From Candidatus Poseidonia sp. (GTDB lineage: Archaea; Thermoplasmatota; Poseidoniia; Poseidoniales; Poseidoniaceae): a DNA stretch of 43,102 nucleotides. Made by a program: the position numbers and the translations under genes. Below, one piece after another: positions 1-43,102 of the stretch. The stretch covers positions 12,540 through 55,641 of the forward strand of contig JAUREJ010000011.1 in assembly GCA_030827475.1 (NCBI GenBank). Reading direction: 5' to 3'. The notes below the pieces were generated by a model that saw nothing but the letters and a program-made list of their open reading frames with translations, was not told where the DNA came from and ran no database searches. Each line of letters opens with the position of its first letter. The first letter of the stretch is position 1.

Positions 1-85
1 CGGCGGGCCTATTTTTCATCGTTGAAGGCGACGTTCATCGTTTTCATGAGCAAGCAATAAGAACCGACTTTCAAAGCGGCAGAAT

Positions 86-265
86 ATGTCCGTTGAGGCT
101 ATGGTACAGAAGATGATTGACGATTTGACCGCCGCTCTTGGAGATGCTGCAAAGCACGACAAGGGCAACTCCGCCGCTGGCACCCGTGTGCGAAAGGCCA
201 TGCAGGATGCCAAGGCTACCGCACAAGCCATTCGCATCCAAGTCCAAACCGACAAGAGCGCTTGA
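86..265 (+). CDS. Small histone H1-like (Hc1-type) DNA-binding protein
   Basis: A 59-residue basic, alanine-rich protein. Residues 27-36 read GNSAAGTRVR, followed by a helix rich in Lys, Ala and Gln. This matches the core of the bacterial Hc1/histone H1-like family (GNKAAGTRVRK in typical members), whose small proteins bind and compact DNA. A stop codon lies in frame at 23-25, and ATG at 86 is the first start after it; ATG at 101 is a weaker alternative. The next gene starts about 80 bases downstream on the same strand. The family match is from recalled motif similarity. The DNA-compaction role is inferred and has not been shown for an archaeal member here. Confidence 0.75.
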   Translation: MSVEAMVQKMIDDLTAALGDAAKHDKGNSAAGTRVRKAMQDAKATAQAIRIQVQTDKSA

Positions 266-345
266 AGCGAAGATCGGCGCACGCCGACACCTCACCTCTG
301 CTCAGCCGAGCATAGGTTGAATTGATGCGTTGCTGAGGCCACGCC

Positions 346-1392
346 ATGCAACCGCTCGCTGGTATCAAGGTACTCGATCTTTCACGCATTCTGGCCGGCC
401 CACACGCCGCCCAGACCCTCGCTGATTTGGGGGCTGAAGTGATCAAAGTTGAAGCCCCTTGGGGCGACGACACCCGCCACTGGGGCCCCCCGTTTCAAAC
501 CGGATTTACCGGCGAAGACGTCGCTGCCTACTACCTCTCGTGCAACCGGGGAAAAACCGTGGTGACCGGGGACATCAAAGTTGAGCGCGACCGCATTCGT
601 GAACTCATCGCCCAAGCCGATGTTGTCATTGAGAATTTCAAGCCGGGCACCTTTGAACGACTCCTCGGCCCGGTTGACCGTCGGACCGTTCTTTGCAGCA
701 TCTCCGGCTACGGCCAAAGCGGACCCCGACGGGACGAGGTGGCGTTTGACCTCACGATGCAAGCTCGAAGCGGGATCATGTCCATCACCGGCGACGCTCA
801 CGGCGAGCCGGCGAAGGTCGGCGTCGCCTGGATCGACGTCATGACCGGGATGAACGCAGTCAGTGCAATCCTTGCCGCCCTGTACCGCCGGGAAAAGACC
901 GGTGAAGGGACGAGAATAGACATCTCCCTCTGGGACACCGCATTGGCTGCTTTGGTGAATCAAGGGCACAACGCGCTGGCGGGCTCCACGCCCCAGCGCA
1001 TGGGCAGTGCACACCCCAACCTTGTCCCCTACCGTGCCTTCCAAACCAAAGACGGGTGGTTTGCCATCGGCGTGGGAACCGAAAACCAATGGCGAGCTCT
1101 GGTGCAGGCACTCGACCTTGACGTCCCCGAACAGTGGAACGAAAACAGCGCACGAATCAACGAGCGAGAGGCGGTTGAAGCGACCGTCCAGAACGCCGTT
1201 TCAGGGTGGGAACGTGCGACGCTTGAGACGCTGCTGACGGGCATCCCGTGTGCGCCGGTCAACACCGTGAACGAAGCGCTGGTGGATGTTCAAACCGTTG
1301 CGCGTGGTGGCCTCGTGAACCACCGGGGCGTGACCACGCTCGCCAGTCCGCTCCGCTTTCTTCAACCGTCAAACGAAAACAACGAGGTTTGA
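346..1392 (+). CDS. CaiB/BaiF family (class III) CoA-transferase
   Basis: A 348-residue class III CoA-transferase, a family that moves CoA between carboxylic acids through an aspartyl-CoA thioester intermediate. The N-terminus has the family opening (GIKVLDLSRILAGP, then GAEVIKVE) and the NRGK segment near residues 67-70. Asp135 in FDLTMQARSG occupies the catalytic aspartate position. The protein is somewhat shorter than the usual 380-430 residues, losing length near the C-terminus. Its stop lies inside the last codons of the convergent FEN1 gene (31-base overlap). Substrate cannot be told from sequence; a fatty-acid, oxalate or carnitine-like acid is possible, and no pathway genes are adjacent. 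Confidence 0.93.
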   Translation: MQPLAGIKVLDLSRILAGPHAAQTLADLGAEVIKVEAPWGDDTRHWGPPFQTGFTGEDVAAYYLSCNRGKTVVTGDIKVERDRIRELIAQADVVIENFKPGTFERLLGPVDRRTVLCSISGYGQSGPRRDEVAFDLTMQARSGIMSITGDAHGEPAKVGVAWIDVMTGMNAVSAILAALYRREKTGEGTRIDISLWDTALAALVNQGHNALAGSTPQRMGSAHPNLVPYRAFQTKDGWFAIGVGTENQWRALVQALDLDVPEQWNENSARINEREAVEATVQNAVSGWERATLETLLTGIPCAPVNTVNEALVDVQTVARGGLVNHRGVTTLASPLRFLQPSNENNEV

Positions 1393-2396
1393 CCGCCTTC
1401 TCGAAGGTAGCCACCTTCGGTCAGTTTCTCGAAGGCTTGGTCCATGCGCCGTTGACTGAATTGTCGCTCGATTTGAAGAAATTGGATCAAGCCTTGCCGG
1501 TCCACTTGCCCCTGAACCAACGCTTCATCCTCCACGTCCACCGCAGGGTGGTTGTGGAAAATCTCTCGGATTTCGTCAAGGTGCGCAGGAACCTCCTCTT
1601 CCTTTGCTTCACACACCGCTTCCAGCGTACCGTATTTCTTGATGAGTTTGAGGCCCGTCTTTGGCCCGATGCCCTTGATGCCGGGGTGATAGTCTGTGCC
1701 GATTATGATGGCCAAATCCACCAGTTGTTCCCTGCTGAGGCCGTTGGTCTTCAGCAGTTCTTCAAGCCCGATCGATTGGGCATGAACCACGCGCCCGTAG
1801 CGTTTCGTCCCCTCGTCCATCAGGTTGCGCACCAAAACAGGAGAGCCGTAGAGCAAGGCGTCCCAGTCCTGCGTTGCGACGATATCGAGTTGCCCTTTGG
1901 CCGCCATCACCGCTGCTTGAGCCTCCCCCTCTGCAGCCGCAGTCACCCACGGCACACCCATCAAATCCAGGAGGCGTTGGGTCTCTTCGACCATCTGTGG
2001 GGAGTAGTGCATGATGCGGGCAGCCATTTTCTGGGCCAGCGCAAAATCGCCGGCGGCCACGGCTTCTGCGTGGATCGCTTCAGCTTCTTCCCGGCGTGCT
2101 CGCCGTGCCGCCATTTCGTCGGCTTTCAACTCCGGTGACGTGCCGTCAAAGATGTACACGGGTTTGATGCCCATGCTCAACAACGTCGCCGTGCGGTGAA
2201 GGAAACCCATCAGGTGCGAAACGGGGTTGCCGTTGGTGTCACGAAGCGGCATGCCGTCGCCCTGAGGTGAGCGGTCGCGCATGGTGGTCAAAAATTGAAA
2301 CGCCGTCAGAAAGGCATCGATGCCAACCCGCTTCCCTGCAAGCGCCTTGAGGCTGGTCTGTTCAGCGGGTGCGATGTCTTTCAGATTGCAGCCCAT
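1362..2396 (-). CDS. fen: Flap endonuclease 1 (FEN1/XPG family)
   Basis: Structure-specific 5' flap endonuclease used in Okazaki-fragment maturation and long-patch repair. The 344-residue protein starts MGCNLKDIAP; the N-terminus must be close to the active site, which favours ATG at 2396 over longer frames. Metal ligands are visible: Asp27 (GIDAF), Asp84 (IFDG), Glu156 and Glu158 (EGEAQ), Asp177 and Asp179 (QDWD) and Asp235 (GTDY). A helix-hairpin-helix-type loop GIKGIGPKTG follows at 239-248. The C-terminus carries a PCNA-interacting peptide, Gln336-x-x-Leu339-x-x-Phe342. Length is normal for archaeal FEN1. It diverges from the tRNA methyltransferase gene with 75 bases between starts, and its end overlaps the CoA-transferase. 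Confidence 0.97.
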   Translation of the reverse strand: MGCNLKDIAPAEQTSLKALAGKRVGIDAFLTAFQFLTTMRDRSPQGDGMPLRDTNGNPVSHLMGFLHRTATLLSMGIKPVYIFDGTSPELKADEMAARRARREEAEAIHAEAVAAGDFALAQKMAARIMHYSPQMVEETQRLLDLMGVPWVTAAAEGEAQAAVMAAKGQLDIVATQDWDALLYGSPVLVRNLMDEGTKRYGRVVHAQSIGLEELLKTNGLSREQLVDLAIIIGTDYHPGIKGIGPKTGLKLIKKYGTLEAVCEAKEEEVPAHLDEIREIFHNHPAVDVEDEALVQGQVDRQGLIQFLQIERQFSQRRMDQAFEKLTEGGYLREGGQTSLFSFDG

Positions 2397-2471
2397 AACC
2401 AAAACACAAGGCCACCCTATGTAGGCCTTCGCCTGCGAGAGCATCAAGAGGGTGAAACGGCAGGAACGCCC

Positions 2472-3617
2472 ATGGGGGACGTTCTTGCTTGCCTCCGAGG
2501 GTGGCACCCCGCCTTGGCCGCTGCAGAGTTATCGGAGTTGCTGCCAAACGCCGAGCTCGTCCCCACGCCAACGCCACGTTGGTGGAAAGTGAATCGCTCA
2601 ACGCACGAAGAGCGCGATGCTGCCCTCGCTGTCGCCAGTGGATTGCAGTGTTTTCTCCATGAAGGGCAGGTGTTGTCGGTTTCGAACACCACCGAAGAAA
2701 CGTGGTTTTCATCGGCCGTCGCTTATGTGGAAGCCCATCCTGTTGAAGGCAGCGTTGCGGTTCGCAGTTGGTCCCAGAACGGCAAATTATCGGGATGGAG
2801 CCTCTCTCGCCTCTCCAAGCGTCTGGGCGGAGCCCTGCACGACCGGGGCTACACCGTTGACCTTGAGCATCCGGAAAGGGTGTTGGCGCTCATTGGCGAC
2901 GGAAAAGCCCAACACCTCGCATGGGGCTGGATGGAAGGTGACGGGAAAGCGGCCTTTTCCAACGGAGAGCGCCGTGCCGGTGAACGACCTTTCTTCAAAC
3001 CGGTCAGCCTTGACCCTATGTTGGCTCGGCTTGCCGTAAACTTGGCCGCCGGACCGGTTGATGCGGGGCCCGTGGTCGACCCCATGACGGGAACCGGGGG
3101 CTTTCTGATCGAAGCGGCGCTGAGCGACCGACCCTGCTTGGGCATTGACCTCAATTCGGAAATGGCCCACGGTGCAGAAGCCAACCTCGTTTGGGCGTGC
3201 GATGGACCTGTCGACCATGCCCGTGTGGTTCGCGGCGATGCGACCCGTTTAGCCGACCTGCTGCCCAAAGCTTGGCACGGTGCTGTTGCCGGCTTCGTGC
3301 TCGACCCCCCGTATGGACGGAACTCTCACGGAAGCATGGAATCGTTGGGCCTCCTCGAAGCGTGCTTGAAAAGTGCTCGCGGCGTTGCGGCTCCATCAGC
3401 GGGCTTTGTGTTGATTCTCCCCGTTCACCCGATTCAGCCCCACCCGGAAGAGTCGGTCCCGCTCAACACCGATTTCTCGCTGCTCCACGGCGATTGGGAA
3501 GGCGTTCGCACGCGCATTGAAGCGACCGGCTGGACCCTCCAATCGGCTCATGTCGAACGGGTCCACCGAAGCCTTAGTCGGCTGATCCTTCACGCACGAT
3601 GCGCTCCTCAAGATTGA
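2472..3617 (+). CDS. tRNA (guanine-N2) methyltransferase, Trm-G10/Trm11 type with THUMP-like N-terminus
   Basis: A 381-residue SAM-dependent methyltransferase predicted to modify G10 in the D-arm of tRNA. The N-terminal half (about 1-165) has the layout of the ferredoxin-like plus THUMP region, starting with a CLRGWHPALAAAEL segment that matches the family start. The C-terminal Rossmann domain has SAM motif I VVDPMTGTGGFLIEA (201-215) and the amino-methyltransferase motif IV DPPYG (279-283 region). ATG at 2472 was chosen because homologous sequence begins there; the open frame extends further upstream into the divergent FEN1 gene. The 3' end overlaps the convergent cysteine-cluster gene by 44 bases. 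Family is clear; target base is inferred. Confidence 0.9.
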   Translation: MGDVLACLRGWHPALAAAELSELLPNAELVPTPTPRWWKVNRSTHEERDAALAVASGLQCFLHEGQVLSVSNTTEETWFSSAVAYVEAHPVEGSVAVRSWSQNGKLSGWSLSRLSKRLGGALHDRGYTVDLEHPERVLALIGDGKAQHLAWGWMEGDGKAAFSNGERRAGERPFFKPVSLDPMLARLAVNLAAGPVDAGPVVDPMTGTGGFLIEAALSDRPCLGIDLNSEMAHGAEANLVWACDGPVDHARVVRGDATRLADLLPKAWHGAVAGFVLDPPYGRNSHGSMESLGLLEACLKSARGVAAPSAGFVLILPVHPIQPHPEESVPLNTDFSLLHGDWEGVRTRIEATGWTLQSAHVERVHRSLSRLILHARCAPQD

Positions 3618-3987
3618 GCAACACGACGTCCGTGCCCTCCGGGGGCGGCGGGAATTGGGTTCGATGCGGACACCCCTCGTCCAAAACGGCAGCGTCTCGG
3701 TCGTTCAGCACGTAAGGGTAGGTCTGGCAGCCTTTGGGTCGAATTTCGTACACCGAACACAACCCCTCGGCATCAGCGTCAGCAGACGAGGTCAGCAGGA
3801 AAACGCACGCACGGGTCTCCTCTCGGTTCAGCAAGGTCAACACGCCGTCGTTGACGACGCAGAAGTCCGCCTCTTTCATCCCGGTTCGACGAGCGAGGCG
3901 AGCCGCTTCCGCTTTGGTGATAGGCATGGTGGTTTCCCTACAGCACGCCGAACACCCGCTTGGAATGCACGGAAGGGAGCGCGCCAT
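3574..3987 (-). CDS. YkgJ-family cysteine cluster protein
   Basis: A 137-residue protein of the YkgJ/UPF0153 family, thought to bind zinc or an iron-sulfur cluster. Cysteines are spaced as in the family: Cys7, Cys12, Cys15 and Cys16 (GCSACC), then Cys43, Cys61, and the CSVYEIRPKGCQTYP block with Cys77 and Cys87. The biochemical role of the family is not settled. ATG at 3987 is needed to keep Cys7-Cys16. The gene lies between the convergent tRNA methyltransferase gene and tRNA-Arg on the opposite strand. Confidence 0.85.
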   Translation of the reverse strand: MARSLPCIPSGCSACCRETTMPITKAEAARLARRTGMKEADFCVVNDGVLTLLNREETRACVFLLTSSADADAEGLCSVYEIRPKGCQTYPYVLNDRDAAVLDEGCPHRTQFPPPPEGTDVVLLNLEERIVREGSAD

Positions 3988-4043
3988 GCACGAGCCACGC
4001 CACCCGCCTTCTTCAAGAAGGGGGGGCCTCTCGCGGGTTCAAC

Positions 4044-4120
4044 GGGCGATTAGGGTAGTCTGGATATCCTTCCGGCCTTCGGAGCCGGAGACGGGGGTTC
4101 GAATCCTCCATCGCCCGCCA
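4044..4120 (+). tRNA. tRNA-Arg (anticodon TCG) with encoded CCA
   Basis: A 77-base cloverleaf. The seven-base acceptor stem GGGCGAT pairs fully with ATCGCCC, followed by discriminator G and a genomically encoded CCA. The anticodon stem CCGGC pairs with GCCGG around the loop CTTCGGA, giving U33 and anticodon TCG (reads CGA and possibly other CGN codons). The T stem GGGGG/CCTCC (one G-T) holds the loop TTCGAAT. The D arm is GGGT...GG...TCC. No intron is seen. The final A of CCA is immediately followed by the stop codon of the opposite-strand gene that ends at 4121. Confidence 0.95.
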
Positions 4121-4972
4121 TCACGATGCCAACAGGGTGTACCCGCACGTTTCCATCAAAACGGTATAGATCTCGTGGTGTTCCTGGGCCAACGAATGGT
4201 CCAGAACGAAGAGGAGCTGAAAAGTAGTCTCGGTTATTTTTCGGTACTCCACGCCGCTGCCTTCTGGTGCCCACACGGCCCCCACCGGCATCATCGGGAA
4301 GTGTTCATTCCCCCATTCGATGAACGATTCATCCAGTTGCACTGTCATCGTACCCTTATGTTCTTCATGAGCTTCTTCGCAGACGAAGATGCTGGCGTTT
4401 TCTCGTGCAAACCATGGCGCGTTTTCGCTGATAATGTTCAACGCCCCCTGTTGTTCATCCCCTTCCATGGAAGCAACAGCGTACTCCATCAACTCCCTCC
4501 ACAACGGTCGAGCTTCATCCTCTCCATACCAGTAATCGGTGAGGAGAGCGAGCCGGTTCAGCGCACGGGTGTAAAAATACACTGAACGCTCCTCTCTTGA
4601 AAGATCGGCTTTGGTGGAGGCGATCAACTCAGTGAAGAGGCTGAACTTCCGGCTGAGTCCGGCCTGGTCGGAGTATCGAATGGCGAGTTCCCACATGCTT
4701 CGCTGCCAGTCGGCGTATCCCTCGTCTCCGGTTCGAGCAAGCAGGGCAACACGCGCCTCGAGGTACGAGATGACGTCAAAAGGGTTGACGACAGAGCCGC
4801 CCGGCGTGTCTTGAGCTTGCCAGAGGACCGAGTGAAGGTTGAACAGCTCCTCGCAAACATTGAGCATGTCTCCAACGCTCAGGTTTGCTTCGTCGAGGTA
4901 CGTTTCGTATTCCTCATGATGCGCGTGCCTTGAAATCAATTCCATCAATTGGTTGGTTGGCTGGTTGTTCAT
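4121..4972 (-). CDS. Hypothetical acidic protein, last gene of the tRNA-adjacent operon
   Basis: A 283-residue, strongly acidic, mostly helical protein with no motif I recognise and no membrane segment. Its start overlaps the stop of the phosphatase gene as ATGA, so translation is probably coupled. Its stop codon begins one base after the CCA of tRNA-Arg on the other strand. Being the last member of a packed operon of unfamiliar genes suggests it belongs to an acquired block. No function can be assigned. Confidence 0.75.
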   Translation of the reverse strand: MNNQPTNQLMELISRHAHHEEYETYLDEANLSVGDMLNVCEELFNLHSVLWQAQDTPGGSVVNPFDVISYLEARVALLARTGDEGYADWQRSMWELAIRYSDQAGLSRKFSLFTELIASTKADLSREERSVYFYTRALNRLALLTDYWYGEDEARPLWRELMEYAVASMEGDEQQGALNIISENAPWFARENASIFVCEEAHEEHKGTMTVQLDESFIEWGNEHFPMMPVGAVWAPEGSGVEYRKITETTFQLLFVLDHSLAQEHHEIYTVLMETCGYTLLAS

Positions 4973-5611
4973 TGGTCTCCCCTCCTTTTCCCCTTGGTTG
5001 GTTTAAATCGGATTGGAGGGTCGTTTTCGTTTCCAATCGCTTCTTCTTGGTCGCCATCGGAGGCAACTTGACCGCTGGCCAGGTCCATCAAGAAGGCGAC
5101 TTGACGCGGGTTCATGCAGTGAGGACTGCGGATTTCACGAACCGCATGGATGGCCTCGCGCATGTTCATGCCCCGTAACCAAAGGTACAACGAGGCAAAG
5201 GTCCCCGCACGGCTCAAGCCCCCCATGCAGTGCACCACCACCTTTGCGCCTTCTGGAACGGTGGTCAAGATCTTCTGCAAGACGGGGCTTGCCATGTCCA
5301 TCCACGCATCCGTGGGTGAGGTGGTGTAGGCAAAGGGAAGGTGGTAACATGATAAAACCGTTGTTTTGCAACTGCTGAGGGAGGTCTTCAACGCGAAGGA
5401 CACGCATGTCGTCGTCGGTGATCAGGCTGATGACGTGGGAGACGCCCATGTCAACGAGCGCTTGGACGTCCACATCGAGTTGGCGGTCCCAACTGCCCGT
5501 GGAAGCAACGGGTTGGTACTTTCCCGGACACAACGTAAGGCCCAAGGCACCCTCGTCGCCTTCGAGTTCAATCCACGACACGTAGAGAGGATGGGTGGTG
5601 CTGTTGCGCAT
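4969..5611 (-). pseudogene. Dual-specificity (CDKN3/KAP-like) protein phosphatase, interrupted by a one-base frameshift
   Basis: Two overlapping frames make one phosphatase. The N-terminal part, from ATG at 5611 to about 5348, starts MRNSTTHPLYV and contains GLTLCPGKYQ, SWDRQLDVDV and VSHVISLITDDD. The C-terminal part, below about 5346, contains YHLPFAYTTSP and the cysteine-phosphatase signature HCMGGLSRAGT (HCxxGxxRxGT). The minus-strand sequence at the junction reads ATG-T-TAC-CAC; removing one T (5346 or 5347) joins both parts into 213 residues in the order expected for KAP-like phosphatases. As written, the first frame runs on to a stop at 5135 and lacks the catalytic cysteine. It could be a true mutation, a sequencing or assembly error, or recoding. 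Neighbours on both sides are joined without gaps (TGA-ATG upstream, ATGA downstream). Confidence 0.85.
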
Positions 5612-5938
5612 TCAAACACCCCCTCGACGGTTGCGGTTGCCATACGCCCACATCGTTCGCCAAATATCGAGGCACACGTCGTGATATTCGTCGTCTGGAA
5701 TGCTGTTTTTGAAATTGTCATACGCCATCGACGATAGGTACGCAGAAATCGCTTCTTGAACCACCTCGCGAGGCAAAACGGTCCGGTAGGGGTAGTCGGC
5801 CGCAGCGAGATGAGTAACTTGCGCTTCGGGGAAGACGGCGTTGATGTGGTCGGAATGACGAGCGCGCACGAGGAGGTCGTCGGGCTGGTGACGGTGAGCG
5901 ACGATGGACAGATAGCCGCCGGAAACGAAGAGCCACAT
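5612..5938 (-). CDS. Conserved protein of unknown function (MWLF...DYPYR family)
   Basis: A 108-residue soluble protein. It resembles an uncharacterised family, seen mainly in bacteria, with the pattern MWLF-x-GGYLSIV near the start, LLVRARH in the middle, then ADYPYR, YDNFK and a closing W-R-x-MW. I know no function for the family; the recall is from memory of its conserved residues. The start codon at 5938 directly follows the TGA of the small zinc-ribbon gene, and its own TGA is directly followed by the ATG of the phosphatase gene, so it is co-translated in the island operon. Confidence 0.8.
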   Translation of the reverse strand: MWLFVSGGYLSIVAHRHQPDDLLVRARHSDHINAVFPEAQVTHLAAADYPYRTVLPREVVQEAISAYLSSMAYDNFKNSIPDDEYHDVCLDIWRTMWAYGNRNRRGGV

Positions 5939-6088
5939 TCAACAACTCCCTCCTTTGTTGTGATGCTCCCAATCTCCCGAAGAGGTGTCATTTGGATAAT
6001 CAAAGGCTCGCCATCTCCCATCGTTGCATTTGACCATGTGGATGGTTTGGCCACAAGTCCTGCACAAACGCCGATAATGCTCTGTCAA
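5939..6088 (-). CDS. Very small zinc-ribbon-like protein with TTG start
   Basis: A 49-residue protein. It carries CRTCG at 9-13, Cys21 in VKCNDGRWRAFDYP, and a late His-His pair (42-43) and Cys49, a layout that could coordinate zinc. No ATG or GTG is well placed. TTG at 6088 overlaps the stop of the upstream gene as TTGA, which matches the tight spacing in the rest of this operon, and the protein sequence before it looks random. Its TGA is directly followed by the next ATG. Function unknown. Confidence 0.6.
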   Translation of the reverse strand: MTEHYRRLCRTCGQTIHMVKCNDGRWRAFDYPNDTSSGDWEHHNKGGSC

Positions 6089-6471
6089 GCCACCACCTCT
6101 TCTGACATCACCTGCGGCGGGTGAAATTCTTCGTTGAATTGAGCAGCCGTTAGAAGAATTGTGTGAGCGCCAATTTGCATGCGGCATCCCAAAGAATGAA
6201 GTGTTTCCGCAACCATGGCCAAGAGCGCCAATTCCCGAGGCCTGCAAACGGCGACGATGCAGCGAACGGTACGGCGGTCCAGAACCTGCACGATGAAGCC
6301 GTAATCCCGTTCGAAAACAATTTTCCCTGATGGGTGCGATAAATACCGCTTCTTGACGTAGGTTTTGTTGCGATTGGAGTGCGCCCTTGCGATTTCTCTG
6401 CTGGTCAGCGCAGGAAGGAGGGAGAGATCGAAACTTGAAACGAATTGGTTTCGACTGGAAGGCGTTGGCAA
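6085..6471 (-). CDS. Hypothetical protein, paralogue of the adjacent upstream gene
   Basis: A 128-residue soluble alpha/beta protein with no recognised domain. From about residue 52 on it can be aligned with the neighbouring 6472-6903 product: both share a YGF/MGF-(I/V) step, a V/L-RCI strand, a region rich in EL or IEL hydrophobics, HSLG/HVGA before a strand, and an acidic end (NEEF/DEDY). The best start is TTG at 6471, which directly follows the upstream TGA; a downstream start cannot be excluded. Its stop overlaps the TTG of the zinc-ribbon gene. Confidence 0.7.
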   Translation of the reverse strand: MPTPSSRNQFVSSFDLSLLPALTSREIARAHSNRNKTYVKKRYLSHPSGKIVFERDYGFIVQVLDRRTVRCIVAVCRPRELALLAMVAETLHSLGCRMQIGAHTILLTAAQFNEEFHPPQVMSEEVVA

Positions 6472-6903
6472 TCAGGCCACCTCCATGCCAAGAGGAGCGG
6501 GTTCGGAGAGTGGTTTCGAATTCTCCTTCGTGCTCATGCTGTTTGCGTAATCCTCATCGAAGGGAACAACCACCGTATAAGGTGCAAACACAAGTTTGGC
6601 CCCCACGTGTTTTATCGTCGCGTGAACGAAAGCAAGGTCCAGTTCAATATGAGGGTGGTCGACGAGGTAAATGCAACGAAGCTCCCCGTTCCCTCCGTTC
6701 TGAAGGACGAACCCCATGGACTCAAACCAATGGAAGCGCCCAACGGTCCGGTCGCTGCACAAATCACGTATGAATTGGACATTCTTCGGTTGAACAGCCG
6801 CAGCAAATTCTTCGTCATTGATGGATGGCAGCCCTTCTGCTGAAAATTCCCGAAGGGTCGTTTCTTCGACTTGCCGGTTGGTATCCCCTTGATTCGTGTT
6901 CAT
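6472..6903 (-). CDS. Hypothetical protein, first gene of the island operon
   Basis: A 143-residue acidic protein, unrecognised, with an N-terminal polar tail (about 1-30) and a central alpha/beta core around FESMGFVLQN, ELRCIYLVDH and HVGAKLVFAP. The core is similar in order and length to the next gene downstream, suggesting a duplication. It heads a minus-strand run of six genes with zero-length or overlapping junctions. The 138-base upstream region holds two GGATTCAAA repeats spaced 21 bases apart. Function unknown. Confidence 0.72.
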   Translation of the reverse strand: MNTNQGDTNRQVEETTLREFSAEGLPSINDEEFAAAVQPKNVQFIRDLCSDRTVGRFHWFESMGFVLQNGGNGELRCIYLVDHPHIELDLAFVHATIKHVGAKLVFAPYTVVVPFDEDYANSMSTKENSKPLSEPAPLGMEVA

Positions 6904-6929
6904 CTTTAGTGGGGAATCTCTTTTGTTTT

Positions 6930-6965
6930 GGATTCAAATCGGCAACATCCGGATTCAAAATTCAA
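6930..6965. promoter_or_regulatory. Direct repeats GGATTCAAA, 21 bases apart: candidate operator
   Basis: GGATTCAAA occurs at 6930-6938 and 6951-6959, with a partial third copy (AATTCAA) at 6959-6965. The centre spacing of 21 bases is two turns of the helix, and the block lies 27-62 bases upstream of the first gene of the island operon, where a promoter would be. A regulator binding one face of the DNA is a reasonable inference; nothing in the sequence proves it. Confidence 0.35.
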
Positions 6966-7002
6966 CCGGTTACGACGGGACCCCACGGACATCCCGACCG
7001 AC

Positions 7003-7010
7003 CTTTATGG
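7003..7010 (+). promoter_or_regulatory. Possible weak TATA box for the small winged-helix gene
   Basis: The sequence CTTTATGG lies about 32-39 bases before the ATG at 7042. That would place transcription start roughly 10 bases before the start codon, in the usual archaeal arrangement. The match to a TATA box is weak. Confidence 0.3.
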
Positions 7011-7041
7011 CCGATGTTCACCTATGGATACATGAGAAATC

Positions 7042-7293
7042 ATGAGAGGCAAAGGCTCCCAGAAGAAGGCTCGCTTGGAACGCTTGAAAAACGAAATCGT
7101 CGATTACGTCACGAACACCCCCGGCGTCTCCGCAGCGGACATCGTCGCCTTTCTTTCCAACGAACGAAAGATGCGAAACCACGGATTGACCACACGAAAA
7201 GTTGGTTTGTTCATCCCCCTGCACCTGGCCGACATGATCAATTTCCGTTTGGACGCTTCAACCGGCAAGCGAATCTACCACGCAGCCGCCTGA
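7042..7293 (+). CDS. Small winged-helix-like protein
   Basis: An 83-residue basic protein. After a Lys/Arg-rich start, residues 17-50 (EIVDYVTNTPG, SAADIVAFLSNERK) read like the first two helices of a winged helix-turn-helix domain, and the C-terminal part contains a short beta-wing-like end (GKRIYHAA). It may bind nucleic acid. ATG at 7042 is used; the two upstream ATGs are out of frame. It lies between the island operon (divergent) and the amino-sugar genes downstream on the same strand. It could regulate either neighbour, but that is conjecture. Confidence 0.65.
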   Translation: MRGKGSQKKARLERLKNEIVDYVTNTPGVSAADIVAFLSNERKMRNHGLTTRKVGLFIPLHLADMINFRLDASTGKRIYHAAA

Positions 7294-7334
7294 GCAAACA
7301 CCACCTTCATGCCACAGAGCTTCATGGCGTGGCC

Positions 7335-8012
7335 ATGGACTGGCAGAGCATGACAACAGCGGCCGCTCTTTTCCCATCGTTTGACGGCACCGAGGACGGA
7401 TGTTTGCCGACCCTGCCTGTCAGGGGCCCAGTCTGGACCCTGCTCAACCCGAACGAGGCGACCGGTTTGAAGGCGCAAATGAGCGCCCTCTCCGGGGCGA
7501 TTGATGTTGACAACCAGGGTTTCTTTGTCCGCGGAGAGGGGATCATCATCGATGCCTCGGCGACCGTCGAGGCGGGGGCCTACCTCATCGGCCCATGCTA
7601 CGTCGGTCCTCGGGCCGTCGTCCGCAGCGGGGCCTATGTTCGAGAATATTCGTGGATTTGTGCCGATGCGGTCGTGGGTCACGCTACCGAAGTCAAACAC
7701 AGCATCCTCCTGCCGGGCGCCAAAGCGCCCCATTTCAATTACGTCGGCGATTCCATTCTCGGAAAGGACGTCAACCTTGGCGCAGGTACCAAACTCAGCA
7801 ACCTTCGCAACGACGGCGGTGAAGTTCACCTTCGGGTCAACGGCGAGCGGGTTGCGAGCGGGTTGCGAAAGTTTGGCGCTCTGTTGGGTGAAGGCGTCGC
7901 CTTGGGCTGCAACAGCGTCACCAACCCTGGTGTCATCTTGGGTTGCGACAGCGTGGTTTGGCCCAACGTCACGGTAACGGGCGTCCATGGAGCAAAGAGC
8001 GAACATCGTTGA
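7335..8012 (+). CDS. Left-handed beta-helix (GlmU C-terminal-like) acyltransferase
   Basis: A 225-residue protein of the hexapeptide-repeat superfamily, similar to the acetyltransferase half of GlmU and to stand-alone archaeal versions. Features are the hexapeptide series from about residue 75 (IIDASATVEAGAYLIGPCYVG), then VRSGAYVREY, VGHATEVKHS, KAPHFNYVGDS and NLGAGTKLSN, a block that is highly conserved in sugar-nucleotide N-acetyltransferases. There is no nucleotidyltransferase domain. ATG at 7335 is used; GTG at 7329 is possible. The GlmM-like gene starts 9 bases after its stop, so the two are probably co-transcribed and together act on amino-sugar phosphates toward UDP-GlcNAc. Exact substrate is not proven. 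Confidence 0.87.
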   Translation: MDWQSMTTAAALFPSFDGTEDGCLPTLPVRGPVWTLLNPNEATGLKAQMSALSGAIDVDNQGFFVRGEGIIIDASATVEAGAYLIGPCYVGPRAVVRSGAYVREYSWICADAVVGHATEVKHSILLPGAKAPHFNYVGDSILGKDVNLGAGTKLSNLRNDGGEVHLRVNGERVASGLRKFGALLGEGVALGCNSVTNPGVILGCDSVVWPNVTVTGVHGAKSEHR

Positions 8013-8021
8013 GGGAGCCCC

Positions 8022-9653
8022 GTGGAATCATCGTTTTTCGGCACGGACGGGATTCGGGGAAAGACCTCGGTCCAGACGGTGGACGAGGCCGAAGCCATCG
8101 ATCTGCTCGTCAACGAACGGACGCTCACACCTGCCTTCATGAGGGTGCTTGGTGAAGCGCTCTCCCATGTCCAACCGGGCCTGCCCGGTGAAGGCGAACG
8201 CGTGGTCATCGGCTGGGACCGCCGACCGCACAACCCCGATCTGGTTGAGGCGTTGACACTCGGTTTGCGCCTTACGGGAAGTGAGGTCGTTCACATTGGC
8301 GAGTGCGCAACGCCCACCCTTCATCACGCCGTGCTGGCCTTTGGGGCTCGAATCGGGTGCATGATCACCGCCAGTCACAATCCAGTCACCGATTCGGGCA
8401 TCAAGGTGTTCGATGCGAACGGGTACAAATCCACCCCCAAGACCGAGGAGGACATCAGCCGTACCCTTCGACAGCTCGCCGCTGAAGATCGGGAAGTGGA
8501 CGAGGTTGACCGACGTTCTGCCGCTCGTCCCGACGCCGTCCATAAAACGTGGTCTGCAGAGGCTCACGCCGCATGGCTGACCCACCGATGGGACCTCTTT
8601 GGCGACCTCTTCGGAGGGTGCAGCGAAGCCTTGGCTGACGGCACCTTCGCCGACCCGCTTCTGCTCGATTGTGCGGGCGGCTTTGGACGAGGATGGCTCG
8701 CACCGTGGTTCGCTCAACGAGGGATCGCGTGTCGCGAAGTGAGCCAAAACGTCACCCTGCTCAACGACGGTTGCGGGGCAGGCGACTTCTCACCAACCCA
8801 ACGATGGACCCACGAGGAGGCGGCCGCCTCAACACACCGGCTCATCAGCCAACTCAAACCCGCCCCCGAAGGGCAGTGGGTGGGTGCAGCGCTGGACGGG
8901 GACGGGGACCGATGTCTGCTCATTCAAGCCACCTCAACGGGCTACAAAGTCGTTGACGGTGATGCGATGGCGGCCGTGTTGATGGCGGCAAGCCGAGACA
9001 ACGGGTGGTCGTTCGCTGCGAGCATTGAATCCGATGTTGCACTGCCGTCCTTTGTCCGCACTCAAGATCCCACGGCCAAAACTCACGAAACCGCCGTGGG
9101 CGACCGATGGCTGGCCTTTGCACTGCGACCCGCCGAAGGAGGGCTCCTTCAGCACACGTCGATGCCCCTGTGCCTTGGAATCGAAGATTCAGGTCACCTC
9201 ATTCTTCCTGCCCCGCATCCTATGGACGACGAACGTTGGAGCCTCGTGGGCGACGGGGCAGCAACATTGTGCGCCGTCCTGCAAGCCGCTGACCGGGGTG
9301 CTTCGGTTGACTTTGAGCGGGGTTGGAAGTCTCGCATTTCAGTCACTGAAAGCCATCGAGAACGCTGGCATCCACGGGCGGAGGTCTTTGAAACCGTGGC
9401 TCAGTGCATTGAAACCCACCTCCGGGAACACGTTGGCTCTCCAGAGAGAAGGACCGTGAAAGGCGAAGCGAACCTCTTGCTGATTGCTGCGGAGGGCCCC
9501 GGAGGAGCAGCCTCCGTGGGGGTTCGAAACAGCGGGACGCAAGCCAAAACAACCCTCTCCGTTCGGTTGTCTCCGGGCACGCCCGCCGAACCGTTTGTGG
9601 GGTTGATGACCGAAGTTCGGCATCTGCTCGCCTCTGCGCTGTGCGAGGCTTAG
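8022..9653 (+). CDS. glmM: Phosphoglucosamine/phosphohexomutase (GlmM-like)
   Basis: A 543-residue alpha-D-phosphohexomutase. It opens with FFGTDGIRG (5-13), the GlmM-type start. The catalytic phosphoserine is Ser118 in TASHNP. The metal-binding loop is Asp292-Gly-Asp294-Gly-Asp296-Arg, the sugar loop is GIEDSGH (386-392), and the phosphate loop RNSGT lies near the C-terminus. It is about 90 residues longer than most GlmM, mainly through insertions between the domains. The start is GTG at 8022, 9 bases after the upstream gene. The stop TAG shares the tetranucleotide TTAG with the convergent membrane-protein gene. GlmM is favoured over PMM/PGM by the first motif and by the LbH neighbour. Confidence 0.9.
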   Translation: MESSFFGTDGIRGKTSVQTVDEAEAIDLLVNERTLTPAFMRVLGEALSHVQPGLPGEGERVVIGWDRRPHNPDLVEALTLGLRLTGSEVVHIGECATPTLHHAVLAFGARIGCMITASHNPVTDSGIKVFDANGYKSTPKTEEDISRTLRQLAAEDREVDEVDRRSAARPDAVHKTWSAEAHAAWLTHRWDLFGDLFGGCSEALADGTFADPLLLDCAGGFGRGWLAPWFAQRGIACREVSQNVTLLNDGCGAGDFSPTQRWTHEEAAASTHRLISQLKPAPEGQWVGAALDGDGDRCLLIQATSTGYKVVDGDAMAAVLMAASRDNGWSFAASIESDVALPSFVRTQDPTAKTHETAVGDRWLAFALRPAEGGLLQHTSMPLCLGIEDSGHLILPAPHPMDDERWSLVGDGAATLCAVLQAADRGASVDFERGWKSRISVTESHRERWHPRAEVFETVAQCIETHLREHVGSPERRTVKGEANLLLIAAEGPGGAASVGVRNSGTQAKTTLSVRLSPGTPAEPFVGLMTEVRHLLASALCEA

Positions 9654-12600
9654 TCGTCCATGAGGGCTACTTCGTTCGCCTGCGTCAGAGCGGTCACGGT
9701 GAACAACAAGACCGCTGAAGCAACGAGAAGCACGAGCACATAGCTCGCCGTGGCTCCGCCGATCAGCGCCACGGCTGCAACCAACCACGCAACGACCAAA
9801 TCGACCGCCCCGACCACGCGCCAGGATTTCCTGCGGGTCAATATTCCCGATACCCAAGCCGTTGCCGAAACCAGCAGCCCCACCAAGGAAAGCGCGACGA
9901 GTGAGCCAGCCATGACGGCTGACGGGAAAAGCAGAAGGTGGCAGGCCCAAAGGGCTGAGCTCAGCCACAACCCGTGCCGACCTTGAACGGCCAAACCGGC
10001 CCAAATAACGGCGACAACCCCCGCTCCAGCAGTGCTCACCGGGAACGTCAAGGGCGGCGAAACGGGGGAGAGCACCCAAACCGTGAGTGATTGGATCGAG
10101 AACGGCACCAGCACGAGGACCGTCAAGGCAACGGCGGGTTGCTCCCAGGCTCGCCCCCGACGCAGACCGGTCGCTAATGCGAGGACGGTGGCCAAACCCA
10201 ACGAGAGGAACGCTGCTCCGACCAGCCAAGCGGTTCGCCCTCCTGCCGTGCGATGGTCGGCGAGACCGCGATTCAACCGTTCGCCTTCGACCCAATCGTA
10301 CACCAGCACCATCCCGAGAAGCAGGCCTTCCATCGCTAGCAACGGTACCGTCCACGACCACGTGCCGTCGAACGGGTCGGTTTGGAAGGGAACGGGGACC
10401 TCCCCCCCCAAGAGCAGGCCCAACAACCGGTCGGCCACGAGAGCGACAAAAACGAATTCGAGCGCGCTTGGGAGGCGAAGACCGAGGTCGTTACGACCGC
10501 CCAGACCCATGGCGGCAAGCGTCATCACCGCACCCATGAGAACGACTTGGTGAAGCGCATCGTCGCTCAGGACGCCAACCGTCATTCGTCCAGCGAGGTG
10601 AACGAGTACCAAACCCCCCATAGCGACGGCGATGGGGAGTTCAACGCCCAACACGTCGGGCAAACGCAAACCGATGGTGTTCGCCCGCAACCGAGCGAGC
10701 CCCACCAGCAAGACGGCAAAGACGGCGCTAAACACCAGCGCTTCAAGTCCGTATGCGGTGGCGTAGGCGAACCAAGCCGAGCCGAAGAACGCCACGAGCA
10801 GGAACAAGAGCAGCACGACGGGGCGGTAGTGAATATCGCCCACCAGCAAGTCGTCCTCCTGTCCCACATCACTGCGTTTGGCGCGCTTGCGCTGCCGCTC
10901 AGCCAGCGCCAACAATTCTGCATCCAAGCTCTTGAGAGCGGTTGACGTGGCATCGGAAGAACCGTCGAGGAGTCGGTCAACACGCGCTCGTTTTTCGGCG
11001 TAGGTCGCCAGGCGCTCCTCGCGAACCGTGAGCGATTTGAGGCCCGAACGAACATCGGCTTGGAAAGCCAAATACGCTCCAACAAGCACAAACAAGACCC
11101 CTGCAGCAAGGACTGTTTCACTGCTATCAAGCGCTTGTCCGGCCAAGCCCATGCTGACCAGGAGGCCAACGGCGCCAAGCGAGGGGAGAAGCAAGGCGTC
11201 CAAGACGCTAAGGCGTTGCAAATAAAGTGCCAGGGAAATGGCTCCCATCGCAGTCAACAGACGTACATTGGTCTCGGCTGTGAACCAGGCCGAACCCGTA
11301 AGCAACGCGCCCCGTTCAGGAGCGAGCGCCATCGTGAGAAACAGAGCGGTGACCACACCGAGATGAAGGGTTAAGAGGCGGCCGGGAAGCGATTGCTCCT
11401 CTCGTTGCACGGTGCCTTCCGCTGTGGCGGTTTCAAGTCGATGGACTGACGACTGGACGAACAGAAAACTTCCAGCGGTCAACATCACCGCCCAGGTCGC
11501 CTCGTCTCCGTAGCGCCATGCAAGTGCGACGGCGGCGACGGACCAAACGAGGACGAGGTTTTGGGGGCGACCTCGGTGAAGGTTGAGACGAACCATCGCC
11601 GCATGCGCAACGAGCAACGCCCCCATACCCCCAACCAACGCCAGCGATGTCAGACCGTCGGGTCGAGCCATTCCCACATAGGTCAAACACGCTGAGATGA
11701 AGCCGAGGTTCCACAAATTCAACGACTCGCTGTCCCGCAGGCGTCCGCTGATTTCGCTACGACCTGCCAGGCCAGAGCCGAGGTTCAACGACGCTTCGCC
11801 TAAACGCGAACAAACGCCAACTTGCAAACCCACCAGCAGGAACATCCACCACCCAACTTCGCTTTCTCCAAGCACGATGGGAACCACGTCGGCGTTGACC
11901 AGCCTCGCTTCCACGTCCGTGGCAAAAGCAAGCAACCACCCGTAGGGGGCCAGCACAGCCACGCCCGCCATGCTCGGAGAGGCGCGTGCGACGGCCAAAC
12001 CGGCCAAGACCGTCCACACCACGCCTTGGCTGAAGAGGAGAAGACGGGCTCCTGTCCCTCCATCCTCTGCGGGAACCAAGAGGGTGAGCAGCACGACCAC
12101 CGTTAACGAACCCAACCACAGAACATGATCGGAGACATTGGTTTGGTGCATCAACAGCACCGTGACGCAAAGCACCGATGCGACGAGGGCGAAAACGGCG
12201 TACTCGGTCAACGAGAAGGGAAGCGTGATGTCGACCGCCCCGGTGTTGAGCAGGGCGACAAAGGCCAACATGAAAGGGAGCGGTGCCAAAACAAACGGCA
12301 TCAAGGAAGGCCAAGGAACACCACGGACCACCAGATAGGAGGCGACGAAAGCCAACGTCAGCAACATCAACTGAGCAAGCGCATAACCCGTTTCGTCCCG
12401 GTGCGCAGCGATGGCCATCAGGGCGCCCACCATGCCGAGCGAAACCGAGACCGCCCAAAGGCCGGGTTTGCCGAGACCAACGGCGCTCACGGCTTGGCTC
12501 AACCAATTCTCATGATGGACGAAGCGAGTCGCCATCGCCGCATTCGCCGCCGTCACCACCGCCAGCAAAACGAAGAGGGTGAGACCGTCGTCAAGGCGGA

Positions 12601-13486
12601 CAAGGGTCAACGACCCGATCGACCAATCGTCAGACAGGGCATGAACCCCCACCCAAAGGTAGGACATGGAAATGCCGAGGCTTGCGAGGTTGCCCGAGGA
12701 CCGCAACCAAGCCAACCCGTGCATCAACACCATCGCAAGGACGAGCATCACGGCGATGCCGTTCTCCCCGTAGACCGCTCCCGCTGAACTGCCGACCGCA
12801 AAGAGAACCAGTGCGGACTGCGCGGCAACGGCGTCCTCGTCGTGGCGAAACGCGAGCGCGACGTTCAAGCCAACCAGTCCCACGAGCAGGCCTCCAAGTG
12901 CATGGCCTGAGCTGGGGCCAACCCCGTCAAGCCAACCCCAACGCCAAGCATCAAGGGCCAATCCGTAGAGCAGTTTCATCGATATGATCACCCATGTGAT
13001 GCCCAGAACGTGCATGGCATCCCGTTGAATCCAACGTTCGCCCAAAACCAATCCAACCGCAGCCATGGCGAGCAACCCCAACGCCCCGAGCACCGGTGGA
13101 AGCACCGTTCCAACGAGCGCTCCAATCGCCGTCCACACCACAACCATCGCCACGGCGAGGCCTTTGCCCAGTTGTTGTTCCCCGTGGACGGCGAGGTGTT
13201 GGGTGGTGTCTTGCTCCGTCTCAGCGCCGGATGTCAACGAAAAGAGTTCGCTCACCTCGCCCACCGCTGCATCGACGGGGGATGCCGCGGTGCTGTCTGC
13301 CTCATCAGGCATCGCCTCATCGGGCACCGCCTCATCCGGCACCGCCTCATCCGGCACCGCCTCATCGGGCGAAGCGACCATGAAGGAGCCCAAATTAAGT
13401 CCCGTCGGGCGTTTGAATGACTGCTCTCGAAGCACATCGTCCTCGGAGGAGGTTGGCGCATCGGTCTGCGGAGCCCCCTCTTCCAT
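9650..13486 (-). CDS. Giant multi-spanning membrane protein (1278 residues), function unknown
   Basis: A very large integral membrane protein. A hydrophilic acidic N-terminal tail of about 105 residues contains a pentapeptide repeat (residues 40-64). It is followed by several dozen hydrophobic stretches of 18-22 residues separated by short loops. A single long hydrophilic stretch around residues 800-875, with runs of Arg, Lys, Glu and Leu (VREERLATYAEKRARVDRLL; LLALAERQRKRAKR), looks like a cytoplasmic coiled coil and divides the membrane part in two. No transporter, polymerase or glycosyltransferase signature was recognised. Start ATG at 13486; stop TAA overlaps the glmM stop in TTAG. It could be an envelope or polysaccharide-assembly factor, but that is only a guess from its form. 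Confidence 0.85.
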   Translation of the reverse strand: MEEGAPQTDAPTSSEDDVLREQSFKRPTGLNLGSFMVASPDEAVPDEAVPDEAVPDEAMPDEADSTAASPVDAAVGEVSELFSLTSGAETEQDTTQHLAVHGEQQLGKGLAVAMVVVWTAIGALVGTVLPPVLGALGLLAMAAVGLVLGERWIQRDAMHVLGITWVIISMKLLYGLALDAWRWGWLDGVGPSSGHALGGLLVGLVGLNVALAFRHDEDAVAAQSALVLFAVGSSAGAVYGENGIAVMLVLAMVLMHGLAWLRSSGNLASLGISMSYLWVGVHALSDDWSIGSLTLVRLDDGLTLFVLLAVVTAANAAMATRFVHHENWLSQAVSAVGLGKPGLWAVSVSLGMVGALMAIAAHRDETGYALAQLMLLTLAFVASYLVVRGVPWPSLMPFVLAPLPFMLAFVALLNTGAVDITLPFSLTEYAVFALVASVLCVTVLLMHQTNVSDHVLWLGSLTVVVLLTLLVPAEDGGTGARLLLFSQGVVWTVLAGLAVARASPSMAGVAVLAPYGWLLAFATDVEARLVNADVVPIVLGESEVGWWMFLLVGLQVGVCSRLGEASLNLGSGLAGRSEISGRLRDSESLNLWNLGFISACLTYVGMARPDGLTSLALVGGMGALLVAHAAMVRLNLHRGRPQNLVLVWSVAAVALAWRYGDEATWAVMLTAGSFLFVQSSVHRLETATAEGTVQREEQSLPGRLLTLHLGVVTALFLTMALAPERGALLTGSAWFTAETNVRLLTAMGAISLALYLQRLSVLDALLLPSLGAVGLLVSMGLAGQALDSSETVLAAGVLFVLVGAYLAFQADVRSGLKSLTVREERLATYAEKRARVDRLLDGSSDATSTALKSLDAELLALAERQRKRAKRSDVGQEDDLLVGDIHYRPVVLLLFLLVAFFGSAWFAYATAYGLEALVFSAVFAVLLVGLARLRANTIGLRLPDVLGVELPIAVAMGGLVLVHLAGRMTVGVLSDDALHQVVLMGAVMTLAAMGLGGRNDLGLRLPSALEFVFVALVADRLLGLLLGGEVPVPFQTDPFDGTWSWTVPLLAMEGLLLGMVLVYDWVEGERLNRGLADHRTAGGRTAWLVGAAFLSLGLATVLALATGLRRGRAWEQPAVALTVLVLVPFSIQSLTVWVLSPVSPPLTFPVSTAGAGVVAVIWAGLAVQGRHGLWLSSALWACHLLLFPSAVMAGSLVALSLVGLLVSATAWVSGILTRRKSWRVVGAVDLVVAWLVAAVALIGGATASYVLVLLVASAVLLFTVTALTQANEVALMDD
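13295..13369 (-). repeat. Five tandem 15-base units encoding PDEA(V/M/D)
   Basis: Residues 40-64 of the giant membrane protein are PDEAV three times, then PDEAM and PDEAD. At DNA level the units are near-identical 15-mers (plus-strand core GGCACCGCCTCATC), so the array grew recently by slippage or unequal exchange and probably varies in copy number. The encoded tail is acidic and probably disordered. Confidence 0.9.
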
Positions 13487-13667
13487 GCCGGTAGGTCACA
13501 GGGTGATGACTTCAAGTTGACCGAAAGGCGGGGAGACGACGAGCGGTTTTGGAGCAAAAAACGAGGAGGCGATGGGGTTCTTGCATCCCTTTACCCCACC
13601 GTTGAACGCTTGGAATGTCTCATCCTTGGGCCAAAAGGGACAAAGAGGGGCGGCAGAAACGCTCGGC

Positions 13668-15269
13668 ATGGGCGGCATCGTCGGGACCCCTTCCGGGGAC
13701 CTTCAGCAACACGGAATTTCACCTTCGGGAACGGTCTATTGGAACCTGCCTGCAGGCGATTTGGTTCACCTTGCAGTGGAACGAAACGAAGGCGTCCTCA
13801 GCGTTCACGGCGCTCTGGTCACCGAAACCGGCGAACGAACCGGACGGTCTCCGAACGACAAATTCATCGTCGACGAACCCTCGGTGTCCAAAGACATCAA
13901 CTGGGGCAACGTGAACGTCTCCACCGACATAGCGACCTTCGAGAAAATGCGAGCGAAAGTTGTTGACTTCCTCTCGCAACAAGAGGCTTTGTTCGTTCAA
14001 GACCTGTATTGCGGCGCTGACTTTTCTGAAGCCCTCCCCATCCGGGTGATCAACCACAACGCCTGGCACAACGCCTTCGCTCGTAACATGTTCATCCGTC
14101 CGGATACTGCCCAACTTGAGAAGCACGAACCCGAATTCACCGTGCTTCACGCACCGCACTTGGAAGCCGACCCGGATGCTGACGGCCTCAATTCCCAGTG
14201 CTTCGTGATCGTAAATTATGCTGCAAAAGAGGTCATCATCGGCGGCACGCGTTATGCGGGAGAGATCAAGAAGTCCATCTTCTCGGTGATGAACCTCATC
14301 CTACCCAAGAAAGGCATTCTGCCCATGCACTGCTCCGCCAACACCAACGGCGACAACACGGCAATTTTCTTCGGCCTCTCCGGCACCGGGAAAACCACGC
14401 TTTCGGCCGACCCAAAGCGCGCCCTTATCGGCGATGACGAGCACGGATGGGGCGCCAACGGTGTGTTCAACTTTGAAGGCGGTTGCTATGCCAAACTCAT
14501 TGACCTCTCCGAAGAGGACGAACCCGCCATCTTCGCCACCACCCGAAAGCATGGCACCGTCCTCGAGAACATTGTTCTTGACGCTGAAGGCGTTCCCGAC
14601 TTCCACGACACCTCGAAGACACAAAACACCCGCGGGTCCTACCCGATCGAATTCATTGACAACCGAACCGCAGACTCAAAGGGCGGTCACCCACAAAACG
14701 TGATATTCCTAACGTGCGATGCCTTTGGCGTCTTACCGCCCATCTCCCGCCTCACCCCATCCCAGGCTGCCTATCACTTCATTTCAGGGTACACCGCCAA
14801 GGTGGCCGGCACCGAAATGGGCGTGAAGGAGCCCCAAGCCACCTTTTCAGCCTGTTTTGGTGAACCTTTCATGCCGATGCACCCCGGCGTCTACGCCGAC
14901 CTGCTGTCCGAAAAGATGGCCCAGCACGGTTCCACGGCGTGGCTCATCAACACCGGCTGGTCCGGAGGTGCCTACGGCGAAGGGAACCGAATGAAGATCA
15001 AATACACCCGAGCCATGCTCAACGCAGCGCTCGACGGCGAGCTTGATCATGTGGAGTTTATCACCGATGAGCGGTTTGGCTTTGAGGTCCCCACCTCCTG
15101 CCCCGGTGTGCCTTCTGAAGTGCTTCAGCCGAGGGCCACGTGGGCAATCGGTGAAGCCTACGACGCCACGGCCGACAAGTTGGCCATCATGTTCAAGGAG
15201 AATTTCAAGCGTTACGAGGCCGGGGTTTCCACCGAAGTCAACGCTGCTGCGCCGGCTCCGCTTGCCTAA
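13668..15269 (+). CDS. pckA: Phosphoenolpyruvate carboxykinase, ATP-dependent
   Basis: A 533-residue ATP-type PEPCK, which interconverts oxaloacetate plus ATP with PEP, CO2 and ADP at the entry to gluconeogenesis. Motifs are the RTGRSPNDKF segment near residues 57-66, the kinase P-loop GLSGTGKTTLS (236-246) and the second metal/phosphate motif GDDEHGW (255-261), followed by FEGGCYAK. The length fits the family (about 540). ATG at 13668 was chosen because homology begins just after it; the open frame extends about 96 bases upstream with unlikely sequence. The stop is 6 bases from the convergent DEAD-box helicase stop. Most archaea use other PEPCK types or PEP synthase alone, so a bacterial origin is likely. 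Confidence 0.97.
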   Translation: MGGIVGTPSGDLQQHGISPSGTVYWNLPAGDLVHLAVERNEGVLSVHGALVTETGERTGRSPNDKFIVDEPSVSKDINWGNVNVSTDIATFEKMRAKVVDFLSQQEALFVQDLYCGADFSEALPIRVINHNAWHNAFARNMFIRPDTAQLEKHEPEFTVLHAPHLEADPDADGLNSQCFVIVNYAAKEVIIGGTRYAGEIKKSIFSVMNLILPKKGILPMHCSANTNGDNTAIFFGLSGTGKTTLSADPKRALIGDDEHGWGANGVFNFEGGCYAKLIDLSEEDEPAIFATTRKHGTVLENIVLDAEGVPDFHDTSKTQNTRGSYPIEFIDNRTADSKGGHPQNVIFLTCDAFGVLPPISRLTPSQAAYHFISGYTAKVAGTEMGVKEPQATFSACFGEPFMPMHPGVYADLLSEKMAQHGSTAWLINTGWSGGAYGEGNRMKIKYTRAMLNAALDGELDHVEFITDERFGFEVPTSCPGVPSEVLQPRATWAIGEAYDATADKLAIMFKENFKRYEAGVSTEVNAAAPAPLA

Positions 15270-15275
15270 AACCAG

Positions 15276-16766
15276 TCAACGACGGTCACGTTTTGAAGAG
15301 TCCCGGCGAGGAGGCGACCGATGGCGGTTTCCGCCGTCTTGCCGCCCGCCTTGGTTTGGTCCACTCCGGGGGGAACGGTTTGGCCGGTTTTGAGGGCCTC
15401 GTCGGTTTTGGGGGCGGTCTTGGTTCGGGCGTCCTTGTTGAGGTCGGCCCCGTTGATCACCACCTCCACCCCGTGAGGGACGAGTATTGCTGCGTTGCTG
15501 TTGATTTCGCTTCGGCGCCCCACGGTCATATCGGCGCATGTTGCTGCCACGGCCCGTGCCTCGCTTTGCGTAACCTCCGCCTTGAAATCCTTTCATCCGG
15601 CCAGGTTTTTGACCGGGCTTTGGACGAGCTTTCTCGAAATGGTACGGTTGCTCTTCAAGCACCTCAATTTCTTCGTCCAAGAGCTGTTGAATGCCGACGA
15701 GATAGCCCGATTCTGTTTCATCACAGAACGAATAGGCCAGACCTTCCTTTCCTGCCCGAGCGGTGCGGCCGATGCGATGAACGTACACCTCGGGTTCGTT
15801 GGGCAAATCGAAGTTGAAGACGTGGGTAACGTCGTCGACATCGATGCCTCGGCTGGCGATGTCGGTAGCGACAAGAATGAACACATCGCCGTTCCGGAAA
15901 TCCTCCAGCGCCCGGGTTCGGGCGGTTTGGCTTTTGTCACCATGAATGGAATCGGCTGGAATCCCGACTGCAGAGAGTTGTTTTGCCAGACGATTCGCGC
16001 CGTGTTTTGTTCGTGTGAACACAATACCGCAAGCGACCATTTGGCCTTCGAGCAGATCGATGAGAAGCGCTCGTTTGTCTTCTTTTTGCACGAAGGCCAC
16101 GTATTGTTCAATGCGGTCCGTGGTCGCTTCTTCCGGACTGATGTCAACGCGAACCGGGTCGTCAAGCATCTTGCCGGCGAGGGAGGCGATGCTGTCGGGC
16201 ATCGTGGCGCTGAAGAGCAGGTTTTGACGACGGGATGGCATCAAGTCTTGAATGCGGTCCACATCATTGCTGAACCCCATGTCGAGCATGCGGTCGGCTT
16301 CATCAAGAACAAAATGCTCAACCCGACTCAAATCCACGTGGCCTTGGTCGTGCAAGTCCAATAAGCGCCCGGGCGTTGCGACGAGCAGATCGACGCCTCG
16401 CCGAAGGGCCTTGACCTGAGCCGATTGACCCACACCGCCAAAAATCACCGTTGAAAACAGAGGAAGGTGACGGCCATAGACCCGAAGGCGGTCGCCAATT
16501 TGTGCGGCCAATTCCCGGGTGGGCGTGAGCATGAGGGCCCGAATCGGCCGAGGTTTGCTGATGTTTTCGGCAGCCAGTTGGTGGAGAATGGGCAACGCAA
16601 AAGCCGCGGTTTTCCCGGTGCCCGTCTGAGCCACACCCAACACGTCGCGACCGGCGAGCAAGGCAGGAATGGTTTCTGCTTGCACGGGGGTCGGTACGGT
16701 GTACCCTTCATCCTCGAGCGCCTGCAAAAGGCGGTCGTCCAACTCTAATTCTGAAAACGTCGACAT
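15276..16766 (-). CDS. DEAD-box ATP-dependent RNA helicase (RhlE-like) with RG-rich tail
   Basis: A 496-residue helicase that unwinds structured RNA. In order: Q-motif region (TVPTPVQ, 23-29), Walker A AQTGTGKT (46-53), TPTREL (81-86), TPGR (131-134), DEAD at 155-158, SAT at 186-188, and motif VI HRIGRTARAG before residue 360. The last ~110 residues are a disordered tail rich in Arg, Gly, Gln, Asn and Pro, typical of RhlE-type proteins and likely to bind RNA non-specifically. Start ATG at 16766. The 131-base 5' region contains two inverted repeats that could form RNA structure. Role in ribosome assembly or cold response is inferred from family. Confidence 0.96.
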   Translation of the reverse strand: MSTFSELELDDRLLQALEDEGYTVPTPVQAETIPALLAGRDVLGVAQTGTGKTAAFALPILHQLAAENISKPRPIRALMLTPTRELAAQIGDRLRVYGRHLPLFSTVIFGGVGQSAQVKALRRGVDLLVATPGRLLDLHDQGHVDLSRVEHFVLDEADRMLDMGFSNDVDRIQDLMPSRRQNLLFSATMPDSIASLAGKMLDDPVRVDISPEEATTDRIEQYVAFVQKEDKRALLIDLLEGQMVACGIVFTRTKHGANRLAKQLSAVGIPADSIHGDKSQTARTRALEDFRNGDVFILVATDIASRGIDVDDVTHVFNFDLPNEPEVYVHRIGRTARAGKEGLAYSFCDETESGYLVGIQQLLDEEIEVLEEQPYHFEKARPKPGQKPGRMKGFQGGGYAKRGTGRGSNMRRYDRGAPKRNQQQRSNTRPSRGGGGDQRGRPQQGRPNQDRPQNRRGPQNRPNRSPRSGPNQGGRQDGGNRHRSPPRRDSSKRDRR

Positions 16767-16847
16767 GTTGTTGCCTCAGGGACAAACACCCCGGGACCGT
16801 GGTCCTCGGACCAACCGACCCAAAGCGCCCTCCGGCACCCTCCCTAT

Positions 16848-16864
16848 GAAGACCGAGGGTCTTC
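16848..16864. promoter_or_regulatory. Perfect inverted repeat between glutathione peroxidase and helicase genes
   Basis: GAAGACC-GAG-GGTCTTC at 16848-16864 forms a 7-base perfect stem (8 with T16847/A16865) with a 3-base loop. A second imperfect hairpin, GGACC-GT-GGTCC, lies at 16794-16805. The first is 34 bases past the peroxidase stop and 82 bases before the helicase start. No T-tract follows on the minus strand, so a protein-binding site or structured leader is as likely as a terminator. Confidence 0.4.
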
Positions 16865-16897
16865 ACCGTCTCCAAAGGATGGTTCCTGCAGGCTTGC

Positions 16898-17350
16898 TCA
16901 TACGGGGAGACTGGTCGGTAAAATCCGGGTCGGATAGCGTGTGATGTTCCCTTCTGCATCGATGAGGAACTTTTCAAAATTCCAACGGATGTCACCACTG
17001 TACCCGTCGTCGTCGGCGACGGCGCACAATGCCGAATAAAGCGCCGTCTGGCCCTCGCCGTTGACCTTCACCTTCGCCATCAGCGGGAAGGTCACGCTGT
17101 ATTTTGAGGCCGTAAACTCGCAAATCTCTTCGTGGGTCCCCGGCTCTTGTGCTCCGAATTGATTGCAGGGAAAACCCACGACGGTCAAGTCATCCTGACC
17201 TTCGTGGAGCGCTTGGAGCCCCGCATATTGCGGTGTAGCGCCACATGCGCTGGCAACATTGACCACCAGCCAACGCGAACCCCCGAGTTCGCGCAATGTG
17301 GTCGTGCCCTGGTCCATGGTGGGGATGGGGAGGTCCAAAATCGAGGTCAT
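16898..17350 (-). CDS. Glutathione peroxidase family protein (cysteine type)
   Basis: A 150-residue thiol peroxidase of the GPx fold. The active-site block is NVASACGATPQY with catalytic Cys36. The glutamine-bearing helix and FPCNQFGAQEPG follow, and the tryptophan/asparagine block IRWNFEKFLID lies near the C-terminus. It is a Cys, not selenocysteine, enzyme and short like bacterial GPx, so it probably uses thioredoxin-type or other thiols to reduce hydroperoxides. The start ATG at 17350 faces the cyclophilin gene across 89 bases. The C-terminus is a little truncated compared with most members but passes the last conserved motif. Confidence 0.94.
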   Translation of the reverse strand: MTSILDLPIPTMDQGTTTLRELGGSRWLVVNVASACGATPQYAGLQALHEGQDDLTVVGFPCNQFGAQEPGTHEEICEFTASKYSVTFPLMAKVKVNGEGQTALYSALCAVADDDGYSGDIRWNFEKFLIDAEGNITRYPTRILPTSLPV

Positions 17351-17439
17351 GATTCAATGGGTCGTCCCTCCGGATTATCAAGGTGTGCATCAGTGCAAGG
17401 TGGGCAAATCCTCTTGAAGTGCCGCTTGGTGGTTCGACC

Positions 17440-17922
17440 ATGCAAGTTCTCATGGAAACCAGCGCAGGCAACATCACCATCGACCTCTTTCACGGCAGTG
17501 CACCCGACACCGTGGCCAACTTCGTCAAGCTGGTTGAGATGGGACATTACGATGGCCTTCACTTTCACCGAGTCATCGAGGACTTCATGATTCAAGGCGG
17601 CTGTCCCCACTCGAAAGACCCCATGTCCCGAAGAGCCGGTACCGGTGGACCGGGCTGGCAAATCCCCTGCGAGCCTTCCGCTCTTGCCCTCAAGCACGAC
17701 AAACCCGGTGTCCTCTCCATGGCCAACGCAGGCCGCAACACCGGCGGTTCGCAATTTTTCCTGACCACGGTCGCCACACCTTGGCTCAACGGCAATCATG
17801 CCGTGTTCGGTGCTGTCAGCGAAGGCATGGACGTTGTCCACACCATTGAACGCTGCCGCAAACTCCCCGGAGACCGGCCTGCTGAACCTCAACAAATCAT
17901 TCGCTGCACCGTCCTTGAGTGA
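17440..17922 (+). CDS. Peptidyl-prolyl cis-trans isomerase, cyclophilin type
   Basis: A 160-residue single-domain cyclophilin that catalyses prolyl isomerisation during protein folding. Key blocks: TVANFVKLVEMG, YDGLHFHRVIEDFMIQGG with the catalytic Arg, MANAGRNTGGSQFFLTT, and LNGNHAVFGAVSEGMDVV. There is no signal peptide, so it acts in the cytoplasm. ATG at 17440 is used because homology starts at MQVLMETSAGN; the frame is open upstream. The asparaginase-like gene begins 9 bases after its stop on the same strand. Confidence 0.96.
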   Translation: MQVLMETSAGNITIDLFHGSAPDTVANFVKLVEMGHYDGLHFHRVIEDFMIQGGCPHSKDPMSRRAGTGGPGWQIPCEPSALALKHDKPGVLSMANAGRNTGGSQFFLTTVATPWLNGNHAVFGAVSEGMDVVHTIERCRKLPGDRPAEPQQIIRCTVLE

Positions 17923-17931
17923 GGTGGAAAG

Positions 17932-18882
17932 ATGGTGGTTCTCGCCGTGCACGGAGGTGCAGGCGGCGACGGGCCTTGGCGGGGAATGACCGATGCAGAC
18001 CCGCAACGATTGGCGTGCATGCGCAACCTATTGAACGAACTCGGTGCGCGATTGGCGGACGGGTCACTCAAAGCGCTCGAGGCCGTCACGCTCGCCGTCG
18101 AAGCGATGGAAGATGAGCCGTTGTTCAATGCAGGACGAGGGTCGGTGCTCGATGCTGAAGGCCAGGTGGGCATGGATGCCAGCATCATGCAAGGGCATGA
18201 CAAAGCGGCTGGGGCAGTGATCGGGGTTGCTCGGTCACGTCACCCGATTCGCATCGCCCACCACCTGCTCGCTCAAGGCTGGCCGGTCATGCTCGCTGGA
18301 GAGGCAGCGGATGCTTACGGGGAAGCTCAGGGAATTGAGTCGGTGGACCCGTCGTGGTTGAAAACCGACCTTCGCCAAGCCCAATGGGAGAAATGGCGAC
18401 GGCAACGGCTTCGCCCAGGCGCTACCGATGAAGACGACGCTCTGCTGGATCACGACGGTGACCGAGACGGATGGGGCACCGTTGGCGCCGTGGCTTTGGA
18501 CCGAGACGGGGTGCTCGCTGCAGCGACCTCAACCGGGGGCATGACCGGAAAACCGGTCGGGCGTGTGGGCGACACGCCGCTCATCGGTGCAGGAACATGG
18601 GCCGACGGGGACGTGGCCGTTTCTTGCACGGGCGTTGGAGAAGCTTTCATCCGGACCGTTGCAGCGCACAGCGTGGCGGTCAATCATCGCTCAATGCCGC
18701 TCGAAGAGGCCGCCCAAAGGGTGTTGGACGAAGTCCAACCGCTGGGAGGAAGAGGGGGGCTCATCGCCGTCTCACGGGAGGGGAATGCGGTGCTTCCGTT
18801 CCAAACGATGCTGATGTATCGCGGCTTGTACCTTGAGGACGGTGGCGTTACGGTGGGCATCGGTCCGGACATGATGGCTTGA
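17932..18882 (+). CDS. Isoaspartyl peptidase / Ntn-type L-asparaginase
   Basis: A 316-residue N-terminal-nucleophile hydrolase precursor of the plant-type asparaginase family, which cleaves isoaspartyl dipeptides and asparagine after self-processing. It starts with VLAVHGGAGGDGP, the family N-terminus. FNAGRGSVL is at 65-73 and MDASIM follows. The predicted self-cleavage site is Gly-Trp-Gly182|Thr183 in GWGTVGAVALD, making Thr183 the nucleophile. Later GGMTGKPVGRVGDTPLIGAGTWA carries the substrate-binding residues. Linked to the cyclophilin gene by a 9-base gap. Repair of damaged aspartate residues in proteins is the likely role. Confidence 0.94.
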   Translation: MVVLAVHGGAGGDGPWRGMTDADPQRLACMRNLLNELGARLADGSLKALEAVTLAVEAMEDEPLFNAGRGSVLDAEGQVGMDASIMQGHDKAAGAVIGVARSRHPIRIAHHLLAQGWPVMLAGEAADAYGEAQGIESVDPSWLKTDLRQAQWEKWRRQRLRPGATDEDDALLDHDGDRDGWGTVGAVALDRDGVLAAATSTGGMTGKPVGRVGDTPLIGAGTWADGDVAVSCTGVGEAFIRTVAAHSVAVNHRSMPLEEAAQRVLDEVQPLGGRGGLIAVSREGNAVLPFQTMLMYRGLYLEDGGVTVGIGPDMMA

Positions 18883-19096
18883 CGACCACCGATTAAGTTC
18901 ATTGAGCGTTGGAACGCTTTGGGCCTGCCACCTGCATGGACGGCTGTGAGCGATATGCGAACCATGGCCAACATGACAAAAGGGGAAAGTGCAACGCTAC
19001 GTATTCTCAAGGGATTAACAGAATGATTTGTTGTTCTTTGAACTCCCATGCGCCGCATTTCGCTATATTTATTAATAACTAATTATTAGCGGATTC
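18883..19096. other. Intergenic region upstream of the fumarase fusion gene
   Basis: A 214-base gap with no convincing reading frame, tRNA or terminator. Its last third is unusually A/T-rich and contains the TATA box described separately. It is one of the two longest gene-free stretches in the window. Confidence 0.6.
19064..19075 (+). promoter_or_regulatory. TATA box of the RHH-fumarase gene
   Basis: TATATTTATTAA sits 22-33 bases upstream of the GTG at 19097. Archaeal transcription normally starts about 25 bases after the TATA centre, so the mRNA would begin at or next to this GTG, giving a leaderless transcript. This placement supports the long protein with the N-terminal DNA-binding domain as the main product. 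Confidence 0.75.
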
Positions 19097-20713
19097 GTGG
19101 CCAAACACCGCGCCGGCGACCGCCGGATCATCAGCATCAGCCTTCCCGAAGAACTCGCGAAAAAACTTGACCGAAAGGTCGGGAAAGGACGAGACGAAGG
19201 CCGTTCCGCAACGATTGCAAAGTTGATTCAACAAAGCCTCGACGGAAGTCCTGCTCCGGGCCCTGCTGCACCCGCAAAACGCTCTCGAAAGGCCGACGCG
19301 TCCGAAGGCGAAATCCGCATGGAAAGCGACACCATGGGCGAACTGAAAGTACCAGCAGACCGGTATTACGGATGTCAGACCGCTCGTTCGCTGCTCAACT
19401 TTGACATTGGTCATGACACCATGCCCACCGGGGTGATCCGAGCGTTCGGTGTGCTGAAACAAGCCGCTGCAAAAACAAACGTAGCCTTGAAACAATTGGA
19501 CCCCGATGTGGGCGACCTCATCGTCGCCGCCGCTCAAGAGGTCCTGGAAGGTGAACTGAACGACCACTTTCCCCTCCGGGTCTGGCAAACCGGTTCGGGC
19601 ACACAATCCAACATGAACACCAACGAAGTCATCGCCAATCGAGCCATCGAGTTGGCGGGCGGCGTACTCGGTTCGAAGACGCCCGTGCACCCGAACGACC
19701 ACGTGAATCGGGCGCAATCCTCCAACGACACCTTCCCCACAGCCATGCACATCGCTGCGGCCGAGGCCATGACGCATCGCTTGCTCCCGTCGGTTCGAGC
19801 CCTTCGAAACGCGCTGGCAGAAAAAGCGGAGGCATGGCGAAGCATCGTCAAAATCGGCCGAACGCACCTTATGGACGCCGTCCCACTCACGTTGGGGCAA
19901 GAGGCTTCGGGATGGGTTGCACAATTGGATGCCGATCTGCGTCGATTGGATTTCGCGCTCGACGATTTGTTTGAATTGGCCCTGGGAGGAACCGCCGTGG
20001 GTACGGGGCTCAACGCCCACCCCTTGTTCGCCCAGATGGTGGCCGACGAAATCGCCAACATCACCGGACTGACCTTTTGCACCGCCGAGAACAAATTTGC
20101 ACAACTTGCAGCGCACGACGCCATCGTAGCGGCCTCAGGGGCCTTGAACACCTTGGCTGCGTCGTTGATGAAGATCGCCAACGACATCCGTTGGCTTGGC
20201 TCAGGTCCTCGCTGCGGTCTCGGAGAATTGGCGCTGCCAGCCAACGAGCCGGGCTCGTCCATCATGCCAGGAAAAGTCAACCCCACCCAATCGGAAGCCA
20301 TGACCATGGTGTGCTGCCAGGTGATGGGCAACCACACCGCCATCACCATCGGTGGGAGCCAAGGAAACTTCGAATTGAACGTGTTCAAACCCATGATGAT
20401 CCACAATTTCCTTCACTCGGTGGACCTGCTCAGTGACGCCTGCCGAACCTTCCGAACACGCTGTGTTGAAGGCCTTGAACCGGTTGAAGCCAACATCCAA
20501 TCCCATCTTGAAAACTCCTTGATGCTGGTGACGGCGTTGAACAACCACATCGGCTACGACAAGGCGGCGAAAATTGCGAAAAACGCTCATGAAAAAGGAA
20601 CGACGTTGCGTGAATCAGCGCTTGAACTCGGTTTCCTCACCAACGAAGAATTTGACCGCTGGGTTCGTCCTGAAACCATGACCGGCCCCCGTCAATCGTC
20701 CAAAGAGGTCTGA
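19097..20713 (+). CDS. fumC: Class II fumarate hydratase with an N-terminal ribbon-helix-helix domain
   Basis: A 538-residue fusion. Residues 75-538 are a full class II fumarase (464 residues, the normal length), which interconverts fumarate and malate: [17 protein letters not shown] start, [34 protein letters not shown] and the signature [10 protein letters not shown] (386-395). Residues 9-50 ([14 protein letters not shown], then a Gly/Arg turn, then [12 protein letters not shown]) read as a complete ribbon-helix-helix (CopG/Arc-like) DNA-binding domain, joined by a Pro/Ala linker (51-73). The frame is open throughout. Start GTG at 19097 is supported by the TATA position; an internal ATG at 19319 would give fumarase alone. 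The 3' end overlaps the convergent propeller gene by 22 bases. Confidence 0.93.
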
Positions 20714-21783
20714 CGCAGCGCACGCAGCTTGGCTTGCAACGCCGAAGCGCGTGTGTCGGTCTCGGGCTCGGCTACGGAAGACGTTTGTTGAAGACGGCGC
20801 AACATCATGCCCCGGTCCCACACGACCACGCTGCCGTCTTCGCAACCAACAACGGCGCGCTCGGAAGTGCCGTCCATGGCGAGAACCCGGGACATGTTTC
20901 CACGGGCCAATCGACCGGTTCGGTCGGTACCCCAGACCTCAAGTTGACTGTTTTGTCCTTGGTCACGGGCGATCCAAAACATGGAAACACCGTCCTGGGC
21001 AAAGGCTTCCATCTGAGCAGACACCGGGTTCCCCTTTGATTCCCAGCACAACGTTCCGTCATCGGTTCGACCGACGGTTTGGCCTGCATCGGAGGTCGCC
21101 ACGTACCCCTTCACCATGCACGTCAGGTGCTCAATTGAACCCGCTTCCGTGGAGCGCACCGCCCCGTCAAGCGCATAGACGGTTCCGTCGGCTTGGCCGA
21201 ACAACACGCCGGTTGATGAGACCGAACCAACGGTCGTCGGGGAGGAGGTGGGGGCTTTGGTGTGGGTGAACGGGGGTCCACCACTCAAGTCCAAGACCCC
21301 GCATCTCGGCCGGCCAAGCCCCGCAACCAGGTGCTCACCGCTGGCCAAAAGAGCCCAGGGCCGTTCATCCATGCGTTCAATCCAGACCTGTTCACCCTCT
21401 TCCGTGAAGCGCCAAATCGCCGATTCGATGAAGTCGTTGTGTTCAATATCGTACACCGAAGAGACCGCGAGAAGGTCACCCTCCCACCACGACACGGCGT
21501 CAGCACTGCCTTCGAGAGCGACCGACCAGCGCTGCTTGCCCGTCGTCCGTTCAAGCGCCACGAGATGGAGGCCGCTCGCAGCGACAAGCAACTCCTTCCC
21601 CAACGCAAAAGCACCAATCCTGTCTTCGGTTTGGACCGTCCATCGGCTGTTGCCTTCTGCATCCCAACAAGCCACCCGTCCGTTCCAACCTCCGGCGAAC
21701 ACCGTGGCCTCGTCATCAACGAGCACTGCGGAAACGGCTTCGTCCAAGGAGCGAACCATCCACGTCGCGCTGTTGAGGTCCAT
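20692..21783 (-). CDS. Beta-propeller (PQQ/WD40-like) repeat protein
   Basis: A 363-residue soluble protein made of repeated short beta-strand units such as [44 protein letters not shown] and [12 protein letters not shown], the pattern of a seven-bladed PQQ-like or WD40 propeller. The C-terminus ends in a short charged helix ([11 protein letters not shown]). There is no signal peptide, so a cytoplasmic scaffold is more likely than a PQQ enzyme. ATG at 21783 is preferred; ATG at 21822 would add 13 Gly/Pro-rich residues. Its end overlaps fumC by 22 bases, and its start diverges from the carbonic anhydrase gene. Partner unknown. Confidence 0.8.
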
Positions 21784-21899
21784 GCCCCCTGCACCGCTTG
21801 GACCACCATAAGGAGGTCGCATGGTTGCGTCGCTCCAGCACCGAAATCGTTCCAATCGACCAAGGAACAACCAAATGCTACCGATTCGGCAACCAAACC

Positions 21900-22403
21900 A
21901 TGACCGATGAACCGAAGCTCCTTGCTGAGTTGCGTGCCGCAAACGCCGCCTACGCCGCTCAATTCACCGCAGGTTCCGTTCCAGGAAGAGCCGGTCAACG
22001 CTTGTTGTTGGTCACGTGCATGGATTCGAGGATCGTCCCCCACGCCTTGTTCGGCCTCAAGGAGGGGGACATGAAAGTCATCAGGAACGCCGGCGGACAA
22101 CTCAACCCGGAAATTCTCAACGACATCGTGCTCGCCAGTCATGTCTTGGATTGCGAATGCATCGTTATCATGCCGCACACGCGATGCGCCATGGCCAGTC
22201 AAACGCTCAACGGTTTGCGAGCGGCCCTGTCTGCGAGCAGCGGAAAGGATTTCTCATCCTTTGAACCAAGGATCATCGTTGAGCCGATGGAAAAACTCGC
22301 ACACGACGTTGCGCAACTGCAGTCCCATCCGTTGCTCAACGAAGCGGCCACCGTCCACGGTGCGATCTACGATGTAGACACGGGCCTCGTGAACTGGTTG
22401 TGA
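21900..22403 (+). CDS. Beta-class carbonic anhydrase
   Basis: A 167-residue beta-carbonic anhydrase, interconverting CO2 and bicarbonate. Zinc ligands and the catalytic dyad are visible: Cys40, Asp42 and Arg44 in TCMDSRI, and His93 and Cys96 in MPHTRCAM. The RNAGGQ segment (62-67) is also typical. It is short, like archaeal and mycobacterial small beta-CAs. ATG at 21900 is where homology starts; the open frame extends upstream. Bicarbonate supply for carboxylation, or CO2 for the PEPCK reaction encoded nearby, is a plausible use. The stop is 3 bases from the convergent membrane gene. Confidence 0.93.
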   Translation: MTDEPKLLAELRAANAAYAAQFTAGSVPGRAGQRLLLVTCMDSRIVPHALFGLKEGDMKVIRNAGGQLNPEILNDIVLASHVLDCECIVIMPHTRCAMASQTLNGLRAALSASSGKDFSSFEPRIIVEPMEKLAHDVAQLQSHPLLNEAATVHGAIYDVDTGLVNWL

Positions 22404-22406
22404 ACT

Positions 22407-23297
22407 TCACACCCCAGTCAAAGGCACGTGGCGGCGGGGAATGGCAAAGGTAAGCAGAAACGCCATGAGGCCGAAAATGCACGCCGAATAGTAGTGCCCC
22501 ATGGTGAAAAAGGCGAGAACGGTAGCGGTTCGGAGCACGAGAACGGAGCCGGATTTGAGCGACCAAATCGCAAAGCCGGCGGAGATCAGCGATATGCCCA
22601 TGAACGCAAACCCGACGAGAATGTAGCCGGTGGCTGCGCTCGGGTCCATCAACGGGTGATCCATCTGGGAGGGTGTTTTGTCAATGGTCCGGATTTCACA
22701 ACCGCTTTCGTTCGCCGATTCGCACGGAGCTGCAGCGAAGGCCTCGCTTGGTGGGAACGTGAAATCCAACGCCGTAAATCCGATGGGTTCAATCAACGCT
22801 GGGGGTGACAGGAGGACCCGATTGGCGTAAACGTCGCGATGGCCATCACGGCTCACGATGATGTCAACCCTGACAAGACCGGGGTCAAGACCCTCGAAGA
22901 GGTACGCTCCAGAATCGTCGGTGAGGGTCTCTTCCGCTACCCAAAACTGGGTTGTGTCATCCAACCACGACACGTAGACCGTGGCGTTGACCAGAGGGGT
23001 TCCCAATGTGTCCTGCACGGTACCTCGGAACGTGGCCGTGTCGTCAGGGGCCGTTTGCGCAAGGCGGTAAACAAACTCGTCCGGGCGGACCAAACCGTCG
23101 TTGGGCGAGGCGTAATCAAGCCCGTTGAGAAACCCGAGCATGCAGGTGAAGAGCAGGAAAATCGCCGTGGCTTTTCCGACGGGGTGCATTCGTGGGTCTT
23201 CGACGGTCAGGACGGTGTCGGACGTTGCGAACAACATTGGAGTTTCGTCCACCATCTCATCGAGATAAGTGGCGGGAGCGTCCGAATCCCCGTCCAT
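22407..23297 (-). CDS. Membrane protein with a carboxypeptidase-regulatory-like beta-sandwich domain
   Basis: A 296-residue membrane protein. After a polar N-terminus there is one transmembrane segment (about 43-60), then an exported region whose residues 88-160 (FRGTVQDTLGTPLVNATVYV, SGAYLFEGLDPG) look like a carboxypeptidase regulatory-like or transthyretin-like beta-sandwich. Two or three further transmembrane segments (about 222-290) close the protein. A pair of cysteines (CESANESGCE) in the outside region could form a disulfide. Its function is unknown; such domains often act as spacers or in carbohydrate or protein binding at the cell surface. It lies 21 bases downstream of hflX on the same strand. 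Confidence 0.75.
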   Translation of the reverse strand: MDGDSDAPATYLDEMVDETPMLFATSDTVLTVEDPRMHPVGKATAIFLLFTCMLGFLNGLDYASPNDGLVRPDEFVYRLAQTAPDDTATFRGTVQDTLGTPLVNATVYVSWLDDTTQFWVAEETLTDDSGAYLFEGLDPGLVRVDIIVSRDGHRDVYANRVLLSPPALIEPIGFTALDFTFPPSEAFAAAPCESANESGCEIRTIDKTPSQMDHPLMDPSAATGYILVGFAFMGISLISAGFAIWSLKSGSVLVLRTATVLAFFTMGHYYSACIFGLMAFLLTFAIPRRHVPLTGV

Positions 23298-23318
23298 AGG
23301 GAAGGGGTGAAGGCCGAC

Positions 23319-24698
23319 CTACTTGATGTCAATGCGCCCGGCCCAACGTCGTTTGAGCCGAGCTTGTTGTTCCTCAGCCGCCCAAACCACCAAGTGTACG
23401 GTGCCGTCGCTCAAAACCTCTTGATCTTCGACCATGCCGGCTTCGTGGATGTCCGCAACGATGCGTTCGCTCGCATCGTCATCCGTTGCTTGGGGCGCCT
23501 TGATTAGAACCGTAGACGGTGCACCAAACAAGTGCTCTCGAACACGAAGTTGCAACGCGTCAAGGCCCGTATTTTCGTGCGTTGAAATGACCAACGGGTC
23601 GAGAAACCCGAACTCCTGAACGATGTCCATCACCGCGGCGAGGTGGTCTGGTGAAATTTTGTCCGCCTTGGTCAACACCAAGCAAGGTGGGAGTCGATCT
23701 CTCAAACCCTCCCCGTCCAGGCCTTGCCGTTCGGTGATTTCGCGCCGGGTGGTTTTGACCTTTCGACGAATTTCAAGGAACGGGTCGGAGGCGTCGACCA
23801 AAAGCATCGTTAAATCAGCATCAATTGCTTCAGCAATAGTTGCTTTAAATGCTGCAAGTGTAGCATTTGGTATATTATCAATAAATCCAATCGTGTCAAC
23901 CAGCAAAATTCTCGGACTTTTCTCCATCCTACCCACGGTGGTTTCCAACGTCGAGAACAATTTGTCTTCGATAAGCACCTGTTTTCCGGATAAGCGGTGG
24001 AACAGCGAAGATTTGCCTGCGTTCGTGTATCCGACGAAACCGACCGTCATCGCTCCGCTACGTGCCCGTTGCCGTCGGTGCTCTCGTTGCGCATTGTGGT
24101 GCTTGCGTTGCCGCTTTCGAAGGTTGGTCAATTCCCGGTTCAAGTTCGCAATGACGTTTTGCAGAGCGGTGACACCGCCACCACCGTAACCCGCTCGTTC
24201 GCCCATGGTTTGTTGATTCGCCAATTCACGCAACACGGTGCGGTCCGACTGGAGTCGGGCAATACGGACCTGCGTTCGCGCTTCGACCGATGCAGCATGG
24301 GCGGTGAACAGCGAGAGCAACAAGCGAACCCGATCCCAAATCTCGAGACCGATGACGGAGCTGATGCCCACGAGTTGGCGAGCCGTCGCATTCGTGTGCA
24401 CCAACACCAAGTCCACCTTCGCCCACGGGTGGCCGGGGACGCGGCTTTGGAGTTCGTCGGCGATGTCCAACAACCGGCCCTTTCCCAAGAAGGTCCGAGG
24501 GTCTTCTCGACCGGGTTGCACAACGGTTTCGACGATCGAAATCCCCATGGTTGCTGCCAGGGCTTCCAATTCCCTCGTGTCCGCCTGACCCCGAACGAGA
24601 AGGACGGCGTTTCGCCCCTCATGACTGGTACGCGCCTCTCCGAGCACCACACCACCGCTGCCCGCAAGCGTAAACGGGTCGCCGGAGGGCTGCGCCAT
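23319..24698 (-). CDS. hflX: GTPase HflX
   Basis: A 459-residue ribosome-associated GTPase of the HflX family. The N-terminal HflX domain contains TFLGKGRLLDI, and the helical part has GYGGGGVTALQ and an Arg/Lys-rich coiled coil (about 180-215). The GTPase domain has G1 GYTNAGKSS (223-231), G3 DTIGF (268-272) and G4 LTKAD near 346. The C-terminal domain is about 400-459. HflX splits or rescues stalled ribosomes in bacteria; archaeal orthologues bind the large subunit. Residues 271-299 are encoded by a run of A/T-ending codons unlike the rest of the gene. The start at 24698 faces the Pcc1-like gene across 48 bases. Confidence 0.97.
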   Translation of the reverse strand: MAQPSGDPFTLAGSGGVVLGEARTSHEGRNAVLLVRGQADTRELEALAATMGISIVETVVQPGREDPRTFLGKGRLLDIADELQSRVPGHPWAKVDLVLVHTNATARQLVGISSVIGLEIWDRVRLLLSLFTAHAASVEARTQVRIARLQSDRTVLRELANQQTMGERAGYGGGGVTALQNVIANLNRELTNLRKRQRKHHNAQREHRRQRARSGAMTVGFVGYTNAGKSSLFHRLSGKQVLIEDKLFSTLETTVGRMEKSPRILLVDTIGFIDNIPNATLAAFKATIAEAIDADLTMLLVDASDPFLEIRRKVKTTRREITERQGLDGEGLRDRLPPCLVLTKADKISPDHLAAVMDIVQEFGFLDPLVISTHENTGLDALQLRVREHLFGAPSTVLIKAPQATDDDASERIVADIHEAGMVEDQEVLSDGTVHLVVWAAEEQQARLKRRWAGRIDIK

Positions 24699-24746
24699 GG
24701 TTCATGGGACGGTTAGACTCATATCAGCCCACCTCAAGGTCCGTTC

Positions 24747-24971
24747 ATGGGCGAAATGCACGCAATGGAGGTCCGCTGGTCCGGGTCTTCGGAGGTCGCC
24801 GGTGTGCTCAAGGCCGCCGCGGAGGGGCACGGCTTGGATGTCGATACAGAAACCTCCTCCGGATTGACGACGCTTCGAATATCGGTCAGCGATACCGATC
24901 TTCAAGCCTTGCGGGACCGAGTTGACGCTCTGCTGGTCGTGTTGAGCGCCGCCGAGGAAGCGCTTGGGTGA
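24747..24971 (+). CDS. Pcc1-like subunit of the KEOPS tRNA-modification complex
   Basis: A 74-residue protein with the size and strand-helix pattern of Pcc1/CGI-121-partner proteins: an early beta-strand (AMEVRWSG), a helix, then TLRISVSDTDLQALRDRVDAL and a C-terminal helix (LLVVLSAAEEAL). Pcc1 is the dimerising subunit of KEOPS, which makes the t6A modification of tRNA. Starts at 24756 or 24765 are also possible. Its TGA lies within the first bases before the next gene. The match is to a short, weakly conserved family, so it is tentative; other KEOPS genes are not in the window. Confidence 0.62.
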   Translation: MGEMHAMEVRWSGSSEVAGVLKAAAEGHGLDVDTETSSGLTTLRISVSDTDLQALRDRVDALLVVLSAAEEALG

Positions 24972-24975
24972 TGTT

Positions 24976-25335
24976 GTGAGCGAAACCACCCTTCTCATCG
25001 ATGCCCATTGCGTGATGTGCAACGGGCTCGCCACATTCCTCCGCCGCCGTCAACGCACAGAAGGTGAGCTCGTCATTCTCGGCATTCAATCCCCGGAGGG
25101 GCAAGCGCTCATCGCGACCTTCCCTGAACGCCTGCAATCCCTCGACACGCTGTTCGTGGTTCGTCACGGAAAGACCCACGTTCGGTCTGCGGGCGCCATT
25201 CGTTTGCTTCTTACCATGCGTTGGTACTATGCAGCGTTGTTCCCGTTTGCGTGGCTCGTCCCGCTCCCGCTGCGAGACGGTGTTTATTGGGTGGTCTCAA
25301 AACTCCGCCACAAGTTCGGCAGAACCGATGCTTAG
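24976..25335 (+). CDS. DCC-family thiol-disulfide oxidoreductase-like protein (DUF393)
   Basis: A 119-residue protein of the DCC family, named for its N-terminal Asp-Cys-Cys motif. It has DAHCVMCNG near residues 9-17, a CxxC pair in the expected place, and the closing pattern around YYAALFPFAWLVPLPLRDGVYWVV. The family is thought to act in thiol-disulfide exchange, but this is not well tested. GTG at 24976 gives the usual start just before the motif. The gene follows the Pcc1-like gene closely, and its stop shares TTAG with the convergent exonuclease gene. Confidence 0.85.
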   Translation: MSETTLLIDAHCVMCNGLATFLRRRQRTEGELVILGIQSPEGQALIATFPERLQSLDTLFVVRHGKTHVRSAGAIRLLLTMRWYYAALFPFAWLVPLPLRDGVYWVVSKLRHKFGRTDA

Positions 25336-26111
25336 AGGTCGAGGTCGAGCACCAATGGAGCGTGATCGGAGACATCGAGGCCGCCCTGTCGAACGATTGA
25401 ACAATCAACGAGGACGTTGGCTGCAGCTTCGTTAAGCAGGAAATAATCGATACGCCATCCCCGGTCTTTGGCTCGCGCTTGGCCTCGGTTTGACCACCAT
25501 GAATAGGTTTTGACACCGTCCCCGGCAAGGTGACGAAACGCATCGGTCCAACCGTCTGCAAGCAGTTCGGTGAACCATTCACGCTCGTGAGGAAGAAACC
25601 CCGAATTCTTCGTGTTGCCTTTTGGGTTCCAAATGTCGTCTTCCGTGTGGGCGATGTTGAGATCGCCGCACACCACCACGGGGCGCTCGTCTTCCGTAAA
25701 CGGTTTGAGCCATGCTCGCCATTCGTCCATCCAACCTTCCTTGAACGCTTGGCGTTCGTCCTTCGCAGATCCGCTGGGAAGGTAGGTGTTGATGCAGACC
25801 ACGCCGTTGATTTCGCAGACGAGTACGCGCCCCTCCGTATCCTCCTCGTCCAAACGACCGCCCTTGCCTCGCCCGAGCACGTTGTGGGGTTTGGCGGAAG
25901 CCGTTGCAACGCCCGAATACCCTTTCTTTTCGGCCGGATGCAACGTCACATGCCAGCCTGAGGGCCACGACCACCCCGGAGGAAGCTGTTCTTCCAATGT
26001 CCGGGTTTCTTGGAGCATGGTCACGTCCGCTTCAAGGGATGAAAAGTAAGCGTCAATGCCCTTGCGAATGGCAGCACGAAGCCCGTTGACGTTCCAAGAG
26101 ACGAAGCGCAT
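25332..26111 (-). CDS. xthA: Exodeoxyribonuclease III / AP endonuclease
   Basis: A 259-residue Mg-dependent AP endonuclease of the ExoIII/APE1 family, which cuts 5' of abasic sites in base excision repair. Visible residues: Asn7 (WNVNGLRA), Glu35 (LQETR), GYSGVA, the TYLPSG block, GDLNIAH with catalytic Asp/Asn, DRGWRIDYFL, and SDHAPL with the catalytic His at the end. Full length. Start ATG at 26111. The stop overlaps that of the DCC gene as TTAG. With FEN1 and RNase H it is one of three nucleic-acid repair or processing nucleases in the window. Confidence 0.97.
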   Translation of the reverse strand: MRFVSWNVNGLRAAIRKGIDAYFSSLEADVTMLQETRTLEEQLPPGWSWPSGWHVTLHPAEKKGYSGVATASAKPHNVLGRGKGGRLDEEDTEGRVLVCEINGVVCINTYLPSGSAKDERQAFKEGWMDEWRAWLKPFTEDERPVVVCGDLNIAHTEDDIWNPKGNTKNSGFLPHEREWFTELLADGWTDAFRHLAGDGVKTYSWWSNRGQARAKDRGWRIDYFLLNEAAANVLVDCSIVRQGGLDVSDHAPLVLDLDL

Positions 26112-26143
26112 GGCGCTGCGTGTTCAAGCCGGTGAATAAGCGT

Positions 26144-27241
26144 TCAAGCCATGGCCCGTGCGATGTTTTGGCCGGACAACCGTCCCGTTTCGACCGCAGC
26201 GTCGGCCAGCACATGTTCGCTCTCCACCCATTCTCCAGCGAGCAAAATGCCGTGGTCGGCAAGCCGGTCAAAGGCCGGTTTTTGGCCGACGGTTTGCACG
26301 GCGACATGGGTTTGATGGCTGCGGTGGATGACATGGGTGCGCCAGCCGGGGGCGTGGGTATCCAAGAAACCCTCAAGGCGACCCAAGCGAGCATCCCCTG
26401 TTTCGCCTTCACGCTCGACCATGACCGACGAGAGGTAAGCCCCCGAAAGGCCCCATCGCGGCTGGATGTTGCTCAAATCCAACGCATACGCACCTTCGTC
26501 GCCATCGATGATGCCGTGAAGCATCTCAAGTGGGCGAGAGGACAACGTGAGGTCAAGGGTGCTCGCAAACACCGGGCGAACATCTTCAAAGAGGTCGTGT
26601 CCGAGGTCGTTGAACAAACGTCGAGCTTGCTTGAAGCCGCACGCAACGACGACCACATCGCTGTCAAACGAACGCCCGTCAGCAAGGGTGACGCGCCCGG
26701 AGTCAAGGGAAGCAACTTCGCAGTTCGCCTCGATCAACACGCCCACTTCGTCAAGTGCAGCCGCCATCCTTCCCACGAGGCCTGCCCATCCTTCACCGAC
26801 GACCGCCAGGCGTTGTTTCAGCAGGGCCTCGTAGCGGTACCCAAAGTTTGGATGGCCTGAACCCGCAAACAAAGCAGCGGCCTGAACGATTGGTTCGTTC
26901 GATGAACGTGAACGAAGTGCGCGCCGTTGTTCGGCCGCTTTCCGTACGCTGTTTCGGGGGCGGAGAACACCGATCTTGACCGCTTTCAACCGATCCAATC
27001 GGGGTGCTGAGAGCACCGTGGGAAGCCGACTGATCTTCTTGACCAAGTTCGACAGCGGTCCGCGTCGAAGCAAAAGATGCAAACCGTGACCGAAGGGTGC
27101 ACCGTCCACCGTTTGCGAGGTTGCGTATCCCCCCAAGCGCTCACGACGGTCCAGCACCACGACGTGGTGTCCAGCGGTTGTGGCGTACAAAGCGGTCGCA
27201 AGGCCTGCAAGACCTGCGCCCACCACCGTCACCCGCGCCAT
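26144..27241 (-). CDS. FAD-dependent amine oxidase/phytoene-desaturase-like oxidoreductase
   Basis: A 365-residue flavoprotein. The N-terminus is an FAD-binding Rossmann motif, VTVVGAGLAGLATALYA, followed by VVLDRRERLGGYATS, the pattern of the phytoene desaturase, hydroxysqualene dehydroxylase and amine oxidase group. The C-terminus ends with the second FAD block, ILLAGEWVESEHVLADAAVETGRLSG. ATG at 27241 is right before the Rossmann strand. Substrate is not determined; an isoprenoid or carotenoid is possible from family membership. It diverges from nadC across 75 bases. Confidence 0.85.
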   Translation of the reverse strand: MARVTVVGAGLAGLATALYATTAGHHVVVLDRRERLGGYATSQTVDGAPFGHGLHLLLRRGPLSNLVKKISRLPTVLSAPRLDRLKAVKIGVLRPRNSVRKAAEQRRALRSRSSNEPIVQAAALFAGSGHPNFGYRYEALLKQRLAVVGEGWAGLVGRMAAALDEVGVLIEANCEVASLDSGRVTLADGRSFDSDVVVVACGFKQARRLFNDLGHDLFEDVRPVFASTLDLTLSSRPLEMLHGIIDGDEGAYALDLSNIQPRWGLSGAYLSSVMVEREGETGDARLGRLEGFLDTHAPGWRTHVIHRSHQTHVAVQTVGQKPAFDRLADHGILLAGEWVESEHVLADAAVETGRLSGQNIARAMA

Positions 27242-27316
27242 GTTTGAGGGAGAGCGGGTTGCGTCAAAAGGTCGTTGGAGGGGTGCTTTGAAGTGGAGGT
27301 AGGCACTCCATCCATC

Positions 27317-28261
27317 ATGGCCGAAGCCCCACGACTTCCCCACGACCGTGGGCATGAATTGTGGACCATGGAAGACGGGGCAAGCCGGAAGCTCATGGCG
27401 AGCATCGACCGCTGGGTGACCGCCTTCGTGGGCGATGACGGTATTGACATGCCGCTTTCAAGTTCCTCAGAGGCTGTTGAAGCCACCGTTTTCGCTCGCC
27501 AGGACGGTTTGGTCGTCGGCGGCGCTGTTGTGGATTATCTGCTTCAAATCTGGGCGCCTTCCGTTCGCATCACCTGGCTTGCTGGAGATGGCAAGCGCGT
27601 GGCATCCGGGGACGAGATCGCCGTGGTCACCGGCGACCGGGAAAGCGTCTTGGCGATTGAGCGATGCATGTTGAACGTGCTCGGTCAACTTTCAGGCATC
27701 GCCACCGAAACCAAGCGCTGGTCGGCCATCGCTCCAAAACAAATCGCCTCAACTCGGAAAACGGTGTGGGGGATGCTCGACAAGTGGGCCGTCCACATGG
27801 GCGGTGGGTTAACGCATCGTTTGTCAAAGGGCGATGCCACGATGATCAAGGAGAACGATTTGGCGACCATGCACACCGAGATAAACGGGCATGACCAACG
27901 CCTGGTGGCCTACCTTCAATCCGTCGACATGGAGAACACCGGTGCCTTCCTCGAAGTCGAGGTGCGAACCGAGAAAGAGGCGCTTGTTGCTGCCATGATC
28001 TGGGCGCAGCGACGTGCTGCTGAAGGGCTTGACCGACTCGTCGTGATGCTTGACAACATGGATCCTGAGACGTGCAAGTCGGTCAGCCAGCAAATGGAAG
28101 ACCAAGGCATTCGCGAACACGTCGTCCTCGAAGCGAGTGGCGGCATCGTGTTCTCCGAGTTGAAATCCTGGCACGAATGCGGGCTGGACGTCGTCTCGAC
28201 AAGCGCCATCAATCGAGGGGTTCCTCCGCTGGACATCAGCATGCTCGTGAAGGGCGCTTGA
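27317..28261 (+). CDS. nadC: Nicotinate-nucleotide pyrophosphorylase (quinolinate phosphoribosyltransferase)
   Basis: A 314-residue QPRTase, which forms nicotinate mononucleotide from quinolinate and PRPP in NAD synthesis. Family blocks are ERCMLNVLGQLSGIAT, STRKTVWGML (substrate-binding Arg/Lys), HRLSKGDATMIKENDLA, the acidic MLDNMDPE, and LEASGGI with the phosphate-binding glycines. It is a little longer than the usual 280-290 residues at the N-terminus. ATG at 27317 is used, and TTG at 27275 is possible but less likely. Followed 9 bases later by the phosphopantothenate-synthesis gene, suggesting a cofactor-synthesis operon. The nadA and nadB genes are not in the window. Confidence 0.94.
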   Translation: MAEAPRLPHDRGHELWTMEDGASRKLMASIDRWVTAFVGDDGIDMPLSSSSEAVEATVFARQDGLVVGGAVVDYLLQIWAPSVRITWLAGDGKRVASGDEIAVVTGDRESVLAIERCMLNVLGQLSGIATETKRWSAIAPKQIASTRKTVWGMLDKWAVHMGGGLTHRLSKGDATMIKENDLATMHTEINGHDQRLVAYLQSVDMENTGAFLEVEVRTEKEALVAAMIWAQRRAAEGLDRLVVMLDNMDPETCKSVSQQMEDQGIREHVVLEASGGIVFSELKSWHECGLDVVSTSAINRGVPPLDISMLVKGA

Positions 28262-28270
28262 GGTGAGCAC

Positions 28271-29008
28271 GTGGAGGAAATTGCGGCCGACCCAAGCCAC
28301 CCGCGTTACGCATCCCTGTTGATGCGGCATCGCTTGGAAGCGGCGGCCAAACGGGGGATGCTGGCAGACAGTGCAATGATCGCACACGGGCGTGGAGAAG
28401 CCTTCGATTATCTTCTCGGGGAACGAACGACGAAAAGTGCTCGCATCGCTGCCGGCGAGGCCATGCATCGATTGAGTCAAGCCAAGCGCCCGATTTTGAG
28501 CTTGAACGGGAACGTTACTGCCCTCGCTGCGGACGACATGTTGCGTCTTGCTGCTCGGCTCTCTTGTCCGGTTGAAATCAACATCTTTTACCGAACACCT
28601 GAACGAATGGCGGCGCTTTTGCGTTATATTGAGGAGCGAAAAATAGCGTTGCAACTGGATGTTCTCGTGCTCGGTGATGCACCCGACGCGACCCTCCCTG
28701 GTCTCAAAGGTCCTCGGGCCGCGTGTCACAAGGAAGGCATTCTCGACAGCGATGTGATCTTGGTGCCGCTTGAGGACGGGGACCGATGCAAAGCGTTGGT
28801 GGCGATGGGGAAAACCGTCATCGTCATCGACCTTAACCCGCTCTCTCGCTCGGCGCAACAAGCCAGCATCACCGTCGTCGATGAACTTTCCAGAGCGTTG
28901 TCGACCATGCTCTCGTGGAAGGAAGACGATGAACGTGTACCCTACGACCACAAAGCAACTTTGAAGGATGCCCACAAAGCCATGCTTGAGGGGCTCAACA
29001 ACGCTTAG
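28271..29008 (+). CDS. 4-phosphopantoate--beta-alanine ligase (archaeal phosphopantothenate synthetase)
   Basis: A 245-residue enzyme of the archaea-specific DUF137/PPS family, joining 4-phosphopantoate and beta-alanine with ATP in the archaeal coenzyme A route. Conserved blocks: PSHPRYASLLMR, IAHGRGEAFDYLLGE, LSLNGNVTALAADD, VEINIFYRTPERM, VLGDAPDATLPGL and VIDLNPLSRSAQQASITVVDEL. Start GTG at 28271, 9 bases after nadC. The stop shares TTAG with the convergent dehydrogenase gene. A good archaeal marker. Pantoate kinase, its partner, is not in the window. Confidence 0.95.
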   Translation: MEEIAADPSHPRYASLLMRHRLEAAAKRGMLADSAMIAHGRGEAFDYLLGERTTKSARIAAGEAMHRLSQAKRPILSLNGNVTALAADDMLRLAARLSCPVEINIFYRTPERMAALLRYIEERKIALQLDVLVLGDAPDATLPGLKGPRAACHKEGILDSDVILVPLEDGDRCKALVAMGKTVIVIDLNPLSRSAQQASITVVDELSRALSTMLSWKEDDERVPYDHKATLKDAHKAMLEGLNNA

Positions 29009-30186
29009 CGTTGTTTCAATTTTTCACCAAGTTTTGCAGCGATGCTTTCGCCCACGGCCGAGCAGGATGCGGTGCCGCCCAAATCGTAGGTCAGCATCTT
29101 TCCGTCTTTGAGGTGGTCGGCGACGCTTTCGTCGATCAAACGGCCGATGGAAACCAAATCCTCGTCGTTGTTCTTTCGACCGAGGTAATCCAACATCATC
29201 TGGATGGAATTGATGGTGGCGATGGGGTTGACCTTGTTTTGACCGGCGTGCTTTGGAGCCGAACCGTGAACGGGCTCAAAGAAGGCGTGATGGTCGCCGA
29301 TGTTGCCGGAGGAGGCCATGCCCATGCCGCCCTGCAGAACGGCTCCCAAGTCGGTGGCGATATCGCCGAACATGTTGGAGGTCACCACGGTGTCGTAATG
29401 TTCGGGAGAGCGGGTGATCCACTGCATGAACGCATCGATGTAGCCGTAGTCCACCTCGGTGTCGGGGTACGAAGAGGCGACATCGTCGAAGGTGGCACGG
29501 AACAATTGACACCCTCGGGTGACGTTGGATTTGTCAATGCATGATACCCGACGCACCCCGTCGGCCGGTGCTCCGTTTCGAGTTTGAGCGATTTCAAAGC
29601 CCATGCGAATCAAACGTTCGGAGCCGGCACGAGAGATGGGCCGAGGGTCGTAGGCCACCTCGCCTTCGAGACCGGGGAAGGTCATGGGCTCAGGTTCGTA
29701 TTCCGGTCGCCCTTGGGCCCGGTCGGCACTCCGGCGCAACAATGCGTGGTAGAGACCTTCCGTGTTCTCTCGTAGAATGGTCATGTCAACCATGCCGGGC
29801 TGCCAGATTTGTCGGAAACCGCCGTGGATTTTGTGAGGCACTCCCTCGTAGAGTTTGATGGGGCGGACGTTTGCATAAAGGTCCAGACCGCTTCGCAGAC
29901 CAAGAATCACCGAGCCGCCGGCGAGGTCGCCGTTTGGAAGGCGTGCCCCTGGGTAGCCGATGGCCCCGAGGAAGATGGCATCGGTTTCGTTTTTGCAGAA
30001 CTCAAAGGAGCCTTCAGCCCATTCTTCACCGGTGGCCAAGTAATGTTGACCGCCGCATTCGATGACGGTTTGTTCAAAGCCGTGATTGGTGTTCGCCTCG
30101 ATCGTATCAAGAATCCGCTGAGCTTCCAAGGCCACCTCGCGACCCGTTCCGTCGCCGGGCAAAACCGTGATGCGATGGTCACTCAT
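29005..30186 (-). CDS. Isocitrate/isopropylmalate/tartrate dehydrogenase family protein
   Basis: A 393-residue beta-decarboxylating dehydrogenase. The N-terminus has ITVLPGDGTGREV. The substrate-binding region is LGLRSGLDLYANVRP, followed by RENTEGLYHALLRR. Metal ligands are in the Asp block DAFMQW and TSNMFGDIATDL, and the NAD(P)-binding block is FEPVHGSAPKHAGQNKVNP. The RENTEG motif is closer to isocitrate, homoisocitrate and tartrate dehydrogenases than to LeuB (RELTGG). No leucine or lysine genes are near, so the substrate stays open; isocitrate fits with the fumarase and PEPCK genes. ATG at 30186 is used. It diverges from the next gene across a palindrome-containing gap. Confidence 0.87.
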   Translation of the reverse strand: MSDHRITVLPGDGTGREVALEAQRILDTIEANTNHGFEQTVIECGGQHYLATGEEWAEGSFEFCKNETDAIFLGAIGYPGARLPNGDLAGGSVILGLRSGLDLYANVRPIKLYEGVPHKIHGGFRQIWQPGMVDMTILRENTEGLYHALLRRSADRAQGRPEYEPEPMTFPGLEGEVAYDPRPISRAGSERLIRMGFEIAQTRNGAPADGVRRVSCIDKSNVTRGCQLFRATFDDVASSYPDTEVDYGYIDAFMQWITRSPEHYDTVVTSNMFGDIATDLGAVLQGGMGMASSGNIGDHHAFFEPVHGSAPKHAGQNKVNPIATINSIQMMLDYLGRKNNDEDLVSIGRLIDESVADHLKDGKMLTYDLGGTASCSAVGESIAAKLGEKLKQR

Positions 30187-30210
30187 GGTTTGGCCCAATG
30201 GAACCTTCTA

Positions 30211-30237
30211 CATGAACAAAACCCTCGTTCATGAACG
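30211..30237. promoter_or_regulatory. Palindrome CGTTCATGAACG with a flanking inverted half-site
   Basis: A perfect 12-base palindrome, CGTTCATGAACG, lies at 30226-30237. An upstream CATGAAC (30211-30217) also pairs with its GTTCATG half across 9 bases. It sits 25-50 bases upstream of the dehydrogenase start, in the 175-base gap between divergent genes. A dimeric repressor or activator site is a reasonable reading; there is no direct proof. Confidence 0.45.
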
Positions 30238-30361
30238 GTTCTTCAGGCCCCTTTCCAACCACGGATTGCGTCGGTTTTGCTCGGCTTCACTCCAAGAAAG
30301 AAGACGAGACTTTTGTTTTGCGAGGGGATGTTTCATAGGCCGTCACGATGGAAAACCAAGC

Positions 30362-31003
30362 ATGGCGGACGAAAGGCAAAACGAGCAGGAACGCCGTGTC
30401 TCCGCGGAGGATTTGCCTGCCGAAGTTCGCCAACTCGTTGACACGATGCTCGGCATCAATCCCAAGTGGAACGTCCACGATTGGATGATCGAGCAAGCCA
30501 ACCTCGCGATGGATTTGCTCGCGGTGGATTTGCTACGAGAGAAGATCGTCATCGACCAGCGCCTTCAACGGTTGGAAGACCTCGGTCGGCGACTCGAAGT
30601 TGAGCCGAACGAAGCCGAGGAGGCCGATCCCCATCAAACCAATTTGTTCGATTGCTTTGACCTCAACGAACCGCATGGCCTACGTGGTTTGGGCGAACGG
30701 GTGATGGACCGGCCAACGCCCGATGCGAACGAAGAACGGCATCCATCCAACGTGTTCCTCGACCTTCTCCCTCACGACAACACCGACGACCCCTTGCTGG
30801 CCATCGCCTGCCAGACCATCGTCATCGCCGTGGAACAAGAGTTGGCTAAGGGCGAGGGTGTGGCCACGCTCGAAGCCATCTTCCACCACGCCCGGGCCTC
30901 AAACATCGACGATGACGAAATCGACGAAGCGCTGGACCATCTGCTCACCACCGGCCTGTTGTTGGAAGTCGACGATGACTGCTTTATTTTGCTCTCAACC
31001 TAG
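30362..31003 (+). CDS. Hypothetical acidic protein with a winged-helix-like C-terminus
   Basis: A 213-residue acidic protein. Residues 20-85 are helical and charged, with LVDTMLGINPKWNVHDWMIEQ at the start. A Glu/Asp-rich linker follows. The last ~65 residues (VATLEAIFHHARASNI, EIDEALDHLLTTGLLLEVDDDCFIL) have the helix-helix-helix-beta-beta order of a winged helix, similar in style to the C-terminal domains of archaeal MCM and other replication or transcription factors. That comparison is by eye only. ATG at 30362 is used. No partner is evident; the following three genes encode membrane proteins. Confidence 0.68.
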   Translation: MADERQNEQERRVSAEDLPAEVRQLVDTMLGINPKWNVHDWMIEQANLAMDLLAVDLLREKIVIDQRLQRLEDLGRRLEVEPNEAEEADPHQTNLFDCFDLNEPHGLRGLGERVMDRPTPDANEERHPSNVFLDLLPHDNTDDPLLAIACQTIVIAVEQELAKGEGVATLEAIFHHARASNIDDDEIDEALDHLLTTGLLLEVDDDCFILLST

Positions 31004-31060
31004 GGGCCCCGCGGCATCCCCAACTCGGGACTTTATGTCACGGCGTCGTATTGATTCAAC

Positions 31061-31669
31061 ATGGGATTGGTACGTTCGGTGTTCTTTGGAAGTATGGCTT
31101 GGGTCGGTGCGACCTCGATGATGGTTCACCCCGAAATGGCTCTTGGATTTGCCATCGTCGTTGCTTTCCTCTCCGAATCCACCCACCATCGAGGCGAGTT
31201 GCGACGGATGCATCAGCAGGCGAACGATGTCTCGAGGCAATTGCGCGCAGCCAATGTTCATGTCGAAGATCTGCAACGGGCCCTTACCCAACGCCACCTT
31301 GAATTGAACAAGGCCATTGACGAATTGCACCGGCGTGATGCGGTGGGAAGTCCAGCTGCGCGGGAACTGCTCAAACGGCAAGAGGAGGCGATGACGGCGG
31401 CATCCAGGGCCCTTGAAGCCCGACAAGAACGTAACGATGTGGTTTTCAACAGCATGGAACGGTTGTTGAATGTACAGGTTGAGCAAACGGCGAAAATGCA
31501 AGAGGCCATGAGCAATTTGCTTCAACACTTGATCACGCAACCCCGGGGACACTTCACAATGAACGACAGCGTGATGGTTTCAGAAGGGGGTCAAGACGGT
31601 GAGGCCTATCAACGGCACCTCCGGGACATCAACGAATGGTTGCGCCTCCAATCGGCATCTTCACCATGA
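31061..31669 (+). CDS. Membrane-anchored coiled-coil protein
   Basis: A 202-residue protein with one or two N-terminal transmembrane segments (about 5-38) followed by a long coiled coil (about 45-160) with heptad-like Leu, Ala and Met spacing and many Gln, Arg and Glu residues. The tail is polar. No enzymatic motif. It begins a run of three co-directional small membrane proteins spaced 19 bases apart or overlapping, which may form one membrane complex. Function unknown. Confidence 0.75.
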   Translation: MGLVRSVFFGSMAWVGATSMMVHPEMALGFAIVVAFLSESTHHRGELRRMHQQANDVSRQLRAANVHVEDLQRALTQRHLELNKAIDELHRRDAVGSPAARELLKRQEEAMTAASRALEARQERNDVVFNSMERLLNVQVEQTAKMQEAMSNLLQHLITQPRGHFTMNDSVMVSEGGQDGEAYQRHLRDINEWLRLQSASSP

Positions 31670-31688
31670 GGCCCACGCTGCGAACACC

Positions 31689-32012
31689 ATGGCGGGAGGT
31701 GGGAAGCGAGACGGAGCTCAACGGGTTCTCGACGCCTTGGCCACCAAGCAGAAAATGAAAACTCGAGTTCTCCTTGCTGGGGTTGTGATCCTGTTGGTGA
31801 CCGTTGGCGTGGCGTATTCTTCTCGTTGGGAATTCGCGCTCGCCACGCTTCTGATGTGCAGCATGCTCCTCCAGTATGCGGTCGAACGGATGAACACCAT
31901 CGTTGATGCGGGCGTTGCCAACGGCTTGAAGACGATGGGATGGGAAGCCACCACCGAATTGACGGAAGAGACCCTCGCGACCGTTGAGCGGATGGCCAGC
32001 GGCACGAGGTGA
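31689..32012 (+). CDS. Small two-transmembrane protein
   Basis: A 107-residue basic protein with two close hydrophobic segments (about residues 25-43 and 47-63) and a C-terminal soluble helix-rich end. ATG at 31689 follows the coiled-coil gene by 19 bases. The stop overlaps the next start as GTGA, so it is probably translationally coupled to that gene. Unrecognised. Confidence 0.72.
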   Translation: MAGGGKRDGAQRVLDALATKQKMKTRVLLAGVVILLVTVGVAYSSRWEFALATLLMCSMLLQYAVERMNTIVDAGVANGLKTMGWEATTELTEETLATVERMASGTR

Positions 32013-32749
32013 ACGGCATGCCCGCTGGCGATGAAGCGATCATGAAGCTTTTTTTCGCCGAGGAAACGCAACGCCGTTGGGTCACTGTTCGCCGATTGTT
32101 GCTTTTTCTGCTGATTTTGAATGTCGGCGCTTTCGTTGCTTATCGGCAAGGCACCTCCTTACGAGTGGTTGCGGTGATTCTCATTGCAACGTTGTTCGTT
32201 GTTGCCGGTGGAGCGAGTCGGACCGTTCGAGCTCGGCGTGTACTTGAACAGCGGCTGGAATCTCTGTTGGCTGCCATCGAGATGGATTGGGGTCGGTTGG
32301 GGGAGATGGACCTCACCGAATCGGAACGAGAAATGCTTCATCACGTCTTTACTCACCAATTTGCCGATGCTGAGCAGGTTCATCTTGAGCATCGTCGTCA
32401 ACGGGGCATGGACGAAAAAGGTCCTGCGTTTGACGACGGAACGCGCCCGTTTGCGACGGCCTCCGCTCGCAGAGATCCTGCCGAGCACGAGGCCAACTAT
32501 GAGGGGCTTGAGGGGCCGTTGCTTCACAGTGAAACCTTGCTGGAAGAAGCCAACGCCAATTACGCCAAAACCGCGCAAAAACGGTGGATTGAGGCCGAGC
32601 AAAGCGACCCTGACATGGTCGAAGCCGGTGTTGAACGTCTCGGGGACCTGGTGGCATCCGGATGGTTTGAAAAGCATCAACAAGAGGGTGCAGTTCGCGA
32701 ATTGATGAAGAAGCATCAAGAGGAAGAGAACGGTGAGGACTTTCTGTGA
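32009..32749 (+). CDS. Membrane protein with long acidic cytoplasmic domain
   Basis: A 246-residue protein with two transmembrane segments near the N-terminus (about 28-45 and 51-68) and a long, charged, helical region (about 75-246) ending in a Glu/Lys-rich tail. GTG at 32009 overlaps the previous stop as GTGA; ATG at 32018 is the alternative. Same layout as the two genes before it (membrane anchor plus helical domain), which suggests that the three products work together. No function recognised. Confidence 0.72.
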   Translation: MNGMPAGDEAIMKLFFAEETQRRWVTVRRLLLFLLILNVGAFVAYRQGTSLRVVAVILIATLFVVAGGASRTVRARRVLEQRLESLLAAIEMDWGRLGEMDLTESEREMLHHVFTHQFADAEQVHLEHRRQRGMDEKGPAFDDGTRPFATASARRDPAEHEANYEGLEGPLLHSETLLEEANANYAKTAQKRWIEAEQSDPDMVEAGVERLGDLVASGWFEKHQQEGAVRELMKKHQEEENGEDFL

Positions 32750-32804
32750 ACAAACCTGAGGCTTGTTTATCTGTAGGCTGGATGCTTTTGGAACGTGGGT
32801 CGCC

Positions 32805-33266
32805 GTGACGAATGACACCGTGTTCAGCCGAGCGCTCCAACGGTGGGCGCCTCGAGGGTCACTCATCCGCTTTGGTCTGGCAGGGGCGTTTAACAGCTCG
32901 CTCTTCTTTGTTGGATGGGCTGTTTCAATGTGGGCCTCCCCGCAAACAGACGTCCGCCTTCTTTGGGGCTTGGCTTGGGGTTTGACTGGTGTCTTGGCCC
33001 ACTTCGTCCACCGATGGTTCACGTTTGATGACCACAAATCGTTGGCATGGACGCTTCCCACTGCTGTTCCGGTCTATGTTGGGAGTTTGGTTGGGTCAAG
33101 CCTCACCATCGGGTGGCTGGCGAAGCGATTTCCAGATTTGATCCACGTGATGGGTGTCGCCAACATGCTCGCATGGGGGGTGCTGATTTGGTTCACCATG
33201 CGGACCTTTGTGTTTCAATTCACACCGGTCAAACCGCATGCGTCTCAAGAACATCGAGAGGAATGA
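32805..33266 (+). CDS. GtrA-like family membrane protein
   Basis: A 153-residue protein with four predicted transmembrane segments. The first segment, LIRFGLAGAFNSSLFFVGW, matches the GtrA family start, and the motif HRWFTFDDH after the second segment is also typical. GtrA-like proteins are associated with moving lipid-linked sugars or with cell-wall glycan modification. GTG at 32805 was chosen as the closest start to the first segment. The 3' end overlaps the convergent DUF2237 gene by 38 bases. Confidence 0.83.
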   Translation: MTNDTVFSRALQRWAPRGSLIRFGLAGAFNSSLFFVGWAVSMWASPQTDVRLLWGLAWGLTGVLAHFVHRWFTFDDHKSLAWTLPTAVPVYVGSLVGSSLTIGWLAKRFPDLIHVMGVANMLAWGVLIWFTMRTFVFQFTPVKPHASQEHREE

Positions 33267-33618
33267 TGTCGAGCGCTCGCCTATGGGTTGATTCCAAATC
33301 GACCGGGCAGGCCTGACCGGCGTTGACCGCTTCCAACCATGTACGGGCGCAAACGCACCAAGAATCGCCCGACTTCAGGCCAGGAAAATTGAACTGCGGC
33401 GCTGGCGTGATGAGGTCGTTTCCCTGTTCTTTGGCGAAGTTCAGGAAGGCTTCGTTCACCACGCAACACACCGTGTGGGATCCACGATCGTTGTCGTCGG
33501 TGTTGCAACATCCGTCCCGATACCAGCCTGTCAACGGGTCGTTTGAACATGCTTCAAGCGGTGTTCCGAGCACGTTAACCCTTGGATGCATGAACGGAGT
33601 CATGCGGTTCATGTTCAT
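33229..33618 (-). CDS. DUF2237 family protein
   Basis: A 129-residue protein of the DUF2237 family. Conserved blocks: NVLGTPLEACSNDPLTGWYRDGCCNT, RGSHTVCCVV, FLNFAKEQGNDL, FNFPGLKSGDSWCVCA and LEATHxRALD-type LESTHRRALD. Several cysteines are conserved, but the role of the family is not known. Start is one of three close ATGs (33618, 33612, 33603); 33618 is used. The glutaredoxin gene lies immediately upstream on the same strand, so a redox or metal link is possible. Its 3' end overlaps the GtrA gene. Confidence 0.88.
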   Translation of the reverse strand: MNMNRMTPFMHPRVNVLGTPLEACSNDPLTGWYRDGCCNTDDNDRGSHTVCCVVNEAFLNFAKEQGNDLITPAPQFNFPGLKSGDSWCVCARTWLEAVNAGQACPVDLESTHRRALDIIPLDVLETHAV

Positions 33619-33638
33619 GAAGGGTTGTTCGGGTAGAC

Positions 33639-33968
33639 CTAGAAGCCCAACCACCGAAGAAACCGCTGCACGACCGAGCGCTGGGGGAGATTTGTTGCTC
33701 GGCCGAGGAGAACGTCCAATTCCCCGGTCTTCTCAATCTGCAACAAGTCGTCAAAACCCCCAACATGATGTTCGCCAACGAAGATTTGCGGAACGGTCCG
33801 AGCACCGCGCGTTGCCTTCGCGAAGGCTCGTTGTGTGGCAGCATCGGACTTGAGGCGGCGCTCCTTGAACACCACCTTCTTACGGCCGAGAAATTGCTTG
33901 GCCTGAACACAGGCACCACAACCTCTTCCGGTCCAAATCACCACCTCAACATCCTCGTGCTGGACCAT
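33639..33968 (-). CDS. Glutaredoxin-like protein
   Basis: A 109-residue thioredoxin-fold protein. The N-terminal strand VVIWTGRGCGACVQAKQFL carries a Cys-Gly-Ala-Cys active site. It is followed by TVPQIFVGEHHVGGFDDLLQIE, which has the cis-proline and GG-[FC]-DD glutathione-binding elements of dithiol glutaredoxins. There is no signal peptide. ATG at 33968. Likely reduces disulfides in the cytoplasm. The C-terminal ~20 residues extend beyond a normal glutaredoxin. Probably co-transcribed with the DUF2237 gene (20-base gap). Confidence 0.93.
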   Translation of the reverse strand: MVQHEDVEVVIWTGRGCGACVQAKQFLGRKKVVFKERRLKSDAATQRAFAKATRGARTVPQIFVGEHHVGGFDDLLQIEKTGELDVLLGRATNLPQRSVVQRFLRWLGF

Positions 33969-34061
33969 GCTTTCCGCTTCTCTGCGCGGGTTTCAAGATT
34001 GGGGTGTGGTGCGGGACCGTCGCCGTTGGGTTCATTGGGAAGAAGCGCGCCAGTCGGTCCC

Positions 34062-34493
34062 ATGCTGCCCGACACCGTGCACAAACTCCCTCGTGAGGAA
34101 CGATTTGCCTACGCCCGTCTGCTTGCCTTTATGGCGCGAATTGACAACGAACTGACCGTTGATGAGATGGCCATGTTTGAACAACGCCTGGGGACAGCCT
34201 TGCTCTCCCCAAATCAACGGGAGATGATCCGTGCTGCGCTCAAAAACCCCCCCACGTTGGAAGAGTGCTTGGACGATTTGCACGGCGAAGCCGGCCGTCT
34301 TGCCCTGCGGGATGCCGTGATGATGGCGGCCGCCGACGGAACCGTTGACGAAGATGAACGAGATGCGCTCGAGGACATCTCCGAACACCTTGGTCTGCGC
34401 GAGGACGCCGTTGATGAGTTGCTCAAATGGACCGTCAAGGGCTACAAATGGATGAAGGAAGGGTACGAACTTCTGGACTCACTTGAGGAGTGA
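34062..34493 (+). CDS. TerB-like domain protein, first of a tandem pair
   Basis: A 143-residue helical acidic protein with the TerB fold pattern: two repeated helix pairs, each ending in an acidic turn (FMARIDNELTVDEMAMFE; MAAADGTVDEDERDALEDI). TerB-like domains can bind metal ions and are often found in membrane-linked stress or defence systems. ATG at 34062 is used; the open frame upstream looks non-coding. The next gene starts 4 bases after its stop and is a paralogue. No other tellurite-resistance genes are near. Confidence 0.8.
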   Translation: MLPDTVHKLPREERFAYARLLAFMARIDNELTVDEMAMFEQRLGTALLSPNQREMIRAALKNPPTLEECLDDLHGEAGRLALRDAVMMAAADGTVDEDERDALEDISEHLGLREDAVDELLKWTVKGYKWMKEGYELLDSLEE

Positions 34494-34497
34494 GGCC

Positions 34498-34926
34498 ATG
34501 TTCCCGGACGGGATTGGGAATCGAACTCCGCAGGAACTCGTTCGCTATGCGGATATTCTCGTTTACATCGCAGCAGCAGACGGGGAATTGGTGCGAGAAG
34601 AAATCGCCGTCATCGAGGCGTTGATGGGGCGAGCCATGATCCATCCCGAATCCAGGACGACCGTTCGGGCCGGCTTTGAGCACCCCGTGCCTTTGGAACA
34701 ATCACTTGCCAATCTCGATGCTGCCTTCGTTCGCCTCATCCTGCGGGATGCTGCCTTGGTCGCTGCCGTTGACGGTGCGTACGACCGAAAGGAAATGCGT
34801 GCGCTCAAAACCATCGCCAAAGCTGGCGAAATCACCACCGCAGAGTTGGCCGATGTGTTGGATTGGGTGACCGAGGGTTGGCATTGGTTTGCAGGCTTCA
34901 GCAGCATCTTTCCCAACAACCCGTGA
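34498..34926 (+). CDS. TerB-like domain protein, second of a tandem pair
   Basis: A 142-residue paralogue of the preceding gene: YADILVYIAAADGELVREEIAVIEALMG and LRDAALVAAVDGAYDRKEMRALKTIAK repeat the two acidic helix-turn units in the same places. ATG at 34498 follows the upstream TGA by 4 bases, with GAGG just before it. Its acidic turns are less complete (DGAYD instead of DGTVDEDE), so metal binding may differ between the two copies. The methyltransferase gene follows. Confidence 0.8.
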   Translation: MFPDGIGNRTPQELVRYADILVYIAAADGELVREEIAVIEALMGRAMIHPESRTTVRAGFEHPVPLEQSLANLDAAFVRLILRDAALVAAVDGAYDRKEMRALKTIAKAGEITTAELADVLDWVTEGWHWFAGFSSIFPNNP

Positions 34927-34999
34927 AACCGGCCTCAAAGGAGCCTTGTCCGAAAGGACACCTTCAAAGCGGGAAAGCCGTCCGGACGGTTTGGTGGGG

Positions 35000-36994
35000 A
35001 TGATGCAAAACGGCGTAAGTGGGTGGTATGCACGATTGGACCGGTGCCTCGCTGACCGAACGCAACAAATTGACATTTGGCTCACAACTTGGGAAAAGTC
35101 TCTCAAGACCTTCCAACCCATTGCCGCCCTTCTCCCCGAGGATTGGCCAACCCTTCCAGCCAACCTCTTGACCGACCCCGGCCATGTTCTGGACCACCTT
35201 CTCGCTCGGCACGATGCTGAAACCGACGGCCGCTCTCCTCGGGGCGCACACCCAACGCCACCCCGTCTGGCCGACGCCGTCATCGCTTCCGAATTACGGG
35301 AGTGTTTGGTCAATCCAACCAAGCCGGTTCAACCCTCGAGTTTCTTGATGAGCAATTTGCCTCCTGGATTCCGACAACACGTTGAGCAACTCAACCTTCC
35401 AAACGCTTCCCAAGAAGCCGAAGTGGACGATGCAACCGAGAGGGGCGCTGTTCAGAGCGGCACAAGAACCCTCAGTGGCATTCCCCTCCCTGTCGCCGAT
35501 GCCGCTGCTGGCGGGGGCTTGTTTCATGCCCGATTGATTCGAATTCATGCCGAAGCGCATGAAAAAGCCGCACCCGATGTGCAAAAGGAAGACACCCGCC
35601 GTCTGTTCTCCAACATCCAACTGCTCGACATCGACCCGCTGGTCGTGGCGAGCACCAAGACCCGTTTGCTGCTTGAGGCCATCCGCCACGAACTCGTCAG
35701 CTTCGGACCTGAAACACCAGGGAAAATCTCTCGAAAAGAGATGGAAACCTTGCTCGATGCCGGTGTTCAACAGGGCGACGCTTTGCAAGGAAAATGGCCT
35801 TGGACAGCCCCGAACCTCATGTTGACCAACCCTCCGTGGCTGCGCATCAAGGACCGGTTCCGAGGCATGAACAACGGCAGTCAACTCCGCAAAGAACTCG
35901 GCGAGCAATTGCGCACCATCAGCGACAACGGTACGCCTCGTTTCTCCACCATGCGAGGCAACGTGAACCTCTACCGGCTGTTCATTGAGCGCAGTCTCCA
36001 AATCCTGAGCACCAACGGACGATTGCGCATCGTTGCACCTGACAGCCTGTTGCGTGAACAATCCTCCCACCCGCTCCGGGAATTGCTCGTGACGAAGCAC
36101 GCATGGACCCATGCGTGGGCCATTGAGGAAGCGAACCTGCTTTTCCCCGGAATGACCCAGGGCGTGGTTGTGCTCGGTATTTCCGCCAACGGCGAGCCAT
36201 GCCCACTCCACCTTCACGGCCCGATCACCCGAGCCGACCTGAGGAAAGGCGGGGAGGGGCTTTCTTCTCGCGTGCCCGTGTTCGAACTCAGCCACGAGCG
36301 TTGGCAGGCATGGGCCCGAGACACGTGGGCCGTGCCCCGCCTTCCCCGGGACCGAATGGAACGAAAATACACCCTCGAGGTGCTTGACCGGCTTGCAACC
36401 TTGCCCCGCCTCAGCGACGACGAACACCCGCTCTCCACCAACGAACACCACGTTCGCGTGCGTGTGGGTGAAATCGACCAGACGGCCCACGCAAAAAACA
36501 TCGAAACGTGGGTCAAGGGGAAGCGAAGTCGCCCCTTCATCCGAGGTGTCCACTTCTCAGAGAGCGAATCCGGCGAGGTCTTCATTCGACACCCCGCGTT
36601 CCGGACCGACATTCCTTCCCGGGCAAGCGAACGCCAGTTGGCCATGTGGGTCGGCGAGGACCATCCAACCTACGGCCCACGTCTGGCCTGCCAGGCCATC
36701 GTCAACGCTCACCAAGAGCGTCGATTGCGTTGGGCCGTCATTCCGGAAGGCAGCGTCTTGGGCAACAGCGTCAACCACATTGAACTTCATGAAGAGATTG
36801 AACACCGCCTGACCAACGACCACTCCTCTATCACGGAAGGGCTGCAGTGGTTGTGTGACCACTTGAACAATCAGGACCTTGACGAGTGGGCAAGGGCATG
36901 GGCTGCAAACAACAACGTCAACAATTACGAATTGGAGATGCTCCCGGTTGAACTCCCTGAGTTCCTTCCGCAATTCGGCAGTCTCGTAGGCTGA
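35000..36994 (+). CDS. N6-adenine DNA methyltransferase (Eco57I/TaqI-like type II)
   Basis: A 664-residue DNA methyltransferase. Motif X-like HPTPPRLADAVI lies at about 84-95. SAM motif I PVADAAAGGGLFHARL is at about 164-179. The catalytic NPPW of amino-methyltransferases is at 277-280, after LMLT. The C-terminal ~300 residues contain the target-recognition-like region, with VRVGEIDQTAH and a late ...AIVNAH..., as in Eco57I-type enzymes. No nuclease motif is evident and no restriction gene is adjacent, so it may be an orphan or a type IIG-like enzyme missing its nuclease. ATG at 35000 has GGTGGGG just before it; the frame is open further upstream to 34889. Confidence 0.85.
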   Translation: MMQNGVSGWYARLDRCLADRTQQIDIWLTTWEKSLKTFQPIAALLPEDWPTLPANLLTDPGHVLDHLLARHDAETDGRSPRGAHPTPPRLADAVIASELRECLVNPTKPVQPSSFLMSNLPPGFRQHVEQLNLPNASQEAEVDDATERGAVQSGTRTLSGIPLPVADAAAGGGLFHARLIRIHAEAHEKAAPDVQKEDTRRLFSNIQLLDIDPLVVASTKTRLLLEAIRHELVSFGPETPGKISRKEMETLLDAGVQQGDALQGKWPWTAPNLMLTNPPWLRIKDRFRGMNNGSQLRKELGEQLRTISDNGTPRFSTMRGNVNLYRLFIERSLQILSTNGRLRIVAPDSLLREQSSHPLRELLVTKHAWTHAWAIEEANLLFPGMTQGVVVLGISANGEPCPLHLHGPITRADLRKGGEGLSSRVPVFELSHERWQAWARDTWAVPRLPRDRMERKYTLEVLDRLATLPRLSDDEHPLSTNEHHVRVRVGEIDQTAHAKNIETWVKGKRSRPFIRGVHFSESESGEVFIRHPAFRTDIPSRASERQLAMWVGEDHPTYGPRLACQAIVNAHQERRLRWAVIPEGSVLGNSVNHIELHEEIEHRLTNDHSSITEGLQWLCDHLNNQDLDEWARAWAANNNVNNYELEMLPVELPEFLPQFGSLVG

Positions 36995-37045
36995 ACGGGA
37001 AATAAGGCTCGCTGGATTACCACATGTGGGTTGTTTGGAACCGAT

Positions 37046-37054
37046 AATTTATAG
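37046..37054 (+). promoter_or_regulatory. TATA box upstream of the THEP1 gene
   Basis: AATTTATAG lies 52-60 bases before the ATG at 37106. Transcription would begin about 37075-37080, leaving a leader of roughly 30 bases, consistent with the Shine-Dalgarno element that follows. Confidence 0.6.
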
Positions 37055-37089
37055 CAGAAACCCGACTGGTTAGATTCGCACGTTCAATT

Positions 37090-37094
37090 GGAGG
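37090..37094 (+). promoter_or_regulatory. Shine-Dalgarno site GGAGG for the THEP1 gene
   Basis: GGAGG ends 11 bases before the ATG at 37106. It decides that start over the in-frame TTG at 37088, which would overlap the site. Confidence 0.6.
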
Positions 37095-37105
37095 ACAGGA
37101 AGAAT

Positions 37106-37687
37106 ATGGGTATTCATCCAAAGATTGGCATCACGGGGCTTCCACGAAGTGGAAAGTCGGCCGTGATGGAAAAAGTGCTCGAGATGCTCTCGGATGAGCG
37201 CCAGCGAGAAATCACCATGCGTGGCGGGACGAGTGAAAAACCCATCTTGGGCGGTTTGCGCACGGAGCCTCTGCTGGAAAACGGAGAACGTCTTGGCTAC
37301 AAGGTCATTGACATCGTATCCGGCGAAGAGGGAGTCATCGCGCACAAAACCATCGATTCCCGCCTCCGTGTGCTGGGCTACGGCATTGACGTGGAAGAGC
37401 TCGACCGTATCGCTCTCCCGGCCATCGACTATGCCCAACATCATTGCGAGGTTTTGGTGATCGATGAAATCGGGAAATTTTCCGTGGAATCCGAAGCCTT
37501 CGTCCAAGCTGTACGAAGCGCCCTTGAGGTGGACATGCCAACCTTGCTTACCCTGCACAAGAAGAGCCGCCACCCCCTGCTCCAAGACATCCGACGAAGG
37601 GACGACGGTCGCATCCTCGAAGTCACGCCGGTCAACCGAGCGTTGCTTCCCTACAAAATTCACAAATTGATGCGGGAAACCTACTAG
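37106..37687 (+). CDS. Nucleoside-triphosphatase, THEP1 family
   Basis: A 193-residue P-loop NTPase of the THEP1/NTPase_1 family. The Walker A motif is GLPRSGKS (11-18). The Walker B is VLVIDEIGKF with Asp120 and Glu121. The family block ITMRGGTSEK...GL also fits. Members hydrolyse nucleoside triphosphates slowly and are widespread in archaea; their cellular role is unclear. Length is normal. Expressed from its own TATA promoter with a clear ribosome-binding site. Confidence 0.92.
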   Translation: MGIHPKIGITGLPRSGKSAVMEKVLEMLSDERQREITMRGGTSEKPILGGLRTEPLLENGERLGYKVIDIVSGEEGVIAHKTIDSRLRVLGYGIDVEELDRIALPAIDYAQHHCEVLVIDEIGKFSVESEAFVQAVRSALEVDMPTLLTLHKKSRHPLLQDIRRRDDGRILEVTPVNRALLPYKIHKLMRETY

Positions 37688-37739
37688 GTTCACCCCGAGT
37701 CATCGGTTCTTTCTTCATGTCCCGCCGCTTGGTCGTGGT

Positions 37740-38081
37740 ATGCATCCGCCCGCCGTTGCAGTCATTCGCCTCCTCAACGGCACCGGTCTGGGGTTGTTGA
37801 TGGGAGCGGGTTTTGCGCTCCAAGCCGGCCAGACCCCAACCGAACAACCACCGGTGCTCCTCGGATTCCTCGGTTTAGCGGGCTTGATGTTCTTGATGGC
37901 CTGGAGCGTTAACCGAGGGATTGGACCGGTGGCTAAGCGCTTTTCGTATGAATCAGAGACCGAGATGGCTCGACGCGTGAGCGACGAAATCAACGAGGTC
38001 CAACGTTCGGAATCCGTGAATGCCAAGTGGGCGAGACTTGAAGCGGACGTGTTGGCCCACGACCTCGGCGAGGAAGCATAG
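37740..38081 (+). CDS. Small two-transmembrane protein
   Basis: A 113-residue protein with two hydrophobic segments (about 8-28 and 39-58) and a charged C-terminal helix rich in Glu, Arg and Asp (about 65-110). No signature recognised. ATG at 37740, 52 bases after the NTPase stop. Similar in form to the small membrane proteins at 31689-32749, but no sequence relation is obvious. Confidence 0.68.
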   Translation: MHPPAVAVIRLLNGTGLGLLMGAGFALQAGQTPTEQPPVLLGFLGLAGLMFLMAWSVNRGIGPVAKRFSYESETEMARRVSDEINEVQRSESVNAKWARLEADVLAHDLGEEA

Positions 38082-38143
38082 GACGTCTGTCCATCGGTGG
38101 ATTGATGAGCGTTCGGCTTGTCCATTGAACACGAGGCGAGACC

Positions 38144-38527
38144 ATGAGTGACGTTCCCGAAGGATTGTACTACACCAAAGAACATGAATGGATGCGAGTT
38201 GAAGGTGACACGGTGACCATCGGCATCACTGACCACGCTCAAGACATGCTCACCGACATCGTTTACATTGAACTGCCAGAAGCAGGCGACACCGTTGGCG
38301 ACATGGGCGAGTTTGCTGTTGTGGAATCGGTCAAGTCCGCTTCCCCGATTTTTGCGCCGCTTGCCGGCACCATCACCGAGGTCAACATGGACCTCGAGGA
38401 TGCTCCAGATTTGATGAACACCTCGCCATACGGCGACGGGTGGATTGTCAAGATGACGCTTGAGAACCCGGCCGCTGTGGCCGATCTAATGGACGCCGCC
38501 GCTTACAGAGCAGAAATCGGCGAGTGA
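38144..38527 (+). CDS. gcvH: Glycine cleavage system H protein
   Basis: A 127-residue lipoyl carrier protein of the glycine cleavage complex, shuttling the aminomethyl group between the P, T and L proteins. It starts EGLYYTKEHEWMRVEGD, the family opening. The lipoylated lysine is Lys64 in VVESVKSAS. SPYGDGWIVKM is also conserved. Its stop overlaps the RNase H GTG start as GTGA. The P, T and L genes are not in the window. Stand-alone H proteins can also serve lipoylation, so the exact role is open. Confidence 0.97.
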   Translation: MSDVPEGLYYTKEHEWMRVEGDTVTIGITDHAQDMLTDIVYIELPEAGDTVGDMGEFAVVESVKSASPIFAPLAGTITEVNMDLEDAPDLMNTSPYGDGWIVKMTLENPAAVADLMDAAAYRAEIGE

Positions 38528-39072
38528 GTCGGTTGGACCAAAACCCGCACTGGACCGTCTACGTGGACGGTTCGTGCATGGGCAACCAGAACGTCGATGC
38601 AAGCACCCCTGCCTCGTGGGGCATGGTGGTCGTGGTGGGTGATTCAGGCCTGGGCAAGGGTTCCGGCGAGCTTCATCATGAAGCGGCGGGGCCGGTGGTG
38701 ACGGAACGACAAGCCGAGGGATTCATCGGCGCAGAAGTCGGCTCAAACAACACCGCCGAACTCAGTGGTTTTGCGGCTGCCCTCCGATGGTTGCTGGTTG
38801 AGGGCGGTGATGAGCCGGCCATGATTCGTGCCGACTCAACCTATGCAGGGAATCTTGCGGCAGGCGTTTGGAAGGCCAAGGCAAACCGGGAATTGGTGGC
38901 GCACGTCCAAGCCTTGTGGGACGAGGTCCAAGCGCTTCGACCGTTGGCTTGGTCGCACGTCAAAGCACATCGAGGCCACCGGTGGAACGAACGCGCCGAC
39001 CACCTTGCTGCGCGCCACATGATGGGAGAGCCCCCCGAGCCGCTGACCTTCTGGAAACCCGGTCAGCGATGA
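38524..39072 (+). CDS. rnhA: Ribonuclease HI family protein
   Basis: A 182-residue type 1 RNase H, which cuts the RNA strand of RNA-DNA hybrids. Metal-binding residues are all present: Asp15 (VYVDGSC), Glu79 (NNTAEL), Asp104 (RADSTY) and Asp159 in KAHRGHRWNERADHLA. An insertion of about 20 residues separates the first two strands. GTG at 38524 overlaps the gcvH stop as GTGA. Its end overlaps the convergent nucleotidyltransferase gene by 10 bases. Archaea usually have RNase HII; a type 1 enzyme is an additional activity, probably gained from bacteria. Confidence 0.94.
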   Translation: MSRLDQNPHWTVYVDGSCMGNQNVDASTPASWGMVVVVGDSGLGKGSGELHHEAAGPVVTERQAEGFIGAEVGSNNTAELSGFAAALRWLLVEGGDEPAMIRADSTYAGNLAAGVWKAKANRELVAHVQALWDEVQALRPLAWSHVKAHRGHRWNERADHLAARHMMGEPPEPLTFWKPGQR

Positions 39073-39932
39073 TCTTCGAGGCGGTGGCGAAGCCACGAGG
39101 AAAATTCCGAGGCGAGGTCTGAGCGGCGCAGGGCGTGGTCAACTTGGGCTTGCAACCACTTGACAGGTGAACCCGAGTCGTACCATTGGGTGTCGGTCAA
39201 AACCTCACCGAAAAGGCGCTCTTGCCTCATGAGGTGCTCCAGGAGGGCGATGCTCTGCAGGTCGCCATGAAGTTCGTAGGTGCACTGCGCAAGGATGGTT
39301 TTGGCTTCTGTTGGGAAAACGTATCGCCCGCACATGGCGAAGGTGCTGGGTGCAGCATCAGCGGTTGGCTTCTCAACGAGGGCGGTGATGGTCTCAGACT
39401 GCATTGCTGCAATACCGTAGTGGTGAACCTCCTCAAGACCGACATCCATCAGAGCCACCGTGGAACCGTCCCGGTCCCCGTGGGCTTCGATGAGGCGTTT
39501 GGAGGCGAGGGAGGGTCGGTAAGCGGTGGTCGGTGCATGGTCGTCCATCAGCAGATTGTCACCCAACATCACCAGAAACGGGCCGTCAATCGCGTGGAGG
39601 GCGGCTTCGATGGCGTTGCCAACGCCTTTCGGCTCGCGTTGGACGTGGGTGTGAATCTCCATGCCCTCCGCAGCGTGAAACAACTGAACGTCCAGATGAT
39701 TGCGCAACGCTTGCAGGCCTCGACGATCCTCGAACATCCCGTCGAAGGATTTGGTCGGAGAAACCACCACGTGGAGGCGTTCAATGCCGGCCACTTTGGC
39801 CTCCAGAACGAGGTGCGTCAGCAATGGGACGTCGACGAGCGGAAGCGTTTCTTTGGGGAGAAAAGCGCTGCTGGGAAACATGCGCGTCCCCATGCCAGCG
39901 GCCACGAGCACCGCATCGCGAACTGCGCCCAT
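39063..39932 (-). CDS. Sugar-1-phosphate nucleotidyltransferase (GalU-like)
   Basis: A 289-residue nucleotidyltransferase, probably UTP--glucose-1-phosphate uridylyltransferase or a close relative. It starts with the nucleotide-binding loop AVLVAAGMGTRMFP and continues ETLPLVDVPLLTHLVLEAKVAGI, both of the GalU type. FLVMLGDNLLMDD carries the metal-binding Asp, and ALVEKPTA and CGRYVFPTE are further family blocks. No acetyltransferase domain is attached, so it would make the UDP-sugar only. ATG at 39932 is used; ATG at 39953 is possible. It may supply nucleotide sugars alongside the LbH/GlmM pair at 7335-9653. Confidence 0.9.
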   Translation of the reverse strand: MGAVRDAVLVAAGMGTRMFPSSAFLPKETLPLVDVPLLTHLVLEAKVAGIERLHVVVSPTKSFDGMFEDRRGLQALRNHLDVQLFHAAEGMEIHTHVQREPKGVGNAIEAALHAIDGPFLVMLGDNLLMDDHAPTTAYRPSLASKRLIEAHGDRDGSTVALMDVGLEEVHHYGIAAMQSETITALVEKPTADAAPSTFAMCGRYVFPTEAKTILAQCTYELHGDLQSIALLEHLMRQERLFGEVLTDTQWYDSGSPVKWLQAQVDHALRRSDLASEFSSWLRHRLEDHR

Positions 39933-39984
39933 ACCGTGACGAAAGAGGAGCATGCTTTCAAGCGTCCCCCTCCAGCCATCCTGC

Positions 39985-40401
39985 ATGGAGGAGAAGCATG
40001 TGGATGCGCTCCTCTTCGGAGCAGGGCTTCTTCTCGTGGGTCAAACCTTCACCGACTTAGCACCAAACGGTCCGTGGGATTCCGCCTCGTTCAGCCGAGG
40101 TGTTCTGGGACTTTTCGGCATGTTGGCCCTCTACCTCGCTTGGTTCAAGCGTACGTTTGGGATCTACGGCGTGGCGCCGACCGTGAACCGTTGGGCCTCG
40201 CCCACAACATCGTGGTTGAACGTCATCGTGTTCGGGTTGGCGTGTTTGCTGGCCACCAGAGCTATTCGCCTCTTTGATAACTCGGGTTTTTTCCCCGAAC
40301 CGGCTGGCCTCCTGCTTGCCTTGGTCGGCTTTTTGGCCTTGATGAACGGAGGCTATGTCTGGCTCATCACGGCAGGTCCGCTGAACGACGAAGAAGAGTA
40401 A
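39985..40401 (+). CDS. Four-transmembrane protein of unknown function
   Basis: A 138-residue protein with four hydrophobic segments (roughly 8-24, 41-56, 80-97 and 107-128) and an acidic end. No family recognised. ATG at 39985 was chosen as the first methionine before the first segment. It diverges from the nucleotidyltransferase across 52 bases and its stop is 1 base from the convergent HEAT-like gene. Confidence 0.7.
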   Translation: MEEKHVDALLFGAGLLLVGQTFTDLAPNGPWDSASFSRGVLGLFGMLALYLAWFKRTFGIYGVAPTVNRWASPTTSWLNVIVFGLACLLATRAIRLFDNSGFFPEPAGLLLALVGFLALMNGGYVWLITAGPLNDEEE

Positions 40402-40402
40402 C

Positions 40403-41866
40403 TCATCCGTCCAAGGAACGGAGAGCATCGTCCAAATCAGGAAGGGTTTCGGGGGCTTCCATCGAGGATTCGTGGAGGCGTCGTTCGGAGCTTTCAGGGG
40501 CTTCACCCCGCCCTTCAAGCCACGCCTTCCACACCTCGCAGCGCTGTGAATGACGAACCTGCATCGGCTCCCACAACGGGTTCAAATCAGCGTCCGCTTC
40601 GTAGAGGGTTCTGATTTGGTTTGCAAAATGTTCCGGAGCCACCTCATCCATGCGGAGCAACAGCTCTCGCAAGCGAATCCGCACAACCTCGTCGCCGTCC
40701 TGCCACAAAGCAAAGAGCACGCCCCGCCGGTCTGCAGGGTCAAATTCCACGTATTCCCGGAGGTTGGGCACAAGATTTCGACGCACGATGGGCAGAGGAT
40801 GGTTCACCAATTGCCGCAGACGGTCGGCCCACTGTTCTTTGTCCAGGAATTTCACATCGCCCACCGTGGCGCTCGCAGCAGCCAGTACGCCTTCGTCTTC
40901 CGAAGCGAGCATGTCGTCAAGAAAAGGCAAGGCGTCCCACGTCAAACGGCGAAAGAGACGGGTGAGCACATCGGCCATTGCTCGTTGCACCAAAGTCTCT
41001 TCACGTTCGTGCAAACGTTGAGCTAATTGGTGACCAAAGTCCCGGTCCGCCTCAATAGCCTTGGCCAAACAAAGGGTGACTCGGTTCGCCACCTCGGCAA
41101 CGGGGTCGGCGGCTCGACGCAACAGAATCTCCTTCAAGCCAAGAGGCTCGATGAGCGGCGGGCGTTCAAGCAAGAGGCGAACCCATTCCAAGAGCAACAA
41201 ACGACGGTCGAGGTCGCCTCCTTCCAAGCGCTCCAGCAGCCAGCGAGCGGCGTCCACACCCCGTTCGTGGGCAACGACGGTGTTCGTCATCCGAGGGACG
41301 ACTGCATGGGGGTTCCAATCCATGTGTTGCGGTCCAGCCTCGGGTTGCGTGTGCCAGGTCCCGGGACGCTCAGCGAGTGCAATGGATTCAACCAGATGAT
41401 AGCCTTGGTGAATCGGCTGGCCGTGAGGCACCGTGGCCAAGCCGTTGATGAGAGCAATGCTGAGCCACCATCGGTCGGTGTTCGGTGCGTGAGGGTCAAA
41501 GGCCTGCGCCAGCCAATCGGTAGCGATGTGAAACAGGAGTCGGTGTGCAACATCGTCCATTCGCCGGCGGAGCCACTTCTGATGAATCTCGAAGGGGTCG
41601 TCCGTGAGGTTCATCCGATGAGGGACGATGAGGTCAACCACCGTGTTCAGGTGGCGGTCAAACATCCCCCGATCGATGGTGAGAATCCCTAGGCCTTCCT
41701 CAAACAGCCGATGCGGCGACGTTGGTGGAAGGGCGGGGAAGTCAGGGTCGCTGATGGGAGGTTCGGGCAACGGCCAAGCCTCCGTGCCCCGCTCAAGTGC
41801 CTCCACAAGACCCGTCGCTACGCGTTCAAAGGCTTCGTCCGAAATCACGGTTCGACTCTTGCTCAC
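40403..41866 (-). CDS. HEAT/ARM-like helical repeat protein
   Basis: A 487-residue soluble, mostly helical protein. From about residue 205 to 440 it shows repeated helix pairs with Leu, Val and Arg patterns (WLLERLEGGDLDRRLLLLE, RRAADPVAEVANRVTLCLA, LVQRAMADVLTRLFRRL, LPIVRRNLVPNLREYV), as in HEAT or ARM solenoids. The N-terminal ~200 residues are a separate domain with many Trp and His. Such proteins usually bind other proteins. Start ATG at 41866, 40 bases after the stop of TFB on the same strand; probably expressed with TFB. Function unknown. Confidence 0.75.
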   Translation of the reverse strand: MSKSRTVISDEAFERVATGLVEALERGTEAWPLPEPPISDPDFPALPPTSPHRLFEEGLGILTIDRGMFDRHLNTVVDLIVPHRMNLTDDPFEIHQKWLRRRMDDVAHRLLFHIATDWLAQAFDPHAPNTDRWWLSIALINGLATVPHGQPIHQGYHLVESIALAERPGTWHTQPEAGPQHMDWNPHAVVPRMTNTVVAHERGVDAARWLLERLEGGDLDRRLLLLEWVRLLLERPPLIEPLGLKEILLRRAADPVAEVANRVTLCLAKAIEADRDFGHQLAQRLHEREETLVQRAMADVLTRLFRRLTWDALPFLDDMLASEDEGVLAAASATVGDVKFLDKEQWADRLRQLVNHPLPIVRRNLVPNLREYVEFDPADRRGVLFALWQDGDEVVRIRLRELLLRMDEVAPEHFANQIRTLYEADADLNPLWEPMQVRHSQRCEVWKAWLEGRGEAPESSERRLHESSMEAPETLPDLDDALRSLDG

Positions 41867-41906
41867 GCTCTCAACCTCCGATTGTCTCGCTCTCGATGCG
41901 AGGTCC

Positions 41907-42833
41907 TCAGATGTCGAGTTCGATGTTGAGGTTCTGAATGAGTTCCTTGTAGCGGTTTCGAATCGTGACTTCCGTCACGCCGGCCACCTCAGCAACTTCG
42001 CGCTGGGTGCGGCGCTTTCCGCACAACACCGAGGCAATGTAGATGATGGAGGCTGCGATGCCGGTTGGGCCGCGCCCGCTGGTCAGTTCTTTTTCTTGAG
42101 CGGCTTTGATGAGCTCGTACGCCTTGGCTTCGACATCGGCATCCAAGCCCAATCCGGAACAGAATCTTGAGATGTAATCCTCGGGACCGGTCGGCATGAT
42201 TTTCATCTTCAATTCACGAACCATGAATCGGTAGGTCCGGCCGATTTCCTTGCGTCCTGTTCGGGAGGCTTGGCCGATTTCATCAAGCGTACGAGGCACG
42301 CCACATTGCCGGCAGGCGGCGTAGAGGGAGGCCGCTGCGACGCCCTCAATGGAACGCCCACGGATCAACCGCTTGTCAACGGCTTTCTTGTAGTTCACCG
42401 CCGCTGCTTCGCGAACGGATTTTGGAAGTTCGAGGCGGCTGGCCATACGGTCAAGTTCCGCCAAAGCCATGGCGAGGTTGCGCTCGGTCGCGTTGCTCAC
42501 TCGGCTTCGCTTCTGCCATTTTCGCATTCGGTAGAATTGGGAACGGTATCGGGAATTGATGGTCTTGCCCGAGTAGTCTTTGTTTTGCCAGTCGATGTCG
42601 GTGGACAGTCCCTTGTCGTGAAGCATCACGGTCATCGGTGCACCGGTTCGTGCGCGCTGGTCCCCTTGTTCGGGCGAGAACACTCGCCATTCTGCGCCTT
42701 GGTCGATCACGTTGTCTTCCAGCACGAGACCGCAGTCGTCGCAGACCACTTCACCACGGGTTTCATCTCTTGAGAGCGATCTGCTTCCGCAATCGCTGCA
42801 TTTCACGATGTCTTCTACTTGTTGTTCGTCCAT
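41907..42833 (-). CDS. tfb: Transcription initiation factor IIB (TFB)
   Basis: A 308-residue archaeal TFB, which bridges the TATA-bound TBP and RNA polymerase. The N-terminal zinc ribbon has CSDCG at 12-16 and CDDCG at 31-35. The B-finger/reader segment ([19 protein letters not shown]) follows. Two cyclin-like repeats make up the rest, with a typical helix-turn-helix ([20 protein letters not shown]) at the end for BRE recognition. The length is normal. ATG at 42833 is preceded by GGAG about 10 bases upstream. Two TATA-like sequences lie upstream. Confidence 0.98.
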
Positions 42834-42866
42834 ATCATCCCACTCCAGTTCACTTATGTTGTGCGA

Positions 42867-42902
42867 ACCTATTTAATCCCTTTTGGCGTTTCTATTTATA
42901 GT
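42867..42902 (-). promoter_or_regulatory. Two TATA-like boxes upstream of tfb
   Basis: On the minus strand, ATTAAATAGG (about 42868-42878) and CTATAAATAG (about 42891-42900) are both good TATA candidates, about 22 bases apart. The nearer one would start transcription about 15 bases before the ATG, leaving room for the GGAG element; the farther one would give a leader of about 40 bases. Confidence 0.6.
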
Positions 42903-43102
42903 TGATGACGTTTTTTCACGAATGGAAGGGGCCAATTTAAGGGTTCTTTATCCCCCATCATCGCCCTATTCCACAGGTTGGATCTGGAGAAGCCTCAACG
43001 TGCAGAGATTGAGGACGTTTTTAGCGATTGAACCCTTTTCTCCCCTCCAATCAGCGGTGGGGTTCTTGAAGGGTTGGCCTGTGCATGAACTTGATACCAT
43101 GA
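42903..43102. other. Gene-free end of the window, upstream of tfb
   Basis: About 200 bases with no reading frame over 60 codons, no tRNA and no convincing terminator. It contains an A/T-rich spot (AATTTAAG, 42934-42941) that could be a TATA box for a plus-strand gene beginning at or after 43099, but the window ends there. Confidence 0.4.

What the first reader, a model, noticed from the sequence alone, without database searches (positions are those of the whole stretch)
4121..6903. Six-gene packed operon abutting the 3' end of tRNA-Arg: likely acquired island
Seen: six minus-strand genes have zero or negative spacing (TGA-ATG or TGA-TTG abutments, and TTGA or ATGA overlaps). The last stop codon begins one base after the tRNA CCA. 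Nearly all products are unfamiliar, in contrast to the housekeeping genes around, and stretches look less GC-rich. Known: tRNA 3' ends are common integration points for mobile elements. Inference: a horizontally acquired functional module combining a phosphatase, a zinc ribbon and paralogous unknowns. No integrase is present, so any mobility has been lost or acts in trans.
Basis: partly seen in the sequence, partly recalled or inferred. Interest (0 to 1): 0.6.

Follow-up and report, generated by a model that had tools for sequence, protein, structure and literature searches.

The report
Swappable gene cassette beside archaeal tRNA
In uncultured ocean archaea (Poseidonia), the spot just behind one arginine-tRNA gene is either empty or holds a small block of unfamiliar genes, including a phosphatase gene that is damaged here, and closely related genomes have swapped different versions of this block even though it carries no known mobility gene.

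Summary
Behind tRNA-Arg(TCG) (4044-4120, +) lie six tightly packed minus-strand genes (4121-6903). The fifth, a dual-specificity phosphatase, is frameshifted here and has lost an invariant aspartate; it is intact in relatives. The sixth fuses two genes that are separate elsewhere.

The acquired-island reading is supported. In congeners the tRNA-to-next-gene interval is 93-197 bp in ten genomes, holds versions of this module in nine (plus three split assemblies), and an unrelated gene in one. Module similarity does not follow the core genes, and synonymous divergence from the nearest relative drops inside the island. GC is the lowest in the window. There is no integrase and no tRNA-end duplication, so exchange by homologous recombination at the flanks is the best-supported present route.

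The conserved core is not the six genes but the pair g1-g4, adjacent in 38 of 39 testable loci across the order, with a swappable divergent gene and phosphatases, and in other Poseidoniales islands a ubiquitin-like/E1/JAB set and a T7-type RNA polymerase. Function is inferred: a conflict-type system. The kind of locus (integrase-less flexible island) is known; the gene system appears undescribed in the libraries searched.

The parts
4044..4120 (+). tRNA-Arg(TCG) with encoded CCA; left border of the hotspot
   Evidence: ARAGORN; same tRNA at the border in over 20 congeners
4121..4972 (-). g6, 283 aa; fusion of two families (N part residues 1-196, C part about 208-283) that are separate neighbouring genes in relatives; stop abuts the tRNA
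   Evidence: dN/dS 0.16 (N) and 0.31 (C) against G027
4969..5611 (-). g5, dual-specificity (CDKN3/PTP-SAK-like) phosphatase gene, disrupted by a one-base shift near 5354-5357; the P-loop HCMGGLSRAG lies in the shifted half; invariant Asp95 replaced by Tyr
   Evidence: in frame in the relatives examined
5612..5938 (-). g4, 108 aa; conserved core gene of the module; family also in tailed phages and plasmids; no Pfam family at E<=1
   Evidence: dN/dS 0.11
5939..6088 (-). g3, 49-aa zinc-ribbon-like protein (TTG start); relatives lie between g1 and g4 in G021, G158, G147, and next to g1 in G172
6085..6471 (-). g2, 128 aa, paralogue of g1 (TTG start)
6472..6903 (-). g1, 143 aa; conserved core gene, predicted alpha-alpha-beta-beta-beta-alpha-beta fold; 42% identical to the allele in the nearest relative although neighbours are about 90%
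6904..6976 (.). upstream region of g1; in relatives the divergent gene x (184-194 aa) occupies this side; absent here
6977..7041 (+). conserved block GGGACCCCACGGACATCCC plus A+T-rich TATA-like element upstream of the next gene; right border, present in empty and filled sites
7042..7293 (+). 'sm', conserved 83-aa gene (73-97% identity in congeners), right flank of the hotspot

Best explanation
The interval between the 3' end of tRNA-Arg(TCG) and the conserved 83-aa gene is a variable slot in Poseidonia chromosomes. In this genome it holds one allele of a horizontally exchanged cassette. Shown: empty, filled and differently filled sites; module genealogy that disagrees with the core genes; a mosaic within the module (g1 side replaced, g6 side recently shared with G027). 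Inferred: present exchange runs by homologous recombination in the conserved flanks (tRNA and upstream genes on one side; the 83-aa gene, acyltransferase-like gene and phosphoglucomutase on the other), without an integrase of its own. The cassette is a reduced form of a modular system whose core is the gene pair g1-g4. Around that core other parts are swapped: a divergent partner (x, or a single-subunit RNA polymerase), a zinc ribbon, one or two phosphatases, and in some islands a ubiquitin-like protein with its E1 and JAB peptidase. Inferred function: a conflict (defence or element-maintenance) system in which phosphatases remove phosphate from a nucleotide-derived or protein target that g1-g4 recognise; a link to ADP-ribose chemistry is suggested by bacterial and phage relatives. 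In this window the phosphatase is probably dead, while g4 and g6 are under purifying selection, so the copy is partly decayed.
For: Empty sites in 10 congeners, filled in 9 contiguous loci, other cargo in 1. Incongruence: G021-G023 share 60% in the tRNA methylase but 88/89/86% in g4/g1/x; G021-G011 87% against 64% in g4; G020-G008 85% against 65% in g4; window-G027 90% against 42% in g1. dS window-G027: 0.34-0.53 in flanking genes, 0.08-0.14 in g6 and the 3' half of g5; identity rises to 96-98.5% at 4501-5300 and collapses after about 5900. Five contigs in relatives end within about 5 nt of this tRNA's 3' end, as expected of population variation there. Core pair adjacent in 38 of 39 testable loci; g4 in 40 of 244 genomes, 13 of 22 genera. 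Same module at tRNA-Arg(TCT) and near tRNA-Gln(CTG) and tRNA-Ala(TGC) elsewhere. No integrase. Wider system. ADP-ribose link: closest plasmid relatives of g5 are fused or adjacent to ADP-ribosylglycohydrolase; g4 relatives sit beside NUDIX and ADP-ribosyltransferase genes in phages and are fused to NUDIX on a plasmid.
Against: No direct recombination test on flanking genes with population data was possible, and nearly all genomes are fragmented metagenome assemblies. Neither g1 nor g4 has a fold match that would indicate function. No ADP-ribosylglycohydrolase lies in the g4-carrying genomes (2 of 244 have one, neither carrying g4). PADLOC has no significant match. The module is near tRNA genes at several sites, which argues for tRNA-directed insertion at some stage.
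Confidence: 0.66

Rival explanations
1. tRNA-directed integrative element (tycheposon-, satellite- or hitcher-like) inserted by a tyrosine recombinase supplied in trans; its own integrase and the displaced tRNA end have been lost.
For: The module lies at or near several different tRNA genes in different genera. In G023 the 16.6-kb version contains an internal 3' fragment of tRNA-Arg(TCT) with its downstream flank and an 11-bp copy of the tRNA-Arg(TCG) terminus (ATCGCCCGCCA) near the far border.
Against: No integrase in any island examined; a single tyrosine recombinase in the window genome, on another contig. No tRNA-end repeat in the window or in the other filled loci apart from G023 (best match at shuffle level). 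Recent exchange does not need it.
Confidence: 0.27
2. A stable, vertically inherited core operon that was lost repeatedly.
For: g4, g6 and the N part of g5 are under purifying selection.
Against: Identity patterns contradict vertical descent; GC outlier; 40 of 244 genomes; different cargo at the same site.
Confidence: 0.03
3. A decayed provirus or Charybdis-type element of Poseidoniales.
For: Charybdis elements integrate next to tRNA genes in Poseidonia and have two opposed gene clusters (PMC12324425); g4 has tailed-phage relatives.
Against: Integrated Charybdis elements carry an integrase and the Gp3 hallmark; none of the six products was recognised as such, and scans of IMG/VR with g5, x and g6 found no relative. 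The scans need short peptide patterns, so distant relatives could be missed.
Confidence: 0.04

Closest known systems
[quoted passage not shown] 2017, PMC5635113)
   Same: Fixed slot between conserved genes, rapid turnover, empty sites, no mobility gene, mosaic alleles
   Different: Described in bacteria; here an uncultured marine archaeon with one recurrent module of unknown genes
Flexible genomic islands / tycheposons in marine bacteria (PMC10872708; Hackl et al. 2023)
   Same: tRNA gene marks one border, conserved gene marks the other, variable cargo
   Different: Tycheposons carry a tyrosine recombinase; none here, and the cassette is only about 3 kb
ADP-ribosylglycohydrolase-centred anti-ADP-ribosylation systems (Iyer et al. 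2022, PMC9503650)
   Same: CDKN3-like phosphatase of the same family; interchangeable phosphatases; variable accessory genes; g4 relatives near NUDIX and ADP-ribosyltransferase genes
   Different: The defining glycohydrolase is absent; the core is the g1-g4 pair, not named in the section read
Charybdis elements of Poseidoniales (PMC12324425)
   Same: Same hosts, tRNA-adjacent integration, two opposed gene clusters
   Different: No Gp3 hallmark recognised, no integrase, no IMG/VR matches for g5, x and g6
PRTRC / prokaryotic ubiquitin-like-E1-JAB cassettes (PMC1779556; TIGR03736)
   Same: In related islands (not in the window) ThiF, a JAB-like peptidase and a small protein with terminal GG are linked to g1-g4
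   Different: ThiF scores below the PRTRC cut-off; no other PRTRC model matched; a single-subunit RNA polymerase is present

Membership tests
tRNA-integrated genomic island (integrase type) | Sits at the 3' end of a tRNA gene with empty sites in relatives | tested here: met
tRNA-integrated genomic island (integrase type) | Displaced tRNA 3' fragment at the far end (direct repeat) | tested here: not met
   best match at shuffle level in the window; 11-bp candidate only in G023
tRNA-integrated genomic island (integrase type) | Site-specific recombinase in the island | tested here: not met
   no such gene among island ORFs; only tyrosine-recombinase match in the genome is on contig C11
Integrase-less hotspot with homologous exchange | Variable content between conserved flanking genes | tested here: met
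Integrase-less hotspot with homologous exchange | Recombination signal at the locus | tested here: met
   incongruent identities, dS drop and identity steps
Integrase-less hotspot with homologous exchange | Excess recombination in flanking core genes compared with other core genes | not tested
   needs population genomes
Tycheposon | Tyrosine recombinase at the tRNA border | tested here: not met
ARG-centred anti-ADP-ribosylation system | ADP-ribosylglycohydrolase gene | tested here: not met
   PF03747 in 2 of 244 order genomes (G025, G114), neither among the g4 carriers; none in the window genome
ARG-centred anti-ADP-ribosylation system | Rhodanese/DSP-superfamily phosphatase | tested here: met
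   g5 relatives in plasmids are fused or adjacent to ARG
Dual-specificity phosphatase (g5) | HCxxGxxR P-loop | tested here: met
   HCMGGLSRAG, Pfam DSPc/PTP-SAK
Dual-specificity phosphatase (g5) | Uninterrupted frame and the Asp invariant among the six relatives aligned (presumed general acid) | tested here: not met
   shift near 5354-5357 and Asp to Tyr in the window; both intact in relatives
Charybdis element | Gp3 double Greek-key protein | tested here: inconclusive
   no product of that kind recognised; Gp3 model not available; no IMG/VR hits with g5, x and g6

The most novel reading that the evidence does not exclude
g1-g4 is the core of an undescribed modular conflict or element-control system of Poseidoniales, exchanged as small allelic cassettes in Poseidonia. 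Fuller forms elsewhere combine it with a divergent T7/mitochondrial-type single-subunit RNA polymerase (or x), a zinc ribbon, one or two phosphatases and a ubiquitin-like/E1/JAB pathway.
Probability: 0.4. Interest if true: 0.78.

Novelty: new variant of a known kind. Interest (0 to 1): 0.5.

Why it matters
It gives a clear case, with empty, filled and mosaic alleles, of gene-cassette replacement in one of the most abundant groups of marine archaea, which has no cultured member. It also points to a recurring uncharacterised gene pair (g1-g4) that ties together phosphatases, a ubiquitin-like pathway and a phage-type RNA polymerase in archaeal chromosomal islands, and so gives specific genes to test for defence or element control.

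Tried and rejected
Pfam, PHROGs, PADLOC and NCBIfam scans of g1, g2, g4, g6 and x: no significant match; low-scoring rows (e.g. Csx21, O-antigen acetylase for g4) treated as chance. AlphaFold2 models of g1 (pLDDT 78) and g4 (88): no PDB match above Z 3.8 and 4.7; the many RNA polymerase subunit L/Rpb11 rows for g4 are within the range of common arrangements and not used. BFVD only recovered g4's own phage relatives. Direct repeat of the tRNA 3' end at the right border: not found in the window. Some orphan tRNA 3' ends in other loci (L167, L169) turned out to be intron-containing tRNA-Trp and tRNA-Tyr genes. Near-identity of G018:C81 and G048:C67 to G039 (98-99%) was at first read as recent transfer between genera, but whole short contigs match, so misbinning is likelier and it is not used as evidence. 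A codon-usage gene caller was trained but discriminated poorly and was dropped. Membership in the ARG-centred system was rejected because the glycohydrolase is absent.

Full report
What is there. The window is from a Poseidonia (Marine Group II archaea) assembly: the nearest named record is a Poseidonia MAG 95% identical in g6. Behind tRNA-Arg(TCG) at 4044-4120 are six minus-strand genes with zero or four-base overlaps, ending on the tRNA. The interval to the next conserved gene (83 aa, 'sm', 7042) is 2921 bp. Only the phosphatase has a recognisable family. g1 and g2 are paralogues. The island is the lowest-GC stretch of its length in the window (0.542 against 0.586, z -2.9).

Two of the six genes are not what they seem. 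The phosphatase g5 is interrupted: one extra base in a T run near 5354-5357 moves the catalytic half, with its HCMGGLSRAG loop, out of frame. The relatives examined are in frame. The window copy has also changed an Asp that is invariant in the six relatives aligned (FADTTAP to FAYTTSP). Two lesions argue for real decay and not only an assembly error. The sixth gene joins two families that are separate neighbouring genes in G007 and G023.

Empty and filled sites. In congeneric genomes the same tRNA is followed after 93-197 bp by the same 83-aa gene in G004, G005, G009, G010, G013, G014, G015, G019, G022 and G026. It is followed by versions of the module in the window, G027, G020, G021, G017, G011, G007, G001 and G023 (2.1 to 16.6 kb), by an unrelated gene in G024, and by module parts on split contigs in G008, G029 and G002. 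The boundaries are the tRNA end and a conserved block GGGRCCCCACGGACATCCC upstream of the 83-aa gene. Contigs in five genomes stop within about 5 nt of the tRNA end, which is what a population-variable junction would do to an assembler (inference).

Horizontal exchange. Pairwise protein identities show module alleles moving independently of the host. G023 is 60% identical to G021 and to G029 in the tRNA methylase but 84-89% in g4, g1 and x; G021-G011 and G020-G008 are 84-88% in the tRNA methylase and phosphoglucomutase but only 64-65% in g4. Between the window and G027 the flanking genes differ at dS 0.34-0.53, g4 at 0.27, but g6 and the 3' part of g5 at 0.08-0.14. Nucleotide identity is 96-98.5% at 4501-5300 and collapses beyond about 5900, where g1 is only 42% identical. 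So at least two exchange events shaped this copy.

Mechanism. No integrase is encoded in the islands; the genome has one tyrosine-recombinase match on another contig. The tRNA 3' end is not repeated at the far border. Homologous recombination through the conserved flanks is therefore the most economical route, as documented for bacterial hotspots without mobile-element genes (PMC5635113) and suggested for proteorhodopsin replacement in Poseidoniales (PMC6461757). How the module first entered is open. Its presence at tRNA-Arg(TCT) and near tRNA-Gln and tRNA-Ala in other genera, and the tRNA fragments in the compound G023 island, keep a tRNA-targeting ancestor possible.

What the module is. A profile of g4 finds it in 40 of 244 genomes of the order, 13 of 22 genera. 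Wherever enough sequence is assembled, g1 is its neighbour (38 of 39 loci). Around this pair the parts vary: x or a divergent RNA polymerase, a zinc ribbon between g1 and g4, the DSP phosphatase, a calcineurin-type phosphatase, a 114-aa protein, and in G158, G232, G239, G244 and G245 a ThiF-type E1, a JAB-like peptidase with invariant HTHP..S..D motif, and a small protein ending in or carrying PGLxGG. The RNA polymerase is of the T7/mitochondrial type (PF00940 1.1e-50; motifs A, B and C visible against a mitochondrial RNA polymerase). It occurs in 13 order genomes as a long divergent form, 8 of which carry g4 (one-sided Fisher p about 2e-4), in five of them on the same contig. This is the part that departs most from what is known.

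Function (inferred). g5's best plasmid relatives are fused or adjacent to ADP-ribosylglycohydrolases. g4's phage relatives lie beside NUDIX and ADP-ribosyltransferase genes, and a plasmid relative is fused to NUDIX near an ADP-ribosylglycohydrolase. Iyer et al. (PMC9503650) describe glycohydrolase-centred systems with interchangeable phosphatases. The Poseidoniales module lacks the glycohydrolase and is not a member, but may act on related chemistry. The arrangement (variable accessory parts, replacement of equivalent enzymes, mosaic alleles at a hotspot) is typical of conflict systems. No activity has been shown for any of these proteins, and the window copy probably lacks phosphatase activity.

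Verdict. The locus type is known; the particular gene system is not described in any library searched here. Interest is moderate for the window itself and higher for the wider g1-g4 system.

Noticed in passing
L158:1-11568 (G245:C6), L198 (G244:C12), L200 (G158:C20), L202 (G232:C28), L161 (G147:C59): Archaeal chromosomal islands where g1-g4 is linked to a 1.3-1.4-kaa single-subunit (T7/mitochondrial-type) RNA polymerase and, in all but L161, a ThiF E1, a JAB-like peptidase and a small protein with a GG end.
   Followed up: partly
L024 and L224 (G023:C13:55293-72195): A 16.6-kb compound version of the same island holding an internal 3' fragment of tRNA-Arg(TCT) with its flank (the intact gene is on G023:C9) and an 11-bp tRNA-Arg terminus ATCGCCCGCCA near the far border; carries SPFH-like, vWA-like and TPR-like ORFs by eye.
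   Followed up: partly
L031:8046-8154 and L033:4242-4452: Inverted copies of the 3' end of tRNA-Gln(CTG) lie just downstream of the tRNA beside the module in G057 and G062 (two copies about 100 bp apart in G062).
   Followed up: no
window 6977-6995: Block GGGACCCCACGGACATCCC upstream of the 83-aa gene is conserved in empty and filled sites; possible regulator site.
   Followed up: no
L170, L171, L174, L175, L176, L189, L190, L191: g4 belongs to a family found in diverse tailed phages, often near NUDIX/ADP-ribosyltransferase genes and terminase or portal genes, with no Pfam family.
   Followed up: partly
L028 (G018:C81) and L029 (G048:C67): Short contigs 98-99% identical to the single-contig genome G039 of another genus; probably misbinned.
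   Followed up: no
L026:4300-7730 and L074:2870-3877: Other cargo in the same slot: a roughly 1.1-kaa ORF with a signal-like N terminus in G020 and an unrelated 335-aa ORF in G024.
   Followed up: no
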